A stretch of 64,000 nt of DNA from Demequina sp. NBRC 110055 (GTDB taxonomy: Bacteria; Actinomycetota; Actinomycetes; Actinomycetales; Demequinaceae). Made by a program: the position numbers and the translations under genes. How positions within the stretch are numbered: position 1 is the stretch's first letter; every line of letters starts with the position of its first letter. The notes below the pieces were generated by a model. It was given only the letters and a program-made list of their open reading frames with translations, made no database searches and was not told where the DNA came from. Shown piece by piece: positions 1 through 64,000 of the stretch. The stretch covers positions 62,001-126,000 of the forward strand of contig NZ_BBRL01000008.1 of assembly GCF_002090135.1 (NCBI RefSeq), given 5' to 3'.

Positions 1-1097
1 AAGAGGCTCACGCCTCCGACGACGGCCGCTGCCACACCGGACAGGACGATCTCGCGCCCCATGCCGGCATCGGCCGAACCGACGCGGGAGACGTAGAACA
101 GTCCCGCCAGCACCGCCACGGTGGAACACAACACGAAGGCCGTCCATCGCACGGCCGTCACGTTGATGCCGGCCCTGCGCGCCGCTTCGCGGTTGCCTCC
201 GATCGCGTAGAGGTAACGGCCGTAGCGCGTGCGGTCCAACAAGAACGTCGCGATCATCGCGAATCCCAGGACGACGGGCACGACGATGGGCACGCCTCGG
301 ATCGGGATGGCCCCGCTGCCGCGGTCCTGGCTGAGGAACCACACGGCGGCCACGCCCACGACGGCGATGCCCGCGAGCTTGGCGAGCATGATTGATATGG
401 GCGGGTTGGGAGCGCCCGCGGCACGACGTCGCGCTCGGTCCCACAGGGCGACGCCTGCGAGCAGCGCGAGGACTCCGACCAGCATGAGCCACCCGGCCCA
501 CACCGGCAGGTTGGAGGTGTTGAGGGCCTTCACCGGTGCGGGGATAAGTCGGTACGCGCCGGCGTCGCCGATGATGACGAGCAGCACTCCTTGAAGGCCC
601 AGGAACATGCCGAGTGTCACAACGAAGGACGGGATGCCGACCCGTGCGACGAAGAATCCGATGAATCCACCGATCGCGAGGCCGATGCCAAGCGCGATCG
701 CGAGTGCAAGGGGCCATGAGAGTCCGTCGGGTTGGGTCAACCTCACAAAGGAGGCCATCGAGACGCCGAAGGTAACACCCGCGGACAGGTCGATCTCTCC
801 CAGCAACAACACGAACACGAGGGCCATGCCTAGCATCACGAGCGGCGCAGCCTGGGTGAGCAGGTTCGCCATGTTGCGTTGCGACAGGAACAGGTCGTGG
901 GCGAACCCGAACACGATGAACAGCACCACCAGACCGCCGATGGCGGGCAGGGCTCCCATCTCGCCGCCACGGACACGGCGCACGTACGCACGGAAGTGGT
1001 CACGGACGCCGTCCTCCATGCCCTTGCCCAGCAGGCTGTCCTCGGGCCGGGCCTGGGCGGCCTCGCGCGCCACCGGATTGTCGACGTTCGCGCTCAC
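1..1097 (-). CDS. Monosaccharide ABC transporter permease (partial, 3' end outside window)
   Basis: Membrane subunit of a COG1172-type sugar importer (XylH/FrcC/RbsC family), moving a pentose or hexose across the cytoplasmic membrane. The frame read from the GTG at 1097 runs open to the left edge, about 365 codons. After a hydrophilic start of about 45 residues come many hydrophobic segments, and the family hallmark GEIDLSAG is present near residue 100. The GTG overlaps the stop of the ATPase gene as GTGA, so the two are translationally coupled. I chose this start because of that overlap. The C-terminal end is missing. The substrate cannot be read from the sequence; the partner ATPase looks most like those of fructose/xylose systems. 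Confidence 0.88.
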   Translation of the reverse strand, partial: MSANVDNPVAREAAQARPEDSLLGKGMEDGVRDHFRAYVRRVRGGEMGALPAIGGLVVLFIVFGFAHDLFLSQRNMANLLTQAAPLVMLGMALVFVLLLGEIDLSAGVTFGVSMASFVRLTQPDGLSWPLALAIALGIGLAIGGFIGFFVARVGIPSFVVTLGMFLGLQGVLLVIIGDAGAYRLIPAPVKALNTSNLPVWAGWLMLVGVLALLAGVALWDRARRRAAGAPNPPISIMLAKLAGIAVVGVAAVWFLSQDRGSGAIPIRGVPIVVPVVLGFAMIATFLLDRTRYGRYLYAIGGNREAARRAGINVTAVRWTAFVLCSTVAVLAGLFYVSRVGSADAGMGREIVLSGVAAAVVGGVSL

Positions 1098-1846
1098 GCC
1101 ACCGCCTCCATCGTCTTGGTGCCCGTGATGTAGCCCACCACGTCTTCGCGGGTGGTCTTGGCGACCTCGACCCGCGCGGTCATGGTCCCGAGGTAGAGGA
1201 CGGAGACGTCGTCGGCGACCTCGAACACGTCCTGCAGGTTGTGGGAAATCATGATGACCGCCACCCCGTGATCCGCGAGCCGGCGCACCAGCGCGAGCAC
1301 CTGGGCGGTCTGGGCGACGCCCAGCGCCGCCGTGGGCTCATCGAGGATGACGACCGAGGCCTGCTTCACGACGGCACGCGCGATCGCCACGGTCTGACGC
1401 TGTCCACCCGACAGCGACGACACCTTCTGGCGCAGCGACTTCACGGTCTTGACGGAGAGCGACTGGAGGGCGGCCGCGGCCTCGACCTCCATCTGGCCCT
1501 CCTCGAAGGTGCCGAGCCGGCGCTCCTCGCGTCCCAGGAACATGTTCTGGACGATGTCGAGGTTGTCGCACAGCGCAAGGTCTTGGTACACGACCTCGAT
1601 GCCATGTTTGGCGGCGTCACGCGGGTGACCGAGGTGCACGCGCTCGCCCTCGAAGAGCACCTCGCCGCCGTCGTAGGGCTGCACGCCGGCGAGGCCCTTG
1701 ATGAGGGTGGACTTGCCGGCGCCGTTGTCGCCGACGAGAGCGGTCACGCGGCCGGCGTGTGCCGCGAAGTCCACCCCCTTGAGTACGTCGACGGGCCCGA
1801 AGGACTTCGTGACCGCCCGTAACTCGATGATCGGTTGGTTCCCCAT
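1094..1846 (-). CDS. Sugar ABC transporter ATP-binding protein, single NBD (FrcA/XylG-like)
   Basis: ATPase of the importer formed with the neighbouring permease and binding lipoprotein. Visible motifs are Walker A GDNGAGKST near residue 40, signature LSGGQ, Walker B VVILDEPTAAL and a switch histidine in MISHN. At about 250 residues it has one nucleotide-binding domain, unlike the double-domain RbsA/MglA proteins, and the stretch VVYQDLALCDNLD is typical of FrcA-like proteins. I start at ATG 1846 because AAAGGAG lies 7 bases upstream; the frame extends seven codons further without a better site. It ends in a GTGA overlap with the permease and is separated from the upstream binding-protein gene by a hairpin-rich gap. 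Confidence 0.9.
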   Translation of the reverse strand: MGNQPIIELRAVTKSFGPVDVLKGVDFAAHAGRVTALVGDNGAGKSTLIKGLAGVQPYDGGEVLFEGERVHLGHPRDAAKHGIEVVYQDLALCDNLDIVQNMFLGREERRLGTFEEGQMEVEAAAALQSLSVKTVKSLRQKVSSLSGGQRQTVAIARAVVKQASVVILDEPTAALGVAQTAQVLALVRRLADHGVAVIMISHNLQDVFEVADDVSVLYLGTMTARVEVAKTTREDVVGYITGTKTMEAVA

Positions 1847-1874
1847 GCACACTCCTTTGTGAGTCAAGGTGGGC

Positions 1875-1906
1875 GGCCGATGCCGTGGTCACCCACGGCA
1901 TCGGCC
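1875..1906. repeat. Perfect 14-bp inverted repeat, 4-base loop
   Basis: The arms GGCCGATGCCGTGG and CCACGGCATCGGCC flank TCAC. The site is between the binding-protein and ATPase genes of one operon, so as RNA it would form a stable hairpin that could protect or end the upstream message and set a high ratio of binding protein to transporter. The two arms are also two opposed copies of the dispersed decamer found throughout the window. No T-run follows. Confidence 0.8.
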
Positions 1907-1916
1907 CTCGTCATGC

Positions 1917-1954
1917 CGCGAGTGTCGGGCGGGGATCCCCGCCCGACACTCGCG
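1917..1954. repeat. 38-bp perfect palindrome (intercistronic hairpin)
   Basis: A fully self-complementary block centred on GGGGATCCCC, with arms starting CGCGAGTGTCGGGCG. It ends 6 bases past the stop of the binding-protein gene. With the neighbouring 1875-1906 repeat it makes two hairpins in a 114-base gap, the arrangement known from malE-malF-type operons, where hairpins stabilise the message for the binding protein. There is no U-tract, so processing or partial termination is more likely than a classical terminator. Confidence 0.8.
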
Positions 1955-1960
1955 CGCGCA

Positions 1961-3085
1961 TCAGGAGGCCGGCGCGAGTCCCACCTCGTCACAGGCCGCC
2001 AGGACATCGCCCGAGCAGATCTCGTCGTACGCGGCATTGCCGTCGTCGATGACCTGCTGAACGTCATCGCGACCCACCGAGATGGGGTCGACCGCGATGA
2101 ACGGCGTGCCGTCGTCGAGCGTCATCGACGCCTCGGGCGACTCGCCGTTGAGCAGGGCGATCGCGAGATCGGACGCCGCGGCGGCTTCCACCTGGAACGG
2201 CTTGTAGACCGTGCCGTACTGCTTGCCCAGGAGCACGTTCTGAAGGCCCGCCACCGAGGCGTCCTGACCCGAGACCGGCACCATCAGGCCGTTCTTGTCC
2301 AGGATGGAGATGACGCCGGCAGCGTTGGTGTCGTTCGCGGCCCAGACCGCGTCGACTTCACCGCCGAGGTCGGTCAGCGCCTGCTCGAACGCGGTGGCCG
2401 AGTACTCGCCGTCCCACTTGCCCGGCGGCTCCGCGGCGGGAGTGATCCCCGCCTCCGTCATCACGGTGTTGGCGCCCTCGTAGAACATCGCCGCGTTGCC
2501 GTCGGCGGGGTCGCCGCCGATGTACACCACGGTCGCCTCGGCCGGGTCGACCCCGGCGTCGTTCAGGCCGTCGACGACCATCTGGCCCTCGAGCTCGCCC
2601 ACCTTCACATTGTCGAAGGAGACGTAGTAGTCCGCACCCGCAATGGGACGGTCATATGCGATGACGGGGATGCCCTGAGCCTGGGCGTTCTCCATCACGG
2701 ACACGGCGGCCCCCTGGTGGTCCACGAGAAGCATCACGCCGCATCCTTGGGTGAGCATCTGCTCGGCGATGGTGGCGTACTTCGCGGTGTCACCCTGAGC
2801 ATTCTGAATGTCGGCCTCGAAGCCGGCACCCGTGATGGCCTCTTCGAGGGCAGGACGGTCGCCGTTCTCCCAGCGGGGCGACGAGACGGCGTCAGGCAGG
2901 ATGACGCACGCGCGGGCGTCCACCGATGCTTGCTCCCCTGAGCCGCCGGTGTCGGTGCTCTCGGTTGCGGTCGCCTCCGGTTCGTCGGACATCGCCTCCT
3001 CGCCGGGATCCGACGAGCATCCCGCAAGGACTAGGGCTGTCGCGCTCGCGGCCGTAGCAAGCGCGAGCCAGGAGTTTTTCTTCAT
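1961..3085 (-). CDS. Sugar ABC transporter substrate-binding lipoprotein
   Basis: Extracytoplasmic receptor of the importer, a periplasmic-binding-protein type I fold of the XylF/RbsB/FrcB kind (Peripla_BP_4). It has a short basic start, a hydrophobic core and a lipobox LAGC followed by a Ser/Asp/Glu-rich linker, so it is expected to be lipid-anchored on the outer face of the membrane. Near the middle, VIAYDRPIAGADYYVSFDN matches the ligand-cleft region of the family. I prefer ATG 3085 to the GTG one codon earlier because GAGAGG is then 6 bases upstream. It is the first gene of the operon and has a CRP-like palindrome about 56 bases upstream. The sugar bound is not known. Confidence 0.92.
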   Translation of the reverse strand: MKKNSWLALATAASATALVLAGCSSDPGEEAMSDEPEATATESTDTGGSGEQASVDARACVILPDAVSSPRWENGDRPALEEAITGAGFEADIQNAQGDTAKYATIAEQMLTQGCGVMLLVDHQGAAVSVMENAQAQGIPVIAYDRPIAGADYYVSFDNVKVGELEGQMVVDGLNDAGVDPAEATVVYIGGDPADGNAAMFYEGANTVMTEAGITPAAEPPGKWDGEYSATAFEQALTDLGGEVDAVWAANDTNAAGVISILDKNGLMVPVSGQDASVAGLQNVLLGKQYGTVYKPFQVEAAAASDLAIALLNGESPEASMTLDDGTPFIAVDPISVGRDDVQQVIDDGNAAYDEICSGDVLAACDEVGLAPAS

Positions 3086-3140
3086 CACGCACCTCTCTGT
3101 GCATCTGAGGAAGAGGGTTCCCCCTCACCACTCATCGTTG

Positions 3141-3156
3141 AGTGACCTCTGTCACA
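3141..3156. promoter_or_regulatory. CRP/GlxR-like operator upstream of the sugar transporter
   Basis: AGTGACCTCTGTCACA has perfect GTGAC/GTCAC arms and differs from TGTGA-N6-TCACA at one outer base. It sits 56-71 bases before the start of the binding-protein gene, a normal place for activation or repression by a CRP-family regulator such as actinobacterial GlxR/Crp. A second, perfect copy precedes the sugar dehydrogenase at 35282. Confidence 0.55.
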
Positions 3157-3303
3157 GTAACCACGGCGCGCCCGGCCCGGTAGGGCAACTTACTGACCAG
3201 AAGGCCATTTTTGGTTGCAGTTTTGTAACGGGCGACCACAAATCGAATCGATGTACGAGGGAAAGCGCCTACGCCGCTGCCAAGTCCGGCGACGCCGCGA
3301 GCC

Positions 3304-4419
3304 CTACATCACCACGAGATCGTCGATATGAATGAGTTCCCGGGCGTAGTGATCGCCGAGCCTCTCGCCCAGCACGTCGGTGGTAAGGCCCTTCATGGCG
3401 TGCGCCTCGTCGGCACTGAACCCCGCGAAGCCGCGAGCCACGACGGTGCCGTCAGGGCCAATGAGGTCCACGGGCTCGCCCGCCTCGAACGCACCCGTGA
3501 CCTCGGTGACGCCCGCGGCCAGCAGGGACGCCCGTCGGCCACGGAGCGCACGGGCCGCGCCCGCGTCCACGATGATCGTGCCGCGGGTCCGCGCGGCGTG
3601 GGCGAGCCACTGCAGGCGAGTGGTGTCGCGCTTGCCCGTGGGGTGAAAAAGAGTGCCGACACGGCGGCCCGCCACGGCATCGGCCGCCTGGGGCGCCGCC
3701 GCCAACACGACCGCGATACCCGAGGTGGTCGCGATGGACGCGGCTTCCAGCTTGGTGATCATGCCGCCGGTGCCCAACGCGCTGCCGCGCTTCGACACGT
3801 CCACACCGCCGATCTCATCGGGCGACTGCACCTCGTCGATACGCTCGGCGCCCGGCGTTCCCGGTGCGGCGGTGTACAGGCCGTCCACGTCGGTGAGCAG
3901 AACCAGGGCATCTGCGTGGACCACAGTGGCGACGAGTGCGGCGAGACGGTCGTTGTCGCCAAAGCGGATCTCGTCGGTAGCGACGGCGTCATTCTCGTTC
4001 ACGATGGGCACGACGCCAAGGTCGAGCAGCCGGTTGAAGGCGCGCTGGGCGTTGTTGTAGTGCGAACGCCGGCCCATATCGACTGCCGTCAGTAGCACCT
4101 GGCCGACCGTCATGCCGTGGTCCTCGAAGGCGGCGCTATAGGCGGCGACGAGCGCGCCCTGCCCCACCGAGGCCGTCGCCTGCGCCGTGGCGAGGTCCTT
4201 GGGGCGCATGGGAAGTCCCATGGGTGCGAGACCCGCGGCGATGGCACCCGACGTGACCAGCACCACCTGGCGCCCCTCGGCCCGCACGCCCGCGATGACG
4301 TCCGCGAGGCGCCTCACCGCGGCACCGGAGAGGCGACCGTCCGCGCCGGTCAGCGACGACGAACCGATCTTCACCACGATCCGCCGCGCCCTGGCGATGG
4401 ACTCACGCACCTCGGTCAC
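3304..4419 (-). CDS. proB: Glutamate 5-kinase
   Basis: Phosphorylates glutamate to glutamyl-5-phosphate, the first and feedback-controlled step of proline synthesis. Length 371 residues. An amino-acid-kinase domain fills about residues 1-260, with VVKIGSSSL near the start, NENDAVATDEIRFGDND in the middle and the glycine-rich KRGSALGTGGM nucleotide segment. A PUA domain follows (about 280-360), as in most bacterial ProB. The start is GTG with GGGAG just upstream. It lies about 105 bases downstream of obg on the same strand, the usual actinobacterial order. proA is not in the window. Confidence 0.96.
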   Translation of the reverse strand: MTEVRESIARARRIVVKIGSSSLTGADGRLSGAAVRRLADVIAGVRAEGRQVVLVTSGAIAAGLAPMGLPMRPKDLATAQATASVGQGALVAAYSAAFEDHGMTVGQVLLTAVDMGRRSHYNNAQRAFNRLLDLGVVPIVNENDAVATDEIRFGDNDRLAALVATVVHADALVLLTDVDGLYTAAPGTPGAERIDEVQSPDEIGGVDVSKRGSALGTGGMITKLEAASIATTSGIAVVLAAAPQAADAVAGRRVGTLFHPTGKRDTTRLQWLAHAARTRGTIIVDAGAARALRGRRASLLAAGVTEVTGAFEAGEPVDLIGPDGTVVARGFAGFSADEAHAMKGLTTDVLGERLGDHYARELIHIDDLVVM

Positions 4420-4524
4420 GTCACTCCCTTACGTCGCGCGGCGCGTGTCGCCGCGCCTCTATCCTGGCGCATCGCACGTGGCGGATGAAACGCGCAACGC
4501 CCGCCACGACGACGCCGTCCGAGG

Positions 4525-6051
4525 TCAGTCGTCCGCGCCGGGATCCGTCCAGATACCCGCGTCGCGCTCGCCGCGCAACTCGTCGCGCGCAGCGCTCTTG
4601 GCGTCCATGCGTTCCTTGTGGTCGGCACGCTTCTGGGCACGCGTGGCGCGGCCGTCGCCGCGTTCGTGCTGCTCGATGCGCAGGTCGGACCCTCGCGAGC
4701 CCAGCAGTTCGGCACCGGTCGCCATCGTGGGCTCCCAGTCGAACACGACTCCGCCCTCGCGCGGGCCGATGAGAACCTCGGAGCCGGGAACGGCACCCGC
4801 GCGGAACAGTGCCTCCTCGACGCCAGCCTTCGCGAGGCGGTCGGCGAGGAAGCCGATGGCCTCGTCGTTGGTGAAGTTGGTCTGCTTGACCCAGCGCTCC
4901 ACCTTGGCTCCGCGCACCTCGAAGTAGTCCTCGGCGCCGTCGCGGACGTGGCGCACGGTAAAGCCGCCGTCGTCGACTGCCTTGGGGCGGATGACGATTG
5001 GCGCGGCCTCGAGCTCAGGCTCCTGGGCGCGGTGCTCCGTCACCATGGCGGACAGCGCGAACGACAGCTCTCGCAGTCCCTCGTGGCTGACGGCGCTGAC
5101 CTCGAACACCGGCATGCCGGTCTCCTCGAGTTCCTCACGCACCATCGCCGCGAGCTCGCGCCCGTCGGGCACATCGATCTTGTTGAGGACGATGATCTGG
5201 GGGCGCTCAGCCAGCGGGATGCCGCTGATCGCTTCGTCACCCGCGTAAGCACGCAGCTCGCCGGCGATGACCTTGAGATCCTTCACCGGATCACGGTCGG
5301 TCTCGAGCGTGGCGGTGTCGAGCACGTGGGCGATGACAGCGCAGCGCTCGATATGGCGCAGGAAGTGGTGTCCCAGGCCCTTGCCCTCGGAGGCGCCCTC
5401 GATGAGACCAGGGACGTCCGCCATGGTGAAGCGGTTGTCGCCGGCCTGGACCACGCCGAGGTTCGGCACGAGCGTCGTGAACGGGTAGTCGGCGATCTTG
5501 GGGCGCACGGCGCTCATCGCGGCGATCAGCGAGGACTTGCCGGCGCTGGGATAGCCGACGAGCGCGACGTCGGCGATCGACTTGAGCTCGAGCAGCACCG
5601 TCGCTTCCTCGCCCGGCTCGCCCAGCAGAGCGAAGCCGGGAGCCTTGCGCTTGGTGGTGGCGAGGGCGGCGTTCCCCAGTCCCCCGCGGCCACCCTGAGC
5701 GATGACCACCTCGGCGCCGTCGCCGACGAGGTCGGTGATGACCTCGCCGTCCTGCGTCTTGACGATGGTGCCGTTCGGCACGCCCAGGCGCAGATCCTTC
5801 GCATTGGCGCCGTGGCGCATGTCGCCGGCACCCTGGTTCCCATTAGCTGCCACCTGGTGCGGTGCGTGGTGGTAATCCAGCAGCGTGGTCACCTGCGGAT
5901 CCACATAGAGGACGACGGAGCCGCCGCGGCCGCCATTGCCGCCGTCGGGTCCGCCCAAAGGCTTGAACTTCTCGCGGTGCACGGAGGCCACGCCGTGGCC
6001 ACCCTTGCCTGCCGTCACGTGGAGCACCACGCGGTCGACGAACGTCGCCAT
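4525..6051 (-). CDS. obg: Obg/CgtA GTPase
   Basis: Ribosome-associated GTPase needed for 50S assembly and for coupling growth to nutrient state. Domains in order: glycine-rich Obg fold (about 1-158), G domain with P-loop [10 protein letters not shown] and DVPGLIEGA, then the actinobacterial C-terminal OCT domain and a charged tail. The open frame begins ten codons earlier, but ATG 6051 has AGGAGG 8 bases upstream and gives the standard MATFVDRV start; length is then 508 residues. It follows rplU and rpmA and precedes proB, the conserved context for obg. Confidence 0.97.
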
Positions 6052-6112
6052 GCTCGTGCCTCCTGTCGGGCCTTGCGTCAAGTCGGGAACGGGGCGTCCG
6101 TCCCAAGATAGA

Positions 6113-6150
6113 CGTCAGGGGCGCCGCCGGTAACGGCGACGCCCCTGACG
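6113..6150 (-). terminator. Hairpin downstream of rpmA
   Basis: The arms CGTCAGGGGCG and CGCCCCTGACG, with further GCC/GGC pairs inside, form a strong stem 20 bases after the rpmA stop and before obg. No T-run follows on the minus strand, so it may attenuate or process the rplU-rpmA message rather than stop it fully. Confidence 0.55.
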
Positions 6151-6169
6151 GGAAACTGCGTGAGCGGTG

Positions 6170-6424
6170 TTAGACCGCTGCGACCACGTCGACGACCTTG
6201 CGGCCACGACGGTTGGTGAACTCCACGACGCCGGCCTCGAGGGCGAACAGGGTGTCGTCCTTGCCGCGACCCACGTTCAGGCCGGGGTGGTGGTGGGTAC
6301 CGCGCTGGCGGATGATGATCTCACCGGCGTTGACGGTCTGGCCGCCAAAGCGCTTCACGCCCAGGTACTGGGGGTTCGAGTCGCGTCCGTTGCGCGAGGA
6401 GCTCGCGCCCTTCTTGTGTGCCAT
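6170..6424 (-). CDS. rpmA: 50S ribosomal protein L27
   Basis: Component of the large subunit whose N-terminus reaches the peptidyl-transferase centre. It has 84 residues with the typical start [16 protein letters not shown] and internal LGVKRFGGQ. No N-terminal cleavage extension of the firmicute type is seen. It is 14 bases downstream of rplU and surely co-transcribed with it. Confidence 0.98.
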
Positions 6425-6438
6425 GAGTGTCTCCTCGC

Positions 6439-6747
6439 TTACTTAATACCGGTGACCTTGAGGCGCGTCAGGTCCTGGCGGTGGCCGATGCGCTTGCGGT
6501 ATCCGGTCTTGTTCTTGTACTTCAGGATGTCGATCTTCGGGCCGCGCTCGTCACGGATGACCTCGGCGGTCACCTTGACCTTGGCCAGCGCCTTGGCGTC
6601 GGAGGTGATCTTGTCACCGTCGACGAGCAGCACCGGGGCGAGCTCGACGGTCGAGCCCTGGTCGGCCTTGAGACGGTCGACGACGATGACATCGCCCTCG
6701 GAGACCTTCTCCTGGCGGCCGCCAGCCTTCACAATCGCGTACACCAT
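6439..6747 (-). CDS. rplU: 50S ribosomal protein L21
   Basis: Large-subunit protein contacting 23S rRNA; 102 residues from ATG 6747, beginning [15 protein letters not shown], the family signature. The frame stays open 29 codons upstream, but that part runs through an intergenic region holding the rne terminator and probable promoter, and AAGGA precedes ATG 6747. First gene of the rplU-rpmA(-obg-proB) unit. Confidence 0.97.
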
Positions 6748-6849
6748 GAATATGTCCTTCAAAACTTTGGTTGGTTTCCTGCCGCTGCCATGCGCGGCGC
6801 AGGCAGGTCTCGACGCTCGCGCGCCGACGTACAAATATACGCCCCGCTC

Positions 6850-6874
6850 CCCCGCCCGGTCAAACCGGGCGGGG
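6850..6874 (-). terminator. Terminator hairpin after the RNase E/G gene
   Basis: An 11-bp perfect stem (CCCCGCCCGGT / ACCGGGCGGGG) with loop CAA starts 9 bases after the rne stop. On the minus strand it is followed by an AT-rich stretch around 6828-6840 with a TATATT-like -10, probably the rplU promoter, so the hairpin seems to separate the two units. Confidence 0.65.
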
Positions 6875-6882
6875 CGGCGTGT

Positions 6883-9516
6883 CTAGTCCTCGCGGACCTC
6901 GGGGTCGGCCGATGCCTCGGCGGCCTCGTCGGCCGCCTCGCCTTCGGTCGGGGCGGCTTCGGCGCTCGGGGCGTCGGACGCCTCGGGTGCCTCAGTCGCG
7001 GCGGTCGTGGCCACGGGGGCCCCGGCCTCACGTTCGGGGATGTCGACGACGATCTCGGCGGGCACCTCGGTGCCGTGCTCGTCTCCGTGGTGGGCCTTTT
7101 CGGCCGCCGCGGCGATCGATGCGAGCGTGGCCTTCACGGCCGCGCGCGCCTCCTCGCGGTCGTCGAGTGCATGGGTCTCACCCTGAGCTGCCGCGTGGGC
7201 GTGTGCCTCGTCGTGCTGCTGCTCAGGCTGCTTCTTGGCAGGCTGCTGGTTGCCCTGGTTCTGCTGCTGGCGTCCGCCACCGGAGTTGCCTCCGCCACCG
7301 GAGTTGCCTCCGCCACCGTTGTTGCCGCCGCCGTTTCCGCCGCGCCCGCCACGGCGGCGCGGTTCGGGTTGCTTCTCGCTGGCCTCGGCCACGGGCTCGC
7401 CGTGAACAAGGAACCCGCGGCCCTTGCAGTGCTCGCACGTCTCCGAGAACGCCTCGACGAGGCCCTGGCCCACACGCTTGCGCGTCATCTGCACGAGGCC
7501 CAGCGAGGTGACCTCGGCCACCTGGTGCTTGGTGCGGTCACGGCCCAGGCATTCGATGAGGCGGCGCAGCACGCGGTCGCGGTTGGCCTCGAGCAGCATG
7601 TCAACGAAGTCGATGACGATGATGCCGCCGATGTCGCGCAGCCGCAGCTGGCGCACAATCTCCTCGGCGGCCTCGAGGTTGTTGAGCGTCATCGTCTCTT
7701 CGAGCGTGCCGCCCTTGCCGACAAACTTGCCGGTGTTGACGTCGATGACGGTCATCGCCTCGGTGCGGTCGATGACGAGCGAGCCGCCCGAGGGCAGCCA
7801 CACCTTGCGGTCCATGCCCTTGGTGAGCATCTCGTCCACACGGTGCTCCGCGAACACGTCGCCGTCGCCGGTGAACTTGTGGAGGCGGGTCATGAGGTCG
7901 GGGGCGACCTGACCCACGTAGGCGCTCAACGAGTTCCAGGTGTCGTCACCCTGGATCGTGAGCGACTCGAAGTCCTCGTTGAAGATGTCGCGCACCACGC
8001 GGATCGCCATGTCGGGTTCGCCGCGCAGCAGCTTGGGGGCCTTGCCGTTCTCGGCCTCGGCCTGAATGTTGTCCCACTGGCGCTTGAGGCGCTCCACATC
8101 GGCGCGCAGCTCCTCCTCCGAGGCGCCTTCCGCGGCCGTACGCACGATCACGCCAGCGTCGGCCGGAATGACCTCGCGCAGCAGCTTCTTCAGGCGTGCC
8201 CGCTCGGTGTCGGGAAGCTTGCGGCTGATGCCGGTGACGCCGCCGCCGGGAACGTAGACCAGGAAGCGCCCTGCCAACGAAATCTGGGAGGTGACGCGCG
8301 CGCCCTTGTGACCGATGGGGTCCTTGGTGACCTGCACCATGACCGTGTCGCCCTGCTTCAGGGCAAGCTCGATGCGGCGCGGCTTGCCCTCGAGGCCGGC
8401 GGCGTCCCAGTTGACCTCACCGGCGTAGAGCACCGCATTGCGTCCGCGGCCCACATCGACGAACGCGGCCTCCATGCCGGGCAGCACGTTCTGCACGCGG
8501 CCCAGGTAGACGTTGCCCGCCATCGACTGCTGTGCCTGGTGCGAGACGTAGTGCTCCACGAGGACGTCGTCCTCGAGCACCGCGATCTGGACGCGGTGAT
8601 CCTTTTCCCGCACGATCATGTCGCGCTTGACGGACTCGCGCCGTGCCAAGAACTCCGCCTCCGAGATCACGGGACGGCGGCGCTGGCCGTCGCGCGACTC
8701 ACGGCGGCGCTGACGCTTGGCCTGGAGACGCGTGGAGCCCTGCAACTGGTCGTCGGAACCACCCTGCGAGCTCGACCCCGCACCGCTCGACGACGAGCCG
8801 GAGCGTGAGCCACGACGGCGACGGCGACGACGGGACGAACCCGAGCCGTCACCGTCGTCATTGCCGTCGGCGCCGTCCTCGGCGTCACCGTTGCCGTCCG
8901 TGTCGTCATCCTTCGCCTCGCGGGCATCACCCTTGGAACGCTCGGACCCCTGGGCGCCTGACGCGTCGGAACCACCGGCGGCGTCCTCCTCTGAGTCGGC
9001 TTCGGCGGCGTACTCGCCGCCCTCACCGGGGGTGCGCTTCTTGCCGCGTCCCCGTCCGCCGCGACGGCGGCGACGCTTGGCACCACCCTCGCCCGAGCCA
9101 TCGCCGTCGTTGCCCGCGTCATCGCCGGAGCGGTCGCTCAACGCCTCGCTGGTGGCATCCTCGGCGCGATCTGACGCGCCGTCGTCCTTCGGCTTGTCGG
9201 TCTTGGCGCTCTTGTCGGTCTTGGCGCCCTTCTTGGCCTGCGCCTTGGCGGGTGCGTCGTCACCGCCCGCGTCGGCGGCACCACCGACGGGCGCCGACTT
9301 CTTCTTCCCTCCGCCGCGGCGGGCCTTGGGCGCCTGAGCGGCCTCGTCGCCGGCGGGAGTTGCCTGCGCGTCCGCAGGCGATGACGCCTTGGCGCGGTCG
9401 GCGGCGCTGGTGGGCGGCCCCGCGGGCGCCGAAGCGCGTCGCGACCTGGCCGGCTCGGGAGCCTGGAAGATCACGGCCGTCGTGGGGTTGTCGGGAGTGT
9501 TGTTGTCCTCGCTCAA
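6883..9516 (-). CDS. rne: Ribonuclease E/G family endoribonuclease
   Basis: Single-strand-specific endonuclease that starts mRNA decay and processes rRNA/tRNA precursors. The catalytic core is an S1 RNA-binding domain (about residues 310-390) followed by the RNase E/G domain, with DVGRGRNAVLYAGEV, IVIDFVDM and a zinc-link CEHCKGRG near residue 695. Long low-complexity arms flank it: an N-terminal acidic/Arg-rich arm of about 290 residues with runs of Arg and Ser, and a C-terminal Gly/Asn/Gln- and Ala/Glu-rich arm. Such double extensions are usual in actinobacterial RNase E and serve RNA binding and degradosome contacts. I prefer TTG 9516, with GAGG 8 bases upstream; the frame continues to GTG 9591 without a Shine-Dalgarno sequence. 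Confidence 0.93.
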   Translation of the reverse strand: MSEDNNTPDNPTTAVIFQAPEPARSRRASAPAGPPTSAADRAKASSPADAQATPAGDEAAQAPKARRGGGKKKSAPVGGAADAGGDDAPAKAQAKKGAKTDKSAKTDKPKDDGASDRAEDATSEALSDRSGDDAGNDGDGSGEGGAKRRRRRGGRGRGKKRTPGEGGEYAAEADSEEDAAGGSDASGAQGSERSKGDAREAKDDDTDGNGDAEDGADGNDDGDGSGSSRRRRRRRGSRSGSSSSGAGSSSQGGSDDQLQGSTRLQAKRQRRRESRDGQRRRPVISEAEFLARRESVKRDMIVREKDHRVQIAVLEDDVLVEHYVSHQAQQSMAGNVYLGRVQNVLPGMEAAFVDVGRGRNAVLYAGEVNWDAAGLEGKPRRIELALKQGDTVMVQVTKDPIGHKGARVTSQISLAGRFLVYVPGGGVTGISRKLPDTERARLKKLLREVIPADAGVIVRTAAEGASEEELRADVERLKRQWDNIQAEAENGKAPKLLRGEPDMAIRVVRDIFNEDFESLTIQGDDTWNSLSAYVGQVAPDLMTRLHKFTGDGDVFAEHRVDEMLTKGMDRKVWLPSGGSLVIDRTEAMTVIDVNTGKFVGKGGTLEETMTLNNLEAAEEIVRQLRLRDIGGIIVIDFVDMLLEANRDRVLRRLIECLGRDRTKHQVAEVTSLGLVQMTRKRVGQGLVEAFSETCEHCKGRGFLVHGEPVAEASEKQPEPRRRGGRGGNGGGNNGGGGNSGGGGNSGGGRQQQNQGNQQPAKKQPEQQHDEAHAHAAAQGETHALDDREEARAAVKATLASIAAAAEKAHHGDEHGTEVPAEIVVDIPEREAGAPVATTAATEAPEASDAPSAEAAPTEGEAADEAAEASADPEVRED

Positions 9517-9992
9517 CGCGGGTACCTCGGATCGATGCACCCACACTGTGCATCGACGGTGTCGTCGTTTGTGGTCCACGGTTGTGGCCACCCAAGTCTT
9601 CAGGTCGCGGCGGACAGCGGCGCCTGCGGGGAGCGCCTATCCCCGATGTCTCCGCCTACCGGCTGTAGCCCGGCGGGACCGTGACGGGATGGCAGCTGCA
9701 CAGTCGCTGCGTCTGTCGCGCGGTTGGCGCCCCCGTGTGGAGGGACGCGGACCTGCCGCCCATTGTGACACACAGGGGCTCAGCCGTCATGAAGCCCCTG
9801 GCACGCGCGTGTCTTGGCACGCCGATGCGGACCTGAACCGAGGCCCGCAGCCCGGCCACCGCATCGGCCCGGCGCAAGGTGCCCCAGTCCACCTTCGTGA
9901 CCGAAACGTAATCGCGACCGGGACCTAGGTCCCGGCGCCCGATCGGGGCGCCTTCAGTTAGGTTTCTCACAGAGGTTCGAGAAGGAGTTCCC
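9517..9992. other. Intergenic region between rne and cydA (divergent promoters)
   Basis: No gene can be supported here. The two flanking genes diverge, so both promoters should lie inside. Visible structure: an 8-bp stem (CAGGGGCT / AGCCCCTG, 9773-9800), the DosR-type palindrome at 9918-9935, and directly after it a GC-rich hairpin (GGCGCCC / GGGGCGCC, 9934-9952) that would lie in the cydA leader if transcription starts near the palindrome. One CGCATCGGCC copy of the dispersed motif is at 9860. Confidence 0.6.
9918..9935. promoter_or_regulatory. DosR/DevR-type box upstream of cydA
   Basis: The perfect palindrome CCGGGACCTAGGTCCCGG contains the GGGAC-N4-GTCCC core of the DosR consensus known from mycobacteria. 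It ends 57 bases before the cydA start. A DosS-like kinase is encoded at the end of the cyd operon and a DosR-like regulator lies next to it, which makes the assignment more likely than the palindrome alone would. A second core is at 47780. Confidence 0.6.
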
Positions 9993-11465
9993 GTGGACGT
10001 ACTTGACCTGGCGCGGTGGCAATTCGGCATCACCACCGTCTATCACTTTGTCCTGGTGCCGCTCACGATCGGTTTGTCGACGCTCGTCGCGATCATGCAG
10101 ACCGCGTGGAACGTCACCGGCAAGGAGAAGTACTACCGGCTGACCAAGTTCTACGGGAAGTTGTTGCTGATCAACTTCGCGCTCGGCATCGCGACCGGAA
10201 TCGTGCAGGAGTTCCAGTTCGGCATGAACTGGTCCGAGTACTCGCGGTTCGTCGGCGACGTCTTCGGTGCGCCGCTGGCCATGGAGGCGCTGGCCGCGTT
10301 CTTCCTTGAGTCGACGTTCCTGGGACTGTGGATCTTCGGCTGGGACCGCCTGCCGCGCAAGATCCACCTCATGACGGTGTGGGCGTTCGCCATCGGCTCG
10401 CTGCTGTCGGCGTACTTCATCATCGCGGCGAACTCGTGGATGCAGCACCCGGTGGGCGCCGAGTACAACCCGGAGACGGGCCGCGCCGAGATGACGGATA
10501 TTTGGGCGGTGCTGACCAACAACACGACGCTGGTCGCCTTCCCGCACGTCATCGCGACGGCCTTCCTGGTCGCCGGCACGTTCGTCGCCGGCATCGCCGT
10601 GTGGTGGATGGTGCGCCACAGCCGCCAGGACAAGGACCACGCGGACGTTCCGATGTACCGCACCGCCGCACGCTTTGGCGCGGTTGTCATGCTGATCTCG
10701 GGCGCGGCCGTCATCATCACCGGTGACGAGCAGGCCAAGCTCATGTTCGAGCAGCAGCCCATCAAGATGGCCGCGGCCGAGGCACTCATCGAGACCCCCG
10801 ACGGTCCCGCACCGTTCTCGCTGTTGTCGATTGGCAACCCCGCCGGTGATGACCCCGACTCCGTCCAGCACGTCATCGAGATCCCCGGGCTGACGTCGTT
10901 CCTCGCCACGGGAGACTGGAACGGTGAGGTGCTTGGCGTCAACGACCTGCAGGAAATCTACGCCGAGCGCTACGGCGCCACCACGCCCGACGGCGAGGAG
11001 ATCGAGTACCGTCCCAACCTGCTGGTGACCTACTGGTCGTTCCGCCTCATGATCGGTCTCGCGGCCTTCTCCGCGGCCCTGTCCGTCGCGATCCTCTGGT
11101 TCACCCGCAAGGGCCGCGCCATCGACCAGCCGTGGATGAGCAAGCTCGCGCTCGTGTCGTTGCCCATGCCGTTCCTCGCGGCGAGCTTCGGCTGGATCTT
11201 CACCGAGATGGGACGCCAGCCCTTCGTGGTGGCCCCCAACCCCACCGGATCCGACCAGATCATGCTCATGACGATGTTCGGCGTCTCGGAGGCGACCTCC
11301 GTGGCCGACGTCGTGATCTCGCTCACCACGTTCACGGTCGTCTACTCCGTCCTCGGCGTGTTCTGGTTCCTGCTGATGAAGCGCTATGTCAACGAGGGCG
11401 CCCCCAACCCCGAGCCGGAAGAGGTCTCCACCGACCCCGACCGCCCGCTGTCGTTCGCGTACTAG
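9993..11465 (+). CDS. cydA: Cytochrome bd oxidase subunit I
   Basis: Catalytic subunit of the high-affinity quinol oxidase; it carries hemes b558, b595 and d and the quinol site in the membrane. 490 residues. The start MDVLDLARWQFGITTVYHF holds the conserved His of helix I, and GWIFTEMGRQP is the family signature near residue 405. Nine or so hydrophobic segments and a medium Q-loop are visible. GTG start with AAGGAG 8 bases upstream. First gene of cydABDC plus kinase, 13 bases before cydB, with a DosR-type palindrome in its leader region, so induction by low oxygen is likely. Confidence 0.97.
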   Translation: MDVLDLARWQFGITTVYHFVLVPLTIGLSTLVAIMQTAWNVTGKEKYYRLTKFYGKLLLINFALGIATGIVQEFQFGMNWSEYSRFVGDVFGAPLAMEALAAFFLESTFLGLWIFGWDRLPRKIHLMTVWAFAIGSLLSAYFIIAANSWMQHPVGAEYNPETGRAEMTDIWAVLTNNTTLVAFPHVIATAFLVAGTFVAGIAVWWMVRHSRQDKDHADVPMYRTAARFGAVVMLISGAAVIITGDEQAKLMFEQQPIKMAAAEALIETPDGPAPFSLLSIGNPAGDDPDSVQHVIEIPGLTSFLATGDWNGEVLGVNDLQEIYAERYGATTPDGEEIEYRPNLLVTYWSFRLMIGLAAFSAALSVAILWFTRKGRAIDQPWMSKLALVSLPMPFLAASFGWIFTEMGRQPFVVAPNPTGSDQIMLMTMFGVSEATSVADVVISLTTFTVVYSVLGVFWFLLMKRYVNEGAPNPEPEEVSTDPDRPLSFAY

Positions 11466-11478
11466 GAGGCAGGCCACC

Positions 11479-12519
11479 ATGGAACTCACACTCGTCTGGT
11501 TCATCCTCATCGCGATCCTGTGGACCGGCTACCTGGTTCTCGAAGGGTTCGACTTTGGCGTCGCCATGCTGCTCGAGAAGGTCGGCAAGGGCGACAAGGG
11601 TCGCCGCGTCGCGCTCAACACCATCGGCCCTGTATGGGACGGCAACGAGGTGTGGCTACTCACCGCCGGTGGCGCCACCTTTGCGGCCTTCCCCGAGTGG
11701 TACGCGACCCTGTTCTCTGGCTTCTACCTGCCCCTCCTGCTGATCCTGGTCGCGCTCATCGTGCGCGCATGCGCCATCGAGTGGCGCGGCAAGATCAACA
11801 ACGACGTGTGGCGTCAGCGCTGGGACTGGGTGATCATGGGCTCCGCGTGGATCCCCTCGATCCTGTGGGGTGTCGCCTTCGCGAACATCGTCCGCGGTGT
11901 GCCTATCGACGAGAGCTTCACCTACACCGGCTCCTTCTGGACACTGCTCAACCCCTACGCCCTGCTCGGCGGCGCCACGACGCTCGCGCTGTTCCTCAGC
12001 CACGGCGCGATCTTCCTGTCGCTCAAGACCTCCGGTGAGGTCCACGAGCGTGCCCGCGCCGTCGCGAAGACGATGGCGCCCATCGCGCTCGTCATCGCCG
12101 CGGTCTTCGCCATCTGGACCCAGATCGCCTACTCGGTCGCCTGGACCTGGGCGGCCGTCGCCGTGGCCGCCGTCGCGCTCGTGCTGACCTGGGTGTGGGG
12201 CAACGCCGGCTCGTACGGCAAGGCCTTCGCCGCCAATGCCGTGGCCATCGTGGGCGCCGTGGTGCTGATCTTCGGCTCGCTCTACCCCGACGTCATGCCG
12301 TCCACCACCGACCCGGCGTTCTCGCTGACCGTGGACAACGCATCGTCGACCGACTACACCCTGACTGTCATGACATGGGTCGCGGTGATCTTCGTGCCGA
12401 TCGTCCTGCTCTACCAGGGCTGGAGCTACTGGGTGTTCCGCCGCCGCCTGTCGACAGATCACATCCCCGAGCACGGCGGGCTTCCCACCCTACGTATGCC
12501 GAAGAAGGTCTCGCAGTGA
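11479..12519 (+). CDS. cydB: Cytochrome bd oxidase subunit II
   Basis: Membrane partner of CydA, required for heme d assembly. 346 residues starting MELTLVWFILIAILWTGYLVLEGFDFGVAML, the conserved CydB N-terminus, with later GNEVWLLTAGGATFAAFP. The reading frame is open upstream through the end of cydA, but ATG 11479 has GGAGG about 11 bases upstream and gives the correct N-terminus. Between it and cydD lie 61 bases holding one copy of the dispersed decamer core (12550) and no clear terminator. Confidence 0.97.
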   Translation: MELTLVWFILIAILWTGYLVLEGFDFGVAMLLEKVGKGDKGRRVALNTIGPVWDGNEVWLLTAGGATFAAFPEWYATLFSGFYLPLLLILVALIVRACAIEWRGKINNDVWRQRWDWVIMGSAWIPSILWGVAFANIVRGVPIDESFTYTGSFWTLLNPYALLGGATTLALFLSHGAIFLSLKTSGEVHERARAVAKTMAPIALVIAAVFAIWTQIAYSVAWTWAAVAVAAVALVLTWVWGNAGSYGKAFAANAVAIVGAVVLIFGSLYPDVMPSTTDPAFSLTVDNASSTDYTLTVMTWVAVIFVPIVLLYQGWSYWVFRRRLSTDHIPEHGGLPTLRMPKKVSQ

Positions 12520-12580
12520 CCCCTGCCCCGAGTAGGGCGGTGCGTCGACGGCCGATGCTTCACGACCTTTCGTAGGCCGC

Positions 12581-14161
12581 GTGCGTCCCCTCGATCCCCG
12601 CCTCATCCGTCGCATCGGCCCAGCACGGCGCTACATCGTCACCACCGCCGTGCTGGGCTTCGCCACGGCGCTGGCGATTCTGGTCCAGGCGTTGCTGATC
12701 TCGCGCGCGCTCGCGCCGGTCCTCGCCCCCTCCCCCCTCACCGAGGACGGGCTGGGGTGGCTGGGGGTGCTGGTGCCCGTCGAGGCGCGCAACCTTGCCG
12801 TCGCGCTCGGCTGGCTGGGCGTGGTCGTCACGGTTCGCGTGGTGCTGACGTGGACCCAGGAGCGGCTCGCGCACCGTGCGGGCTCGCGCGTCATCTCCGA
12901 GCTGCGCGCCCAGGTGGTTTCGCACGCCGCGGCTCTCGGCCCGCGGTGGGCCGCGTCGGGCGAGGGTGCCGGCGTCGCCACGACCGTGACGCGCGGTCTC
13001 GACTCGCTGCTGCCCTACTTCGTGCGCTACCTGCCGCAGCTGCTGCTCAGCGCCACCGTCACGCCCATCATGATCGTCGTCGTGCTGGGCCTCGACTGGA
13101 TTTCGGCGGCCATCGTCATCGGCACGCTGCCGTTGGTGCCAATCTTCATGGTCCTGGTGGGCCTCACCACCCAGGAGCGCTCGGCCAAGCACCTCGACGC
13201 CATGCAGCGGCTCGCCAGCCGCACCCTCGACCTCATCGCCGGCCTGCCGACGCTGCGCGCACTGGGCCGCGAGCACGGGCCGTCCGCGCGTGTGCGGGAG
13301 CTGGGAGACGCTCAACGCCGCGCCACCATGGGATCGCTCAGGATCGCGTTCCTGTCGGGCATGGTGCTCGAGCTCCTCACCACCCTCGCCGTCGCACTCG
13401 TCGCGGTCACGCTGGGCTTCCGCCTGGTTGCCGGGGGCGTCACCATCGAGACCGCTCTCGCCGTGCTCATCCTCGCGCCCGAGGTCTACCTGCCGTTGCG
13501 CATGGTCGGCACTCACTTTCACGCCTCCGCCGACGGCATGGCCGCCGCCGACGCCGCGTTCGACGTGCTGGAAAGGCCCGTCGCCTCCCCCGGCGGCACG
13601 GCTGCCGCCCCGACCCTCGCCGGCGCCACCCTCGTCGTCGAGGATCTCGCCGTGTCGACGCCTGACGGCCGCCGCCTGGCGCCCGGGCGCCTCAGTTTCA
13701 GCGCCCGGCCCGGCACCGTGACCGCGCTGGTGGGACCCAACGGCGACGGCAAGTCCACCGCGTTGGCGGCCGTCATGGGCCTGTTGTCGCCGGACTCGGG
13801 CTTCGTCGCGGCGCTCACGCCGGAGGGCCGCGTCGACGCCTACGACGTCGAGGCCGCTGGCTGGTCCGAGCAGTTCGCGTGGGCGCCGCAGCGCCCCGAC
13901 CTCGGCCCCGAGGGTCGCACGCTGAGCCTGGGTCAGCGTCAGGGCGTCGCGCTCGAGCGGGCCCTAAGTGCGGGTCGTCCCGTCGTGGTCCTCGACGAGC
14001 CCACCAGCCATCTGGACCGGGCCTCCCGTGACGCCGTGATCTCCCGGATCACGGCGGCGGCCGCGACGGGCGCGACGGTCATCGTCGCCACCCACGAGGA
14101 GGATCTCATCGCCGTGGCGGACGTCGTGGTCGAGGTCACCGCGATGGAGGTGGCGCGATGA
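12581..14161 (+). CDS. cydD: CydD, ABC exporter half for cytochrome bd assembly
   Basis: With CydC it forms a heterodimeric type-IV ABC exporter needed for cytochrome bd maturation (linked to thiol/heme export in E. coli). 526 residues: six-helix membrane domain (about 20-310) and ATPase domain with Walker A GPNGDGKST, signature LSLGQRQGVALERAL and Walker B VVVLDEPTSHLD. The signature reads LSLGQ rather than LSGGQ. It starts with GTG and its stop overlaps the cydC start (ATGA), so the halves are made in equal amounts. Confidence 0.93.
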   Translation: MRPLDPRLIRRIGPARRYIVTTAVLGFATALAILVQALLISRALAPVLAPSPLTEDGLGWLGVLVPVEARNLAVALGWLGVVVTVRVVLTWTQERLAHRAGSRVISELRAQVVSHAAALGPRWAASGEGAGVATTVTRGLDSLLPYFVRYLPQLLLSATVTPIMIVVVLGLDWISAAIVIGTLPLVPIFMVLVGLTTQERSAKHLDAMQRLASRTLDLIAGLPTLRALGREHGPSARVRELGDAQRRATMGSLRIAFLSGMVLELLTTLAVALVAVTLGFRLVAGGVTIETALAVLILAPEVYLPLRMVGTHFHASADGMAAADAAFDVLERPVASPGGTAAAPTLAGATLVVEDLAVSTPDGRRLAPGRLSFSARPGTVTALVGPNGDGKSTALAAVMGLLSPDSGFVAALTPEGRVDAYDVEAAGWSEQFAWAPQRPDLGPEGRTLSLGQRQGVALERALSAGRPVVVLDEPTSHLDRASRDAVISRITAAAATGATVIVATHEEDLIAVADVVVEVTAMEVAR

Positions 14162-15885
14162 CCATACGTCGCGGCGCCACCGCCGCGAGCGCCACCACGC
14201 CACCGCCACCGCGCCGCGCCTTGCGTGCGCTGCTGAGAGACTCTGAACTGTCGCGCGGGCGCCTCGCGCTGTCGATCATCAACGGCTCCGCGGCGCTGGG
14301 CTCCGCCGTCGGCCTATCCGCCATCGCCGCATGGCTCATCGCACGCGCCGCCGGCATGCCCTCCCCCGCCGACCTGGCGCTGGCGGCCGTGGTGGTGCGC
14401 TTCTTCGGCATCGGCCGCGGGCTGTTTCGCTACCTCGAGCGCCTGTCGAGCCACGAGACCGCTCTCCGCGGCGTCGTCAGCCTGCGCGCGCGTGTGTACG
14501 ACAGGCTCGCGTCATCGCCCGCCGACACCGTCGTGGGCCTGCGCCGCGGCGACGTCCTCGCGCGCATCGGCGGCGACGTGGACGCCGTGGGCGACGCCGT
14601 GGTGCGCGCCATCATTCCGCTCAGCGTCGCGGTGGTGGTCTCCGGCCTCTCCATCGGCATCCTCGGCTTCCTCGACCCCCGCGCCGGCGCCGTCCTCGCC
14701 GTCGCCATCCTCGTCGCGGGGCTGGGCGCCGCGCTGCTGACGTGGCGCTCGGCTCGCATCGCGGCCATCCAGGGCGTGGCGGCCGATGCCCGGGTAGCCG
14801 ATGCCGTGCTGTCCGGCCTCGAGGGCGCCGCCGAGCACCGCGTGTGGGGCACGACGGGCGAGGCGCGCGATGCGCTGGCGGCGGCGAACGCCGCGTCCGA
14901 GCAGGCACACGAGGCACAGGCCAGGCCGGCTGCGCTCGCCGCCGCGGTCCAGGCGCTCGCCTCGGGTGGCGCGCTCATCGCCTGCCTCGCCATCGCCGTC
15001 ACCGGCGTCAACGCCGGCCTCTATGGCGCCACCACCGCCGCGATGATCGCCCTGGTACCCCTGGCCGCCTTCGAGGCCGTGGGAGCGGTACCCACCGCCA
15101 CCCAGCAGCTGTTCCGGTCGCGCGAGGCCGCCCGGCGGATCGTCGCCATGGCCCCCGAGTCGCCCGCTCCTCAGTCACCCGCCTCCGAGTCGCCGGCTTC
15201 CCGCGGCCCCCGCGACTCGGCGGGCGCTCCGTCGCCGACGAGCTCTCAGGGCCACTATGCGGTGACGCTGACAGACCTGAGCGTGGGTTGGCCCAGTGCC
15301 ACCCCGACCCGTCCGGTCACAGCCCACGTCGACGCGGGCGGCGTGCTCGCCATCGTGGGCCGCTCGGGCATCGGCAAGACCACGCTGCTCGCCACGCTCG
15401 CCGGTATCGTTGCGCCGGTTGCCGGCGCGGCACGCATCGGTGCCGCTGACGCCCACCGCGATCTGCTGGGCCCGGTGGTGGGCATGACGGCGGAGGATGC
15501 CCACGTGTTCGGCACCACCGTGCTGGAGAACCTGCGGGTGGCACGCGGCTCCGTCACGGCCGACGAGGCTCGCGACGCCCTCGCCGCCGTCGGCCTCGCC
15601 GCGTGGCTCGACGCGCTCCCCGACGGCCTCGACACCCCGCTCGGGACCGGCGGCGACAGCGTCTCGGGTGGCGAACGGCGCCGCCTGCTCCTGGCACGGG
15701 TGCTGCTCACGCCTCAGCCGGTGGTGCTCATCGACGAACCCGCCGAGCACCTCGACACGGCCGGCCGGCACGCGCTCGGCGCCGTGCTGGGTCGCCTGCG
15801 CGGGGAAGGCCGTACCGTGGTGCTCGTGACCCACCACCTGCAGCTGTCCGACCTTGCCGACGTGACGGTGAGCCTCGATGACTGA
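14158..15885 (+). CDS. cydC: CydC, ABC exporter half for cytochrome bd assembly
   Basis: Partner of CydD. 575 residues with an Ala/Arg-rich start, a six-helix membrane domain, a Pro/Ser/Ala linker near residue 330 containing a short imperfect repeat (ES/QSPAS), and an ATPase domain with Walker A GRSGIGKTTL, signature VSGGERRRLLLARVLL and Walker B VVLIDEPAEHLD. ATG overlaps the cydD stop by four bases; its own stop overlaps the kinase start by eight, so the sensor is translated with the oxidase assembly genes. Confidence 0.93.
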   Translation: MTIRRGATAASATTPPPPRRALRALLRDSELSRGRLALSIINGSAALGSAVGLSAIAAWLIARAAGMPSPADLALAAVVVRFFGIGRGLFRYLERLSSHETALRGVVSLRARVYDRLASSPADTVVGLRRGDVLARIGGDVDAVGDAVVRAIIPLSVAVVVSGLSIGILGFLDPRAGAVLAVAILVAGLGAALLTWRSARIAAIQGVAADARVADAVLSGLEGAAEHRVWGTTGEARDALAAANAASEQAHEAQARPAALAAAVQALASGGALIACLAIAVTGVNAGLYGATTAAMIALVPLAAFEAVGAVPTATQQLFRSREAARRIVAMAPESPAPQSPASESPASRGPRDSAGAPSPTSSQGHYAVTLTDLSVGWPSATPTRPVTAHVDAGGVLAIVGRSGIGKTTLLATLAGIVAPVAGAARIGAADAHRDLLGPVVGMTAEDAHVFGTTVLENLRVARGSVTADEARDALAAVGLAAWLDALPDGLDTPLGTGGDSVSGGERRRLLLARVLLTPQPVVLIDEPAEHLDTAGRHALGAVLGRLRGEGRTVVLVTHHLQLSDLADVTVSLDD

Positions 15886-17497
15886 CCGCACCACCGCATC
15901 GTCCGCCCTGACGCTCGCGGACGCGATCATGGCGCTCAACGCGGACCTGTCGCTCGACAAGGTCCTCAACGCCCTGCTGGACTCGGCGCGCGAACTCACG
16001 GGGGCGCACTACGCGGCGCTGCACGTGTTTGACGCGCGCGGCGAGTCGATAGCGTTCCTCACCCAGGGCATCCCCGAGGACACGAAGGAACGCATCGGGC
16101 ACCCGCCGGGCCGTGTGGGGGTGCTCGCGAAGATCCCCGCCCACGGCACCCTCGCCGTCGAGCACATCGACGCGGACCCCGACTACCGTGGCATGCCGAA
16201 GTGGCACCCCCGCCTCGAGAGCTTCCTGGGCACGTCGCTGACGGTGCGCGGTCTCGTCTTTGGCCACCTCTACCTCGCCGACAAGGCCGGTGGGCCGTTC
16301 GACGAAGAAGACAAGCGCATGATTCTGGCGCTCGCCGCAGGCGCCTCGGTCGCCATCGATCACGCCAAGCTCCACGACGATGCCGTGGCTCGCGAACGGT
16401 GGCTCGAGGCCTCCCAGCGCCTGACGACGCAGATGCTCGCCACGGAGGACGAGGAGGAGGCGCTCCAGGGCATCGTGGACGCCGCGCGCGAGCTCGCTCA
16501 CGCCCCCACCGCCGCGCTGGTGCTGCCGGGCGTGGACGACGCGTGGGTCATCGAGATGGCGGCGGGCGACTACGCCCAGAACATCATCGGCCTCGAGCTT
16601 CCCTCCCAGGGTTCCGCGATGGACGTGATCCGCACCTCGACCGGCATCGTCGCCCCCGCGCCCCCCGGCAACCATGTGCTGCACCAGATCACGGAGTACG
16701 GGCCCAGCCTGTACGCGCCACTCGCCTCCGACGGCGAGACCCTCGGCCTGCTCATGCTGTGGCGCGACAAGGGCGACCCCGAGTTTTCCGCCGACGACCT
16801 CGAGGTGACGCAGCGCTTCGCCCACCAGGCGGCACTCGCGCTGACCCTTGCGGATCTCAACCAGGCGCGCAGCCGCGCCGCCCTGCTGGAGGAGCGCGAG
16901 CAGATCGCCGACGACCTGCACGACTTCGTCTCCCAGGAACTGTTCGCCGCCGCGATGCACCTGGAGGCGCTGGCGACGGAGGCGTCGGAGGCTCAGACGG
17001 GCCGCCTCGCGAGCGCCGCGGACCACGTCAAGCGCGCGCAGTACGAGGTGCGTGGGGTCATGCGCAATCTGGCGGGGCAGCGCTCGAGCGAGCCCGCGAG
17101 CGACCGCATGCGCCGCGAGATCACGCTGGCCCAGGCGACACTCGGTTTCACGCCCGACCTCACGGCGGCGTGGTCCGACGTCAATGCGGTCGCGGCGGCG
17201 GATGCGACCCTTGCCGACGACGCCATCGCGGTCCTCCGCGAGCTGCTCTCCAACGTCGCGCGTCACGCACGAGCGACCGCCGTGCAGTTGTCCATCACCG
17301 TCGAGGACGACCGCCTCATCATGGTGGTCGAGGACAACGGCATCGGCCCCGCAGGCGCCACCAAGCGCTACTCCGGTACGTCGAACCTGGGCAACCGCGC
17401 GCTCAGGCGCAACGGCAGCTTCTCGCTCGAGCCGGTGGACCCGTCGGCGGAGCGCCCGGGCTCGCGCGCGACGTGGAACGTCGAGGTCAGGCGCTAG
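15878..17497 (+). CDS. GAF-domain sensor histidine kinase, DosS/DevS-like
   Basis: Sensor of a two-component system. Two GAF domains (about 20-165 and 175-330) are followed by a HisKA_3 dimerisation helix with phospho-acceptor His348 in ADDLHDF and a HATPase domain with LRELLSNVARHA and VEDNGIGP. This layout and the helix DDLHDFVSQELFA are those of the mycobacterial DosS/DosT oxygen and redox sensors. The first GAF has HPRLESFLGTSLTVRG and LYLADKAGG, close to the heme GAF of DosS, but whether His110 or another residue binds heme cannot be settled here. No membrane segment, so cytoplasmic. It overlaps cydC by eight bases and converges on the regulator gene six bases away. Confidence 0.85.
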   Translation: MTDRTTASSALTLADAIMALNADLSLDKVLNALLDSARELTGAHYAALHVFDARGESIAFLTQGIPEDTKERIGHPPGRVGVLAKIPAHGTLAVEHIDADPDYRGMPKWHPRLESFLGTSLTVRGLVFGHLYLADKAGGPFDEEDKRMILALAAGASVAIDHAKLHDDAVARERWLEASQRLTTQMLATEDEEEALQGIVDAARELAHAPTAALVLPGVDDAWVIEMAAGDYAQNIIGLELPSQGSAMDVIRTSTGIVAPAPPGNHVLHQITEYGPSLYAPLASDGETLGLLMLWRDKGDPEFSADDLEVTQRFAHQAALALTLADLNQARSRAALLEEREQIADDLHDFVSQELFAAAMHLEALATEASEAQTGRLASAADHVKRAQYEVRGVMRNLAGQRSSEPASDRMRREITLAQATLGFTPDLTAAWSDVNAVAAADATLADDAIAVLRELLSNVARHARATAVQLSITVEDDRLIMVVEDNGIGPAGATKRYSGTSNLGNRALRRNGSFSLEPVDPSAERPGSRATWNVEVRR

Positions 17498-17503
17498 CGA
17501 GCG

Positions 17504-18130
17504 TCAGCCGCGGAACGACTGCGCGCGGCGAGCAGTGGCCCACGCGACCACCTGGGTGCGGCGCTTCAGGCCCATCTTCGCGAGCACCGAAGTGACGTGG
17601 TTCTTCACGGTCTTCTCGGCGATGCCGAGCTGCTCGGCAATTTCCTTGTTGGCCAGGCCGTCGCCGACGGCTGTGAGGATGCGCCGCTCGGTGGGCGTCA
17701 GGCGAGCGGTGAGCTCGTCCTCCCCCACCGAGATGTGCTGGCCGTGCTCGCGCCCCGAGGCGGCATCCAGGACAGCCTTCAGGAGTTCGGCAGAGCCCGC
17801 GGTCTTCGCCACGAACGCGTCGGCCCCGGCCGCGTGGGCGGCGGTGCGCGCCTCGTCGTCGTCGTAGCTGGTCAGCACCACCACGTGGGTGCCCGGCAGC
17901 GACTGGCGCACGTGAGCGATCACGTCCAGCCCGGTGCCGTCGCCCAGGCGCAGGTCGGACAGGATCACGTCGGGACGCACGGCATCGGCGCGGCGCACGG
18001 CCTGCGCGACCGATCCCGCCTCCGCGACGACCTCGACCCCGTCAGCTCGGTCGAGGATGTCGCAGATTCCCCGACGAACCACCTCGTGGTCGTCCAATAC
18101 CAGCACGCGTACGTCAGCCATACCCTGCAT
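17504..18130 (-). CDS. LuxR/NarL-type response regulator, DosR/DevR-like
   Basis: Receiver domain (about 5-125, phospho-acceptor Asp59 in ILSDLRL, acidic pair LDDHE) plus C-terminal helix-turn-helix (about 145-205) containing LTPTERRILTAV, GLANKEIAEQL and AEKTVKNHVTSVLAKMG. The last part is almost the DosR recognition helix region of mycobacteria. Probably the partner of the adjacent kinase, acting on GGGAC-N4-GTCCC sites such as those at 9920 and 47780. It is not in the cyd operon: it lies 25 bases downstream of mutM on the same strand and may be read from the rnc-mutM unit. The start is ambiguous between ATG 18130 and ATG 18121. Confidence 0.87.
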   Translation of the reverse strand: MQGMADVRVLVLDDHEVVRRGICDILDRADGVEVVAEAGSVAQAVRRADAVRPDVILSDLRLGDGTGLDVIAHVRQSLPGTHVVVLTSYDDDEARTAAHAAGADAFVAKTAGSAELLKAVLDAASGREHGQHISVGEDELTARLTPTERRILTAVGDGLANKEIAEQLGIAEKTVKNHVTSVLAKMGLKRRTQVVAWATARRAQSFRG

Positions 18131-18155
18131 CGTAGGCGTCCGCGCCCCTTCGCAC

Positions 18156-19100
18156 CTAGTGCGTGCCCGCGCGCCGCGGAGAGTATCGCCGCTGGCATGT
18201 GGCGCACCAATGGGTCGAGCGCCCGCCGATGGTCTCCCGACGGAGGGGATGGCCGCAGCGTCGGCACGGCTCGCCGCCGCGCCCGTAGGCCTCCAGGCCG
18301 CGCGCGAAATAGCCCGACTGGCCGTTCACATTGACGTAGAGCGCGTCAAAACTGGTGCCGCCCTGGGCCAGGGCGCTGCGCATCACCGTTTGCGTCGCCG
18401 TGAGGAGGGCCGATGCCGTGGCCGGGTTCACGGCATGGGCCGGCCTTTCGGGGTGAACCCGCGCGAGCCACAGCGCCTCGTCGGCGTAGATGTTGCCGAT
18501 GCCGGACACGAGCGTCTGGTCGAGGAGTACCTGCTTGATGCCGCGCCTGCCGGCGCGCCACGCGCGTGACGCTGCCCGCGCGTCGAGGTGGGGGTCGAAC
18601 GCGTCGCGGCCGATGTGCGCGACGGACACGGGCACGTGGGCATCGGCGATGCCGTGGCCGCCCGGGAGTCCGTCCGCGGTCGGCAGGAGGTCCTCGACGT
18701 GCAGGTACCCAAACGTGCGCTGGTCCAGAAAGTCCAGCACCAGGTCCTCTCCGGCGCGGCGCAGGCTCAGCCGCGCACGGCAGTGCGGGTGCGGCTCGGG
18801 GGCATCGGCGGCGGTGTGCACGCGGAACTGTCCCGACATCCCCAGGTGAGCGCTGAGAGACTCGCTTGCACCGGCATCGGCCGGATCCTCACTGCGCCTG
18901 AGCGGCAGCCACAGGAACTTGCCCCGCCGCACGGCGCCCGCGATGGTGGCGCCAGTCAGGCGGGCGGCGAACTCGCTGCCGCCACCGGGCAGCAGGCGCG
19001 CGACGGACTCGCGACGCACGTCGACCGAGGTGACGGTCGCATCCGTGACGAAGGGTGCGAGGCCGGCACGGACGGTCTCAACCTCGGGCAGCTCGGGCAT
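18156..19100 (-). CDS. mutM: Formamidopyrimidine-DNA glycosylase
   Basis: Bifunctional base-excision repair enzyme removing 8-oxoguanine and FaPy lesions with beta,delta-lyase activity. The sequence starts MPELPEVETVRAGL, giving the catalytic Pro after Met removal and the conserved Glu. The helix-two-turns-helix region has GIGNIYADE, and a C-terminal zinc finger of CxxC...CxxC form (CRRCGHPL...CATCQRRYS) is present. 314 residues, normal length. 14 bases downstream of rnc, the common actinobacterial pair. Confidence 0.96.
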   Translation of the reverse strand: MPELPEVETVRAGLAPFVTDATVTSVDVRRESVARLLPGGGSEFAARLTGATIAGAVRRGKFLWLPLRRSEDPADAGASESLSAHLGMSGQFRVHTAADAPEPHPHCRARLSLRRAGEDLVLDFLDQRTFGYLHVEDLLPTADGLPGGHGIADAHVPVSVAHIGRDAFDPHLDARAASRAWRAGRRGIKQVLLDQTLVSGIGNIYADEALWLARVHPERPAHAVNPATASALLTATQTVMRSALAQGGTSFDALYVNVNGQSGYFARGLEAYGRGGEPCRRCGHPLRRETIGGRSTHWCATCQRRYSPRRAGTH

Positions 19101-19114
19101 CGACGGCGGCCGCG

Positions 19115-19828
19115 TCAGGCGGAGGGCGTGGCGGCGTCGGCCGTCAGCGCCGCATAGGCGCGCTCGGCGGCCTCCTGCTCGGCGTGCTTCTTGGCGCTCC
19201 CCACACCAACGCCGTAGGCGACGCCGTCGATCGTCACGGTCGCGGTGAAGGTGCGGGCGTGGTCGGGCCCCTCGCCCTCGCAGGTGTAGACAGGGGCGCC
19301 CTTGCCGCGCGCCGCCGCAGCCTCTTGGAGCGAGGTCTTCCAGTCCAGGGCGACCCCGGCATCGGCCGCCCTGTCGAGCAGGGGTCCCACCAAACGGTTG
19401 ACGACCTCGCGGGAGGTGTCGATGCCGTGAGTGAGGTAGATCGCGCCCAGGACGGCCTCGAAGGCGTCACACAGGATCGAGTCCTTGTTGGCGCCGCCGG
19501 TGGCGGTCTCGCCCTTGCCCAGCAGGATGCAGGGACCGAGCTCGATGGAGCGCGCGACCTCGCTCAGCGCCTTCTGGGAGACGGTTGCGGCGCGCATCTT
19601 CGCGAGCTCACCCTCAGGAAGGTCGGGGTGGTCGCGGTACAGCCGGTCGGTGACGATGATACCGAGGACCGAGTCGCCGAGGAACTCGAGGCGCTCGTTG
19701 GTCGGCAAGCCACCGTGCTCGTATGCGAACGAGCGGTGCGTGAGCGCGAGGACGAGCAGTTCGGGGTCGATGAAGACACCGAGACGGGCCGCTAGCTCAT
19801 CGGCTGCGGCCTGTCCCGGGATGCTCAA
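19115..19828 (-). CDS. rnc: Ribonuclease III
   Basis: Double-strand-specific endoribonuclease for rRNA processing and antisense RNA turnover. 237 residues: RNase III domain with NERLEFLGDSVLG (metal-binding Glu/Asp) and AFEAVLGAIYL, then a C-terminal double-stranded RNA-binding domain from about residue 165 ending in KKHAEQEAAERAYAAL. The start is TTG 19828 with GAGG 8 bases upstream; no better start in frame is seen. Downstream of rpmF and upstream of mutM. Confidence 0.95.
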   Translation of the reverse strand: MSIPGQAAADELAARLGVFIDPELLVLALTHRSFAYEHGGLPTNERLEFLGDSVLGIIVTDRLYRDHPDLPEGELAKMRAATVSQKALSEVARSIELGPCILLGKGETATGGANKDSILCDAFEAVLGAIYLTHGIDTSREVVNRLVGPLLDRAADAGVALDWKTSLQEAAAARGKGAPVYTCEGEGPDHARTFTATVTIDGVAYGVGVGSAKKHAEQEAAERAYAALTADAATPSA

Positions 19829-19864
19829 CTGCTCGCCTCGCGTCCGCGTACGGAAGAAGGGTGC

Positions 19865-20059
19865 TTACGCCTCGTGCTCGGTGCGCAGCGCCTCGGCGTA
19901 CTGACGACCGTTGTAGGCGCCGCACGACGGGCACGCGGTGTGGGCCAGCTTGTCGGCCTTGCACGACGGGCACGTGGTGAGGTTCGCAGCGGTGGTCTTC
20001 CACTGGGCACGGCGGGCACGCGTGTTCGAACGCGACATCTTGCGCTTGGGAACTGCCAC
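19865..20059 (-). CDS. rpmF: 50S ribosomal protein L32 (zinc-ribbon form)
   Basis: 64 residues starting [20 protein letters not shown], with CPSC and CPSC pairs that form the zinc ribbon of the C+ type. GTG start, two bases after the DUF177 stop, so coupled to it. The DUF177-rpmF-rnc order is conserved in many bacteria. Confidence 0.97.
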
Positions 20060-20061
20060 GG

Positions 20062-20613
20062 CTAGCTCTCTTTCTCTTCAGTCAAACTTTGCAGGGCCGA
20101 CCATCGGGGGTCGATCACCTCATGGGTGTGGTCCGGGTCATCCTCAAGCCGCGCTCCGCACTGGTCGCACAGACCAGGGCAGTCGGGGCGGCACAGCGGG
20201 GTGAAGGGCAGCGATGTGACCACCGCGTCCCTCACCACGTCCTCGAGGTCCAGGGTCTCCCCGTCGAACTCGAACACGTCCTCGGGCTCCTCGTCGTCCC
20301 CGTCCTGCGCCATCGGGCTGGTCGTGAACAACCCCTGCACGGAGGCGTCGACGTCGAGTCGAACCTCGTCCAGGCAGCGTCCACATTCACCCACGGCGAG
20401 TGCGTGCACGGTTCCGGAAACCCAGATGCCTTCCGAGAGGGACTCGAGGCTCAGGTCGAGCTCGATGTCCTTCCCTTCCGGCACGCCGATCACGTCGGTG
20501 CCTAGGACCACTGGTGTCGGGAACGTCTCGATGACCTGGTGCTGAGCACCCGGACGCCGTATCAAATCCCGCACGGGGACGCGATACGGAGAGACTTCGG
20601 GGCGGTGCGTCAT
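20062..20613 (-). CDS. DUF177/YceD-family protein
   Basis: 183 residues of the YceD/DUF177 family, whose bacterial members are linked to 23S rRNA/large-subunit accumulation (shown for E. coli and plants; inferred here). It has an acidic middle ([13 protein letters not shown]) and four cysteines in two pairs, CGRC near residue 78 and [13 protein letters not shown] near 147, probably zinc-binding. First of the DUF177-rpmF-rnc-mutM unit; a 110-base gap separates it from coaD. Confidence 0.9.
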
Positions 20614-20723
20614 GTCGCGCCTCCCTGATGTTTCCGATCCACACTGGACCCAGGCCCGTACCGTCGGCAGGACCGGCGCACTACTTTACGCGATACCGGA
20701 CCCATTTCTCAACACGGGCGCTC

Positions 20724-21203
20724 TCACGCGCGCGCGACGGACCGCGCCACGGCATCGGCCACGCCCGCAGGCACGTATGCGGAGATGTCACCGCCGTGCC
20801 TGGCGACATCCCTCACGAGCGAGGACGCGACATGGCTGAGAGCATTGTCCCCGACCACGAACACGGTCTCGATGCCCGTCAGCGAGCGGTTCATGAGCGC
20901 CATGGGCCGCTCGGCGTCGAAGTCCGCTCCGCCGCGCAGGCCCTTGACGAGCGCATCGGCACCGACGGTGCGGCAGAAGTCCACGATGAGCCCGTCGGTG
21001 CGCACCGCGCGGGCACCCGGGATGTCGGCGACGGCGGCCGCAGCCAGGCGCACCCGCTCATCGGCGCCGAGAAGCGGCGTCTTGGTCGAGTTGTGAGCGA
21101 CCGCGATGATGACCTCATCGAACAGCCGCGCGGCGCGGCGCGCGATGTCAACGTGGCCCACGGTGATGGGGTCGTAGGTGCCCGGCAGGACGGCAATCGT
21201 CAT
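20724..21203 (-). CDS. coaD: Phosphopantetheine adenylyltransferase
   Basis: Fourth step of coenzyme A synthesis, joining ATP and 4'-phosphopantetheine. 159 residues, normal length. N-terminal PGTYDPITVGHVD carries the TxGH nucleotidyltransferase motif, and LVKGLRGGADFDAERPMALMNRSLTG matches the substrate-binding stretch. Downstream, SSLVRDVARHGGD corresponds to the SSSLVKEVA motif. The copy VFVVGDNALSHVA just before it is somewhat unusual compared with the common ..YAFVSSSL. Gene follows rsmD by nine bases. Confidence 0.95.
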   Translation of the reverse strand: MTIAVLPGTYDPITVGHVDIARRAARLFDEVIIAVAHNSTKTPLLGADERVRLAAAAVADIPGARAVRTDGLIVDFCRTVGADALVKGLRGGADFDAERPMALMNRSLTGIETVFVVGDNALSHVASSLVRDVARHGGDISAYVPAGVADAVARSVARA

Positions 21204-21212
21204 GGCTCGACG

Positions 21213-21764
21213 CTACCCGACGAGTTCCGCGTAATGCAGGCGGGTTTCGCCGTAGTCCTTGGCGTCGTAGGCGTCGAGCGCAGCGGGCCACGAGGGCGTC
21301 ACGGCACGCGTGGAGCCCTCGAGCACCACGAGGGCGTCGGGGGCGAGTAGGGCCGGCAGCGCGGCGAGGACGGCGTCCACCTCGGCGGCGGGCAGGTCGT
21401 AGGGCGGGTCGATGAGGACCAGGTCGAAGGCTCCGGCCGCGCGGGCGACGTACGGCGCGGCCTTCTCGCGCGCGACCTGCGCACGGGCGGTGAGGCCGAG
21501 GTCGCGGATATTTTGCTGGAGTACACGTGCGGCGGCCGTGTTCGCCTCCACGAACACGGCGCTCGCGGCTCCCCTGCTGAGCGCCTCGATCCCGAGCGCG
21601 CCGGAGCCGGCGAAGATATCGAGCACCCGGGTGTCGCGCAACGCATCGGCATGATCAAGCCTGCTAAACAGCGCCTCGCGAACCCGGTCGGTCGTGGGGC
21701 GGGTGCCCTTGGACGGAACGGCGAGGCGCCGCCCGCCGAGCTCGCCCGCGATGATTCTGGTCAC
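21213..21764 (-). CDS. rsmD: 16S rRNA (guanine966-N2)-methyltransferase
   Basis: Methylates G966 of 16S rRNA. 183 residues with N-terminal TRIIAGELGGRRL, SAM-binding VLDIFAGSGALGIEALSRGA and the catalytic motif VLIDPPYDLP. GTG start. It normally follows recG; here the surface-protein cluster lies between them (21 bases upstream), so rsmD may be read from that cluster or from its own promoter. Confidence 0.95.
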   Translation of the reverse strand: MTRIIAGELGGRRLAVPSKGTRPTTDRVREALFSRLDHADALRDTRVLDIFAGSGALGIEALSRGAASAVFVEANTAAARVLQQNIRDLGLTARAQVAREKAAPYVARAAGAFDLVLIDPPYDLPAAEVDAVLAALPALLAPDALVVLEGSTRAVTPSWPAALDAYDAKDYGETRLHYAELVG

Positions 21765-21785
21765 GGCGACCAGCGTAGGTCACGC

Positions 21786-22655
21786 TCACGGCGGTGCCCC
21801 GTAAACGCACACCTCAAGCGTCTGAACGTCGGTGCCTTGGAGCGCCATCGCGGTGCCGGACTGGATGTAGACGAGGTTCTCGTTGGGCGGGTCCTGCTGC
21901 GTGAACGTGAACTCGTAGCCCGAGGATGGCGACGGAGTGGAACCGACGTAGTAGACCGTTGCGCCGGACGCGAGATAAGCATCGATCGCAGGCTGGATAT
22001 CGATGGTGATGCCCCAGCCGTAGAAGAAGGGATCCTCGGCCTCGTCGACGAGGCCTTGAACCGTCAGAGTCGAGCACACCTGGCCGGGGCTCGTCACAGG
22101 CGCGGAGACGGACCACGTGTACCACTCCCCGTTGTCGGGCTCCGGCGGCGGTACCTCGTTGTTGTAGCCGCACACCTCGACCTTCGCGACCTGTCCCGCC
22201 TCGATCGGGGTGTTATTGCTGTACTCGCTAAAAGATCCCGATGAATCGGTGTTGCCGACGATGACCAAGGGCGACGTGCGCGGCTCAACGATCTGGCCGC
22301 CGTTGTTGACCTGGATCTGCGAAGGATCGTCGTGGTTCCACGGCCTTTCGTCGGGATCCACCGTGATGGACCATTCCACCGGCGTGTCCGATGTGGTGGT
22401 GACCTCGACGATGGCGCAACTGGACAACGGTGACGCCACGGTCCACGTGATGTCGACGATGTCCGTGTTGTCGCCGGGGTCGATACCGCCTCCGCCCCCG
22501 CTTCCTCCGCCGCCCTCGCTCCAGTCGCCCGCCGCGACAGTCCCCGAGAACCACGCATCGTCCGTCCACACGGCCTGCGTGGCCACCGGAACCGCCGCCA
22601 GGGCGCCGAGGCTGACCATGGCGGCGACGAGCGCGAGGCGCGGTCGGCGATTCAC
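21786..22655 (-). CDS. SipW-type secreted protein, fourth gene of the surface cluster
   Basis: About 289 residues. The N-terminus has a basic start, a hydrophobic core and the block AVWTDDAWFSGTVAAGDW, the same processing-site pattern as the first gene of the cluster (AAWTDDVWFSA), typical of substrates of SipW-like signal peptidases. A Gly-rich linker follows, then a region of about 230 residues rich in Thr, Pro and Asn with scattered Cys, probably extracellular beta-sandwich. No LPxTG motif or C-terminal membrane segment. GTG 22655 is chosen because it overlaps the stop of the upstream gene (GTGA). The exact function is unknown; a minor fibre or adhesin subunit is possible. Confidence 0.75.
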   Translation of the reverse strand: MNRRPRLALVAAMVSLGALAAVPVATQAVWTDDAWFSGTVAAGDWSEGGGGSGGGGGIDPGDNTDIVDITWTVASPLSSCAIVEVTTTSDTPVEWSITVDPDERPWNHDDPSQIQVNNGGQIVEPRTSPLVIVGNTDSSGSFSEYSNNTPIEAGQVAKVEVCGYNNEVPPPEPDNGEWYTWSVSAPVTSPGQVCSTLTVQGLVDEAEDPFFYGWGITIDIQPAIDAYLASGATVYYVGSTPSPSSGYEFTFTQQDPPNENLVYIQSGTAMALQGTDVQTLEVCVYGAPP

Positions 22656-23242
22656 GACGGAGCCCCTTCCTGCTCCCGGCGGGGCCGGGCGAGGGCAATC
22701 GCGAACACGCCCGCGACGACGGCGCCGCCCGCGAGCGCGATGACCGTCCACGGCAGCGCCCCTCCGGTGAGTGGCAAGGGATCGCCTGTGCCGCCGCTGT
22801 CGGCTCCGCCGTTTCCTTCGATGACGGTGGCCTCGGACTGCAGCGTCACCACGCCGAGCGCCGACCCGGCTCCGGCGGAAGCCGTCTGAGGGAGCGTCGC
22901 CGCGATCTCCAACGTGTAGCTACCGGGTGCAAATCGCCCGCCGGTCAGCGGCGGCGCGACATCCTGGCACCGGTCCGCGCTACACAGCTGAATATCCCAC
23001 GCGATCTCCTGGGCGAGGCCCTCACGCCTCACCCAATCGGAACGCACCACAGTGGCAACTTCGGGCACCTCGACCGCGTGGGAACGCGTGACGGTCTCGC
23101 CTGGCAGGAGAAGGCCCAGGTCCACGTCGACAGCAATATCGACCTGCGCTCGGGTGGAGCCGATGGAGCCCGCGAGGGCCGCGCATGCGGCGAAGAGGAT
23201 GGCGATGAGCACGGCGGGCAGGGCGCGCACGGCGGACCTCAT
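22652..23242 (-). CDS. LPLTG-anchored surface protein
   Basis: 196 residues. Signal peptide at the N-terminus (VLIAILFAACAALAG), an extracellular region of about 120 residues with one Cys pair, then LPLTG at 156-160, a hydrophobic stretch and an Arg-rich tail: a complete sortase sorting signal. So the protein should be fixed to the cell wall or to a pilus by a sortase encoded elsewhere. It overlaps the signal peptidase gene by four bases upstream and the next secreted protein by four bases downstream. Likely the wall anchor of the structure made by this cluster; this is inference from position and motif. Confidence 0.75.
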   Translation of the reverse strand: MRSAVRALPAVLIAILFAACAALAGSIGSTRAQVDIAVDVDLGLLLPGETVTRSHAVEVPEVATVVRSDWVRREGLAQEIAWDIQLCSADRCQDVAPPLTGGRFAPGSYTLEIAATLPQTASAGAGSALGVVTLQSEATVIEGNGGADSGGTGDPLPLTGGALPWTVIALAGGAVVAGVFAIALARPRREQEGAPS

Positions 23243-23793
23243 GGCGTGCCTCCGCTGTCCGCGGACGCGCCCCTGCCGCGAGGGACTTCCGGGCCGCCGC
23301 GGTCAGGGGCGGGGCCACGCAGCAACGACAGTCCCAGAAGCGCGCCGATCGCGATCATGGCGGGAATCACGACCCCGGGCCGACTCACGTCCGCGATGGC
23401 CTCTCCCAGACCGGGAATGACCACGGCGACCTCCCAGAGATCGCCGTCCACGAGGTACGGCTCGGGATCGTCGATGGGGTTGGCGTCGCCACGCAACGTG
23501 AGCGCGATCGCGTCACCGTGCCGCGCGACGTCGACGACGCGGTGAGTCACCACATTCCCTGTGACCGTCGACGGCAGTGAGACGACGTCCCCCACTACCA
23601 CCTCGGCGCTATCGAGGGGTCGATCAATGATCAATGCTCCGGTGGGGATCTCCGGTTCCATGGAGCCGGAGACCACGATCAGCGGCTTGATCCAGTCTGC
23701 GGCAGTGGCGAGCCACACTGCGCAGGTGAGCGCGCCAAGGGCGGCGGCGGCCCACAGGGCCGCGCCGCCGAGAGCGCGCAGGAGGCGGATCAT
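23239..23793 (-). CDS. SipW/S26B-type signal peptidase I
   Basis: Membrane serine peptidase of the ER/SipW type, with catalytic Ser in VSGSMEPEIPTG and His in VVTHRVVDV in place of the Lys of classical LepB, then GDAN. 184 residues from ATG 23793, with membrane helices near residues 5-30 and 140-165. The frame is open about 80 codons further upstream but that part only shadows the preceding gene. It is placed between genes whose products carry SipW-type leader peptides (AWTDDxWFS), so these are its likely substrates, as TasA is for SipW in Bacillus. Confidence 0.85.
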   Translation of the reverse strand: MIRLLRALGGAALWAAAALGALTCAVWLATAADWIKPLIVVSGSMEPEIPTGALIIDRPLDSAEVVVGDVVSLPSTVTGNVVTHRVVDVARHGDAIALTLRGDANPIDDPEPYLVDGDLWEVAVVIPGLGEAIADVSRPGVVIPAMIAIGALLGLSLLRGPAPDRGGPEVPRGRGASADSGGTP

Positions 23794-23815
23794 GGCAAGC
23801 GGCGTGGAGCCCGGC

Positions 23816-24364
23816 TCAACTCGCGGTGCCGACAACGAGGACCGAGAAGGTGCCCGACGTGTTGATGTAGGTCTCAGGCCACGTGTCGCTCGTCGAGACG
23901 GTGACGGTAAAGGTGGTGGTCTCGTCAGGCGCGAGTGTGGTGGCCCCGAGGGCGCCGATGGTGACGGTCGCGGGGTCGGTGCCAGTGAAGATGGCGCCGA
24001 GGAGCTCCTGCGCCACGGGAGCCGCGAGGTCAATGTCTGACGTGCCCGCGTTGAGCAATCCGAGTTCCACGTCGACGCTCGAGCCGGGAACCAAGCCTAC
24101 AAACGTCTCGGACGGGATCTCGATGACGACGTCTTCGCCGTCGACCGTGGAGTCGGTCGAGTCGATGCCTTCATCGAGCCACGCGCCATCAGGCTCCACC
24201 CGACCCTGGAGGTCAAACGTGGCGGCCTCGGCCTCGGCACTGAACCACACGTCGTCGGTCCATGCGGCGGTCGTCACGGCGGCACCGATGCCTGCCACGG
24301 CGATTCCCGCGAGGACGAGCTTGGCGCGGTCGCGCCTCAACGATCGCGAGTCACGGTCTGTCAT
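23816..24364 (-). CDS. TasA/CalY-like SipW-dependent secreted protein
   Basis: 182 residues. A basic N-terminus and hydrophobic stretch (KLVLAGIAVAGIGAAVTTAAW) lead into TDDVWFSAEAEAATFDL, the SipW-dependent signal and first strand typical of camelysin/TasA-like proteins. The rest is a Thr/Val/Ala-rich beta domain with no cysteines. Family members form amyloid-like or surface fibres in biofilm matrix. First gene of the cluster and probably the major subunit. An AT-rich stretch with TATATT at 24435-24440 upstream could be the -10 of its promoter. Confidence 0.8.
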   Translation of the reverse strand: MTDRDSRSLRRDRAKLVLAGIAVAGIGAAVTTAAWTDDVWFSAEAEAATFDLQGRVEPDGAWLDEGIDSTDSTVDGEDVVIEIPSETFVGLVPGSSVDVELGLLNAGTSDIDLAAPVAQELLGAIFTGTDPATVTIGALGATTLAPDETTTFTVTVSTSDTWPETYINTSGTFSVLVVGTAS

Positions 24365-24450
24365 GAGTTTCCCCTTGCCTCGACGCTACGCGGCGACAAG
24401 CCACGCGTGGCCTCGGGCCCGGGACCACCCTTTCAATATAGGCAAAACCC

Positions 24451-24473
24451 CACGAAAAAGGGCACCCTTCGTG
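24451..24473 (-). terminator. Hairpin between recG and the surface cluster
   Basis: The arms CACGAA/TTCGTG, with AAGGG/CCCTT inside, form an imperfect long stem, and on the minus strand the 3' arm holds five T residues. It lies 22 bases after the recG stop and before the TATATT of the next promoter. It could end recG transcription and isolate the inserted cluster. Confidence 0.5.
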
Positions 24474-24494
24474 CGAAAGTGGCGCGACGGGAGA

Positions 24495-26714
24495 TCACCC
24501 TCTCTCGAGGAACGCCTCCCGCTCGGGATCGAGCCACGCAGCCACCGCCGCACCGAGGTGGGGATGGAGTGCGAGGGACGGGTCCGCGTCCACCACGGCG
24601 ACGGCGAGGCCGCGGGCCTCGTCGATGAGCGCGGCGTCCCGCACGGCGCGCAGCAGACGCAGCGAGGACCGCCCTCCGGACTGCGAGGCTCCCAGCACGT
24701 CGCCCTCGCGCCGCAGTTCGAGGTCTTTCTCGGCGAGCACGAAGCCGTCAGAGGTGTCCGCGAGCGCCTGGAGCCGCTCGTGCGAGGTGGTGCCAGGCTC
24801 GGCGCGGCTGATCAGCAGGCACAACGACGGTAGGTCGGAGCGGCCCACGCGGCCGCGCAACTGATGCAACTGTGAGATGCCGAACCGCTCCGCATCGAGC
24901 ACCACCATCATGGTCGCCTCGCGCACGTCGACGCCGACCTCGATGACCGTGGTCGACACAAGGAGCGGCGTCTGGCCGGAGGCGAACCGGTCCATCGCAG
25001 CGTCCTTGTCGTCCGGCGCGAGCCTGCCGTGCATCACTCCGATAGCGACACCCGCGAGTTCGGGGCGCTGCGCGAGCTCCTCAACCGTGGCGACGACGGA
25101 CGCGAGCGGCGTGTCGGGGGCGGCGTCGGCGGGTGCAACGACGTCGTCGACGCCGGGCGCGTCCGCCTCTGCGGACTCGGGTTCGTCGGCGTCGATGCGG
25201 GGGCACACCACGTACACGCGCCTGCCGGCGTCGATCTCTTCACGCGCCCGTGCCCAGGCGCGCGCCAGCCACGCCTCGTTGTCGGTCGGCACCACATGGG
25301 TGACGACGTCCACTCGGCCCGCGGGGCGCTCGCCGAGCACCGAGGTCTCGAGGTCGCCGAAGACCGTCATCGCCACCGTGCGGGGAATGGGCGTGGCCGT
25401 CATCACGAGCGTGTGGGGCGGGCGGGCTCCGCGCTCGCGTAGGGCGTCACGCTGTTCCACACCGAACCGATGCTGCTCGTCGACGACGACGAGCCCGAGG
25501 TCCGCAAACTGGACGTGCTCGCTCAGTAGCGCGTGCGTGCCCACCACGATGCCCGCCGCACCGGAGGCGGCTTCCGCGAGCGCCTGTCGCTTGGCGGTGG
25601 CACCCAGCGAGCCCGTCAGGAGCGCCACACGCGTGGCGTTTTCGGTTCCCGTCAGCATGCCGCCGTCGGCCAGCGGCCCCAGCAGGTCACGCAGCGACCG
25701 TGCGTGCTGGGCGGCGAGAACCTCGGTGGGGGCGAGCAGAGCCGCCTGACCTCCCGCATCGATCACCTGTGCCATCGCACGCAATGCCACGACCGTCTTG
25801 CCCGCGCCCACATCGCCCTGCAGCAGCCGGAGCATCGGCCGGTCACGGTCGAGATCCGCCGCGATCTCGCGACCCACCTCCACCTGCGCTCCGGTCAACG
25901 GGAAGGGCAGGCGAGCATCGACCGCGTCCAAGAGCCCACCGGGGCGCGCGAGACGGGGCACCGCGGTGAGTTCCGCGTGCGCCGCGCGACGCCTCGCGAG
26001 CGCCGTCTGCAGGACGAACGCCTCCTCAAAGCGCAGGCGCTCCCGGCCCCGCCGATATGCGGGCTCGTCGTCGGGCGTGTGGACCAGCCTCAGCGCCTCG
26101 AGCAGGGTGGGCAGGTCCCGCTCCTCACGAAGAGTTTCCGGCAGCGGGTCCGGCACGTCCGCTTCGGTCAGCGGGTCGAGCACGGTGCGTACCGAGCGTC
26201 CGATGCGCCACGTCGGCACCGCCGCCGAGGCAGGATAGATCGGGATGGGCCGGGAGGCCTCCACGAGCGCCTCACCCTCGTCCGCGGCGTCCACACCCAC
26301 CACGAGGTAGTCGGGGTGGGTCAGCTGGCGCCTGCCGCGGTACTCGCCCACGGTGCCGGTGAACAGGCCGGTGCGACCCGCGCGCAGCTTGTCCTCATGC
26401 ATGCGCAGCACGCCCGCGCGCTTGGCGAAGAACGTCAGCTGCAGCGATGCAGCGCCGTCGGTCACCACGGCCTCGAGCATCGCGCCGCCGCGTGAGCGCA
26501 TCGAGCGCACTTGAGCCGAGCGCACCTGGGCCATGACGGTCACGTGCTCGCCCACGCGCAGCGAGCCGATATCCGTCATGGTGCCGGGAGAGTCGTACCG
26601 ACGCGGGTAGTGGCGTACCAGGTCGCCCACCGTGACGAGGCCGAGCTTGGCCAGCCCACCGGCCGTGCGCGCACCCAGCACCGCCTTCAGGGGTTCCGCG
26701 AGGCGATCGCTCAC
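24495..26714 (-). CDS. recG: ATP-dependent DNA helicase RecG
   Basis: Branch-migrating helicase for stalled replication forks and Holliday junctions. 739 residues: N-terminal wedge/OB domain (about 1-200), helicase core with Walker A LLQGDVGAGKT, VVDEQHRFG, MTATPIPRT, and C-terminal motifs including VIEVGVDVREA and QLRGRVGRS. The core also contains an acidic insert (around residue 500, DADEPESAEADAPGVDD) longer than in most homologues. GTG start overlapping the stop of the DAK2 gene (GTGA), a pair conserved in actinobacteria and firmicutes. Confidence 0.96.
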   Translation of the reverse strand: MSDRLAEPLKAVLGARTAGGLAKLGLVTVGDLVRHYPRRYDSPGTMTDIGSLRVGEHVTVMAQVRSAQVRSMRSRGGAMLEAVVTDGAASLQLTFFAKRAGVLRMHEDKLRAGRTGLFTGTVGEYRGRRQLTHPDYLVVGVDAADEGEALVEASRPIPIYPASAAVPTWRIGRSVRTVLDPLTEADVPDPLPETLREERDLPTLLEALRLVHTPDDEPAYRRGRERLRFEEAFVLQTALARRRAAHAELTAVPRLARPGGLLDAVDARLPFPLTGAQVEVGREIAADLDRDRPMLRLLQGDVGAGKTVVALRAMAQVIDAGGQAALLAPTEVLAAQHARSLRDLLGPLADGGMLTGTENATRVALLTGSLGATAKRQALAEAASGAAGIVVGTHALLSEHVQFADLGLVVVDEQHRFGVEQRDALRERGARPPHTLVMTATPIPRTVAMTVFGDLETSVLGERPAGRVDVVTHVVPTDNEAWLARAWARAREEIDAGRRVYVVCPRIDADEPESAEADAPGVDDVVAPADAAPDTPLASVVATVEELAQRPELAGVAIGVMHGRLAPDDKDAAMDRFASGQTPLLVSTTVIEVGVDVREATMMVVLDAERFGISQLHQLRGRVGRSDLPSLCLLISRAEPGTTSHERLQALADTSDGFVLAEKDLELRREGDVLGASQSGGRSSLRLLRAVRDAALIDEARGLAVAVVDADPSLALHPHLGAAVAAWLDPEREAFLERG

Positions 26715-28213
26715 GCCCGGTCCTCGACACCGATGAGCACGGCGGGCGAGGATTGCCCACCGTGATACACCGTCACGTCCGCGCTCGGGGCGGCGGCACG
26801 TACCGACATCTGCACCACGTCTGCGACGGCGTCGGGCACGCCGGTCGCGAGGATCAACGACACCACCTCGGTCTGGTCTGTCACCATCGCGTCGACGTCC
26901 TGATCGAGCGCGTCGCCCGTGGAGCGGGCCACGCGGGTACGCGCGACCGCATCGGCCATCTCTTCCGCCAGGTCCTGTCCCGGCGTGAGGAGGGCCGCTG
27001 CGGCGACGGCCGCGATGACCTGACCGTCATGGTCGGCGTCAAGCACCGTGAGCGCCGGATGTCGCCTGCGCTGGGCCAGCTCGCGCGCCGCGGCGCGCAG
27101 CTGCGGATCACCGGCGACGACCACGGCGTGGTGCGAGGAGGCGTCCTGCACCGCGCGGCGTAGCGCGCGCCGCGTCAGCGTGGCGGGATCCGGCACCACG
27201 AGCACGACGGCGCCGGCGTCCGCCAGTGGCTCGGCGAGCCCGGGACAGACGGTGAGCGCGACGATGCCCGTCGCCGAGCGATCCGCGTCGTGCCCCGTGA
27301 GTACGTTGCGCACGACGATCTGACGGGCCCCGGCGTCGATGCCTAGAGCGACGCCGGCGTGCGGGGCATCGGTATGCACGTGAGCCTGCCACAGGTCGTG
27401 CGTGCCGGTGACGGCAACCGAATCGCCGATCTCCTCCAGCGCGCCGCTGAGCGACCCGCGAATGTCCCGGTCGTCGTGGACGATGAACATCACCTCATAG
27501 GCACCGCCATCATGGCCGTGCAGGCCCTCGGTCGTCAGCCGCTCGCGCCCCTGACGCATCTCCCAGGCCACCTCATCAAGCGTCGCGAGCGCCTCGGGCC
27601 CTGCGATCGCCTCGGCCAGCATCTCGAGTTGCAGCACCAGGCCGGCGGCGCCGGCGTCCACCACCCCGGCATCACGCGCCGCGGGCAGGTCGGCGTGAGT
27701 GCGGGCTAGTGCGGCGCGCGCCGCGACCACGGCCGCCACGGCGGTGTCGGCCGCCGAAGCTTTGGCGGCCGCAGCCGCGACCGCACCGTCGGCGGCCGCC
27801 CTGGCGGTGGTGAGGATGGTGCCCTCCACGGGCAACGCGACAGCGAGATAGGCGGCGTCTGCCGCCTCCGTCAGCGCCGTCGCCAAGTCGCCGGCCTTGA
27901 TGCGTTGGAGGCCGCCGTGGCGGTCGAGGCGGGCCAGGAACGTGGTGAGGTATTGGCTGATGATGACGCCGGAGTTACCGCGTGCACCCATGAGTGCGCC
28001 GCGCGCGAACGCGGCCACGACCTCACGGTGGGTGGCATCTTCTGACAGGCGTGCGACAGCCCTATTGCCCTCGTGCAAAGTGAGGTAGATGTTGGTGCCC
28101 GTGTCGGAGTCGGGCACGGGAAAGACGTTAATGGCGTCGAGCCGGCCGCGCGCGGCCTTCATCGCTCGGGCGCCCGAGTCGAGCCACCGGCGCAGGTCGT
28201 GCGATTCGGCCAT
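26711..28213 (-). CDS. DAK2-domain protein (YloV/FakA-like)
   Basis: 500 residues. The N-terminal DAK2/DhaL nucleotide-binding domain (about 1-200) has NVFPVPDSDTGTN and GARGNSGVI, which bind Mg-ATP. The C-terminal two thirds match the FakA/YloV type with EVMFIVHDDRDI and a DegV-like partner surface. In firmicutes FakA phosphorylates fatty acids held by FakB; in actinobacteria the role is less sure. ATG 28213 has GGAAAGGGA upstream. It is divergent from rpmB and coupled to recG, the usual neighbourhood of this family. Confidence 0.88.
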   Translation of the reverse strand: MAESHDLRRWLDSGARAMKAARGRLDAINVFPVPDSDTGTNIYLTLHEGNRAVARLSEDATHREVVAAFARGALMGARGNSGVIISQYLTTFLARLDRHGGLQRIKAGDLATALTEAADAAYLAVALPVEGTILTTARAAADGAVAAAAAKASAADTAVAAVVAARAALARTHADLPAARDAGVVDAGAAGLVLQLEMLAEAIAGPEALATLDEVAWEMRQGRERLTTEGLHGHDGGAYEVMFIVHDDRDIRGSLSGALEEIGDSVAVTGTHDLWQAHVHTDAPHAGVALGIDAGARQIVVRNVLTGHDADRSATGIVALTVCPGLAEPLADAGAVVLVVPDPATLTRRALRRAVQDASSHHAVVVAGDPQLRAAARELAQRRRHPALTVLDADHDGQVIAAVAAAALLTPGQDLAEEMADAVARTRVARSTGDALDQDVDAMVTDQTEVVSLILATGVPDAVADVVQMSVRAAAPSADVTVYHGGQSSPAVLIGVEDRA

Positions 28214-28303
28214 CGATCCCTTTCCTCGTGCTCGGCTTGCACCGACAGATCCTCGCCTATGCTGTCATGCAGCGCCGACACGGAACCTGCGTGACGTGCG
28301 CAT

Positions 28304-28333
28304 TTGCCCGGTGGGGCGACTGTCAGTTACCCT
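28304..28333 (+). promoter_or_regulatory. Probable rpmB promoter
   Basis: TTGCCC (28304-28309) and TACCCT (28328-28333) with an 18-base spacer fit a vegetative promoter about 80 bases before rpmB, inside the 200-base divergent gap with the DAK2 gene. The -10 is far from ideal, so this is a suggestion. Confidence 0.35.
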
Positions 28334-28413
28334 AGTGCGGTTGCCCGGCGAGGCTGGGCTCTCAAACGTGGCGCGCCGATTCACGGCCGCGCAGGAAACT
28401 TAGGAGAACTATC

Positions 28414-28605
28414 GTGGCTGCCAACTGCGACGTCTGCGGCAAGGGACCGTCCTTCGGTCACAGCATCTCGCACTCGCACCGCCGCACCAAGCGTCGCTGG
28501 AACCCCAACATCCAGCGCGTTCGTGCCGTGGTCGCGGGTACCCCCAAGCGTGTGAACGTCTGCACCTCGTGCCTCAAGGCCGGCAAGGTGCAGCGCGCGG
28601 TCTAA
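28414..28605 (+). CDS. rpmB: 50S ribosomal protein L28 (zinc-ribbon form)
   Basis: 63 residues beginning [22 protein letters not shown], with CDVC and CTSC pairs of the C+ paralogue. GTG start with TTAGGAGAA upstream. Monocistronic, divergent from the DAK2 gene and followed by a strong terminator. Confidence 0.97.
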
Positions 28606-28621
28606 CCGACTCGCGCCTCGC

Positions 28622-28660
28622 AAGCCGCACGTTCCTCTCGGAACGTGCGGCTTTTGCTTT
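28622..28660 (+). terminator. Rho-independent terminator of rpmB
   Basis: A 14-bp perfect stem (AAGCCGCACGTTCC / GGAACGTGCGGCTT) with loop TCTC, followed by TTGCTTT, 16 bases after the rpmB stop. It also separates rpmB from the convergent thiL. Confidence 0.92.
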
Positions 28661-28707
28661 GCCCACGCGGCAGCCGATGCGGCGGTCGCCCGCCGCCGAC
28701 ACGGAGG

Positions 28708-29643
28708 TCAGGCGAAGTGGTCCCAGCCCGCGACGGGCGGGGCCGCACCGTCGACGGTGAGCCCGTGGCCGTCCTCGACGACTCCCACGATGCTCCAGCC
28801 GTCCGGTACCGCCGATTCGCGCGGGAAACAGGCAAGCATGTGGTGGTCCTCTCCCCCGCCCAGTGCCCACGCGAGCGCGTCGGCGCCCATCGCCTGCGCC
28901 GTGAAGGTCGCGGCGTCGTGCACGGGGATGAGAGTCGAGTCGAGGGCCACGCGTACCTGCGAGGCACGGGCGATGCGGGCGCCGTCACGCGCGAGCCCGT
29001 CCGAGAGGTCCATCATGGCGCTTGCGCCGTGCAGGGCGGCCTCGAGTCCGGCGCCGATGCGCGGCCGGGGCCGCAGGAACAGGTCGATCGCGTCCTGGGC
29101 ATAGCGCGTGCCCGCCTCGAGCTGGGCCAGCCCCGCCCGAGCCGCCCCGAGCGGCCCCGACACCGCGACGACGTCCCCCACCACGGCATCGGCCCTCGTC
29201 ACGGGAGACGTACCATGCGTCTCTCCCAGCGCTGTCACAGACACGACGATCTCGCGGGCGCCCGACAGGTCGCCGCCGACCACGCCAACCCCGTACGGTT
29301 CGCACGCCTCGCGCAGCCCGTCGGCGAAACCCAGCACCCACTCCACGTCGGTGTCACCCGGCATCGCGAGGCACACCTCGAGGGCGGTGGGAACGGCGCC
29401 CATGGCGTCGATGTCGGCGAGGTTTTGGACGGCCGCGCGGAAGCCGACGTCGGCTCCTGAGGACCATTCGCGCCGGAAGTGACGGCCCTCGACAAGCATG
29501 TCGGCACTGACGACCAGGTCGCCGTCGACCGACAGCACCGCGGCGTCGTCCCCGGAGCCCAGAATCTCGGCGTCGGTGTCGGGAAGCCGCGGGGCGAACA
29601 GCGCGATGAGGTCGTCCTCTGACATGTCTGAGACGTGGGTCAT
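28708..29643 (-). CDS. thiL: Thiamine-monophosphate kinase
   Basis: Phosphorylates thiamine monophosphate to the active diphosphate. 311 residues from ATG 29643. AIR-synthase fold with GSGDDAAVL near the start (Mg-binding Asp pair), VSADMLVEGRHFR and NLADIDAMGAVP, then GVVGGDLSGA and LMDLSDGLARDGARIA-type motifs. The frame extends six codons further to a GTG; no clear Shine-Dalgarno sequence decides the start, and ATG 29625 is possible too. No TPP riboswitch is visible nearby. Divergent from the DUF3515 gene, the usual pairing. Confidence 0.95.
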   Translation of the reverse strand: MTHVSDMSEDDLIALFAPRLPDTDAEILGSGDDAAVLSVDGDLVVSADMLVEGRHFRREWSSGADVGFRAAVQNLADIDAMGAVPTALEVCLAMPGDTDVEWVLGFADGLREACEPYGVGVVGGDLSGAREIVVSVTALGETHGTSPVTRADAVVGDVVAVSGPLGAARAGLAQLEAGTRYAQDAIDLFLRPRPRIGAGLEAALHGASAMMDLSDGLARDGARIARASQVRVALDSTLIPVHDAATFTAQAMGADALAWALGGGEDHHMLACFPRESAVPDGWSIVGVVEDGHGLTVDGAAPPVAGWDHFA

Positions 29644-29700
29644 GGGTCGAGGGTAGGCCACCGGTCATCGAGCGCTGCACCGTCGAACTAGTCTTGACCC

Positions 29701-30168
29701 ATGCACGCGTCCCGGCCCCTCGTCGCCGCGAGCATGGTCGCTGCTGGAGTGCTCCTTGGCGGGTGCGCTCACGCCGTCGTGGTGGAGCCCGCGACCTACG
29801 CGGCAGACCCCGACTGCGCGGAGGTCATGCTCGCGATCCCCGAGACCATCGGCGGCCTCGAGCAGCGCGGCACCACCTCGCAGGCAACCCAGGCGTGGGG
29901 CGAGGACTACGAGATCATCGCGCGGTGCGGCGTCGAGCCTCCCGGGCCCACGACGGAGCAGTGTGTGAGCGTCACCACCGCCGCGGCCGACGTCGACTGG
30001 TTGCTGCGAGAAGAGGATGGCGCGTGGGTCGCGACCGTGTTCGGCCGCTCCCCCGCGCTTGAGGTGACGGTGCCGACGGTGCGGGCGGACGATGCCGTGA
30101 CCGAGCTGCTCGCGGAGTTCTCCGGGCCGGCGTCGCGGGCCCCCGTCAACAACCTCGAGTGCCGCTAG
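29701..30168 (+). CDS. DUF3515-family lipoprotein
   Basis: 155 residues. Lipobox LLGGC at the end of a short signal peptide, so lipid-anchored outside the membrane. The mature part has four or five Cys and ends NNLECR, as in the DUF3515 family that sits next to thiL/ddl in many actinobacteria. Function unknown. It converges on the sugar dehydrogenase gene with a four-base gap; in related genomes ddl usually follows here, so the dehydrogenase unit interrupts the order. Confidence 0.85.
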   Translation: MHASRPLVAASMVAAGVLLGGCAHAVVVEPATYAADPDCAEVMLAIPETIGGLEQRGTTSQATQAWGEDYEIIARCGVEPPGPTTEQCVSVTTAAADVDWLLREEDGAWVATVFGRSPALEVTVPTVRADDAVTELLAEFSGPASRAPVNNLECR

Positions 30169-30172
30169 CGCG

Positions 30173-33100
30173 TCAGCCCAGGTAGGTGGCCGCGACGGCG
30201 TTGACCACTTCCTCGTGTTCGGCCTCGCTGAGCGCCCGGTCGAAGACCAGGACTGCGGCGACGTCCATGTCGAGCGAGGGGTTGCCGTCGATCTCCGCGC
30301 CGAGCATGATCGCATCGGACGCCGTGGCGTAGGTGTAGGCGCCCGCGTCGATCTCGGCGCCGTCGCGGTAGTGGACGAACTCCTCATCGCGGTAGACCAC
30401 CGATTGGACCAGCCAGCCGGTGCCCGTGCCGTCGACCCCGGAGTCGTGGTCGGCGCACCAGCCCTGGACCGCGAGGTCACCATCGGTCGCGACCGTGGTC
30501 CCGAAGGTCATACCGCAATACGGCGCTCCCCACGAGAATCCGCCCCAGCCCGCCGAGTCGTAGCGCACCACCGTGACCACCGTGCGGTCGGCCGCGCCGA
30601 GTGGCATGTCCTGGAGCGAACCCACGCGACGCAGGGAGTCTCCGTCACCGTCGAAGGACACGGCGGGCAGTCCGGACGGCGTCTGTACGTCTCCCAGGGT
30701 CGGATCGCCGGTGACGACGTCGAGGTCGTTGCCGGCCGCGGACTGATCGGTCCACGCTGTCACCGCCGGGCCGGCGATGCCCTCGGTCGACACGAGGCAC
30801 AGGACGGCGTCGTTCGCGTAGGGCACCGCACATCCCTCTCCCGGCACGGGAGGTGCGCTGGGGGTGGCCGATGCCGTGGCCGACGCCGCGGAAGGATTGC
30901 CTGCCGCGTCGAGTGCCGTGACGACGTAGGCGTACTCGGTGCCGGCGGCGACGTCGGTATCGACGTAGGTGGGCTCCGTCACCGTCGCGAGCGGCGCATC
31001 TGCGTCCGGATCCGGGGTGGCGGGCGCCTCGGCGCGATAGACCAGGTAGTGGGCCAGGTCCGCCTCGCCGTTGTCGTTCCACGCGAGGGTCACCTTTGCG
31101 ACGCCCGCCGTGGCGGTCAGGCCCGTGGGCGCGGCGGGCGGCGTGGTGTCGGGCTCGGGCGCCGCGGGGGCGGCCTGTGCCGTTGCGGAGGCTGCGGACT
31201 CATGTCCCGCCGTGTCGACGGCCGTCACCGCGTACGTGTACGTGACGCCGTTGACTACGTCGGTGTCGAGGTAGGAGGGCTCGGTGACCGTGGCGATCGG
31301 GCTGTCGACCGCGGTATCGATCGTGCCCGGCTGCTCGGCACGATAGACGCGGTAGCCCTCGAGGTCCCCGTTGGCATCGGCTGCCGGGTCCCATGTCAGC
31401 GTCACCTGGGCGTCGCCAGGATCGGCCGTCAGGCCGGCCGGAACCGTGGGCGGCCCGTCCTCCACCTCACCGGAGATGTACTTCTCGTCGAGGTGGGCCG
31501 TCAGCTGCGCGAGCTCGTCGGCATCGAGGACCCGGTCGTAGACCAAGACGGCGGCCACGTCCATGTCGAGAGTGGGTGCGCCGTCCACCTCGGCCCCGAG
31601 GATGATGCGATCGGCCGCCGTGGTGAGCGAGACGGTTCCGTTATCGATCTCGGCGCCATCGCGGTAGTGAGCAAACGCGCTGCCGTCGTAGGTGATGGCC
31701 TGAACCAGCCATCCTGCTCCCGTTCCGGCCACGCCCGAGTCGTGGTCGGCACACCACCCCTGGAGGGCGAGGTTGCCGGTGGCGGACACGCCCGTGCCGA
31801 AGGTCATCCCGCAGTACGGGGCGCCCCACCCGAAGCCGCCCCATCCGTCCGAGTCGTAGCTCGCCACCACGGCGACGGTGCGATCGGCGGCGCCGAGCGG
31901 CATGCCGTTGAGGCCCCCATCGCGCTCGAGCGCGTCGGCGTCGCCGTCGAACGCGATGGCGGGCATACCGCTGGGCGACGTGGTCATGTCGGGGTCGCCG
32001 TGCGGATCGTCGAGGTCGTTGCCGCGGCCGGACTGGTCGAGCCAGCCACCCACGTGGTTGGCGCCATCCTTGATGACGTTGAGGTCGGACTCGAGATGCA
32101 ACGTGAGGCCATCCGCGGGGAAGTCACCCGTCAGAGGCGCGAGGCTCACGGAGAAGTCCACACTGTCCTCGGCACCAGGGTTCTCGTACTCGCCGTGGGA
32201 GGCGTCCGCGATGGTCGCCGTGACGGTGTGCGCCCCCTCGGAGACACCGGTGAAGGTGTGGGAACCGGTGGCGCCCATGACGGTGACATGCTCGCCGTCG
32301 TCGAGGGTGAGGTGCACGTGGTCGCCCGCAGCGAACCCGCCGCCGGTCTCCCATCCGACCGTGACGTCGCCGCCGCGCAGGCTCTGACCGGGGCTCGGTG
32401 CCGTGATCGTCACCGTGGGCGGCTCGGGCTCCTCGACGATGCCGTCGAGGTAGGCCTGGGCGAAGTAATCCTGAATCTGGGCCTGCTCGGTGGGCGACAC
32501 CGCGCGGTCGTAGACCAGGACCTCCGCGACATCCATGGCGACCTTGCGGTTGTCGTTCAGCTCCGCGCCCAGGCGGATGCGGTCCGCACCGGTGTCATAG
32601 GCCTGGGTCCCGGCGTCGATCTCCACGCCGTCGCGGTAGTGCACCCAGGCGTCGTCGTCGAGCACAATGGACTGGACCAGCCAGCCCTCGCCATCGGCGG
32701 GCGAATCGGAATCGGCGTCTCCTGCGCCGCCCCAGCCTTGGATCCCCAGGTCACCGTCGGAGGTGCGCACGGGCCCCCAGGCCTCACCCGTGTAGGGCGC
32801 GCCATACGTGAACCCGGCCCAGCCGCCGGTGGTCGAGGATCCGTCGTAACGCACCAGGGCGAAGACGGAGCGGTCCGCGCCGTCCGTGGGCAGCCCCGCA
32901 AAGCCTGAGCGTCCCATGCCGTCGTCCACACCGTCGAAGCTCACCACGTTGTGGCCCGCAAGCGCGCCGGTGATGAGGCTCGGTGAGCCCGTGGTGGCGG
33001 CGAGCGCATTGCCCGACGCGGTGAGGTCCGACCATGCCGTCACGGAGCCGCCCGACGCGGTCACGCCTTGGTCGCCTTGGAGGCGCATGACCAGACCCTC

Positions 33101-35254
33101 CGTGACCGGAGCGGCACACGGCCCACTCTGGGTGAAGACGGCGGTGAGGGTCGAGTCTTCATCGGGCACCGTGGCGGCGTGGGTCGCAGCGCCGCCGTCG
33201 GACCAGTGATCGAACACGTATCCCTCGCCGTCGAGGCACTGAGGCGACCGAGCAGTCACGGTGTGCTCGAAGCCGATGAGGGTGTCGTGCACCCACGGCG
33301 TGGAGCGCGGCACACTGTCGAGGTTGACCACGAGCCCGGCAGGCTCGGTCGCCAGCGTCAGGTCGACCTTGTCGGGGAACACCTCCACCGTGTCGGTGCC
33401 GACCAAGCCGTCGGCGTCGGTGACGGTCAACGTGATCCGATACCAGGTCTCATTGCTGTAGTCGTGCCCACTCGTGGGAATCTCGAACTCACCACGGGGG
33501 CCGTCGGGAATGAGGTCCGCGGGGTGGAAGTGGTTGTCGTGACCGAACTGGACCGTCCATGCGTAGTTCTCGTCGTCGAGCGCCCCATCGTCGGTCGCGG
33601 ACCCGGACACCGCGATGGTGTCGCCCGCCCGGAACAGCGCGCCGTCGGCCGGCGAGGTGATCTCGACCTCGGGCGCGACACCCGCCTGGATCCGGATGGT
33701 GTCAGAGGCGACCGTGTGGGTGCCATCCGAGACGCTGACGTACGCGTCATAGGGGCCGTCCACCGAGTAGGTGTGCGAGGCCTCCGCGCCGGTCGCGGTG
33801 GCGCCGTCACCGAAGTGCCACGTGTACTCCAACGCGTCGCCCTCGGGATCGGTCGCGCTCGCGGTAAAGGCCACCTCAAGCGGTGTGGGGCCCTCGGTGA
33901 CGTCGGCCGTGGCCGTGGTCACCGAGGGTGCCTGGTTGCCGCCCTCGTACACGACGCGGCGGATCTGGCCGGTCGCGATCAGGGCGTAGTACAGCGCCCC
34001 GTCGCCGCCCTGCTCGATCGACACCACGGTGGTGGGGTTACCCGGGATCTGTTCCGAGGGGCGGAAGGGGAAGTCTCCCGTGACCGTCTCGCCCGACTCG
34101 TCGAAGGTGAGGTAGCGAATCATGTGGCGCGTGTAGTCACCGTAGAAGTACACGCCGTCCCAGGCCGCCGGGAACTGATGGCCTCGGTAGACGAAGCCTC
34201 CGGTCAGCGACGCGTTGTTGTCCGCCGAGTTCGCGTGTTGGTAGGCGAAGATCGGCTCGGCCTCGTCGCCTGCCACGATGGGGCATTCGGGGAAGTCGGT
34301 ATAGGGCGCGGGTCCCTCGCAGTAGGGCCACTGGTAGTTGAGGCCGCGGTACGCCTCGTCGTATTTGACGAGGTGCACGTCTTCCCACGACTCGGGGACG
34401 TCGTTTCCCCCCACCTCGCCGACCAACATGCGGTTCGTCTCGATGTCCCAGCTCGCGCGGAACGGGTTGCGCAGCCCGTAGGCCCAGATGTACGGGTGGG
34501 CGCCGCCGGCACCGTCGGCGAACGGGTTGTCGGGGGGCACCGAGCCGTCGGTGGCGACACGGATGATGCTGCCCGAGGCGTCCGTGAGGTCCTGAGCGCG
34601 CTCGCCGTCGAACTTGTCGCCGTTGGTGAGCCACAGGTTGCCGTCGGGCCCCACGTCGAGGCCGCCGCCGTAGTGGCAGCAGCTCGTGTATCCCGTGGTG
34701 TCCTGCCACACGACCATCTCCGATGCCGTGCTTGCCCGGCTCGTCAGTCCCCCGGCGTTCTCGGTGTGGGTGAAGCGGCTGATCCGGCCCTTGCCCGGCG
34801 TCTGCGGGTGGTAGTACAGGTACAGGTACCCGTTGGACGAGAAGTCGCGGTCGAGGGCGATGTCGATGAGGCCGCGCTCTGCGGTCACGTCGATGTTCGT
34901 CAACGTCATGTAGGCCTGCGTCTGCATCGGCACCGTGCCAGGGTTACCGATGAGGATGCGGCCCTCCTTCTCGAGCACCAGCATGCGGCCGTCCGGCAGG
35001 AACGTCATCGAGATGGGCTGGTTAAGCCCTGCCGTCAGCACCGCCTCGTCCGTGAAGCCCTCCAGCGAGAGCGCGCTCGCCGGTTCAGACGAAGCCTCGA
35101 CCTCCTGCGCCGCGCCGCCCGTGTCGACCTCTGGTGGCGTCGGATCCGCCGCCGTCAGCGTCCCCACGATCGTCGAGATCACCGTGATCACCACCGCCTG
35201 AATCAGGCGAAGAAGTGGTGAAGTCCCCCATAGACGCATGCCAAAAAAGCTCAT
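30173..35254 (-). CDS. Giant secreted PQQ-type sugar dehydrogenase with PKD, FN3 and three LamG-like modules
   Basis: About 1693 residues. An N-terminal hydrophobic segment (LIQAVVITVISTIVGTLTA) should direct export. Domains by position: GSDH/sorbosone-dehydrogenase beta-propeller (about 70-440; SMTFLPDGRMLVLEKEG, YRGLNYQWPYCEGP), PKD (440-525; TWHFGDG), a Big/InlB-like region (525-715; FDHWSDGG), LamG-like module 1 (716-936), an Ig-like linker, LamG-like module 2 (1045-1261), two FN3 domains (1265-1470) and LamG-like module 3 (1475-1692). Family members oxidise aldose or glucan ends with PQQ and Ca; the modules should bind polysaccharide. No sorting signal or C-terminal helix, so it is secreted or bound non-covalently. 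ATG 35254 has GGGGGGAAG upstream; a perfect CRP-like site lies 28 bases before the start. Confidence 0.85.
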   Translation of the reverse strand: MSFFGMRLWGTSPLLRLIQAVVITVISTIVGTLTAADPTPPEVDTGGAAQEVEASSEPASALSLEGFTDEAVLTAGLNQPISMTFLPDGRMLVLEKEGRILIGNPGTVPMQTQAYMTLTNIDVTAERGLIDIALDRDFSSNGYLYLYYHPQTPGKGRISRFTHTENAGGLTSRASTASEMVVWQDTTGYTSCCHYGGGLDVGPDGNLWLTNGDKFDGERAQDLTDASGSIIRVATDGSVPPDNPFADGAGGAHPYIWAYGLRNPFRASWDIETNRMLVGEVGGNDVPESWEDVHLVKYDEAYRGLNYQWPYCEGPAPYTDFPECPIVAGDEAEPIFAYQHANSADNNASLTGGFVYRGHQFPAAWDGVYFYGDYTRHMIRYLTFDESGETVTGDFPFRPSEQIPGNPTTVVSIEQGGDGALYYALIATGQIRRVVYEGGNQAPSVTTATADVTEGPTPLEVAFTASATDPEGDALEYTWHFGDGATATGAEASHTYSVDGPYDAYVSVSDGTHTVASDTIRIQAGVAPEVEITSPADGALFRAGDTIAVSGSATDDGALDDENYAWTVQFGHDNHFHPADLIPDGPRGEFEIPTSGHDYSNETWYRITLTVTDADGLVGTDTVEVFPDKVDLTLATEPAGLVVNLDSVPRSTPWVHDTLIGFEHTVTARSPQCLDGEGYVFDHWSDGGAATHAATVPDEDSTLTAVFTQSGPCAAPVTEGLVMRLQGDQGVTASGGSVTAWSDLTASGNALAATTGSPSLITGALAGHNVVSFDGVDDGMGRSGFAGLPTDGADRSVFALVRYDGSSTTGGWAGFTYGAPYTGEAWGPVRTSDGDLGIQGWGGAGDADSDSPADGEGWLVQSIVLDDDAWVHYRDGVEIDAGTQAYDTGADRIRLGAELNDNRKVAMDVAEVLVYDRAVSPTEQAQIQDYFAQAYLDGIVEEPEPPTVTITAPSPGQSLRGGDVTVGWETGGGFAAGDHVHLTLDDGEHVTVMGATGSHTFTGVSEGAHTVTATIADASHGEYENPGAEDSVDFSVSLAPLTGDFPADGLTLHLESDLNVIKDGANHVGGWLDQSGRGNDLDDPHGDPDMTTSPSGMPAIAFDGDADALERDGGLNGMPLGAADRTVAVVASYDSDGWGGFGWGAPYCGMTFGTGVSATGNLALQGWCADHDSGVAGTGAGWLVQAITYDGSAFAHYRDGAEIDNGTVSLTTAADRIILGAEVDGAPTLDMDVAAVLVYDRVLDADELAQLTAHLDEKYISGEVEDGPPTVPAGLTADPGDAQVTLTWDPAADANGDLEGYRVYRAEQPGTIDTAVDSPIATVTEPSYLDTDVVNGVTYTYAVTAVDTAGHESAASATAQAAPAAPEPDTTPPAAPTGLTATAGVAKVTLAWNDNGEADLAHYLVYRAEAPATPDPDADAPLATVTEPTYVDTDVAAGTEYAYVVTALDAAGNPSAASATASATPSAPPVPGEGCAVPYANDAVLCLVSTEGIAGPAVTAWTDQSAAGNDLDVVTGDPTLGDVQTPSGLPAVSFDGDGDSLRRVGSLQDMPLGAADRTVVTVVRYDSAGWGGFSWGAPYCGMTFGTTVATDGDLAVQGWCADHDSGVDGTGTGWLVQSVVYRDEEFVHYRDGAEIDAGAYTYATASDAIMLGAEIDGNPSLDMDVAAVLVFDRALSEAEHEEVVNAVAATYLG
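30176..33105 (-). repeat. Three repeated LamG-like modules inside the dehydrogenase gene
   Basis: Segments near 30176-30830, 31470-32120 and 32445-33105 encode modules sharing blocks such as GAADRTV, WGGF.WGAPYCGMTFGT, LQGWCADHDSGV, GWLVQ, HYRDG.EID and AAVLVYDR. The first two are close even as DNA (for example around 30443-30467 and 31738-31762), pointing to duplication within the gene; the third is more diverged. Two FN3 units between 30840 and 31460 are a second, smaller repeat. Confidence 0.8.
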
Positions 35255-35281
35255 GATGTTGCTTCCCCCCGGAGCTATCAC

Positions 35282-35297
35282 TGTGACTTACGTCACA
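35282..35297. promoter_or_regulatory. Perfect CRP/GlxR-type operator before the sugar dehydrogenase
   Basis: TGTGACTTACGTCACA is an exact TGTGA-N6-TCACA site. It ends only 28 bases before the dehydrogenase start, so it probably covers the promoter or start point and could repress. It pairs with the near-perfect site at 3141 before the sugar transporter. Confidence 0.65.
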
Positions 35298-35660
35298 TGT
35301 GGGCATCGTAGCGTGGACACGGGGCGGCGCAACCGGAGCGGCCCAACACCCCACCCGGGAGCGGGTTTGATCACATTCGAGGCACGTCACGCATCTTTTG
35401 TTTGACATGCGGCATAAGTCCCTTGAGGTTCGGGCCATGGTCATCGTCGATCATCTCCCGCACCGCCGCCGGCATCACCGGCGCACGGCATCGGCACGCA
35501 CCACACACGCGCCGCCCTGACGACCACGAGCCCGCCGCCACGTCTCATTCAAGACGCAACGACGGGCTCGCACCCTCACCCTCATCACGACGACGTCGCT
35601 CCTCGCTGGAACGACAGCGACGCCGTCATCCCAGACGGGGATCCGGCACATGCACTCTAC

Positions 35661-35682
35661 TGCCGCACACACGTGTGCGGCA
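35661..35682. promoter_or_regulatory. Inverted repeat upstream of the isomerase gene
   Basis: The arms TGCCGCACA and TGTGCGGCA surround CACG, about 120 bases before the start at 35802. It may be a regulator site or a leader hairpin; the sequence alone cannot decide. Confidence 0.4.
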
Positions 35683-35766
35683 GGTCATGTGCTCTCCTCG
35701 CGCGGTCCACGGCGTTCGCCGTGCGGCCACCGCGCCGCCCCGACCCCCGGAGCGGCGTCCCCACCA

Positions 35767-35786
35767 CGGCGGCAACGTTGCCGCCG
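35767..35786. promoter_or_regulatory. LacI-family-like operator at the isomerase start
   Basis: CGGCGGCAACGTTGCCGCCG is a perfect 20-bp palindrome with the central CG and AACGTT core common in LacI/GalR-type operators. It ends 15 bases before the ATG, next to the Shine-Dalgarno sequence, so a bound protein would block transcription. No LacI-type gene is in the window. Confidence 0.5.
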
Positions 35787-35801
35787 AGAAGGAGAAGCAC
35801 C

Positions 35802-36740
35802 ATGAATACCACCACCCGCACCCGCCGCGCCCTCGCGGCGTTCGCGACGGTTGCCGCCGCCACGGCGGGCGCCTTCGCGGTCTCAGCCCCCGCATCGGCC
35901 GCCCCCAGCGACAACGCCAACCCCCGCGCTCACGAAGCCTCCCGCTGTGCGGGCACCTCGGTGCCCGCCAACAAGATCTCGATCCAGCTGTACAGCTACA
36001 ACTCCTGGGTGCGCGAGGTCGGCATCGACACCGTGCTCGACGAGCTCGAGGAGATCGGTATTCGCAACGTCGAGCCGTTCGCCGGTTCGTACGGTTCGTA
36101 CACCCGCGCAGAGTTCCGTGACGAGCTACGCGACCGCGGCATGCGGGCGCTGTCCTCCCACGGCAGTACAGCGGAGGCCAGCTTCGACCAGACCCTCGAC
36201 GAGGCGAAGACGCTGGGGCAGAAGTGGGTCGGATCGGGCGGGTTCGCGAGCCCCGGCATCAGCTCGTACGAGAACACCCTCGCCACGGCGGAGACCATGA
36301 ACCGGCTGGGAGAGCAGTCCGTCAAGAACGGCACCGGGAAGTTCTTCGGCCACAACCACTGGAGCGAGTTCACGACCACGTACGAGGACCCGACCACCGG
36401 TGAGGTGAAGTCCGCGTGGGAGATCCTGGTGGAGAACACTGATCCCCGCTACGTCACGTTCCAACTCGACGTCTACTGGGCCACCAACGCAGGCGTCGAC
36501 GTGGTCGGGCTACTCGAGGAGCACGGCGACCGCGTGGAGCTGCTGCACATCAAGGACGGCAACGCGCCGTTCGGCTTCGGCGACCTCACCGACGTCGGCG
36601 AAGGCGACATCGACTGGGCGCCGATCCTCGAGGCCGCTCAGGGCAAAGTGGGCCTGTACGTGCTGGAGCGCGACGGTGCCCCGGCCAGCGCGGAGTTCGC
36701 CCGCGACAGCTTCAACTTCCTGACCTGCTTCACCTACTAG
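35802..36740 (+). CDS. Secreted sugar phosphate isomerase/epimerase-like protein (TIM barrel)
   Basis: 312 residues. A Tat/Sec-like signal peptide (TRTRRALAAFATVAAATAGAFAVSAPASA) is followed by an AP_endonuc_2/xylose-isomerase-like TIM barrel: SIQLYSYNSW at the first strand, YVTFQLDVYWATNAG, VELLHIKDGN and YVLERDGA, which give the metal-binding Asp, His and Glu set of this family. Intracellular relatives act on inositol or keto-sugars; here export suggests an extracellular carbohydrate role with the neighbouring dehydrogenase. The frame opens 43 codons earlier, but AAGGAG precedes ATG 35802. Substrate unknown. Confidence 0.82.
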   Translation: MNTTTRTRRALAAFATVAAATAGAFAVSAPASAAPSDNANPRAHEASRCAGTSVPANKISIQLYSYNSWVREVGIDTVLDELEEIGIRNVEPFAGSYGSYTRAEFRDELRDRGMRALSSHGSTAEASFDQTLDEAKTLGQKWVGSGGFASPGISSYENTLATAETMNRLGEQSVKNGTGKFFGHNHWSEFTTTYEDPTTGEVKSAWEILVENTDPRYVTFQLDVYWATNAGVDVVGLLEEHGDRVELLHIKDGNAPFGFGDLTDVGEGDIDWAPILEAAQGKVGLYVLERDGAPASAEFARDSFNFLTCFTY

Positions 36741-36750
36741 GCCGACCGGC

Positions 36751-36789
36751 GGCGGGGCCAGTTCACATGAGCGAGCCGGCCCCGTCGCC
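36751..36789. terminator. Bidirectional hairpin between the isomerase gene and ddl
   Basis: GGCGGGGCC pairs with GGCCCCGTCGCC (one small bulge) around a loop of about 18 bases, placed 11 bases after the isomerase stop and in front of the convergent ddl end. There is no T-run on either side, so efficiency is uncertain. Confidence 0.5.
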
Positions 36790-36840
36790 TCGGACGGCGC
36801 GATCAGTGCCTCCCGAGGCGCTCTCGACGAGCGTGAGTTG

Positions 36841-37932
36841 CTAGCGCAGGCCCACGGGTCGAGCGAGCGCCGTCTCGATCAGCGTCTGCACCAGTTCGGG
36901 GTACTCGATGCCGGCCGCAGCCCACATGCGCGGGTACATGCTCGTAGGCGTGAAGCCCGGCATGGTGTTGATTTCGTTGATGACGATGTCGCCGGCGTCG
37001 GTGACGAAGACGTCCACCCGCGCTAGACCTTCGGCGCCCACGGCCCGGAAGGCGGCGATCGCGGTGTCCCGCACGCGCCGCTCGAGCTCGGGCGGAAGGT
37101 CAGCCGTCGACACGAGATTGACCGCGCCTTCGTCGAGGTACTTTGCCTCAAAATCGTAGAAGTCGTGGCCGCCGCCTGTGATGATCTCCCCCGGCACGGA
37201 CGCGCGCGGGCCGTCGACCGTCTCGAGCACCGCCGTCTCGATCTCGCGGCCGGACACCGCCTGTTCGATGAGCACCTTAGGGTCGTGCTTCGCGGCATCC
37301 GCCACGGCTGCCTCGAGCGTCGCCAGGTCGGAGACCTTGGAGATCCCCATCGACGAGCCCGCCCGCGCGGGCTTGACGAAGACGGGCAGACCCAACGCCT
37401 CGACGTCGGCGATCCGGTCGGCGACGCGGTCGCCGCGCAGGAGGGTCACGTCGGGCGTCACAGGCAGACCGGCCGCGCGAAACGCGGTCTTCATGAACTG
37501 CTTGTCCATGCCCGCGGCGGAGGCCAGCACGCCCGATCCGACGTAGCGCACGTCGACGAGTTCGAGCGCTCCCTGGACGGTCCCGTCCTCGCCGTAGGGT
37601 CCGTGCAGCACGGGGAAGACCACGTCGATCTCGGCTAGCGGCGACACCGTGCCATCGCCGTCGAGCACCGACCAGGCGCGCTCCCCCGCTCGGGTGGGAG
37701 CCAGGACGGTGTCCGCAGCGTCCCGCACCTCGGGCATCTCTCCGTCGATAATCGCCCAGTCCGCGGGATCCGTGGGCGCTGGCACCCAGCGCCCCTCGCG
37801 CGTGATGCCGATGGCGACCACGTCGTAGCGATCACGGTCGATCGCACCGAGCACGCCGCCCGCGGTCACGCACGACACGCCGTGTTCGGAGGACCGGCCA
37901 CCGAACACGACGGCGACGGTGGCACGCGCCAT
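36841..37932 (-). CDS. ddl: D-alanine--D-alanine ligase
   Basis: Makes the D-Ala-D-Ala dipeptide of peptidoglycan. 363 residues from ATG 37932: N-domain VAVVFGGRSSEHGVSC, central LHGPYGEDGTVQGALEL, ATP-grasp with FVKPARAGSSMGI and C-terminal NEINTMPGFTPTSMYPRMW. The last stretch with Tyr rather than Phe at the specificity loop region suits D-Ala, not D-Lac, ligases, though I cannot align it here. Its start shares one base with the gpsA stop, so it is the last gene of murA-plsC-gpsA-ddl. Confidence 0.96.
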   Translation of the reverse strand: MARATVAVVFGGRSSEHGVSCVTAGGVLGAIDRDRYDVVAIGITREGRWVPAPTDPADWAIIDGEMPEVRDAADTVLAPTRAGERAWSVLDGDGTVSPLAEIDVVFPVLHGPYGEDGTVQGALELVDVRYVGSGVLASAAGMDKQFMKTAFRAAGLPVTPDVTLLRGDRVADRIADVEALGLPVFVKPARAGSSMGISKVSDLATLEAAVADAAKHDPKVLIEQAVSGREIETAVLETVDGPRASVPGEIITGGGHDFYDFEAKYLDEGAVNLVSTADLPPELERRVRDTAIAAFRAVGAEGLARVDVFVTDAGDIVINEINTMPGFTPTSMYPRMWAAAGIEYPELVQTLIETALARPVGLR

Positions 37933-38933
37933 CAGGCGCCCTCGGCCTTGCGTGGGCGCGATACCAGCGCGTTCAGCACGTCCTGAATGGGGGCGCCGTC
38001 GTGGAGCATCGCGACGACCGCATCGCAGATCGGCACATCGACGCCGTGTTCGCGCGCGAGTTCCTGAATGGACTCGGAGGTCTTCACGCCCTCGGCCGTT
38101 CCGCCGGTGCGCGCGATCGCGTCCTCCAGGCTCAGTCCTCGTCCCACGTGCGCGCCCAGCGTGTGATTGCGGCTCAGCGGCGACGCGCACGTGGCGATGA
38201 GGTCGCCCATGCCCGCCAGGCCCGAGAAGGTATCGGGCTGCGCGCCCAGGGCGGTCCCGAGCCGCGTGATCTCTGCGAGCCCGCGGGTGATGACGGTCGC
38301 GGTGGTGTTGTGACCGAACCCCAGTCCGTCGGCCACGCCCACGGCGACAGCGATGACGTTCTTGAAGGCGCCGCAGAGCTCGACGCCGACGAGGTCGGCG
38401 TTCGTATAGGGACGGAAATAGGAGGACGCCGATGCCGCGGCCACCAGTTCGGTGGCATGCGTCGCGGTGCCCGCGACGACCGTCGCGGTGGGCTGGCGGG
38501 AGGCGATCTCGCGGGCCAGGTTCGGTCCGGAGACGACGGCCAGTCGCTCGTCGGGCAGATCCCACACCTCGGCGAGCACCTGGCTCATTCGCTCGTGGGT
38601 GCCGATCTCGATGCCCTTCATGAGCGAGACCACCACCGCATCGGCCGGCACCAGGTCCGCCCACTGAGCAACGACCGAGCGCAAGATCTGTGCGGGCAGT
38701 GCGACGGCGACGATGTCGGCGCCCTCAAGCGCCTGCGCAATGTCCGTGGTGGCCGTGAGGCTCGTGGGGAGGTCGAGATCGGGCAGGAAGCGCTGATTGC
38801 GGTGCTCGGCATTGATCTGCGCGGCAGCCTCCGCGTCGCGGCCCCACAGGGTGACGTCGGTGCCCGCATCGGCCATCACGGCGGCGAAGGTGGTGCCCCA
38901 GGCGCCGGCTCCGAGGACGGCGGCGCGGGTCAT
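37932..38933 (-). CDS. gpsA: Glycerol-3-phosphate dehydrogenase (NAD(P)+)
   Basis: Reduces dihydroxyacetone phosphate to sn-glycerol-3-phosphate for phospholipids. 333 residues: Rossmann motif VLGAGAWGTTFA, VSLMKGIEIGT, and the substrate domain with CGAFKNVIAVAVGVADGLGFGHNT containing the catalytic Lys. Its start overlaps the plsC stop (ATGA), coupling head-group supply to acylation. Confidence 0.96.
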   Translation of the reverse strand: MTRAAVLGAGAWGTTFAAVMADAGTDVTLWGRDAEAAAQINAEHRNQRFLPDLDLPTSLTATTDIAQALEGADIVAVALPAQILRSVVAQWADLVPADAVVVSLMKGIEIGTHERMSQVLAEVWDLPDERLAVVSGPNLAREIASRQPTATVVAGTATHATELVAAASASSYFRPYTNADLVGVELCGAFKNVIAVAVGVADGLGFGHNTTATVITRGLAEITRLGTALGAQPDTFSGLAGMGDLIATCASPLSRNHTLGAHVGRGLSLEDAIARTGGTAEGVKTSESIQELAREHGVDVPICDAVVAMLHDGAPIQDVLNALVSRPRKAEGA

Positions 38934-39643
38934 CGGCCACCATCCTCTCGTCGCATATCCCAGGCCACAGCGGGGGCCTTTTCTCCCCGGATGTCTTCGA
39001 GCATGGCAGTCAGGCTACCCATGATCCGGTCGGTCGCGCGCCGCAGGGTATCGATGTCCCGGTCGGGTCCGCGGAACTCGGAAAGGTCCACCGGAGCACC
39101 GGCACGGACGATGACCTTCTTGGGCGGAATGAGGTGCGGCCGCTTGCCGTAGGGGTCCAGCAGGTGCTGTGCTCCCCACTGCGCGATCGGCACGACGGGA
39201 ACGTCGTAGTCGAGCGCCATCCGGGCCGCTCCGGTGCGCGCCATCATGGGCCATAGTTCGGGGTCGCGCGTGAGGGTGCCCTCGGGAAACACTGCGATGG
39301 AGTCGCCGCGTTGGAGGAGTTTCGCTGCCGCGTCGACGGCGTCCTTGGCGCGCGCCGAACCGCGGTGCACCGGCACCTGGTCGAGCCCGCGCAGGCCGCG
39401 CCCGGCCAGTGGGATGTCGAACAGCGACGCCTTGGCGAGGAAGTGCGGCGCCTGGCCGTGGTCGTACAGATAGTGCGCGAGCGTGAACGGGTCCGCGTAC
39501 GTCATGTGGTTCGACACGGCGATGAAGCCTGTGTCGGTGGGGAGGTTCTCGCCGCCGGACCAGTCGCGCCGGGTGACGCCAAGCAGAATGGGCTTGATGA
39601 AGAACGCGGCGGTCTTGAACCCCGCGGGCATGGGACGGGGCAT
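38930..39643 (-). CDS. plsC: 1-acyl-sn-glycerol-3-phosphate acyltransferase family protein
   Basis: Membrane-associated acyltransferase of phospholipid synthesis. 237 residues with the catalytic NHMTYAD (NHx4D form), substrate motif VHRG and FPEGT. It starts at ATG 39643, two bases after the murA stop; the open frame continues upstream only as a shadow of murA. The position between murA and gpsA is standard for actinobacteria. Confidence 0.93.
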   Translation of the reverse strand: MPRPMPAGFKTAAFFIKPILLGVTRRDWSGGENLPTDTGFIAVSNHMTYADPFTLAHYLYDHGQAPHFLAKASLFDIPLAGRGLRGLDQVPVHRGSARAKDAVDAAAKLLQRGDSIAVFPEGTLTRDPELWPMMARTGAARMALDYDVPVVPIAQWGAQHLLDPYGKRPHLIPPKKVIVRAGAPVDLSEFRGPDRDIDTLRRATDRIMGSLTAMLEDIRGEKAPAVAWDMRREDGGR

Positions 39644-39645
39644 GA

Positions 39646-40965
39646 TCAGGCGATCTCCGCACCCAGCGCCGTGAGCTTGCCGCGGAAGTTCTCGTAGCCG
39701 CGGTCGATGATGCCGATGTTCGACACGGTCGAGGTGCCCTCGGCCGCGAGCGCGGCGATGAGGTACGAGAAGCCGCCGCGAAGGTCGGGTACCTCGATGT
39801 CGGCCGCGGCGAGCGGCGTGGGGCCCGAGATGACGGCGGAGTGCTGGAAGTTCAGCTGCCCAAAGCGGCACTGCTTGTCGCCCAAACACTCGCGGAACAG
39901 CTGCACCTGTGCGCCCATCTGGTTGAGCGCCCCGGTGAAGCCCAGGCGGTTTTCGTAGACGGTTTCGTGGACGATCGACAGGCCCTTGGCCTGCGTCAGC
40001 GCGACCACCATGGGCTGCTGCCAGTCGGTCATGAAGCCGGGGTGCACGTCGGTCTGCAGTGCGATGGGCTTGAGGTCGGTGCCCGGGTGGTAGAAGCGGA
40101 TGCCGTCGGCGGTGATGTCGAACTCGCCGCCGACCTTGCGGAACACGTTGAGGAAGTAGCCCATGTGACGCTGCTGGGCGCCGCGCACGAAGATGTCGCC
40201 CTTAGTCGCGAGGGCGGCGCAGGCCCAGGATCCGACCTCGATGCGGTCCGTCAGCGCCGTGTGGTCGTAGCCGCGCAGCTCGCTCACTCCCTCGATGGTG
40301 AGCGAGCGGTCGGTGTCGACAGAGATGATCGCGCCCATGCGCTGCAGCGTGTCGATGAGGTCCTTGATCTCGGGCTCGACGGCAGCGTTGTGCAGCGTAG
40401 TGATGCCCTCGGCCATGACGGCGGTCAGCAGCAGCTGTTCGGTGGCGCCCACCGAGGGGTAGGTCAGCTCGTGCTTGATGCCCTTGAGTCCGTTCGGGGC
40501 GCTCAGGTGCAGGCCGTCGGGGCCCTCGGTGACGACGGCTCCGAACTTGGTGAGGATTTCGAGGTGGAAGTCGATGGGGCGGTCGCCGATGCGGCAGCCG
40601 CCCAGGTCGGGGATCACCGCCTCGCCGATGCGGTGCAGCAGCGGCCCGCACAGCAGGATCGGGATACGGCTCGAGCCGGCATGCTGGGCGATCTGGAACG
40701 CGTCCGCGGTCGTGAGGTTGCTGGTGTCGGCGTGAAGGACACCGGTCTCGACGTCGTAATCGACGGGCGCGCCGTGCAGGCTGAGTAGCGACGAGACGAT
40801 CTCGACGTCGCGGATCTGCGGAACGTTGCGCAGGGTCGACGGCGTGGAGCCGAGCAGGGCGGCCACCATCGCCTTGGAGACGAAGTTCTTAGCGCCGCGC
40901 ACGTGGATCTCGCCACTGAGCGCACGCCCACCATGGACGCGAATGGAGTCGGTCATGGGGTCCAT
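39646..40965 (-). CDS. murA: UDP-N-acetylglucosamine 1-carboxyvinyltransferase
   Basis: First committed step of peptidoglycan synthesis. 439 residues: repeated EPSP-synthase fold, GAKNFVSKAMVAALL near the start and DLGGCRIGDRPIDFH holding the active-site Cys. Because this Cys is present and not Asp as in mycobacteria, the enzyme would be expected to bind fosfomycin. The N-terminal KNFVSKAMVAALL differs from the more common KNAALPIL. Start is ATG 40965 or ATG 40956; AAGGGA lies just before the first. First gene of murA-plsC-gpsA-ddl. Confidence 0.96.
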   Translation of the reverse strand: MDPMTDSIRVHGGRALSGEIHVRGAKNFVSKAMVAALLGSTPSTLRNVPQIRDVEIVSSLLSLHGAPVDYDVETGVLHADTSNLTTADAFQIAQHAGSSRIPILLCGPLLHRIGEAVIPDLGGCRIGDRPIDFHLEILTKFGAVVTEGPDGLHLSAPNGLKGIKHELTYPSVGATEQLLLTAVMAEGITTLHNAAVEPEIKDLIDTLQRMGAIISVDTDRSLTIEGVSELRGYDHTALTDRIEVGSWACAALATKGDIFVRGAQQRHMGYFLNVFRKVGGEFDITADGIRFYHPGTDLKPIALQTDVHPGFMTDWQQPMVVALTQAKGLSIVHETVYENRLGFTGALNQMGAQVQLFRECLGDKQCRFGQLNFQHSAVISGPTPLAAADIEVPDLRGGFSYLIAALAAEGTSTVSNIGIIDRGYENFRGKLTALGAEIA

Positions 40966-41030
40966 CTTCCCTTACCCGGGCTCAGACTCGTCACCCGCCG
41001 CGCGTCGCGGGCGTGGCAGGATCGGGACTC

Positions 41031-41930
41031 ATGACGGGAGACACGGTGCTGTGTGCCGGGCTGACGACGCTCGATGTGGCGCATCTGGTGGACGGCGTGC
41101 CGCCGGCCAACCGCAAGGTGGCATCGCACGATTTCTTCGTCGCGGCGGGTGGACCCGCCACCAATGCGGCCGTGACCGCGGCGCGCCTGCAGGGGTCGTC
41201 GCGCCTCGTCACGGCGCTGCCGGCCCATCCGCTCAGCGACCTCATCGCGGCCGACCTCGCGGACTGCGGCGTGACCCTTGAGGTCTCCGACGACTCCCCC
41301 ACCGGCCCTCCCCTGACCGCCGCCATCATGGTGACCCGCACGACGGGCGAACGCGCGGTCGTCTCCCCCACCGGCAGCGCCGTCGACGTGCCCGGGACCC
41401 CCGACGGCTTCGACCCCGAGGCGCTCCTGGAAGGCATCGGCGCGGTCGTCATCGATGGCTATCACCGCCACCTGTCGCTGCCGCTCGCGCACGCCGCCCG
41501 CGAGCGCGGCATCCCCGTGGTCCTCGACGCGGGATCCCACAAGCCCTACACCGAGGCGCTCCTGACGGTCACCGATGTGGCCGTGGTCTCCGACGACTTC
41601 GCGTTTCCCGACGTCGGCTCGGACCCGTATGCGACCCTCGCGCGCCTGATCGATCGCGGCGCTACCGCGGCGGTCATCAGCCGCGGCGCGGCTCCCTTGC
41701 TCGTGACGACGGGAGGCCCGGTCGTCGAGGTACCGGTCGAGCCCGTCCCCGTGGTCGATACGCTCGGCGCGGGCGATGTGCTGCACGGCGCGCTAGCGCA
41801 TCGGCTCGCGACGCGGGGGTACGTCACCGAGCGCCTGGCCGAGGACCTCGCCTGGGCCTCACGGGTGGTCGCGGTGTCCCTTGGATCGTTCGGGACGCGT
41901 GCGTGGTTGTCGCGGCCGATGCCGTCCTAA
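41031..41930 (+). CDS. PfkB-family carbohydrate kinase
   Basis: 299 residues of the ribokinase fold: N-terminal GGPATNAAVTAARLQG for sugar binding and C-terminal DTLGAGDVLHGAL with the catalytic Asp and anion hole. Substrate not predictable; ribose, fructose or a nucleoside are all possible. ATG 41031 has AGGA upstream; GTG 41013 would add six residues without a site. Divergent from murA and convergent, with overlapping stops, with the next kinase. Confidence 0.88.
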   Translation: MTGDTVLCAGLTTLDVAHLVDGVPPANRKVASHDFFVAAGGPATNAAVTAARLQGSSRLVTALPAHPLSDLIAADLADCGVTLEVSDDSPTGPPLTAAIMVTRTTGERAVVSPTGSAVDVPGTPDGFDPEALLEGIGAVVIDGYHRHLSLPLAHAARERGIPVVLDAGSHKPYTEALLTVTDVAVVSDDFAFPDVGSDPYATLARLIDRGATAAVISRGAAPLLVTTGGPVVEVPVEPVPVVDTLGAGDVLHGALAHRLATRGYVTERLAEDLAWASRVVAVSLGSFGTRAWLSRPMPS

Positions 41931-42508
41931 GGGACCGCGGGCGTCTCTCCATCCGTCAGGAGCCTGTTGGCGGCCGGTGAGGTCGCTCGGATCACCTCGT
42001 CGTTCGCCCTATCGACCCGGTCGACCCAGGCGACGGCGTCCGCCCGATCCCGCCCCGTCGTGACGCGGCGCGCGATGAGACGTGCGCGCGTCACGGCCCA
42101 CGGCACGTCAAGGAACCACAGGTCGTCCAGGAGTGGGCGCACACGCTCCCACCCGTCGCGAAGAAGGCCCAGGTAATTACCCTCGACGATGACGACCCGA
42201 ACGCCCGCGGGGACGGCAATCGCGTCCTTCACAGGCTCGTGGAGGTCGCGTGAGTAGGCCGGTGCGGTCAGGGCGTCGCGGCCGGGCTCGCGTAGACGGA
42301 CGAGCAGGGCCACGAGGGCATCCACATCGTAGGTGTCCGGCGCGCCCTTGCGACCGGCCAGGCCCCTCAGTTCGAGTGCGGCGTTCGAGAAGTGAAAACC
42401 GTCTATGGGGACGACGACGGCGGAGCCAGCCGCGGCATCGGCCATCCGAGCAGCAAGCGTGGACTTGCCCGCCCCTGGCGGGCCCGCCAGGCCGATGACG
42501 CGTGTCAC
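41927..42508 (-). CDS. Nucleoside/sugar kinase, PRK-like P-loop family
   Basis: 193 residues with P-loop GPPGAGKST, DGFHFSN, APAYSRDLHEPV and EGNYLGLL, as in uridine-kinase/phosphoribulokinase-type proteins and FrcK-like fructose kinases of sugar-uptake clusters. A role in phosphorylating imported sugar is possible, since a FrcA-like ABC system lies elsewhere in the window, but no direct link is visible. GTG start overlapping the stop of the upstream membrane-protein gene (GTGA); stop overlaps that of the PfkB gene. Confidence 0.8.
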   Translation of the reverse strand: MTRVIGLAGPPGAGKSTLAARMADAAAGSAVVVPIDGFHFSNAALELRGLAGRKGAPDTYDVDALVALLVRLREPGRDALTAPAYSRDLHEPVKDAIAVPAGVRVVIVEGNYLGLLRDGWERVRPLLDDLWFLDVPWAVTRARLIARRVTTGRDRADAVAWVDRVDRANDEVIRATSPAANRLLTDGETPAVP

Positions 42509-43380
42509 GGCGCCGTCACAAAGATGTCGAACAGGTCGGGGTGGTGGCCGTGCACCAGTACGGCGAACACGACGGCGTCAAACAGCAAATGGACCGCAAG
42601 CACGTACCCGAGCGACTTGAATCGCGCGAAAATCCACCCCTGGACCAGGGCAAACGGGATGGTGAGGGCCGGTCCCCACTCGCGATAGCCCAGCTCCCAC
42701 AGGAAGGACACGAACACGGCGGCCTGCAGGACATTCGCCAGCGGCATGGGGAAGTGTCGACACAGCAACGCGAACACCGTGCAGATGAAGAAGAGCTCGT
42801 CCCACAACCCCACGGCGTTGACGCCCACGAACAGGCGGGCGATGTCGCTGTCGCCGGAGAGGTCGGGCCAGTTGAGGTAGGCACCGGAGCCCAGGAAGTA
42901 GAACGGCAGGATCAGATAGCCGGCCACCACCACCACGCCCAGGTAGATCCATTGGGCGCGGGTCCAACGTCGCCCTGTCATGACGGGGAAGGAAATGATG
43001 CGCTGGCGGGTAACCCAGTGGTCGAGCGCCCACGGCACCAGCACCGCGAGGCCCAGCGCGAGCGTGAAGCGCGTCATGCCCGGGTCGGACAGGTCGGCTT
43101 GGAGGGAGATGGTCGAGATGATGGCCTGGCCGAGCGCGATGAGTCCCAGGTCGCGCGCGAGGGCACGGTCGATGGCCACGGCGAGCACGAGGCCCACGAG
43201 CAGCGGCAGGTAACCCGCGGGGCGCACGTGCAGGGCGAACAGGGGGATGGCCGCGCCGCACACGAGGGCAGCGGCGAGCACGCGCGCCAAGTCCCGTGCG
43301 TCACCCACCCAGGCGGGCGCCGTGGGTGCGGTGGTCTTGCCTGCGGGAGACGCGACGGATCGGGCCATGCGCGCCAGCAT
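42505..43380 (-). CDS. CPBP-type intramembrane protein
   Basis: 291 residues with about eight hydrophobic segments. In the C-terminal half GLWDELFFICTVFALLCRHFP and HLLFDAVVF resemble the Glu-rich helix and the His motif of the CPBP/CAAX-protease family. The usual EExxxR is replaced by DELFFxC, so proteolytic activity is uncertain. ATG 43380 with GAGGGG five bases upstream. It is translationally coupled to the kinase gene downstream and separated from the MATE gene by an intricate inverted repeat. Confidence 0.7.
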   Translation of the reverse strand: MLARMARSVASPAGKTTAPTAPAWVGDARDLARVLAAALVCGAAIPLFALHVRPAGYLPLLVGLVLAVAIDRALARDLGLIALGQAIISTISLQADLSDPGMTRFTLALGLAVLVPWALDHWVTRQRIISFPVMTGRRWTRAQWIYLGVVVVAGYLILPFYFLGSGAYLNWPDLSGDSDIARLFVGVNAVGLWDELFFICTVFALLCRHFPMPLANVLQAAVFVSFLWELGYREWGPALTIPFALVQGWIFARFKSLGYVLAVHLLFDAVVFAVLVHGHHPDLFDIFVTAP

Positions 43381-43408
43381 GCCATGCCACCCCTCGCACC
43401 TTCAGTTT

Positions 43409-43497
43409 GGCCCACACCTGTGACGCGTGTGAACGGCCGTGACGCATGCGACGGTCACTGGAGTCCCATGCGTCACATCAGCCTCATCTGTGGGCCA
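43409..43497. repeat. Nested inverted repeat between the MATE and CPBP genes
   Basis: Outer arms GGCCCACA (43409-43416) and TGTGGGCC (43490-43497) enclose perfect 10-bp inner arms GTGACGCATG (43439-43448) and CATGCGTCAC (43467-43476). The region lies just after the MATE stop and before the CPBP start on the same strand. It could be a cruciform, a large RNA hairpin ending the MATE message, or a multi-site operator. No T-run follows. Confidence 0.65.
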
Positions 43498-43510
43498 CAC
43501 CGATAGTGCG

Positions 43511-44953
43511 TCAGACGGCGACGCGGCGGGTCAGCGCCGGATAGGCCGCGAGCAACGTGACCTGGCGCACCACATTGAGGGTGAGGAAGCAAGTCCAGAC
43601 CAGGCCGTTGGAGAGCCCCACGGTCGCCGAACCGATCAGCAGCACGGGCACGAACACCCCCAACACAGACACCGCCATGGCGATGAACATCAGCCCCGAC
43701 TGCCCCGCGCCAAGAAACACTCCGTCGAGCCAATAGGCACCCCAGGAAAGCAGCGGTAGTAGCGCGATCCATATCCAGTAGTCGGTCGCGGCGTCGCGCA
43801 CCCCTGGCAGGCTGGTGAGGGCCGCGAGGATCAGGTCGCGACCCAGCCAGTACGCGGCGGTGAGGCCGAGACCGATGGCCGCCATGGGGATCGCGGACGC
43901 GAGTACCGCGGCATGCAGCGAGGGCAGGTCGCCTGCGCCGGCGGAGTGCGCCACCAGCGCCTCGGCCGCATTCGCATAACCGTCAAGCGCATACGAGGCG
44001 ACGTTCATGAGTTGCAGCATGATCGCGTTGGCGGCGAGGATCTCGGGGCCAAAGTGTGAGCCGATGGACGCGACGAAGGTGACGACGGACGTGAGCAGCG
44101 CGGTGCGGGCCATGAGGGCGCCGTTGAAGCGTGCGAGCGCCCCCCATCCGCGGCGCAAGGTCGCGTCCCGCCAATCGCGTGCGGTGGCGCGTTGCTCGGC
44201 AGTGAGGCGGCGCCAGAGCATGGTCACCGCGAGGGCCGCGCCGATCCACTCGGATCCGAAGGTGCCCCACGCCGCCCCCGCGGCGCCGAGGCCCGCACCA
44301 CCCACGAGGACGAGGTCGAGCACGATGTTCGCGGCGGCCTGGACCGAGGCGACGAGTAGCGGGATCCGGGTGTTCTTCGCGCCGATGAAATAGCCCGAGA
44401 CGATCAGCGTCACGAGCAGCGCCGGGAGCGAGAGGCCGCGAATGAGCGTGTAGGTCAGCGCCGCGTAGCGCGCGGGCCCCTCGGGGGCAAGGATATGCAA
44501 GATGCCAGGCACGATGGCCCACATGAGGACCAGCCACGCGGCAGCCATCGCCGCCGCGAGCGCCCCCGCGCGCTGCACGTGACGCACGGCCCCCACGCCG
44601 TCACCCGCACCCAGCGCCCGGCCCACGAGCGAGGTCGTCCCCGCACGCAGGAACGAGAAGATCCAAAACAGTGTCGAGATGACGGCGGCGCCGAGTCCCA
44701 CGGCACCAAGGTCGGTGGCGGTCGCGAAGTGGCCTAGCGCGGCCGTATCGACGAGCCCCGCGAGCGGGACGGCGACGTTGGAGGCGATGGCGGGCAACGC
44801 AAGCGACGCCGCGGCCCGATGCGGAAGCGGTCGGGCGACGCGGCGTCGCTGCGGCTGTGCTGAGGAGTTCGTGGGCGTCCTTACTGGGCGGGCCTGGCGG
44901 CCTCGACGACGAACTTCTCGTCGGTCTTGGCCGGCAGAGTCTTGGGGCGCCAC
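43511..44953 (-). CDS. MATE-family efflux transporter
   Basis: Twelve-helix antiporter of the MATE/DinF family that exports cationic compounds using Na+ or H+. The frame has 480 residues; the first 45 are Arg-rich and overlap the 3' end of leuD by 73 bases, so the true start is doubtful. No good Shine-Dalgarno sequence is seen; TTG at 44794-44796 ([10 protein letters not shown]) would shorten the first helix. Family features include [23 protein letters not shown] and [18 protein letters not shown]-type loops. Downstream of leuCD on the same strand; a link to leucine synthesis is not apparent. Confidence 0.85.
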
Positions 44954-45519
44954 GCGTCGCGGGTCGCCTCGAAGGCGGTGATGTCCGCCTCATTTTGCAA
45001 GGTCAGGCCGATGTCGTCGAGCCCCTCCATGAGGCGCCAGCGCACGTAGTCGTCAATCTCGAACGGAACGGTGAGTTCGCCGACGGTGACCGTGCGATCC
45101 TCGAGCGAGACGGTGATCTCCTTGCCCGGCTCGGTCTCAAGCAGCTTCCAGATGAGCTCGATGTTCTCCTGGCTGACGATGCCGGTGACGAGGCCCTGCT
45201 TGCCCGAATTACCGCGGAAGATGTCCGCGAAGCGCGAGGCGAGGACGACCTTGAAGCCGTAGTCCTTCAGCGCCCACACGGCGTGCTCGCGCGATGAGCC
45301 GGTGCCGAAGTCAGGACCCGCGACGAGCACGGAGCCGGCCTTGTATTCGTCCTGGTTGAGGATGAAGGACTCGTCACCGCGCCAAGCGGCAAACAGCGCG
45401 TCCTCGAAGCCCGTGCGGGTGACGCGCTTGAGGTAGACGGCGGGGATGATCTGGTCGGTGTCGACGTTCGAGCGACGCAGCGGGACGCCGATGCCGGTGT
45501 GGGTGGTGAACTTCTCCAT
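44881..45519 (-). CDS. leuD: 3-isopropylmalate dehydratase small subunit
   Basis: With LeuC converts 2-isopropylmalate to 3-isopropylmalate in leucine synthesis. 212 residues starting [26 protein letters not shown], with [17 protein letters not shown] and [17 protein letters not shown] 45519 has AAAGGAG 8 bases upstream; upstream codons in the same frame only shadow leuC. 13 bases after leuC. Confidence 0.97.
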
Positions 45520-45532
45520 GGCGGCTGCTCCT

Positions 45533-46966
45533 TTAGGCGCCGGCACCGACGAGAACGTCGGCATCGGCCAGGTCGGCGGGGCTGGACAGGGTGCCACGAA
45601 TCGCGGTGGCGGCGGCGACGAGCGGGCTGACCAGGTGGGTGCGGCCACCCTTGCCCTGGCGGCCCTCGAAGTTGCGGTTCGAGGTCGACGCGGAGCGCTC
45701 CTCGGGCTTCAGCTGGTCGGGGTTCATGCCGAGGCACATCGAGCAGCCCGCATTGCGCCATTCGGCGCCGAACTCGATGAAGACCTTGTCGAGGCCCTCC
45801 TGCTCCGCCTGCAGGCGCACGCGCGCCGAGCCGGGCACCACGAGCATCCGGGTGTGCGGCGCCTTGGTGCGGCCCTGGATGATCTCGGCCGCGGCGCGCA
45901 GGTCCTCGATGCGGCCGTTGGTGCACGAGCCCAGGAAGACGGTGTCGATCGCGAGGTCGCGCAGCGGCTGACCGGGAGTGAGGCCCATGTACTTGATGGC
46001 GTTCGCGGCGGCCTCGCGCTCGTCGGCGTCGGCGATCTCGGCCGGGTTGGGCACGGTCGCGGACAGCGGCAGGCCCTGGCCGGGGTTGGTGCCCCAGGTC
46101 ACGAACGGCTCGAGGTCGGCGGCGTTGAGGGTGACCTCGGTGTCGAAGACGGCGTCGTCGTCGGTGGTCAGCGTGCGCCAGTAGTCGACGGCGGCGTCCC
46201 AGTCGGCGCCCTCGGGGGCGTGGGGACGGCCCTTGACGTACTCGAACGTGGTCTCGTCGGGAGCGATCATGCCGGCGCGGGCGCCCGCCTCGATCGACAT
46301 GTTGCAGATGGTCATGCGCGCTTCCATCGACAGCTTCCGGATGGCCTCGCCGCGGTACTCCAAGACATAGCCCTGACCGCCGCCGGTGCCGATCTTCGCG
46401 ATGATCGCGAGGATGATGTCCTTCGCGGTGGAGCCCTCGGGCAGCTCGCCGTCGACGTTGATCGCCATCGTCTTAAATGGCTTGAGAGGCAGGGTCTGGG
46501 TGGCGAGCACGTGCTCGACCTCGGAGGTGCCGATGCCAAACGCGAGCGATCCGAATGCTCCGTGCGTCGAGGTGTGCGAGTCGCCACACACCACGGTCAT
46601 GCCCGGCATAGTCAGGCCCAGCTGGGGGCCCACGACGTGGACGATGCCCTGGTCGGCATCACCCAGCGAGTGGATGCGGATGCCGAACTCCTTCGCGTTG
46701 TTGCGCAGGGTGTCGACCTGGGTGCGGCTGGTGAGGTCGGCGATCGGCTTGTCGATGTCGAGCGTGGGGGTGTTGTGGTCCTCGGTGGCGATCGTGAGAT
46801 CGGGACGGCGCACCTGACGGCCGGCCAGGCGTAGGCCCTCGAACGCCTGGGGGCTGGTGACCTCGTGGCACATGTGCAGGTCGATGTAGATGAGGTCGGG
46901 CGCGCCGTCCTCACCCTTGCGGACCAGGTGGTCCGCCCACAGCTTCTCTGCGAGCGTGGTTCCCAT
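45533..46966 (-). CDS. leuC: 3-isopropylmalate dehydratase large subunit
   Basis: Aconitase-type [4Fe-4S] enzyme subunit, 477 residues. Cluster ligands are the Cys of [13 protein letters not shown] and the pair in [21 protein letters not shown] and [23 protein letters not shown] are typical. ATG start with GGAGG upstream (TTTTCCTCC read on the other strand). Divergent from the IclR regulator, whose palindrome sits in the 53-base gap, so leuCD is very likely under its control. Confidence 0.98.
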
Positions 46967-46987
46967 GTTTTCCTCCGTGCTGCTCGA

Positions 46988-47006
46988 CGTCTCACGATGC
47001 GAGACG
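46988..47006. promoter_or_regulatory. Palindromic operator between leuC and the IclR regulator; leaderless promoter
   Basis: CGTCTC-ACGATGC-GAGACG is a perfect 6-bp-arm inverted repeat in the centre of the 53-base divergent gap, a natural site for the IclR/NdgR-type protein. Just right of it TAGTAT (47008-47013) ends six bases before the ATG at 47020, and no Shine-Dalgarno sequence is present, so the regulator mRNA is probably leaderless. Confidence 0.6.
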
Positions 47007-47019
47007 GTAGTATCGCTCT

Positions 47020-47739
47020 ATGGACAATCATAGCGGCGTGGGCGTCGTTGACAAGACGGCCGCCATCCTCAGCGCGCTCGAGAAGGGGCCGGCCACTCTC
47101 GCCGAGCTCGTCACCTCCACCCATCTTGCGCGCCCCACCGTGCACAGGCTCGCGCTCGCGCTCGAGCACCACCACCTGGTCGGACGCGACGCATCCGGCG
47201 CCTTCGTGCTGGGCGACCGGTTCGCCCAGCTGGCCGCCTCCGTGGGCGAGGACCGGCTCGTCTCCGCGGCGCTTCCCGTCCTCACGACCCTTCGCGACCG
47301 CACCGGAGAGTCCAGCCAGCTGTACCGCCCGCACGGCGACCAGCGCATCTGCATCGCGGCCGTCGACCGGCCCGTCGGTCTGCGCGACTCGATCCCCGTC
47401 GGCACCACCATGACCATGACGGCGGGTTCCGCCGCCCAGGTCCTGCTGGCGTGGGCCGAGCCCGAGCGCATGCACACCGCACTCGCGCGCGCCGTGTTCA
47501 GCGCGGCCGACCTGGACCGGGTGCGTTCGCGCGGGTTCGCCGAATCGGCCGGTGAGCGCGAGCAGGGGGTGTCCTCCGTCTCCGCTCCCGTGTGGGGCAC
47601 CGCAGGCACCGTCATCGCGGCAGTGTCGATCTCCGGTCCCATCGAGCGCCTCACCTCTCACCCCGCGGGCGAGCACGCCGATGCCGTCATGGACGCCGCG
47701 CGCCAGCTCTCCGACGTGCTCCGACGCACGGAGCATTAG
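47020..47739 (+). CDS. IclR-family regulator of leucine genes (NdgR/LtbR-like)
   Basis: 239 residues: N-terminal winged helix (about 8-65, LAELVTSTHLARPTVHRLALALEHH) and IclR effector domain (about 75-235). Divergent from leuC, as are NdgR of Streptomyces and LtbR of Corynebacterium, which control leuCD and other amino-acid genes. The ATG follows a -10-like TAGTAT by six bases, suggesting leaderless translation and autoregulation through the palindrome at 46988. Confidence 0.92.
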   Translation: MDNHSGVGVVDKTAAILSALEKGPATLAELVTSTHLARPTVHRLALALEHHHLVGRDASGAFVLGDRFAQLAASVGEDRLVSAALPVLTTLRDRTGESSQLYRPHGDQRICIAAVDRPVGLRDSIPVGTTMTMTAGSAAQVLLAWAEPERMHTALARAVFSAADLDRVRSRGFAESAGEREQGVSSVSAPVWGTAGTVIAAVSISGPIERLTSHPAGEHADAVMDAARQLSDVLRRTEH

Positions 47740-47779
47740 GCGCCGCTGCGCACGGGCGGCAGCTCGCACGCCGGTCCGG

Positions 47780-47793
47780 GGGACCTTCGTCCC
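47780..47793. promoter_or_regulatory. DosR/DevR-type box upstream of the flavodoxin gene
   Basis: GGGACCTTCGTCCC has the exact GGGAC-N4-GTCCC half-site spacing of a DosR box, as at 9920 upstream of cydA. It ends 36 bases before the flavodoxin start, a position overlapping the -35 region of a promoter for this gene. Confidence 0.5.
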
Positions 47794-47829
47794 GTGCGAA
47801 GAGGGCGTGGCGGGCGTATACCGGAAGAC

Positions 47830-48366
47830 ATGGACACCGTGATCGTCTATGAGTCGATGTGGGGCAACACCGCCGCCATCGCGGAGTCGATCGCGGGAGG
47901 CTACGGCGACGGAGCCGTCGCCATGACGACCGACGAGGCGACACCCGCCGTCATCGAGAAGGCGCGGCTCGTGATTGCCGGCGCTCCCGTCCATGCCCTC
48001 AACCTCCCGACGGACGCGACGCGAGCATCGGCCCAAGCCAAGGACTCCCCCGGGCACGTGCCAGCCGATCTCACGCACCCGTCGCTGCGCGCCTGGCTCG
48101 AGGCTCTCCCTGCGGGCCCGCGCTGGTACGCGGCATTCGAGACGCGGATCGTAGGGCCGCTGGGACATGGCTCGGCCGATGCCATCGCAAGGGCTTTCAG
48201 CGCGGCCCGCTACGAGGCGCTGGATCGCCCCCACAGCTTCACGGTCACGATGCGTCAGCACACCCAGGCACCTGCGGCGATGCTGTTGCCGGGCCAGGAA
48301 CAGCATGCCTTCGAATGGGGCATCCACCTGCGTCACCTTGTGACGCACACTCCCGAACTCGAGTAG
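47830..48366 (+). CDS. Flavodoxin-domain protein
   Basis: 178 residues. The start DTVIVYESMWGNTAAIAESIAGG is the FMN phosphate-binding loop of flavodoxins, followed by LVIAGAPVHALN and an AAFETRIVGPLG segment. The C-terminal 50 residues (TVTMRQHTQAP...) are outside the common fold. It probably carries FMN as an electron carrier or quinone/NAD(P)H-linked redox protein; partner unknown. GGAAG lies five bases upstream of the ATG. With a DosR-type box in front, it may be induced with cytochrome bd. Convergent to the Roadblock operon. Confidence 0.78.
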   Translation: MDTVIVYESMWGNTAAIAESIAGGYGDGAVAMTTDEATPAVIEKARLVIAGAPVHALNLPTDATRASAQAKDSPGHVPADLTHPSLRAWLEALPAGPRWYAAFETRIVGPLGHGSADAIARAFSAARYEALDRPHSFTVTMRQHTQAPAAMLLPGQEQHAFEWGIHLRHLVTHTPELE

Positions 48367-48383
48367 CTGCCACGCCCGCGCGG

Positions 48384-48773
48384 CTACCGGCTGTCGCCGA
48401 TCACCGCCGAGGGCGCCTCGCCACTTTCGAGTTCCCGGCCGATGCGCCGCACCAGCGGATAGACGCCGTCACCATTCGGCCCCATCTCGGCCACCACAAG
48501 CAAGATGGCGTCGGATCCCACGGGGCGCGACACCACTTGCTTCTCGGCTGCGTACACCACGTGTCCCTGCATGCCCTCGAGGCCCATGGCCCCGCCTACC
48601 ACCGCGGCAGTCGCCGCCGCCATCGCGGCCGCCGCGGCACCCTTCTCGCGTTCCTCCAGCGACGCCGTGTCGAAGTGCGCGACGCCGTCGGCGTGTGCGA
48701 CGACCACGCGGGACACCCCGGGGTGCTCGAGAAGTGGCGCCACCATCAGCGCACAGTCTTGCCGCGCCATCAT
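48384..48773 (-). CDS. Roadblock/LC7-domain protein C
   Basis: 129 residues from the ATG pair at 48773/48770. VAPLLEHPGVSRVVVAHADGVAHF, an Ala-rich helix and a central beta-sheet ending VSRPVGSDAILLVVAEMG match the Roadblock/LC7 fold, which binds small GTPases. Start overlaps the stop of the preceding Roadblock gene (ATGA). Last gene of the four-gene unit. The fold call is by pattern, since these proteins diverge strongly. Confidence 0.7.
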   Translation of the reverse strand: MMARQDCALMVAPLLEHPGVSRVVVAHADGVAHFDTASLEEREKGAAAAAMAAATAAVVGGAMGLEGMQGHVVYAAEKQVVSRPVGSDAILLVVAEMGPNGDGVYPLVRRIGRELESGEAPSAVIGDSR

Positions 48774-49150
48774 GACGCGATCCGAGTGTTCGACAAGGCG
48801 CGCAAGTGCTCGGCCTCGGCACCGGCTGCCCGCAGCGCCGCGGTGAGATCCGTCTCGGCATCTACCAGGACGGCGAGCAGGTGGCCCGCATCGATGGGAC
48901 ACACCACGAGTGCTCCATTCTCGGCAAGGGTGATGTTCGCGCCGGCCACTCCCAGGGCAAACGACGTGGCGACGGTCGCGGCAAGGCCGTTGACCGCTGC
49001 CGTGAGCGCCGCGCCGCCGTCGCGCTGCGCGAGCGGCACGTCGTCGTACATCGCGATGCCGTCGGCGCGGGCGATGATCACGCGCCGCACACCGGCGAGG
49101 CTTTGTCTCAGGCGCGCGGCAGAAATCAGTCCGTGCTTGGGGACGATCAT
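48770..49150 (-). CDS. Roadblock/LC7-domain protein B
   Basis: 126 residues: VRRVIIARADGIAMYDDVPLAQRDGGAALTAAVNGLA, then VAGANITLAENGALVVCPIDAGHLLAVLVDA, the strand-helix-strand pattern of Roadblock/LC7 proteins such as CvnB and MglB. It overlaps the GTPase stop (ATGA) upstream and gene C downstream, so the three are made together. Such proteins act as GTPase activators or dimer scaffolds for MglA/CvnD-type GTPases. Confidence 0.78.
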   Translation of the reverse strand: MIVPKHGLISAARLRQSLAGVRRVIIARADGIAMYDDVPLAQRDGGAALTAAVNGLAATVATSFALGVAGANITLAENGALVVCPIDAGHLLAVLVDAETDLTAALRAAGAEAEHLRALSNTRIAS

Positions 49151-49698
49151 GCGCTCACCCGATGCAGGCGGGCACCGTCGGCCAGTGCGAGTGCAGCCGC
49201 GAGCACGCGGTTGACGTCCTCGGGCACGCGCGGGTCACACGCCACCACCGCCGCACCCGGCACCCCGACGAAGCGAGCAAGTTCTTCCGCATCCATCTGA
49301 GCAGAGTCCCATCTGTTCGCAGCGACAAGGTACGGAACCGACGGCGCGAACTCGGCGAAGCGGCGCACGACCGACTTCAGTTGGGCGAGGGCCTGCAGCC
49401 GGCTCGCGTCAACGAGCAACACATAGGCACCCATGCCCTGGGCGAGCAGCGGCCACATAAAACTAAAGCGCTCCTGGCCGGGTGCACCAAAAAGCGTCAC
49501 AGTACGGCGGGTTCCTGAGTCAGTTGCAAGACGCACCGTGCCGTGGTCCATCGCGACGGTGGTTTGCTCCTTCAGGCGCGCGGTGTCATCGGATACTGCG
49601 CGCTCAGACGTCAAAGGGTCGTCTGCCGCGGTGGCGACAAACGTCGTCTTGCCGGCTCCGAAGGGCCCCGCGACAAGAATCTTGGTGATGTCAGTCAT
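49147..49698 (-). CDS. Small Ras-like GTPase, CvnD/MglA-type
   Basis: 183 residues. G1 GPFGAGKTT (about 9-17), switch region with a threonine-rich DDTARLKEQTTVAMDHG, G3 FGAPGQERFSFMW in which DxxGQ is APGQ, and G4 AANRWDS in place of NKxD. This is the pattern of the conservon GTPases (CvnD) of actinobacteria. Signal is probably passed by GTP/GDP state through the flanking Roadblock proteins. The ATG has no strong Shine-Dalgarno sequence; the frame is open 21 codons more, which could extend the protein. 59 bases downstream of Roadblock gene A. Confidence 0.85.
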   Translation of the reverse strand: MTDITKILVAGPFGAGKTTFVATAADDPLTSERAVSDDTARLKEQTTVAMDHGTVRLATDSGTRRTVTLFGAPGQERFSFMWPLLAQGMGAYVLLVDASRLQALAQLKSVVRRFAEFAPSVPYLVAANRWDSAQMDAEELARFVGVPGAAVVACDPRVPEDVNRVLAAALALADGARLHRVSA

Positions 49699-49757
49699 AA
49701 TGTGAAGAGGACTGGGGGCGACCCGCGCAAGAACCACGGAGCCGCCCCCCTCACGTC

Positions 49758-50123
49758 TCAAATATCGAGCGACTGCTCGATGGTCTGGAGCTGGCGGCGC
49801 GCCATCGCGAGGTTCGCCCGGTCACGCGTGAGCACGAGGTAGATGAAGAGCCCCTGTCCCGAGGCCGAGCTCACCAAACGGATGAGGTGGAACTGGCTGC
49901 CGAGTGTGATGAGGATGTCCTCGATGCGGTCTTCGAGACCCAGCGAGTCCATCACGCGGAGCTTCGCGCGCACCACTTCGGTGTTCCCCGCAGCCGCGAG
50001 CTCGAGGTCGACGCCTCCGCCAGCGGTAGCGAGCGTCATTCCGGAGTCGAAGTCGACCAGCGCAGCGGCCATCGCGCCGTCGATCCCCATTGCTGCCGTC
50101 ATGGATTCATTCGGAGTTGCCAT
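49758..50123 (-). CDS. Roadblock/LC7-domain protein A
   Basis: 121 residues with DGAMAAALVDFDSGMTLATAGG, EDILITLGSQFHLIRLV and GLFIYLVLTRDRANLAMARRQL, typical of actinobacterial Roadblock proteins encoded beside CvnD-like GTPases. ATG 50123 has GGGAGGG 7 bases upstream. First gene of the unit. A structured leader with a terminator-like hairpin lies 84-181 bases upstream. Confidence 0.82.
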   Translation of the reverse strand: MATPNESMTAAMGIDGAMAAALVDFDSGMTLATAGGGVDLELAAAGNTEVVRAKLRVMDSLGLEDRIEDILITLGSQFHLIRLVSSASGQGLFIYLVLTRDRANLAMARRQLQTIEQSLDI

Positions 50124-50206
50124 CGTGATCCCTCCCCAGGGGCGCACCTCGGAGGACCGTGGCGCGATAGACGCCGGCACGCCAGACTTGCGCGCCGACC
50201 GCGAAA

Positions 50207-50304
50207 AGGCCCCGCCGGGATGACGGGGCCTGTCATATCCCCTGCGGTTTCGTTGCAGGGGACGGCGTAACGTTACGTATCAAAGGGGTGCCTGTCTAGC
50301 AGGC
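50207..50304 (-). ncRNA. Candidate structured leader or small RNA with intrinsic terminator
   Basis: Read on the minus strand: hairpin GCCTG-CTAGA-CAGGC (50304-50290), hairpin CCCCTGC/GCAGGGG (50261-50239), then AGGCCCCG/CGGGGCCT followed by TTTTCG (50231-50204), an intrinsic-terminator shape. It lies between the divergent DCC gene and the Roadblock operon, in the 5' leader of the latter. A palindrome CGTAACGTTACG sits between the first two hairpins. It could be an attenuator or a free RNA; I do not recognise a known riboswitch. Confidence 0.4.
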
Positions 50305-50337
50305 CGTTTACTTTCAATAGTGAGAAGGAACCGATCG

Positions 50338-50826
50338 GTGAGCGACCCTCAGCCCGGACCGCGGGCGCCACGACCCATCGTCGTCTTCGACGGGGATTGC
50401 GGCCTGTGCAACGGCTTTGTCGCCTGGCTCATCCGGCGCGATCCAGACGCACGATTCCTCATCGCGGGTTCGGCGGGCGAGGTGGGCCGTGCTGCGTTGA
50501 CGGCGATGGGCCTGCCACACGACGTGGCACAGTCGACTCTCGTCATCGCGCTGCCAGAGGGGCCCGCCCTCAAGTCCGATGCCTCACTCACCGTCGCCGC
50601 CGGCCTCACCCGGCCGTGGCGTGCGCTGGCGCGCGTGGGTTTCGCGGTACCGCGCGGTGTGCGCGACCGCGCCTACGACGCGATCGCCGCACGGCGTCCG
50701 CGCCGGCCCGCCGAGGATGCGGCGTGTGGCACTCCCCCTGCATCGCTCGTCACCACCTGGCGCGAGCGGCTCGCCACTGTCGCCGATGTCACGGCGCTCG
50801 AGGAACGCCCGCCCCGCCGTCCATAG
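50338..50826 (+). CDS. DCC-family (DUF393) thiol-oxidoreductase-like protein
   Basis: 162 residues. The sequence VFDGDCGLCNGFVAWLIRRD holds the DxxCxxC motif that names the DCC family, in a thioredoxin-like context; members are predicted thiol-disulfide oxidoreductases. The last 60 residues are Arg/Pro-rich and vary in the family. GTG 50338 has AAGGA nine bases upstream; the ATG-less frame extends six codons upstream. Its function and partner are not known. Confidence 0.8.
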   Translation: MSDPQPGPRAPRPIVVFDGDCGLCNGFVAWLIRRDPDARFLIAGSAGEVGRAALTAMGLPHDVAQSTLVIALPEGPALKSDASLTVAAGLTRPWRALARVGFAVPRGVRDRAYDAIAARRPRRPAEDAACGTPPASLVTTWRERLATVADVTALEERPPRRP

Positions 50827-50844
50827 TCGCCGCTCGCCGAGCGG

Positions 50845-50886
50845 CGAGGTGACGGCCCCGCACCATCATCCGGGGCCGTCACCTCG
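50845..50886. terminator. Bidirectional terminator between the DCC and anti-sigma genes
   Basis: A 16-bp perfect stem (CGAGGTGACGGCCCCG / CGGGGCCGTCACCTCG) with a 10-base loop lies between two convergent genes, 19 bases past the DCC stop. A smaller hairpin GCCCTGC-AA-GCAGGGC follows at 50890-50905. No T-run. Confidence 0.7.
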
Positions 50887-50913
50887 TCGCCCTGCAAGCA
50901 GGGCTTCAGCGCT

Positions 50914-51975
50914 CTAGGGTTTGCCGCCCTCGCCGCGGGACTCGCCGGGCACCGCCGGTGCGGGGTCCTGACCTCTCTCGTCGACCGGGGCCACCGCGTC
51001 GGGCTTGCCCGCGTTCTCGGGCTTCCCGGTTGCGACAGACGTGTCGGGCTTGCCTGCTGCAGTCGGCACCTCGGCTTCGGCAGGCGCTGGCACATCAGCA
51101 CCCTCACCCTCAGCACCGGACGTCCGACCGGCCGAGTGTTCCTCGGCGGACTCGCCCGTGCTCTCGGACTGGTGGGCATTCTCCGGCTGACCCACGGAGA
51201 CGGGCGACGGGGCGTCGGGCACTTGGTCCGCGCCCGTCTCGGACGTGCGGGCGTCCGTCGCCTCGCCTGCCGCGACGGTGGGCTCATCGAGGAGCCCACG
51301 GGCGCGCTCGGACACCGCCGCGCCAAACTCGGCGCCGCGCGTGTCCTGGTCGGCCATCCACAGCAACATCTCGGACACCCGCGTACGGGTGTCGTGTGAC
51401 TGCTCAGCGCCGTGAGCGAGGACAGACACGGCGGCCTCGCGCAGGCCCTCGGCGGCATCGCCCTCATCGAGGTCGTCGAGCGTCTCCGTCGCCAGGTCGG
51501 TGGCCCGGTCCACGTCTCCCCGGTCAACGAGCACACGCACTTCGTCGAGCCTCTCCTCGGCGCCACCGGCGTTGACCCCCACCCGCTCGAGGACGCGGTC
51601 AAGGCCATAGAGGGCATCACCGGGCGCGGCAGCATCGGCCGCAGCGGCGCCGGCGAAGCTCAGTCCCAGCACACCCACGACGGCGACGGTGGCACCCACC
51701 CGCCGCCTCCACGGCGAGCGGCGGGCGGCGGGCGCGCCCCCTGCCGGAGCAACGGCGGCCGCCAGCGTCGCGGCCATGGCCGCCGCCTGCGAGTCAGTCG
51801 GTGTCGCGGTGGCGCTCGCCCGCAGGGCCGCGACCACCGGCGAGAGGGCAGCGAGGTCGGGGTCCGCCACGGGCCGACCGGCCACGAGCGCGTCGACGTC
51901 ACGCTCGGCGTGGGGGGTCGATGCGCGGCTCACATCCTTGTCATCGCTTGAGCGGCCGGAAACGTTACAGATCAT
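50914..51975 (-). CDS. DUF5667-type membrane protein, likely anti-sigma partner
   Basis: 353 residues: a cytoplasmic N-terminal part of about 85 residues, one membrane helix (RRVGATVAVVGVLGLSFAG), an external helical DUF5667-like domain with PGDALYGLDRVLERV, and a long disordered C-terminus rich in Ala/Glu/Pro/Ser with GKPDTS, GKPENA, GKPDAV repeats. It overlaps the sigma gene by 11 bases and has GGGGAG before the ATG, so the pair is co-translated; a role in holding the sigma factor at the membrane is inferred. No zinc HxxxCxxC motif is visible. Confidence 0.72.
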   Translation of the reverse strand: MICNVSGRSSDDKDVSRASTPHAERDVDALVAGRPVADPDLAALSPVVAALRASATATPTDSQAAAMAATLAAAVAPAGGAPAARRSPWRRRVGATVAVVGVLGLSFAGAAAADAAAPGDALYGLDRVLERVGVNAGGAEERLDEVRVLVDRGDVDRATDLATETLDDLDEGDAAEGLREAAVSVLAHGAEQSHDTRTRVSEMLLWMADQDTRGAEFGAAVSERARGLLDEPTVAAGEATDARTSETGADQVPDAPSPVSVGQPENAHQSESTGESAEEHSAGRTSGAEGEGADVPAPAEAEVPTAAGKPDTSVATGKPENAGKPDAVAPVDERGQDPAPAVPGESRGEGGKP

Positions 51976-52441
51976 TTCTCCCCGGAAGTATCGATCGCTC
52001 GTGACCGTGGGTGTCGAGCTGCTCGCGCAGGGCCTTCAGCGCGCGTGTCTGGATGACCCGTACCGCACCCTCGGACTTGTCGAGCGCCTGCGCGGTCTCC
52101 TTCACCGACATGTCCGCCACCACGCGCATGAGGATGACCTCGCGTTGCACCAGGCTCAGCCCCCGAATCAGGACACGCAGTTCGATGAGCGAGATCGCGG
52201 ACAGCGCCTCGGACTCCACGTCGCCGTGCCAGTGCTCCTCGGCGAGCCCCGCGGGCTCGAGCCCGTCCGCCGTCTCGGGATGGCGACCACGCGAGCGCCA
52301 CTCGTCGTGCCCGCGACGTCGCGCGATGGTGAATACCCACGCGCGAAAGTCGCTCTCGTCACCGGTGAAGCGGTGAATGTCGCGCGCGACGGAAAGGAAG
52401 GTCTCGGACAGGACGTCCTCGGTGGACTCCCCGAGAGCCAT
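51965..52441 (-). CDS. Short ECF-like sigma factor lacking region 2.1
   Basis: 158 residues from ATG 52441 (AAGGGGG upstream). It begins at STEDVLSETFLSVARDI, sigma region 2.2, continues through DFRAWVFTIARRRGHDEWRSRGR (2.3-2.4) and ends with region 4 (LSLVQREVILMRVVADMSVKETAQAL...AVRVIQTRALKALR). The first helix of region 2, which normally helps bind core polymerase, is missing: the open frame upstream (to 52564) does not resemble it, nor do the other frames of this strand. So it is either a trimmed variant or an eroded gene. The pairing with the DUF5667 protein supports a sigma role. Confidence 0.75.
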   Translation of the reverse strand: MALGESTEDVLSETFLSVARDIHRFTGDESDFRAWVFTIARRRGHDEWRSRGRHPETADGLEPAGLAEEHWHGDVESEALSAISLIELRVLIRGLSLVQREVILMRVVADMSVKETAQALDKSEGAVRVIQTRALKALREQLDTHGHERSILPGRNDL

Positions 52442-52551
52442 CGTCCCCCTTCCGCCGCGGCGAGCGCTCCCACAGCCGGAACGCGTGACGGGGGAAATTA
52501 CCACGCATTGCGGACGAGCCGTGACCACGCGCCACTGCGGTGCAGAAACAG

Positions 52552-52581
52552 AAAAACTCCCCACCGAAAAGTGAGGAGTTT
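52552..52581 (-). terminator. Terminator of tRNA-Glu
   Basis: On the minus strand GAAACTCC...GGAGTTTTTC forms a stem with further CAC/GTG pairs and five T residues, seven bases after the tRNA. It may also shape the leader of the sigma gene. Confidence 0.75.
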
Positions 52582-52587
52582 CATCCG

Positions 52588-52660
52588 TAGCCCCGACGGG
52601 ATTCGAACCCGCGCTACCGCCTTGAGAGGGCGGCGTGCTAGGCCGCTACACAACGGGGCC
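52588..52660 (-). tRNA. tRNA-Glu (CTC)
   Basis: 73 bases. Acceptor GGCCCCG/CGGGGCT, anticodon stem CCGCC/GGCGG with loop CTCTCAA giving anticodon CTC (reads GAG), T-arm GCGGGTTCGAATCCCGT. The 3' CCA is not encoded. No sign of an integrase or target duplication beside it. Confidence 0.95.
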
Positions 52661-52830
52661 CTAGCTGCTCCTGCCCCCTTCCGGGCGGCTGGCGCGAGAT
52701 AAGACTCTACAGCATGGTGCGCGAGGTTTCCAAATCGCCGCCGACCCCAAGATCGGGGCGACGTGGCCATCCTCCTCCGCCACGGCATCGGTCGTCCACC
52801 TGTTGCCATTCCGGACGCGCGTTATGTAAA

Positions 52831-52851
52831 GTTGAGCGTAAGCGACTCAAC
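52831..52851. promoter_or_regulatory. HAIR element (HspR operator) upstream of clpB
   Basis: GTTGAGC-GTAAGCG-ACTCAAC matches the HAIR consensus CTTGAGT-N7-ACTCAAG at all inner bases (TTGAG-N9-CTCAA). It ends 38 bases before the clpB start, so HspR probably represses this chaperone gene until heat shock. hspR itself is not in the window. Confidence 0.75.
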
Positions 52852-52889
52852 CCTGTGTCGCACACCCCTCGACCACCAGGAGGCTCATC

Positions 52890-55040
<2,151 letters not shown>

Positions 55041-55194
55041 ACCCCGCGCTCGCGCGGCGCCGGTGCGCAACGCGCGTCGGCTTGGCCGCCTGTGACGGTC
55101 GACCCACGGGCGGCAGCCCGTCCATGTGCATCGACCGACCCACGCATATCGACCGACCGTCGCACGTGGGCCGGTGCTGCGGCCGTGTCCGTTT

Positions 55195-56133
55195 CTACCC
55201 TCGCGAGGAGGGGTGTTCTCCGACGAGGGACTCGGACACGCGCCACAGCTCGCGCGCCTGGTCGCGGTCGCCGAAGGGCGACCACAAGCGCCGCTGCACC
55301 GTCGCGGGACCTCCGATGATGTGCCGGGGGCCCACGAACTCGCCGCCGGCGATCGTCGGCGAGGCCGCCGCGACAACCGCGGGCTCCGCGGCGCTCGCGA
55401 CCGTGCCCGCGATACCGATCCGCGAGAGGACACTGATCGAGCGTCGCTGTCGGGTGTCGTGCGTGCGCCCCAGTTCCGGCTGTGCGGCAAGCAGATTCGT
55501 CGGCGAGATACCCGGGTGAGAAAGCACGCTCGCAATGTGCCACCCCTGCTCGCGACTGCGTTCGTGCAGCTCGCGCCCGAAGAGGGCCACGGCGAGCTTC
55601 GACTGGGCGTATGCGCCCATACCGTCGCCGTAATCGTGCGACCAGGACAGATCGTCCCAGTTGATGGTTGCGTTGCGCGCAGCCACGCTCGTCTGGTTCA
55701 CCACCCGCGCGCGGCCCGCCTGGAGCAGGTCGAGGAGCCCGAGCGTCAACGCAAAGTGCCCAAGGTGATTGGCGCCGAACTGGAGCTCGAACCCGTCTGC
55801 CGTGGTCTGGCGGCCGGGCGGTGTCATGACGCCCGCGTTGTTGACGAGAAGGCGAATCGGGCGGCCCTCGTTCTCGAGTTCGCTCACGAAAGCGCCGACC
55901 GAAGCGAGCGACGAGAGGTCCACACTGCGCACCTCCACCCTCGCGCCGGCGACGTCTCGCCGGATACGGGAGGCGACACCGTCGCCTTTGGCGACGTTGC
56001 GCACGGGCATGATCACCTCGGCCCCCGCATGCGCAAGGCGCTGTGCGATCACCGCGCCGATGCCGTCGCTCGCTCCTGTCACCACGGCGAGCTGGCCCGC
56101 GAGGTCGGGAAGAGGAAGAGTGCTGCGTGCCAT
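55195..56133 (-). CDS. Short-chain dehydrogenase/reductase
   Basis: 312 residues: Rossmann [28 protein letters not shown], catalytic Ser in QTSVAA and [11 protein letters not shown]. Relatives include retinol-dehydrogenase-like and oxidoreductases of unknown substrate. ATG 56133 has GGAG nine bases upstream; the open frame above is a shadow of the regulator region. Divergent from an XRE regulator with a clean inverted repeat 16 bases before the start, so probably repressed by it. Confidence 0.9.
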
Positions 56134-56148
56134 GGTGGCTGCTCCAAA

Positions 56149-56171
56149 CGTCGAGTATTGATGACTCGACG
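56149..56171. promoter_or_regulatory. Operator-like inverted repeat before the SDR gene
   Basis: CGTCGAGT-ATTGATG-ACTCGACG: perfect 8-bp arms with a 7-base centre, placed 16 bases before the SDR start within the 203-base divergent gap to the XRE regulator. It is the most likely binding site of that regulator. Confidence 0.6.
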
Positions 56172-56336
56172 AGCGTGACACGCCGCTCGATCGCCATTCA
56201 GGGCCGCGTGAACCACTGATTCGCAATCCATGCTTGAGGCCACGGCCAGCGAGGGGTGGATCGAGAATCCGTGGATGCGTGAGCGCTGTCAGTGTAGAAA
56301 CGAGGGACGATGCTGGGCTCGTGAAGGGAACCGAAC

Positions 56337-57179
56337 ATGATGGACCGTGCCGCACTCGCGACGTTCTTGCGCCATCGCCGTGAGGCGCTGCAGCCCGAGG
56401 ATGTGGGGTTGCCTCGGGGAGCGCGGCGACGGACCAGTGGCCTGCGTCGCGAAGAGGTCGCCATGCTGTGCCATATCTCGACCGACTACTACTCACGGAT
56501 CGAACGTGGCACGGGCCCGCAGCCGTCCGCGGCGATGATCGCGTCGATCGCGCAGGGCCTGCACCTCTCTCTTGACGAGCGAGACCACGTCTTCCGACTG
56601 GCGGGGCACCATCCTCCTCAGCGGGGCCCGTCGAGCCATCACGTCAGTCCAGGGCTCCTGCGCGTGCTCGACCGGATGGCGGACACGCCGGCGGAGATCA
56701 TCACGGAGCTCGGCGAGACGTTGAAGCAGACTCCGGCGGCGGTGGCGCTCCTGGGCGATGCCTCCCTCCGGAAGGGCGACGAGGCGTCGCTGGGCTACCG
56801 GTGGTTCACAGACCCCGCCCTCCGACGCGCGTATCCGCTCGAGGATCAGGCCGTGCTCTCGCGGGTCTATGCCGCAGGACTGCGCGACGTGGTCGCGCAG
56901 AGGGGGCCCTCGTCGCGCGCAGCGGACCTTGCTCACCGCCTCGCCTCCACCAACGACGAATTCCGCCGCCTGTGGGAGAACCACGAGGTCGGGGTGCGCC
57001 CGCCCGACGTCAAGAGGTTCCACCATCCCCAGGTGGGCCACCTCACGCTTCAATGCCAGACGCTTGTCGACCCAGAGCAGTCGCACCGGCTCCTCGTCTA
57101 CACCGCCGAGCCCGGCTCCGAGAGCGCCGAGCGCCTCGCGCTCCTCACGATGACCGGCGCTCCCCTGCGTGCGACGTAG
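56337..57179 (+). CDS. XRE-type regulator with MmyB-like ligand domain
   Basis: 280 residues: helix-turn-helix (about 32-90, [28 protein letters not shown]) followed by an MmyB-like ligand-binding domain (about 105-275; the family uses a PAS-like fold). Such regulators are nearly always divergent from an SDR gene, as here, and repress it. ATG 56337 with GAAGGGA upstream. Ends 36 bases before a terminator shared with tRNA-Gln. Confidence 0.92.
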
Positions 57180-57214
57180 TGAGCGGCGGACGGATGCAGC
57201 ACCCGCCGGGGCAA

Positions 57215-57243
57215 CAAAAAAGCCCGCCGAAGCGGGCTTTTCG
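57215..57243. terminator. Bidirectional terminator between the XRE gene and tRNA-Gln
   Basis: AGCCCGC (57221-57227) and GCGGGCT (57232-57238) with loop CGAA. A run of A residues before it gives TTTTTT on the minus strand for tRNA-Gln, and CTTTTC follows on the plus strand for the regulator gene. Confidence 0.9.
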
Positions 57244-57247
57244 CTGG

Positions 57248-57319
57248 CTGGCCTACCTGGACTCGAACCAAGACTAAAGGAACCAGAAACCTTCGTGCTG
57301 CCAATTACACCATAGGCCA
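57248..57319 (-). tRNA. tRNA-Gln (CTG)
   Basis: 72 bases. Acceptor TGGCCTA/TAGGCCA, anticodon loop TTCTGGT (anticodon CTG), T-arm with GGTTCGAGTCC. The closing pair of the anticodon stem is T-T, which is tolerated in this tRNA class. The 3' CCA is not encoded. Confidence 0.93.
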
Positions 57320-57413
57320 ACGACCCCGCCGAGGCGGGTTTCACGGTGCGGACCCGAGGGCCCGACCGAGGAACAACTGTACCGGCTCGCGGCCGATGCT
57401 CCAAACCGGGCCT

Positions 57414-58451
57414 TCAGTCGAAGTAAACCTCGGCGAGCGTCTCGGCCTCGGCGTAGCCCGCCGCCACGAGGGCTCCGCAGGCCGCGGTGAGCGCGCTCGT
57501 CACCGCACCCAAGGATTCCTCATCGCCATAGGGCTGCTCGATGGCGGCGCTGATCGCAACCTCCCCACACGGAATTGCTCGGACGCGCGTGAGCGCCACC
57601 CCCGTTTGGAGGGGCTCGTCTCGGTCCCCCACACGGATCACGACGGCGTTGCCGGCGGCGGTCAGCCCGGCCGCCTGCGCGAACGCATCGACGGTGACGA
57701 CGGACACGGGAATCCACGTCACGTCGGTGTCGTCAATGACCGCGGTGGCCGCCTCGAGCGCCCGCAACCAACGGTCCTGGAGGTATGTGTCGCGCGCGGG
57801 GTGCTCCGCGCGGTCGAAGCGTAAGAGCGCGACACGCTGGGTGACTTCGGCCGGATGCTGGGCGATCCACACCTGCTCGGCGACCACGTCGCGAAAGGCA
57901 AGGTCGGCGCGAGCGGCGTCGACCGTGGCGCGCACCGCGGCGTCATCCGTGACATCGACGCCTGTCCGCGTCAGGGAGCAACCGACGGAACCCGTGGCGA
58001 CCTCGACGGCCTGCCCTCCCCTGCCGAGGTACAGGTCCGGTTGGCGCAGCATCGGTAGCGGGGCATCCGGGTGGGCCGTGTCCGGGCGGACGCCGAGGAA
58101 GTCGGCCACGGCGGCGAGCGACCCCTCGTTGTCGACCACGCGTACTTCATAGGGATACCCGCGACCGGCCATGCACTCGACGAGGTCGCGCCGGTCCTCG
58201 AACTCGCGGTATGCGAGCGCGGTGGCACGGGCGGCTTCGGCTGGTGCGGCCGTGACCGTCGGTTCCGGGCTCGGGGTGCCGTCGGCATCGCCCCACAGCC
58301 ACAGCCCCACGGTCGCGAGCCCGACAACGGCACCCAGAACAGCGAGGCGGGACCGCCACGAGGGCGCGTCGGGCGGTTCTCGCTCGGCGCGGCCGTGTCC
58401 CGACCCGCGACCGTGCGGGTCCTCGACGAGAACGTACTCCGTGGGCGCCAT
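57414..58451 (-). CDS. Hypothetical single-helix membrane protein
   Basis: 345 residues, not recognised. A charged cytoplasmic start of 33 residues, one membrane helix (RLAVLGAVVGLATVGLWLW, about 34-52), a Thr/Pro/Ala linker and an external alpha/beta domain of about 270 residues with two Cys pairs (VECMAGRGYPYEV, SVGCSLT, PCGEVAI, TAACGALV). The layout suggests an anchored extracytoplasmic domain. Located alone between tRNA-Gln and the HAD gene. Confidence 0.7.
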   Translation of the reverse strand: MAPTEYVLVEDPHGRGSGHGRAEREPPDAPSWRSRLAVLGAVVGLATVGLWLWGDADGTPSPEPTVTAAPAEAARATALAYREFEDRRDLVECMAGRGYPYEVRVVDNEGSLAAVADFLGVRPDTAHPDAPLPMLRQPDLYLGRGGQAVEVATGSVGCSLTRTGVDVTDDAAVRATVDAARADLAFRDVVAEQVWIAQHPAEVTQRVALLRFDRAEHPARDTYLQDRWLRALEAATAVIDDTDVTWIPVSVVTVDAFAQAAGLTAAGNAVVIRVGDRDEPLQTGVALTRVRAIPCGEVAISAAIEQPYGDEESLGAVTSALTAACGALVAAGYAEAETLAEVYFD

Positions 58452-58512
58452 CGCTCCTCCGGGCGCTTCAGTGCGCCCCTGAGGTCAGATTACGTCCGCA
58501 GCCGCTGGCCCG

Positions 58513-59280
58513 CTACGGCGTCGACGGCCTCACCGCTGAGATCAGCTCGTCGAGCCCCGCAATCCTCACGGTGTTCTCGGGCAGCCCCTCGCCGTCGTGG
58601 CCGGCGCGACGCGTGCCAGGGCGGTCCAGCCAGACGCCGGTGAGTCCGGCGCGGGCCGCTCCCCCGGCGTCGATATCGGGCTCGTCGCCCACGTAGGCCA
58701 CCTCTGCCGGCTCGAGGCCCAGGCGGCGGCAGCCCTCAAGAAAGACGCGCGGGTCCGGCTTGCCGACGCCAAACGTGTCGACTCCGACAAACATCTCCAC
58801 GCGCTCCAACCCGCACGCCGCGAGCTTGAGCTCCTGGTACGCCAGGTCGGCATTCGAGACCGAGCCATAGGGAATGCCCGCGGCATCGAGCGCGTCGAGC
58901 ATGGCCGCCGCGTCGGGGAACGCCTTCCAGCCCTCACGGAAGTGGCGCTCGAAGCCCGCGTCCCAGATGTCGTACGCCTCGTCGTCGGCGAGAGAGGGCC
59001 CGCCAAACGTGGCGTGAAGCTCCTCGGCGCGACGCTTGCGCTGCTCGCGGTGCGTCATCTCACCGCGGGTGTGGGCGCGGTACCAGCCGGAGCGATCCTC
59101 GCGCCAGTGCGTGAGGACGGCCTCGGGGTCCGCGCCCGCGTCGAGGTACTCGTCCGCGACGCGCAGCAGCGCGTGACGGAAGGCGCCGCGGGTGTCGACG
59201 AGGGTGTCGTCGACGTCCAGCAGCACCCCGCGGATGGCGGGCCGCGATACCCGGCCCGTCACGGCATCGGCCGTCGTCAC
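58513..59280 (-). CDS. HAD-family hydrolase
   Basis: 255 residues. Catalytic DVDDTLVDT, SNADL, GKPDP and GDEPDIDAGGAARAG are motifs I-IV of the HAD superfamily, with a helical cap, so it is a small-molecule phosphatase. Substrate unknown. GTG 59280 follows gltX by 10 bases and gives a sensible start; internal GTG 59262 is possible. The start region contains a CACGGCATCGGCC copy of the dispersed motif. Confidence 0.88.
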   Translation of the reverse strand: MTTADAVTGRVSRPAIRGVLLDVDDTLVDTRGAFRHALLRVADEYLDAGADPEAVLTHWREDRSGWYRAHTRGEMTHREQRKRRAEELHATFGGPSLADDEAYDIWDAGFERHFREGWKAFPDAAAMLDALDAAGIPYGSVSNADLAYQELKLAACGLERVEMFVGVDTFGVGKPDPRVFLEGCRRLGLEPAEVAYVGDEPDIDAGGAARAGLTGVWLDRPGTRRAGHDGEGLPENTVRIAGLDELISAVRPSTP

Positions 59281-59290
59281 GAAGCGCCCG

Positions 59291-60787
59291 TCACAGGGTC
59301 GCGCGCAGGCGACGCAGGCGCTCGAGCGAGTGCTCGCGCCCCAGGATCTCCATCGACTCGAACAGCGGCGGCGAGACCTGGCGACCGGTGACCGCGACGC
59401 GCAGCGGGCCGTACGCGAAGCGCGGCTTGATGCCCATCTCGTCGACCAGCTTGGCCTGCAGCGCCTCCTGCTGCGCGACGGCGCCGAAGTCATCGAGTCC
59501 CTCGAGCACCGCGATGGCGGCGTCGAGGATCTCCGCGGCGTTCTCGGGCAGCTTGGCCAGCGCCTTCTCGTCGAACTCGTAGCCGTGGTCGTCCTCGAAC
59601 AGGAAGCCGAGCATGCCGGGCGCCTCGCCCAGGAGGTTCATGCGGGTCTGCACGAGCGGCGCGGCCTCAGCGAGGGTCTGCTCCTCGTGCGGGGTGAGGT
59701 CCTGCGGGTCGGCGCTCGACAGGTGGCCGGACGCGTGCAGGTAGGGCACGGTGCGGGCCACGAAGTCGCCCAGGGGCAGCATGCGCAGGTGGTCGGCGTT
59801 GATCGCCTCGGCCTTCTTGAGGTCGAAGCGCGCGGAGTTGGGGGTGACGTCGCGGATGTCGAAGGCCTCGACCAGCTCGGCGGGCGTGAACACGTCGCGG
59901 TCGGGGCCAATGGACCAGCCCAGGAGCGCGAGGTAGTTCAGCAGGCCCTCGCGGATGAAGCCGCGCTCGCGGTGGAGGAACAGGTTGGACTCGGGGGCGC
60001 GCTTGGACAGCTTCTTGTTGCCCTCGCCCAGCACCATCGGCATGTGGCCGAACTCGGGCACCTGGTTGGCGACGCCCAGCTGGACCATGTAGCGGTACAG
60101 CGCGATCTGGCGCGGGGTCGAGGACAGCAGGTCCTCGCCGCGCAGCACGTGGGTGATGTTCATCAGCGCGTCGTCGACGGGGTTGACGAGCGTGTACAGC
60201 GGCACGCCGTTGCCACGCACGATCACGAAGTCCGGCACCGAGCCCGCGCGGAACGTGATCTCGCCGCGGATGAGGTCGGTGAAGGTGATGTCCTCATCGG
60301 GCATGCGCACGCGGATGACGGGCTGGCGGCCCTCGGCTCGGAACGCGGCCTTCTGCTCCTCGGTGAGGTCGCGGTCGAAGCCGTCGTAGCCCAGCTTGGG
60401 GTCGCGTCCGGCGGCCTTGTGACGGGCCTCGATCTCCTCGGGGCTCGAGAACGACTCGTACGCGTAACCCGCCTCGAGCAGGCGCTTCGCGACGTCGAGG
60501 TGCAGCTCGTGACGCTCGGACTGGCGGTAGGGCGCGTAGGGGCCGCCGATGCCGGGGCCCTCGTCATAGTCGATGCCCAACCAGTTCAGCGCGTCCAGCA
60601 GCTGCTCGTACGACTCCTCGGAGTCGCGCTCGGCGTCGGTGTCCTCGACGCGGAACACGAGCTTGCCGCCCATGTGGCGCGCGTAGGCCCAGTTGAACAG
60701 GGCGGTGCGAATCAGGCCCACGTGCGGGGTACCCGTCGGGGACGGGCAAAAGCGGACGCGGACCTCGGGGGCGGCGGTGTCAGTCAC
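59291..60787 (-). CDS. gltX: Glutamyl-tRNA synthetase
   Basis: 498 residues, class I synthetase: [19 protein letters not shown] with HVGL for HIGH, KLSKR near residue 250, and C-terminal helical anticodon domain. In actinobacteria it is normally non-discriminating and supplies Glu-tRNA(Gln) for GatCAB. GTG start with GGAG 11 bases upstream. Followed by the HAD gene and preceded by the FAH gene, the usual actinobacterial order. Confidence 0.97.
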
Positions 60788-60867
60788 GGTGTGAGGTTCT
60801 CCAGGGTGGTACGGATATGCAGGTGTTGCCGTTCGGGCGGCCGATGCCGTGGCCGGGTGAGGCTTCT

Positions 60868-61656
60868 TTAGCGGCGGATCGCGGGGTTACGCAGGGTGCC
60901 GAGGCCCTCGATCTCGACCTCGACGATGTCGCCGTGGCTGAGAGTGGTCACTCCCGCGGGGGTGCCGGTGAGGACGAGGTCACCGGGCAACAGGGTCGTC
61001 ACCTCGGAGGCGATCGCGATGGCCTCGTGGATGCCGTTGATCATGTCCTTGAGGTTGCCCTCCTGGACCACCTCACCGTTGATCGAGCCGGTGATGCGGG
61101 CATCGTCGGTGTCGAGCTCGGTCTCGATCCAGGGGCCGATGGGTAGCGAGGTGTCGAACGCCTTGCCACGGAACCACTGACCTTCCTGCTTCTGGACGTC
61201 ACGCGCGGTGACGTCGTTGGCACACGTGTAGCCGTAGATGTACTGCTCGGCGTGCTCGGGCAGGACGTCCTTGCACATGCGGCCGATGACGATCGCGAGC
61301 TCGGCCTCGAGCTGGACGTCATCGCTGTAGGCGGGCAGGACGATGGGGTCGTCGGGGCCCACGACGGCGGTGTTGGGCTTGAGGAACACGATCGGGTAGG
61401 CACCAGTGGGGCCGGTGATGTCCTTCATCTCCTCGGCGTGCGCGGCGTAATTCTTGCCGAGGCATACGGCCTTCGAGCGCGGGATCACGGGGGCGAGGAG
61501 GCGGACGTCGTCGGTGAGCTTGATGCGCTCGCCGGTGACGTTGCCCGGCGTGTACATGGGGTCGCCGGTGAGGACCACCAGCTCCTCCTCGCCGGGGGCG
61601 CCGTCGACAATCGCGTAGCGGGGCTCGTCTCCAGTGGTGAATCGGGCAATACGCAT
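60868..61656 (-). CDS. Fumarylacetoacetate hydrolase-family protein
   Basis: 262 residues: [23 protein letters not shown], the metal-binding [26 protein letters not shown] and [12 protein letters not shown]. Family members split or decarboxylate 2-oxo acids (for example oxaloacetate or acylpyruvate); the exact substrate is open. The family is constantly found upstream of gltX in actinobacteria. An 80-base gap follows, with a GGCCGATGCC copy of the dispersed motif. Confidence 0.92.
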
Positions 61657-61756
61657 GGACTCCAGCGTAGTGCGTCGCGTGCGCCGGGTCCCACGTGAGC
61701 GGCCCTCGTCGCCTCCCCAGGGTGATGGGTGACCCGCGGAGGCGACGGGACTCCTC

Positions 61757-62567
61757 TCAGCGCGCGGCCTGCAGGATCAGCGAGGTGACCTGGACGGGCT
61801 TCGACAGCATGGGTACGTGGGAGGACTTGACCTCGACGGTCGTGGCCCCGGCACGTTCGGCTATCACAGGCTCGGACTCGGGCGGGATGATGCGATCGTT
61901 CGACGCCACCATGAACTAGCTGGGGATCTCCTCCCAGGCCGGTTCACCCGAGGGAAGCACGAGTGCCGCCAGCGCTCCCGGACGTTGGGAGCCGGCCATG
62001 GTCGCGGCCACGGTCTTGCACACGTCCTGCGCGAACAGGTCGCGGAAGAACGCCGGGTCAATGTACGCATCCGCGTTGCCGTCGGTCGTTCCCGGGAAGG
62101 GGCGTATCACGAGGTGGTCGGTGACATCGGTGTGCCCACCGCCCAGGTGGTTCATGTCCTGGACCGACTCGCCCTCATCGGGCGCATATGCCGCAATGTA
62201 GACGAGTGACTTCACGTCGGAATCGTCGGTGGCGGCGTTGGTGAGAACCACACCGCCGTATGAGCGGGCGACCAGGACGATGGGGCCATCAATGGTTGAG
62301 AGGAAATCGCGCAGGTATGCCGCGTCGTATTCGGGCCCGCGCAGGGGGTTCGAAAAGGTCACGACCGGATATCCGGCGGCCTGCAGCACGGGGGTGACAA
62401 GCGCCCATCCCGACGAGTCTGCAAAGGCGCCGTGAACGAGCACGATGGTCGGCTTGACGCCGCTGGGGCGGCGGACGGCTGGGCCGCGGCACTCGAAGCG
62501 ACCACGCCCGTGAAGGCGAGGAGGCCGAGCGCGGCGATGCTCAGTCGCGTACGGCGTGGGATGAATC
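61757..62567 (-). pseudogene. Broken secreted alpha/beta hydrolase
   Basis: The core frame reads KPTIVLVHGAFADSSGWA, ARSYGGVVLTNAA (nucleophile Ser) and ends at TAG 61918-61916 in EEIPS; the same frame goes on with FMVASNDRIIPP... and SSHVPMLSKP to a TGA at 61757, which is the normal family C-terminus with its catalytic His. So a codon, probably TGG for the usual Trp/Tyr, became TAG. At the other end a signal-peptide-like stretch (RRTRLSIAALGLLAFTGVVASSAAAQ) is in a different frame, so a frameshift lies between about 62466 and 62530. No start codon fits. Two lesions mean it is very likely inactive. Confidence 0.8.
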
Positions 62568-63446
62568 TGGGGGACGTGGGGTGACTCCCGGAGCAGCGGG
62601 TGGACTGCTGGAGCCCGTCGGCATCGAGGTCGCGGACGGCTTCCGGCGACGGCGATGCGGGCGCGGGGCGGCGAAGTCCACAGCTTCGCCGTCGGGCAGC
62701 CACTGGATGACCGTGGCTGAGGCGGGGTCGAGGGTGAGAGCGGCACGCATGCCGGCCTCACCGTCGACAAAGTGGGACCAGCCGTCATAGTGAGCGGGAA
62801 CGGCGACGCGGGGACCGGTGGAGGCGACGAGTTTCGCGGCATCGGCCCCCGTCATCGTGAACCGGACAGGGCCTGTCACGCCGAACGCGACTCCCCCGCC
62901 GTTGACGACCATGACGTCGACGTCCAACGCCCGTCCCGTACGGAGGAGCCTCCGGGTAAGAACGGTGTCGCCGGTGATCCACAACTCGGTGCGGGCCTGG
63001 CCCTCGCGGGACAATGCCAAGCCAATCACTGGTCCCGCGATGGGCAGGCTCAAGGGTGGACCGTGGCGCGCGGGCGTGGCGGTCGCGACGAGGGGTGGGA
63101 GACCCGCGGCCTCGAGCCGCACCGTCTGCCCGGCGCGAAGGCCCTTCACGTCCGGATGCGTGAGCCGACGGGCGCCCGCCCGCGTGGTGACGACGGTGGC
63201 AACCGTGGCAAGCAGGCGGCGGCCAGCGTCGTCGAGGTTGTCCGCGTGGTGGTCATGGCTGACGAAGGCGAGGTCCACAGAGCCGAGCGCCTCGAGGGGA
63301 AGCGCCGGCCCCGCCATCTTGATCGACGACGTTCCCCACCCAAACGCATAGCGGCGCCCGGGCGGGTCGAAGGTGGGATCGACGATCATGCGCCAGCCGC
63401 CGATCTCGACCAGGAGGGTGGGTCCGCCGATGCGCGTGAGCCTCAT
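62541..63446 (-). CDS. MBL-fold metal-dependent hydrolase
   Basis: 301 residues from ATG 63446. SHDHHADNLD is the metal-binding HxHxDH-type motif, GDTVL and PAHYDGWSH supply further ligands, as in UlaG-like beta-lactamase-fold hydrolases. The last 45 residues (Arg/Pro/Ser-rich) run into the broken hydrolase gene by 27 bases and are not typical, so the original stop may have been lost. Substrate unknown. Confidence 0.8.
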   Translation of the reverse strand: MRLTRIGGPTLLVEIGGWRMIVDPTFDPPGRRYAFGWGTSSIKMAGPALPLEALGSVDLAFVSHDHHADNLDDAGRRLLATVATVVTTRAGARRLTHPDVKGLRAGQTVRLEAAGLPPLVATATPARHGPPLSLPIAGPVIGLALSREGQARTELWITGDTVLTRRLLRTGRALDVDVMVVNGGGVAFGVTGPVRFTMTGADAAKLVASTGPRVAVPAHYDGWSHFVDGEAGMRAALTLDPASATVIQWLPDGEAVDFAAPRPHRRRRKPSATSMPTGSSSPPAAPGVTPRPPDSSHAVRD

Positions 63447-63459
63447 GGTCGAGCCCGAC

Positions 63460-64000
63460 TCACGCCGCGGCCGAGCGCTGCCCAGGAGCCACAGCATGCG
63501 CCATGGCCCAGTCGAGGGCGTGGTCCGCGACCTCTTCCCATCCCTCTTGCGAAATGATGCGATGGGTGCGTCCCGGGTACTCGATGTGCTCGACGAGCGC
63601 CGGTCCCGCTGCGTACTTCTTCACCAGGGTCCTGTGGATCGCGGCCGGCACCACGTGGTCGATCTCCCCGGAGATGATGAGCAAAGGGGCACGGTCCGGC
63701 TTCGCGAAGTCGATGGCGGTGACTCCGGACCGTGTGCGCGGCAGGGACAACACACCCTCGAAGAACACCTGGTTGACGGCGGGGACTCCGTTCGCCTCAA
63801 ACTCGCGGTCGGACTCCTCGCGGGTGAGGTCGTTGCCGAAGGTGTAGTGGAAATGCGCGGGCGTGAGCGGCTTGGCGCCGCCCTTGCCAAAGGGGTTGGA
63901 CAGTACCGGGAGGCCCGACTTCAGGGTGGGCCATGGCAACGTCAGCACGCCCGCGGGCTGGCCGGGCTCCACGCCCACGCCCGCGACGCCGAGTCCACGG
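63460..64000 (-). CDS. Alpha/beta hydrolase (partial, 5' end outside window)
   Basis: About 180 C-terminal residues. ISGEIDHVVPAAIHRTLV carries the acid residue and EYPGRTHRI the catalytic His of the alpha/beta-hydrolase triad; the nucleophile elbow should lie beyond the right edge or just at it. The frame is open to base 64000, so the GTG at about 63978 is not the start. 13 bases before the MBL gene on the same strand, perhaps one unit with it and the broken hydrolase. Confidence 0.8.
   Translation of the reverse strand, partial: RGLGVAGVGVEPGQPAGVLTLPWPTLKSGLPVLSNPFGKGGAKPLTPAHFHYTFGNDLTREESDREFEANGVPAVNQVFFEGVLSLPRTRSGVTAIDFAKPDRAPLLIISGEIDHVVPAAIHRTLVKKYAAGPALVEHIEYPGRTHRIISQEGWEEVADHALDWAMAHAVAPGQRSAAA

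Follow-up and report, generated by a model that had tools for sequence, protein, structure and literature searches.

Demequina sp. NBRC 110055 carries a module of four genes that encode a Ras-like small GTPase, two recognizable Roadblock proteins (RbB and RbC), and a further protein (RbA) that is a Roadblock by predicted fold. The module is real, conserved, and distinct from the conservons, and it looks like a previously undescribed variant of GTPase-Roadblock signalling. The strongest facts about it are its presence or absence as a block among related genomes and the prediction that RbA folds as a Roadblock. It occupies positions 48384-50123 on the minus strand of the window, by which we mean the whole 64,000-nucleotide stretch of DNA that was analysed, taken from a genome of 2.82 Mb (14 contigs, completeness 99.89%).

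Reading of the open reading frames of the window gives a transcription order of RbA, GTPase, RbB, RbC, all on the minus strand. The first gene, encoding RbA (49758..50123, 121 amino acids; delineated by its reading frame, an alignment of 18 homologues, and a structure model), is followed by a gap of 59 nucleotides (49699..49757) containing a hairpin with a z score of -2.96. Then come the gene for the GTPase (49147..49698, 183 amino acids; identified by Pfam, an AlphaFold2 model, and trees) and those for the Roadblock/LC7 protein RbB (48770..49150, 126 amino acids) and its paralogue RbC, also Roadblock/LC7 (48384..48773, 129 amino acids). An initial sequence-only reading had described ATGA junctions throughout. 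This is correct for GTPase/RbB and RbB/RbC, each of which overlaps in this way in 16 of 17 Demequina loci, but not for RbA/GTPase, where there is instead a gap of 26-68 nucleotides across the same 17 loci. The module is flanked on the left by a convergent flavodoxin-like gene, the best Pfam scores of which lie below cut-off, and on the right by a divergent gene for a DCC1-like thiol-disulfide oxidoreductase (PF04134, formerly DUF393). A scan for sigma-70-like promoters returned 0 sites, this type of consensus being uninformative for the organism. The idea of a conserved effector gene adjoining the module was rejected because neighbouring inserts vary among the loci read; L038, for example, has an adenosine deaminase gene there and L047 an acyltransferase gene, and other inserts encode proteins of ~1000 amino acids that look secreted when judged by eye.

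The GTPase scores above the Pfam cut-offs for Ras and Roc, and its AlphaFold2 model (pLDDT 86.9, with residues 32-47 modelled poorly) has a Ras-superfamily fold. In the fold search, eukaryotic Ras, Rho, and Rab chains make up most of the rows shown; MglA does not appear there, which excludes nothing. Motifs G1-G5 are all present, with GPFGAGKTT at G1, NRWD at G4, and CDPR at G5. Across the alignment of 19 module GTPases, G3 reads FGTPGQ in 16, FGMPGQ in 1, and FGAPGQ in 2, these last being the window protein and its closest relative, which have Ala where the 16 have Thr. G2 contains TT in 19/19 and no Group 1 arginine, G4 is NRWD in 16/19, and G5 is DPR in 19/19, compared with DAR in 15/15 conservon rows. 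The family therefore shows the broad signature of MglA Groups 2-5 (GTPGQ in 16/19, TT in 19/19, the window copy itself having GAPGQ) and not that of Group 1, which combines TVPGQ at G3 with the G2 arginine.

RbA is a Roadblock by predicted fold alone, not by sequence. Robl_LC7 is matched by 0/18 family members in Pfam, searches of Pfam and NCBIfam leave RbA unmatched, no Roadblock chain of the PDB is found by profile, and comparison with RbB by hhalign returns 0.2%, from a shallow alignment. The AlphaFold2 model, built from 12 sequences, has a pLDDT of 90.9 and the helix/strand order H-E-E-H-E-E-E-H. Its top Foldseek match is the Roadblock structure 3kye (E 2e-6), and the best solved matches comprise a Streptomyces Roadblock (Z 16.8, rmsd 2.2, 114 aligned residues), MglB, archaeal Roadblocks, and Ragulator and p14/MP1 chains. 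A D/E-x-G turn is found in 18/18 family members, and RbA is the best conserved subunit of the module, with 64-98% identity to the window copy among Demequina carriers. The tripling of Roadblock proteins that had been read from the sequence is thus borne out, by sequence for RbB and RbC and, because the fold predicted for RbA is that of a Roadblock, at the level of predicted fold for the set of three.

The window copies of RbB and RbC score 18.5 and 21.6 bits against Robl_LC7, both under the 23-bit cut-off; at E<=1 the match extends to 19/19 RbB and 17/17 RbC family members. The two are related to one another (hhalign 99.6%). In the Roadblock tree they lie outside the CvnB clade, with the Demequina RbB and RbC sequences together (SH-aLRT 93) and the RbC sequences in a single clade (99). 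This pattern would be expected if the gene had been duplicated within the Demequina lineage, and RbC accordingly seems to have arisen there from RbB, probably by tandem duplication. The Asp-Gly turn is DG in 17/19 RbB (EG in the other 2) and 17/17 RbC. RbC is poorly conserved: apart from that of the closest relative, its homologues are 27-53% identical to the window copy. In L049 and L051, the fourth gene has RbB as its best BLAST match but is placed in the RbC clade.

A search for the GTPase in 99 relatives gave a match in 70. Within Demequina, the module GTPase (>=58% identical) occurs in 17/44 genomes, and profile searches locate RbA and RbB (>=161 bits) in exactly the same 17; the 27 module-free genomes yield an RbB-profile match of <=37.5 bits in 10 and none in 17. 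The order RbA-GTPase-RbB-RbC, with all frames intact, is present at 17/17 Demequina loci, and because it accompanies this GTPase in every Demequina genome that has it, the module is not a product of chance. The four-gene order first noticed in a single genome is therefore conserved among all Demequina carriers, the loci read outside the genus having a three-gene form without RbC. Genome G008 additionally contains another GTPase-RbB pair, at a distance of 4.3 kb.

Carriers have homologues of leuCD, iclR, flavodoxin, DCC1-like, and clpB genes around the module, with the exception of L050 and L051, where the stretch fetched contains the DCC1-like gene and gltX only. A 16-kb stretch around iclR was fetched for 16 of the 27 module-free genomes and contains no module gene in 16/16; at 7/16 of these loci, the flavodoxin and DCC1-like matches end <=100 nucleotides apart, resembling an empty site. 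The whole block is thus present or absent in one chromosomal neighbourhood. A tree built from the neighbourhood genes of 31/33 loci (L050 and L051, having no iclR or leuC in the stretch fetched, were left out) implies 9 changes between presence and absence, of which at least 8 are forced by well-supported branches. Shuffling of the labels gives a mean of 10.6 changes, with 100 of 500 shuffles having as few as the observed 9, and the presence of the module therefore hardly follows descent. Close pairs of loci that differ in module presence are L040/L193, L049/L202, L046/L205, and L045/L203.

The wider distribution was explored in an order-level and a phylum-level sample, each of 396 genomes drawn from larger groups. 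The GTPase (E<=1e-50) was found in 24 genomes of the order sample, comprising 16 of Demequina, 7 of another genus, and 1 of a third, and RbA in 56, including all 24 with the GTPase match. The phylum sample contained RbA in 21 genomes. The five loci read outside Demequina, L052, L114 (Sanguibacter suaedae), L225, L226, and L227, have the arrangement RbA-GTPase-RbB, with no separate match to RbC. Twenty stretches around additional RbA matches (L225-L244) include the GTPase in 3 and an RbB-like gene alone in 1; in the remaining 16, RbA was the only match among the profiles used. RbA adjoins an RbB-like gene with no GTPase match at L228 and, in genomes of about Streptomyces size or similar, at L088, L090, L092, L097, and L101. 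As judged from its modelled structure, RbA is a widespread family of predicted Roadblock fold in the Actinomycetota, often with no adjoining GTPase gene.

The gap between the RbA and GTPase genes has a hairpin with z<=-2, as determined by folding against dinucleotide shuffles, in 14/17 Demequina loci (the exceptions being L041, L042, and L048). It is also present in Sanguibacter L114 (z -4.70) and not in L052; among other three-gene loci, that of L225 is weak (-11.1 kcal/mol), and that of L227 has a folding energy of -27.6 kcal/mol, with no z assigned. The sequence of the gap differs between most loci, and the hairpin is retained. Among 41 control gaps, co-directional, 25-70 nucleotides in length, and taken with a crude gene finder from module and module-free loci, z<=-2 occurs in 3 (Mann-Whitney p 4.7e-7, each genome being treated as independent even where related to others). 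Of the control hairpins, that of L201 is the strongest (z -7.19); it lies beside the flavodoxin gene of a genome without the module, in the corresponding chromosomal neighbourhood. An intercistronic stem-loop that separates RbA from the downstream genes would be the natural reading of this predicted structure.

The module was originally described as conservon-like, with CvnA and CvnC missing. Conservons are taken here in their current definition, as given in the accessible part of PMC13343842. In common with a conservon (CvnA-D, and the mfp locus of mycobacteria), the module places the gene for a small Ras-like GTPase beside one for a Roadblock in an operon of the Actinomycetota. Unlike a conservon, it has three Roadblocks rather than one and neither a CvnA kinase nor a DUF742 CvnC, there being no CvnA-like histidine kinase gene among the reading frames around it. 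The description of CvnA and CvnC as missing is, however, accurate only for the immediate surroundings of the module, because the same genome has both on contig G000:C4, where a complete CvnA-B-C-D set includes a CvnA with NIT, HAMP, and HATPase_c domains and the sole DUF742 (PF05331) match of the genome (G000:C4:613432-613788). The sequence-only reading had named a CvnA-like kinase and a DUF742 gene elsewhere in the genome, acting with this GTPase, as evidence that would tell against it. Such genes exist, but they are accompanied by their own CvnB and CvnD, and a conservon-type GTPase (38-41% identical) occurs in 44/44 Demequina genomes, as against 17 for the module; among these, the full CvnA-D set is established in the genome studied here only.

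The GTPase itself does not support a conservon ancestry. According to the accessible part of PMC4316618, the GTPases of CvnD type (Group 2) have NxFD at G4 and DAR at G5, neither of which is found in the module GTPases, with their NRWD and DPR. In the more careful of two trees, constructed from 46 of 111 rows with a mixture model, module GTPases group in a clade of their own (97/92), outside that of the conservon GTPases (100/100); a joint module-conservon clade has an AU p of 0.22 and is not rejected. As a statement of descent, "conservon-like" is not supported, and in terms of gene content and motifs the module is not a conservon. The proposal of a separate module with neither kinase nor DUF742 protein has fared better, in that the four genes form a conserved unit that was not found described in the open literature. 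That search was conducted by titles and the beginnings of abstracts, with most subscription papers and supplements outside it, and brought up work on conservons, Myxococcus, and Asgard, among other subjects; for Demequina or Sanguibacter together with Roadblock, it found no open literature.

Several other known systems bear comparison. Roadblock-DUF4388-GTPase loci of the actinobacteria (PATAN-linked, Group 5-like) are prominent among the relatives listed and share with the module a GTPGQ G3 and an adjoining Roadblock, but they usually have one detected Roadblock gene as opposed to three, and no DUF4388 or pilus ATPase gene lies beside the module. In its gene composition, the module matches neither the conservons nor the DUF4388 systems. 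The accessible part of PMC4316618 notes that a DUF4388 or PATAN gene occasionally adjoins Group 5-like GTPases; in the accessible part of PMC11580455, two PATAN proteins are mentioned and not followed further, and a link between PATAN, MglA, and pili was not found there. MglA Group 3, of the β- and γ-Proteobacteria, resembles the module in its lysine-less G4, in its DxR G5, and in pairing each GTPase with one or two homologues of MglB (PMC4316618, accessible part), but its conserved receiver/winged-helix-like partner gene is missing from the module. As to the exact placing of the GTPase among the MglA groups, the AU test rejected neither of two arrangements (p 0.22 and 0.18).

The Roadblock proteins had initially been likened to MglB and RomR as regulators of MglA. 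RomR is a response regulator, and the better parallel in Myxococcus is MglB together with MglC. The accessible part of PMC7949163 describes MglC as a Roadblock <9% identical to MglB, which it binds in a 2:4 ratio, and says that it has lost MglA binding. The MglA-MglB-MglC system therefore resembles the module both in having more than one Roadblock for a GTPase and in the great divergence between them, RbA being unrelated to RbB by profile. It differs in its Group 1 TVPGQ and intrinsic G2 arginine, and in the response regulator of the Myxococcus polarity module, no gene for which was seen at the module locus. Ragulator/LAMTOR, which serves the Rag GTPases, likewise has several subunits of Roadblock fold, two of which (p14/MP1) resemble the structure modelled for RbA, but it is eukaryotic, and its membrane-anchoring p18 has no counterpart seen in the module.

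We think there is an even chance that the module is a stand-alone Ras-like GTPase switch, regulated by its own Roadblocks and with no sensor kinase. By analogy with MglB and MglC, and from the DG turns of RbB and RbC as compared with the D/E-x-G turn of RbA, RbB and RbC most likely regulate GTP turnover, with RbA as an MglC-like adaptor. RbB and RbC would form homodimers or a heterodimer and contact the GTPase in the way that MglB contacts MglA, through the Asp-Gly turn, the Asp of which should be able to reach the GTPase in Groups 2-5 according to a prediction in the accessible part of PMC4316618; binding would provide GAP and/or exchange activity. RbA may then join this complex to a cellular site, and the hairpin following its gene could allow the amount of RbA to differ from that of the other three proteins. 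A more elaborate version, in which a kinase-free, Ragulator-like complex combines an RbA adaptor, an asymmetric RbB-RbC heterodimer, and a private GTPase, with the hairpin setting the subunit ratio, is rather unlikely and is put forward tentatively. The output of the switch is a matter for conjecture; it might be the placement or activity of a machine at the surface or pole, with type IV pili the first candidate. Flagella were rejected as an output, since flagellin occurs in 3/17 carriers and 10/27 non-carriers within Demequina, and the module is therefore not tied to them.

The candidacy of pili bears on the question of whether the module is an offshoot of the pilus-linked Roadblock-DUF4388-GTPase system that has lost DUF4388 and still controls type IV pili, which we regard as possible but doubtful. 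A quick tree of 111 rows nests the module in an actinobacterial set often with DUF4388 (SH-aLRT 88, 83, and 90 on the nested forks; long branches); the label of this set (Rb-DUF4388-GTP_actino) was a default that preceded the DUF4388 scan, which covered some of the rows that bear it. Among the wider GTPase relatives, the best 80 of 319, DUF4388 is present in 39/41 neighbouring genes, the two misses, L090 and L101, coming from genomes of about Streptomyces size or similar and having no GTPase; the scan covered 38 of the 61 upstream reading frames identified at 71 loci, together with 3 further ones, with those that were non-actinobacterial, cut, or of another kind left out. PilB/PilT-type ATPases, scanned for with a PilB-like protein from L165, occur in 42/71 of these loci, among the matches listed, and in the genome studied here a type IV pilus cluster lies on contig G000:C10, comprising genes of the PilB, PilT, PilC, and PilM families and two prepilin-like genes. 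However, the 46-row tree joins the module GTPases to proteobacterial rows (97/93, again with long branches), with an AU p of 0.18 for a joint module-DUF4388 clade, which is not rejected; DUF4388 is found in 0/44 Demequina genomes, and a pilus ATPase gene in 0/19 of the module or three-gene stretches scanned. The ATPase was uninformative as a marker of presence, because T2SSE-family members occur in 44/44 Demequina and 14/14 control genomes and therefore do not follow the distribution of the module or establish that a given genome encodes pili.

The likeness of the RbA model to Ragulator and p14/MP1 chains, and the location of RbA beside an RbB-like gene with no GTPase at the six loci noted above, would suit a scaffold of three Roadblocks that has the GTPase as a client and acts as a recruiting platform rather than a GAP. 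This is unlikely: fold alone cannot separate a platform from a GAP or GEF, and inspection by eye found no membrane anchor in any of the four proteins. Signalling to the additional GTPase and Roadblocks by the CvnA kinase and CvnC of G000:C4, as a rewired conservon, could draw on the complete set of genes there, on the unrejected sister relation of the two GTPase clades, and on the resemblance of NRWD and DPR to the lysine-less pattern of Groups 2 and 3 (PMC4316618, accessible part), but it is distinctly unlikely given that CvnB and CvnD are already supplied by this conservon itself, that conservon-type GTPases are found in every Demequina genome with or without the module, and that RbB and RbC fall outside the CvnB clade. 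The number of changes of state, close to that for shuffled labels, and the poor conservation of RbC are what would be expected if the block were a dispensable accessory that lacks any one conserved role and is gradually being lost; we consider this very unlikely in view of the conservation of RbA and of four intact, ordered frames at every Demequina locus.

The bacterial Roadblock-GTPase work that we found concerns Myxococcus MglA and the conservons, and the accessible part of PMC9481161 contains the proposal that the pairing of a Roadblock with a GTPase is an ancestral minimal switch. Close relatives either have the whole of the small, kinase-free Demequina cassette or lack it, so that carrier and non-carrier cells are directly comparable. 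Furthermore, RbA is widespread and yet is missed by the Pfam Roadblock model, and therefore, if its predicted fold is correct, current counts of Roadblock proteins in the Actinomycetota are likely to be underestimates.

Between the gene for the predicted Roadblock fold protein RbA and that for the Ras-like GTPase, folding of the gap gives a strong hairpin at window positions 49699–49757. The gap carries a hairpin in 14 of the 17 Demequina loci and in the three-gene locus of Sanguibacter suaedae (L114), and the gap sequences that carry it are mostly unlike one another across loci. Within the GTPase itself, a module alignment places alanine at the usual threonine of the G3 motif in the window protein (near 49485) and in that of L036, and methionine in L045, replacements that may alter GTP turnover.

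The interval between iclR and the module is a variable region across several Demequina species. Secreted-looking proteins of ~1000 residues, recognized by eye, lie there in loci L038, L039, L040, L041, L043, and L048, and genome G008 has a second GTPase-RbB pair adjoining iclR (L039:4781–5757), 4.3 kb from the full module. Elsewhere in the window (21786–24033), the ORF list includes, again by eye, a protein like signal peptidases and, close to it, one that looks secreted and has a glycine-rich stretch; the two look like a candidate SipW/TasA-type pair.

In L088, L090, L092, L097, and L101, RbA is clustered with a divergent RbA-like gene and an RbB-like gene, and none of these clusters contains a GTPase match; Pfam gives no match for the gene that lies between cluster members in L090 and L101. 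A profile search gave six RbA matches in each of six genomes of about 8–9 Mb from one genus (g271, family f15; G494, G531, G544, G557, G596, and G618).

In two deep-branching actinobacterial genomes, a gene of 219–222 codons separates the GTPase from RbB (L087:4335–4994, without a Pfam match, and L086:2237–2905). Loci L115–L182, many of them from Coriobacteriia and uncultured Actinomycetota, encode Roadblock-DUF4388-GTPase sets, often on the same stretch as PilB/PilT-type ATPase genes, an association that hints at regulation of pili by an MglA-like protein in Actinomycetota.
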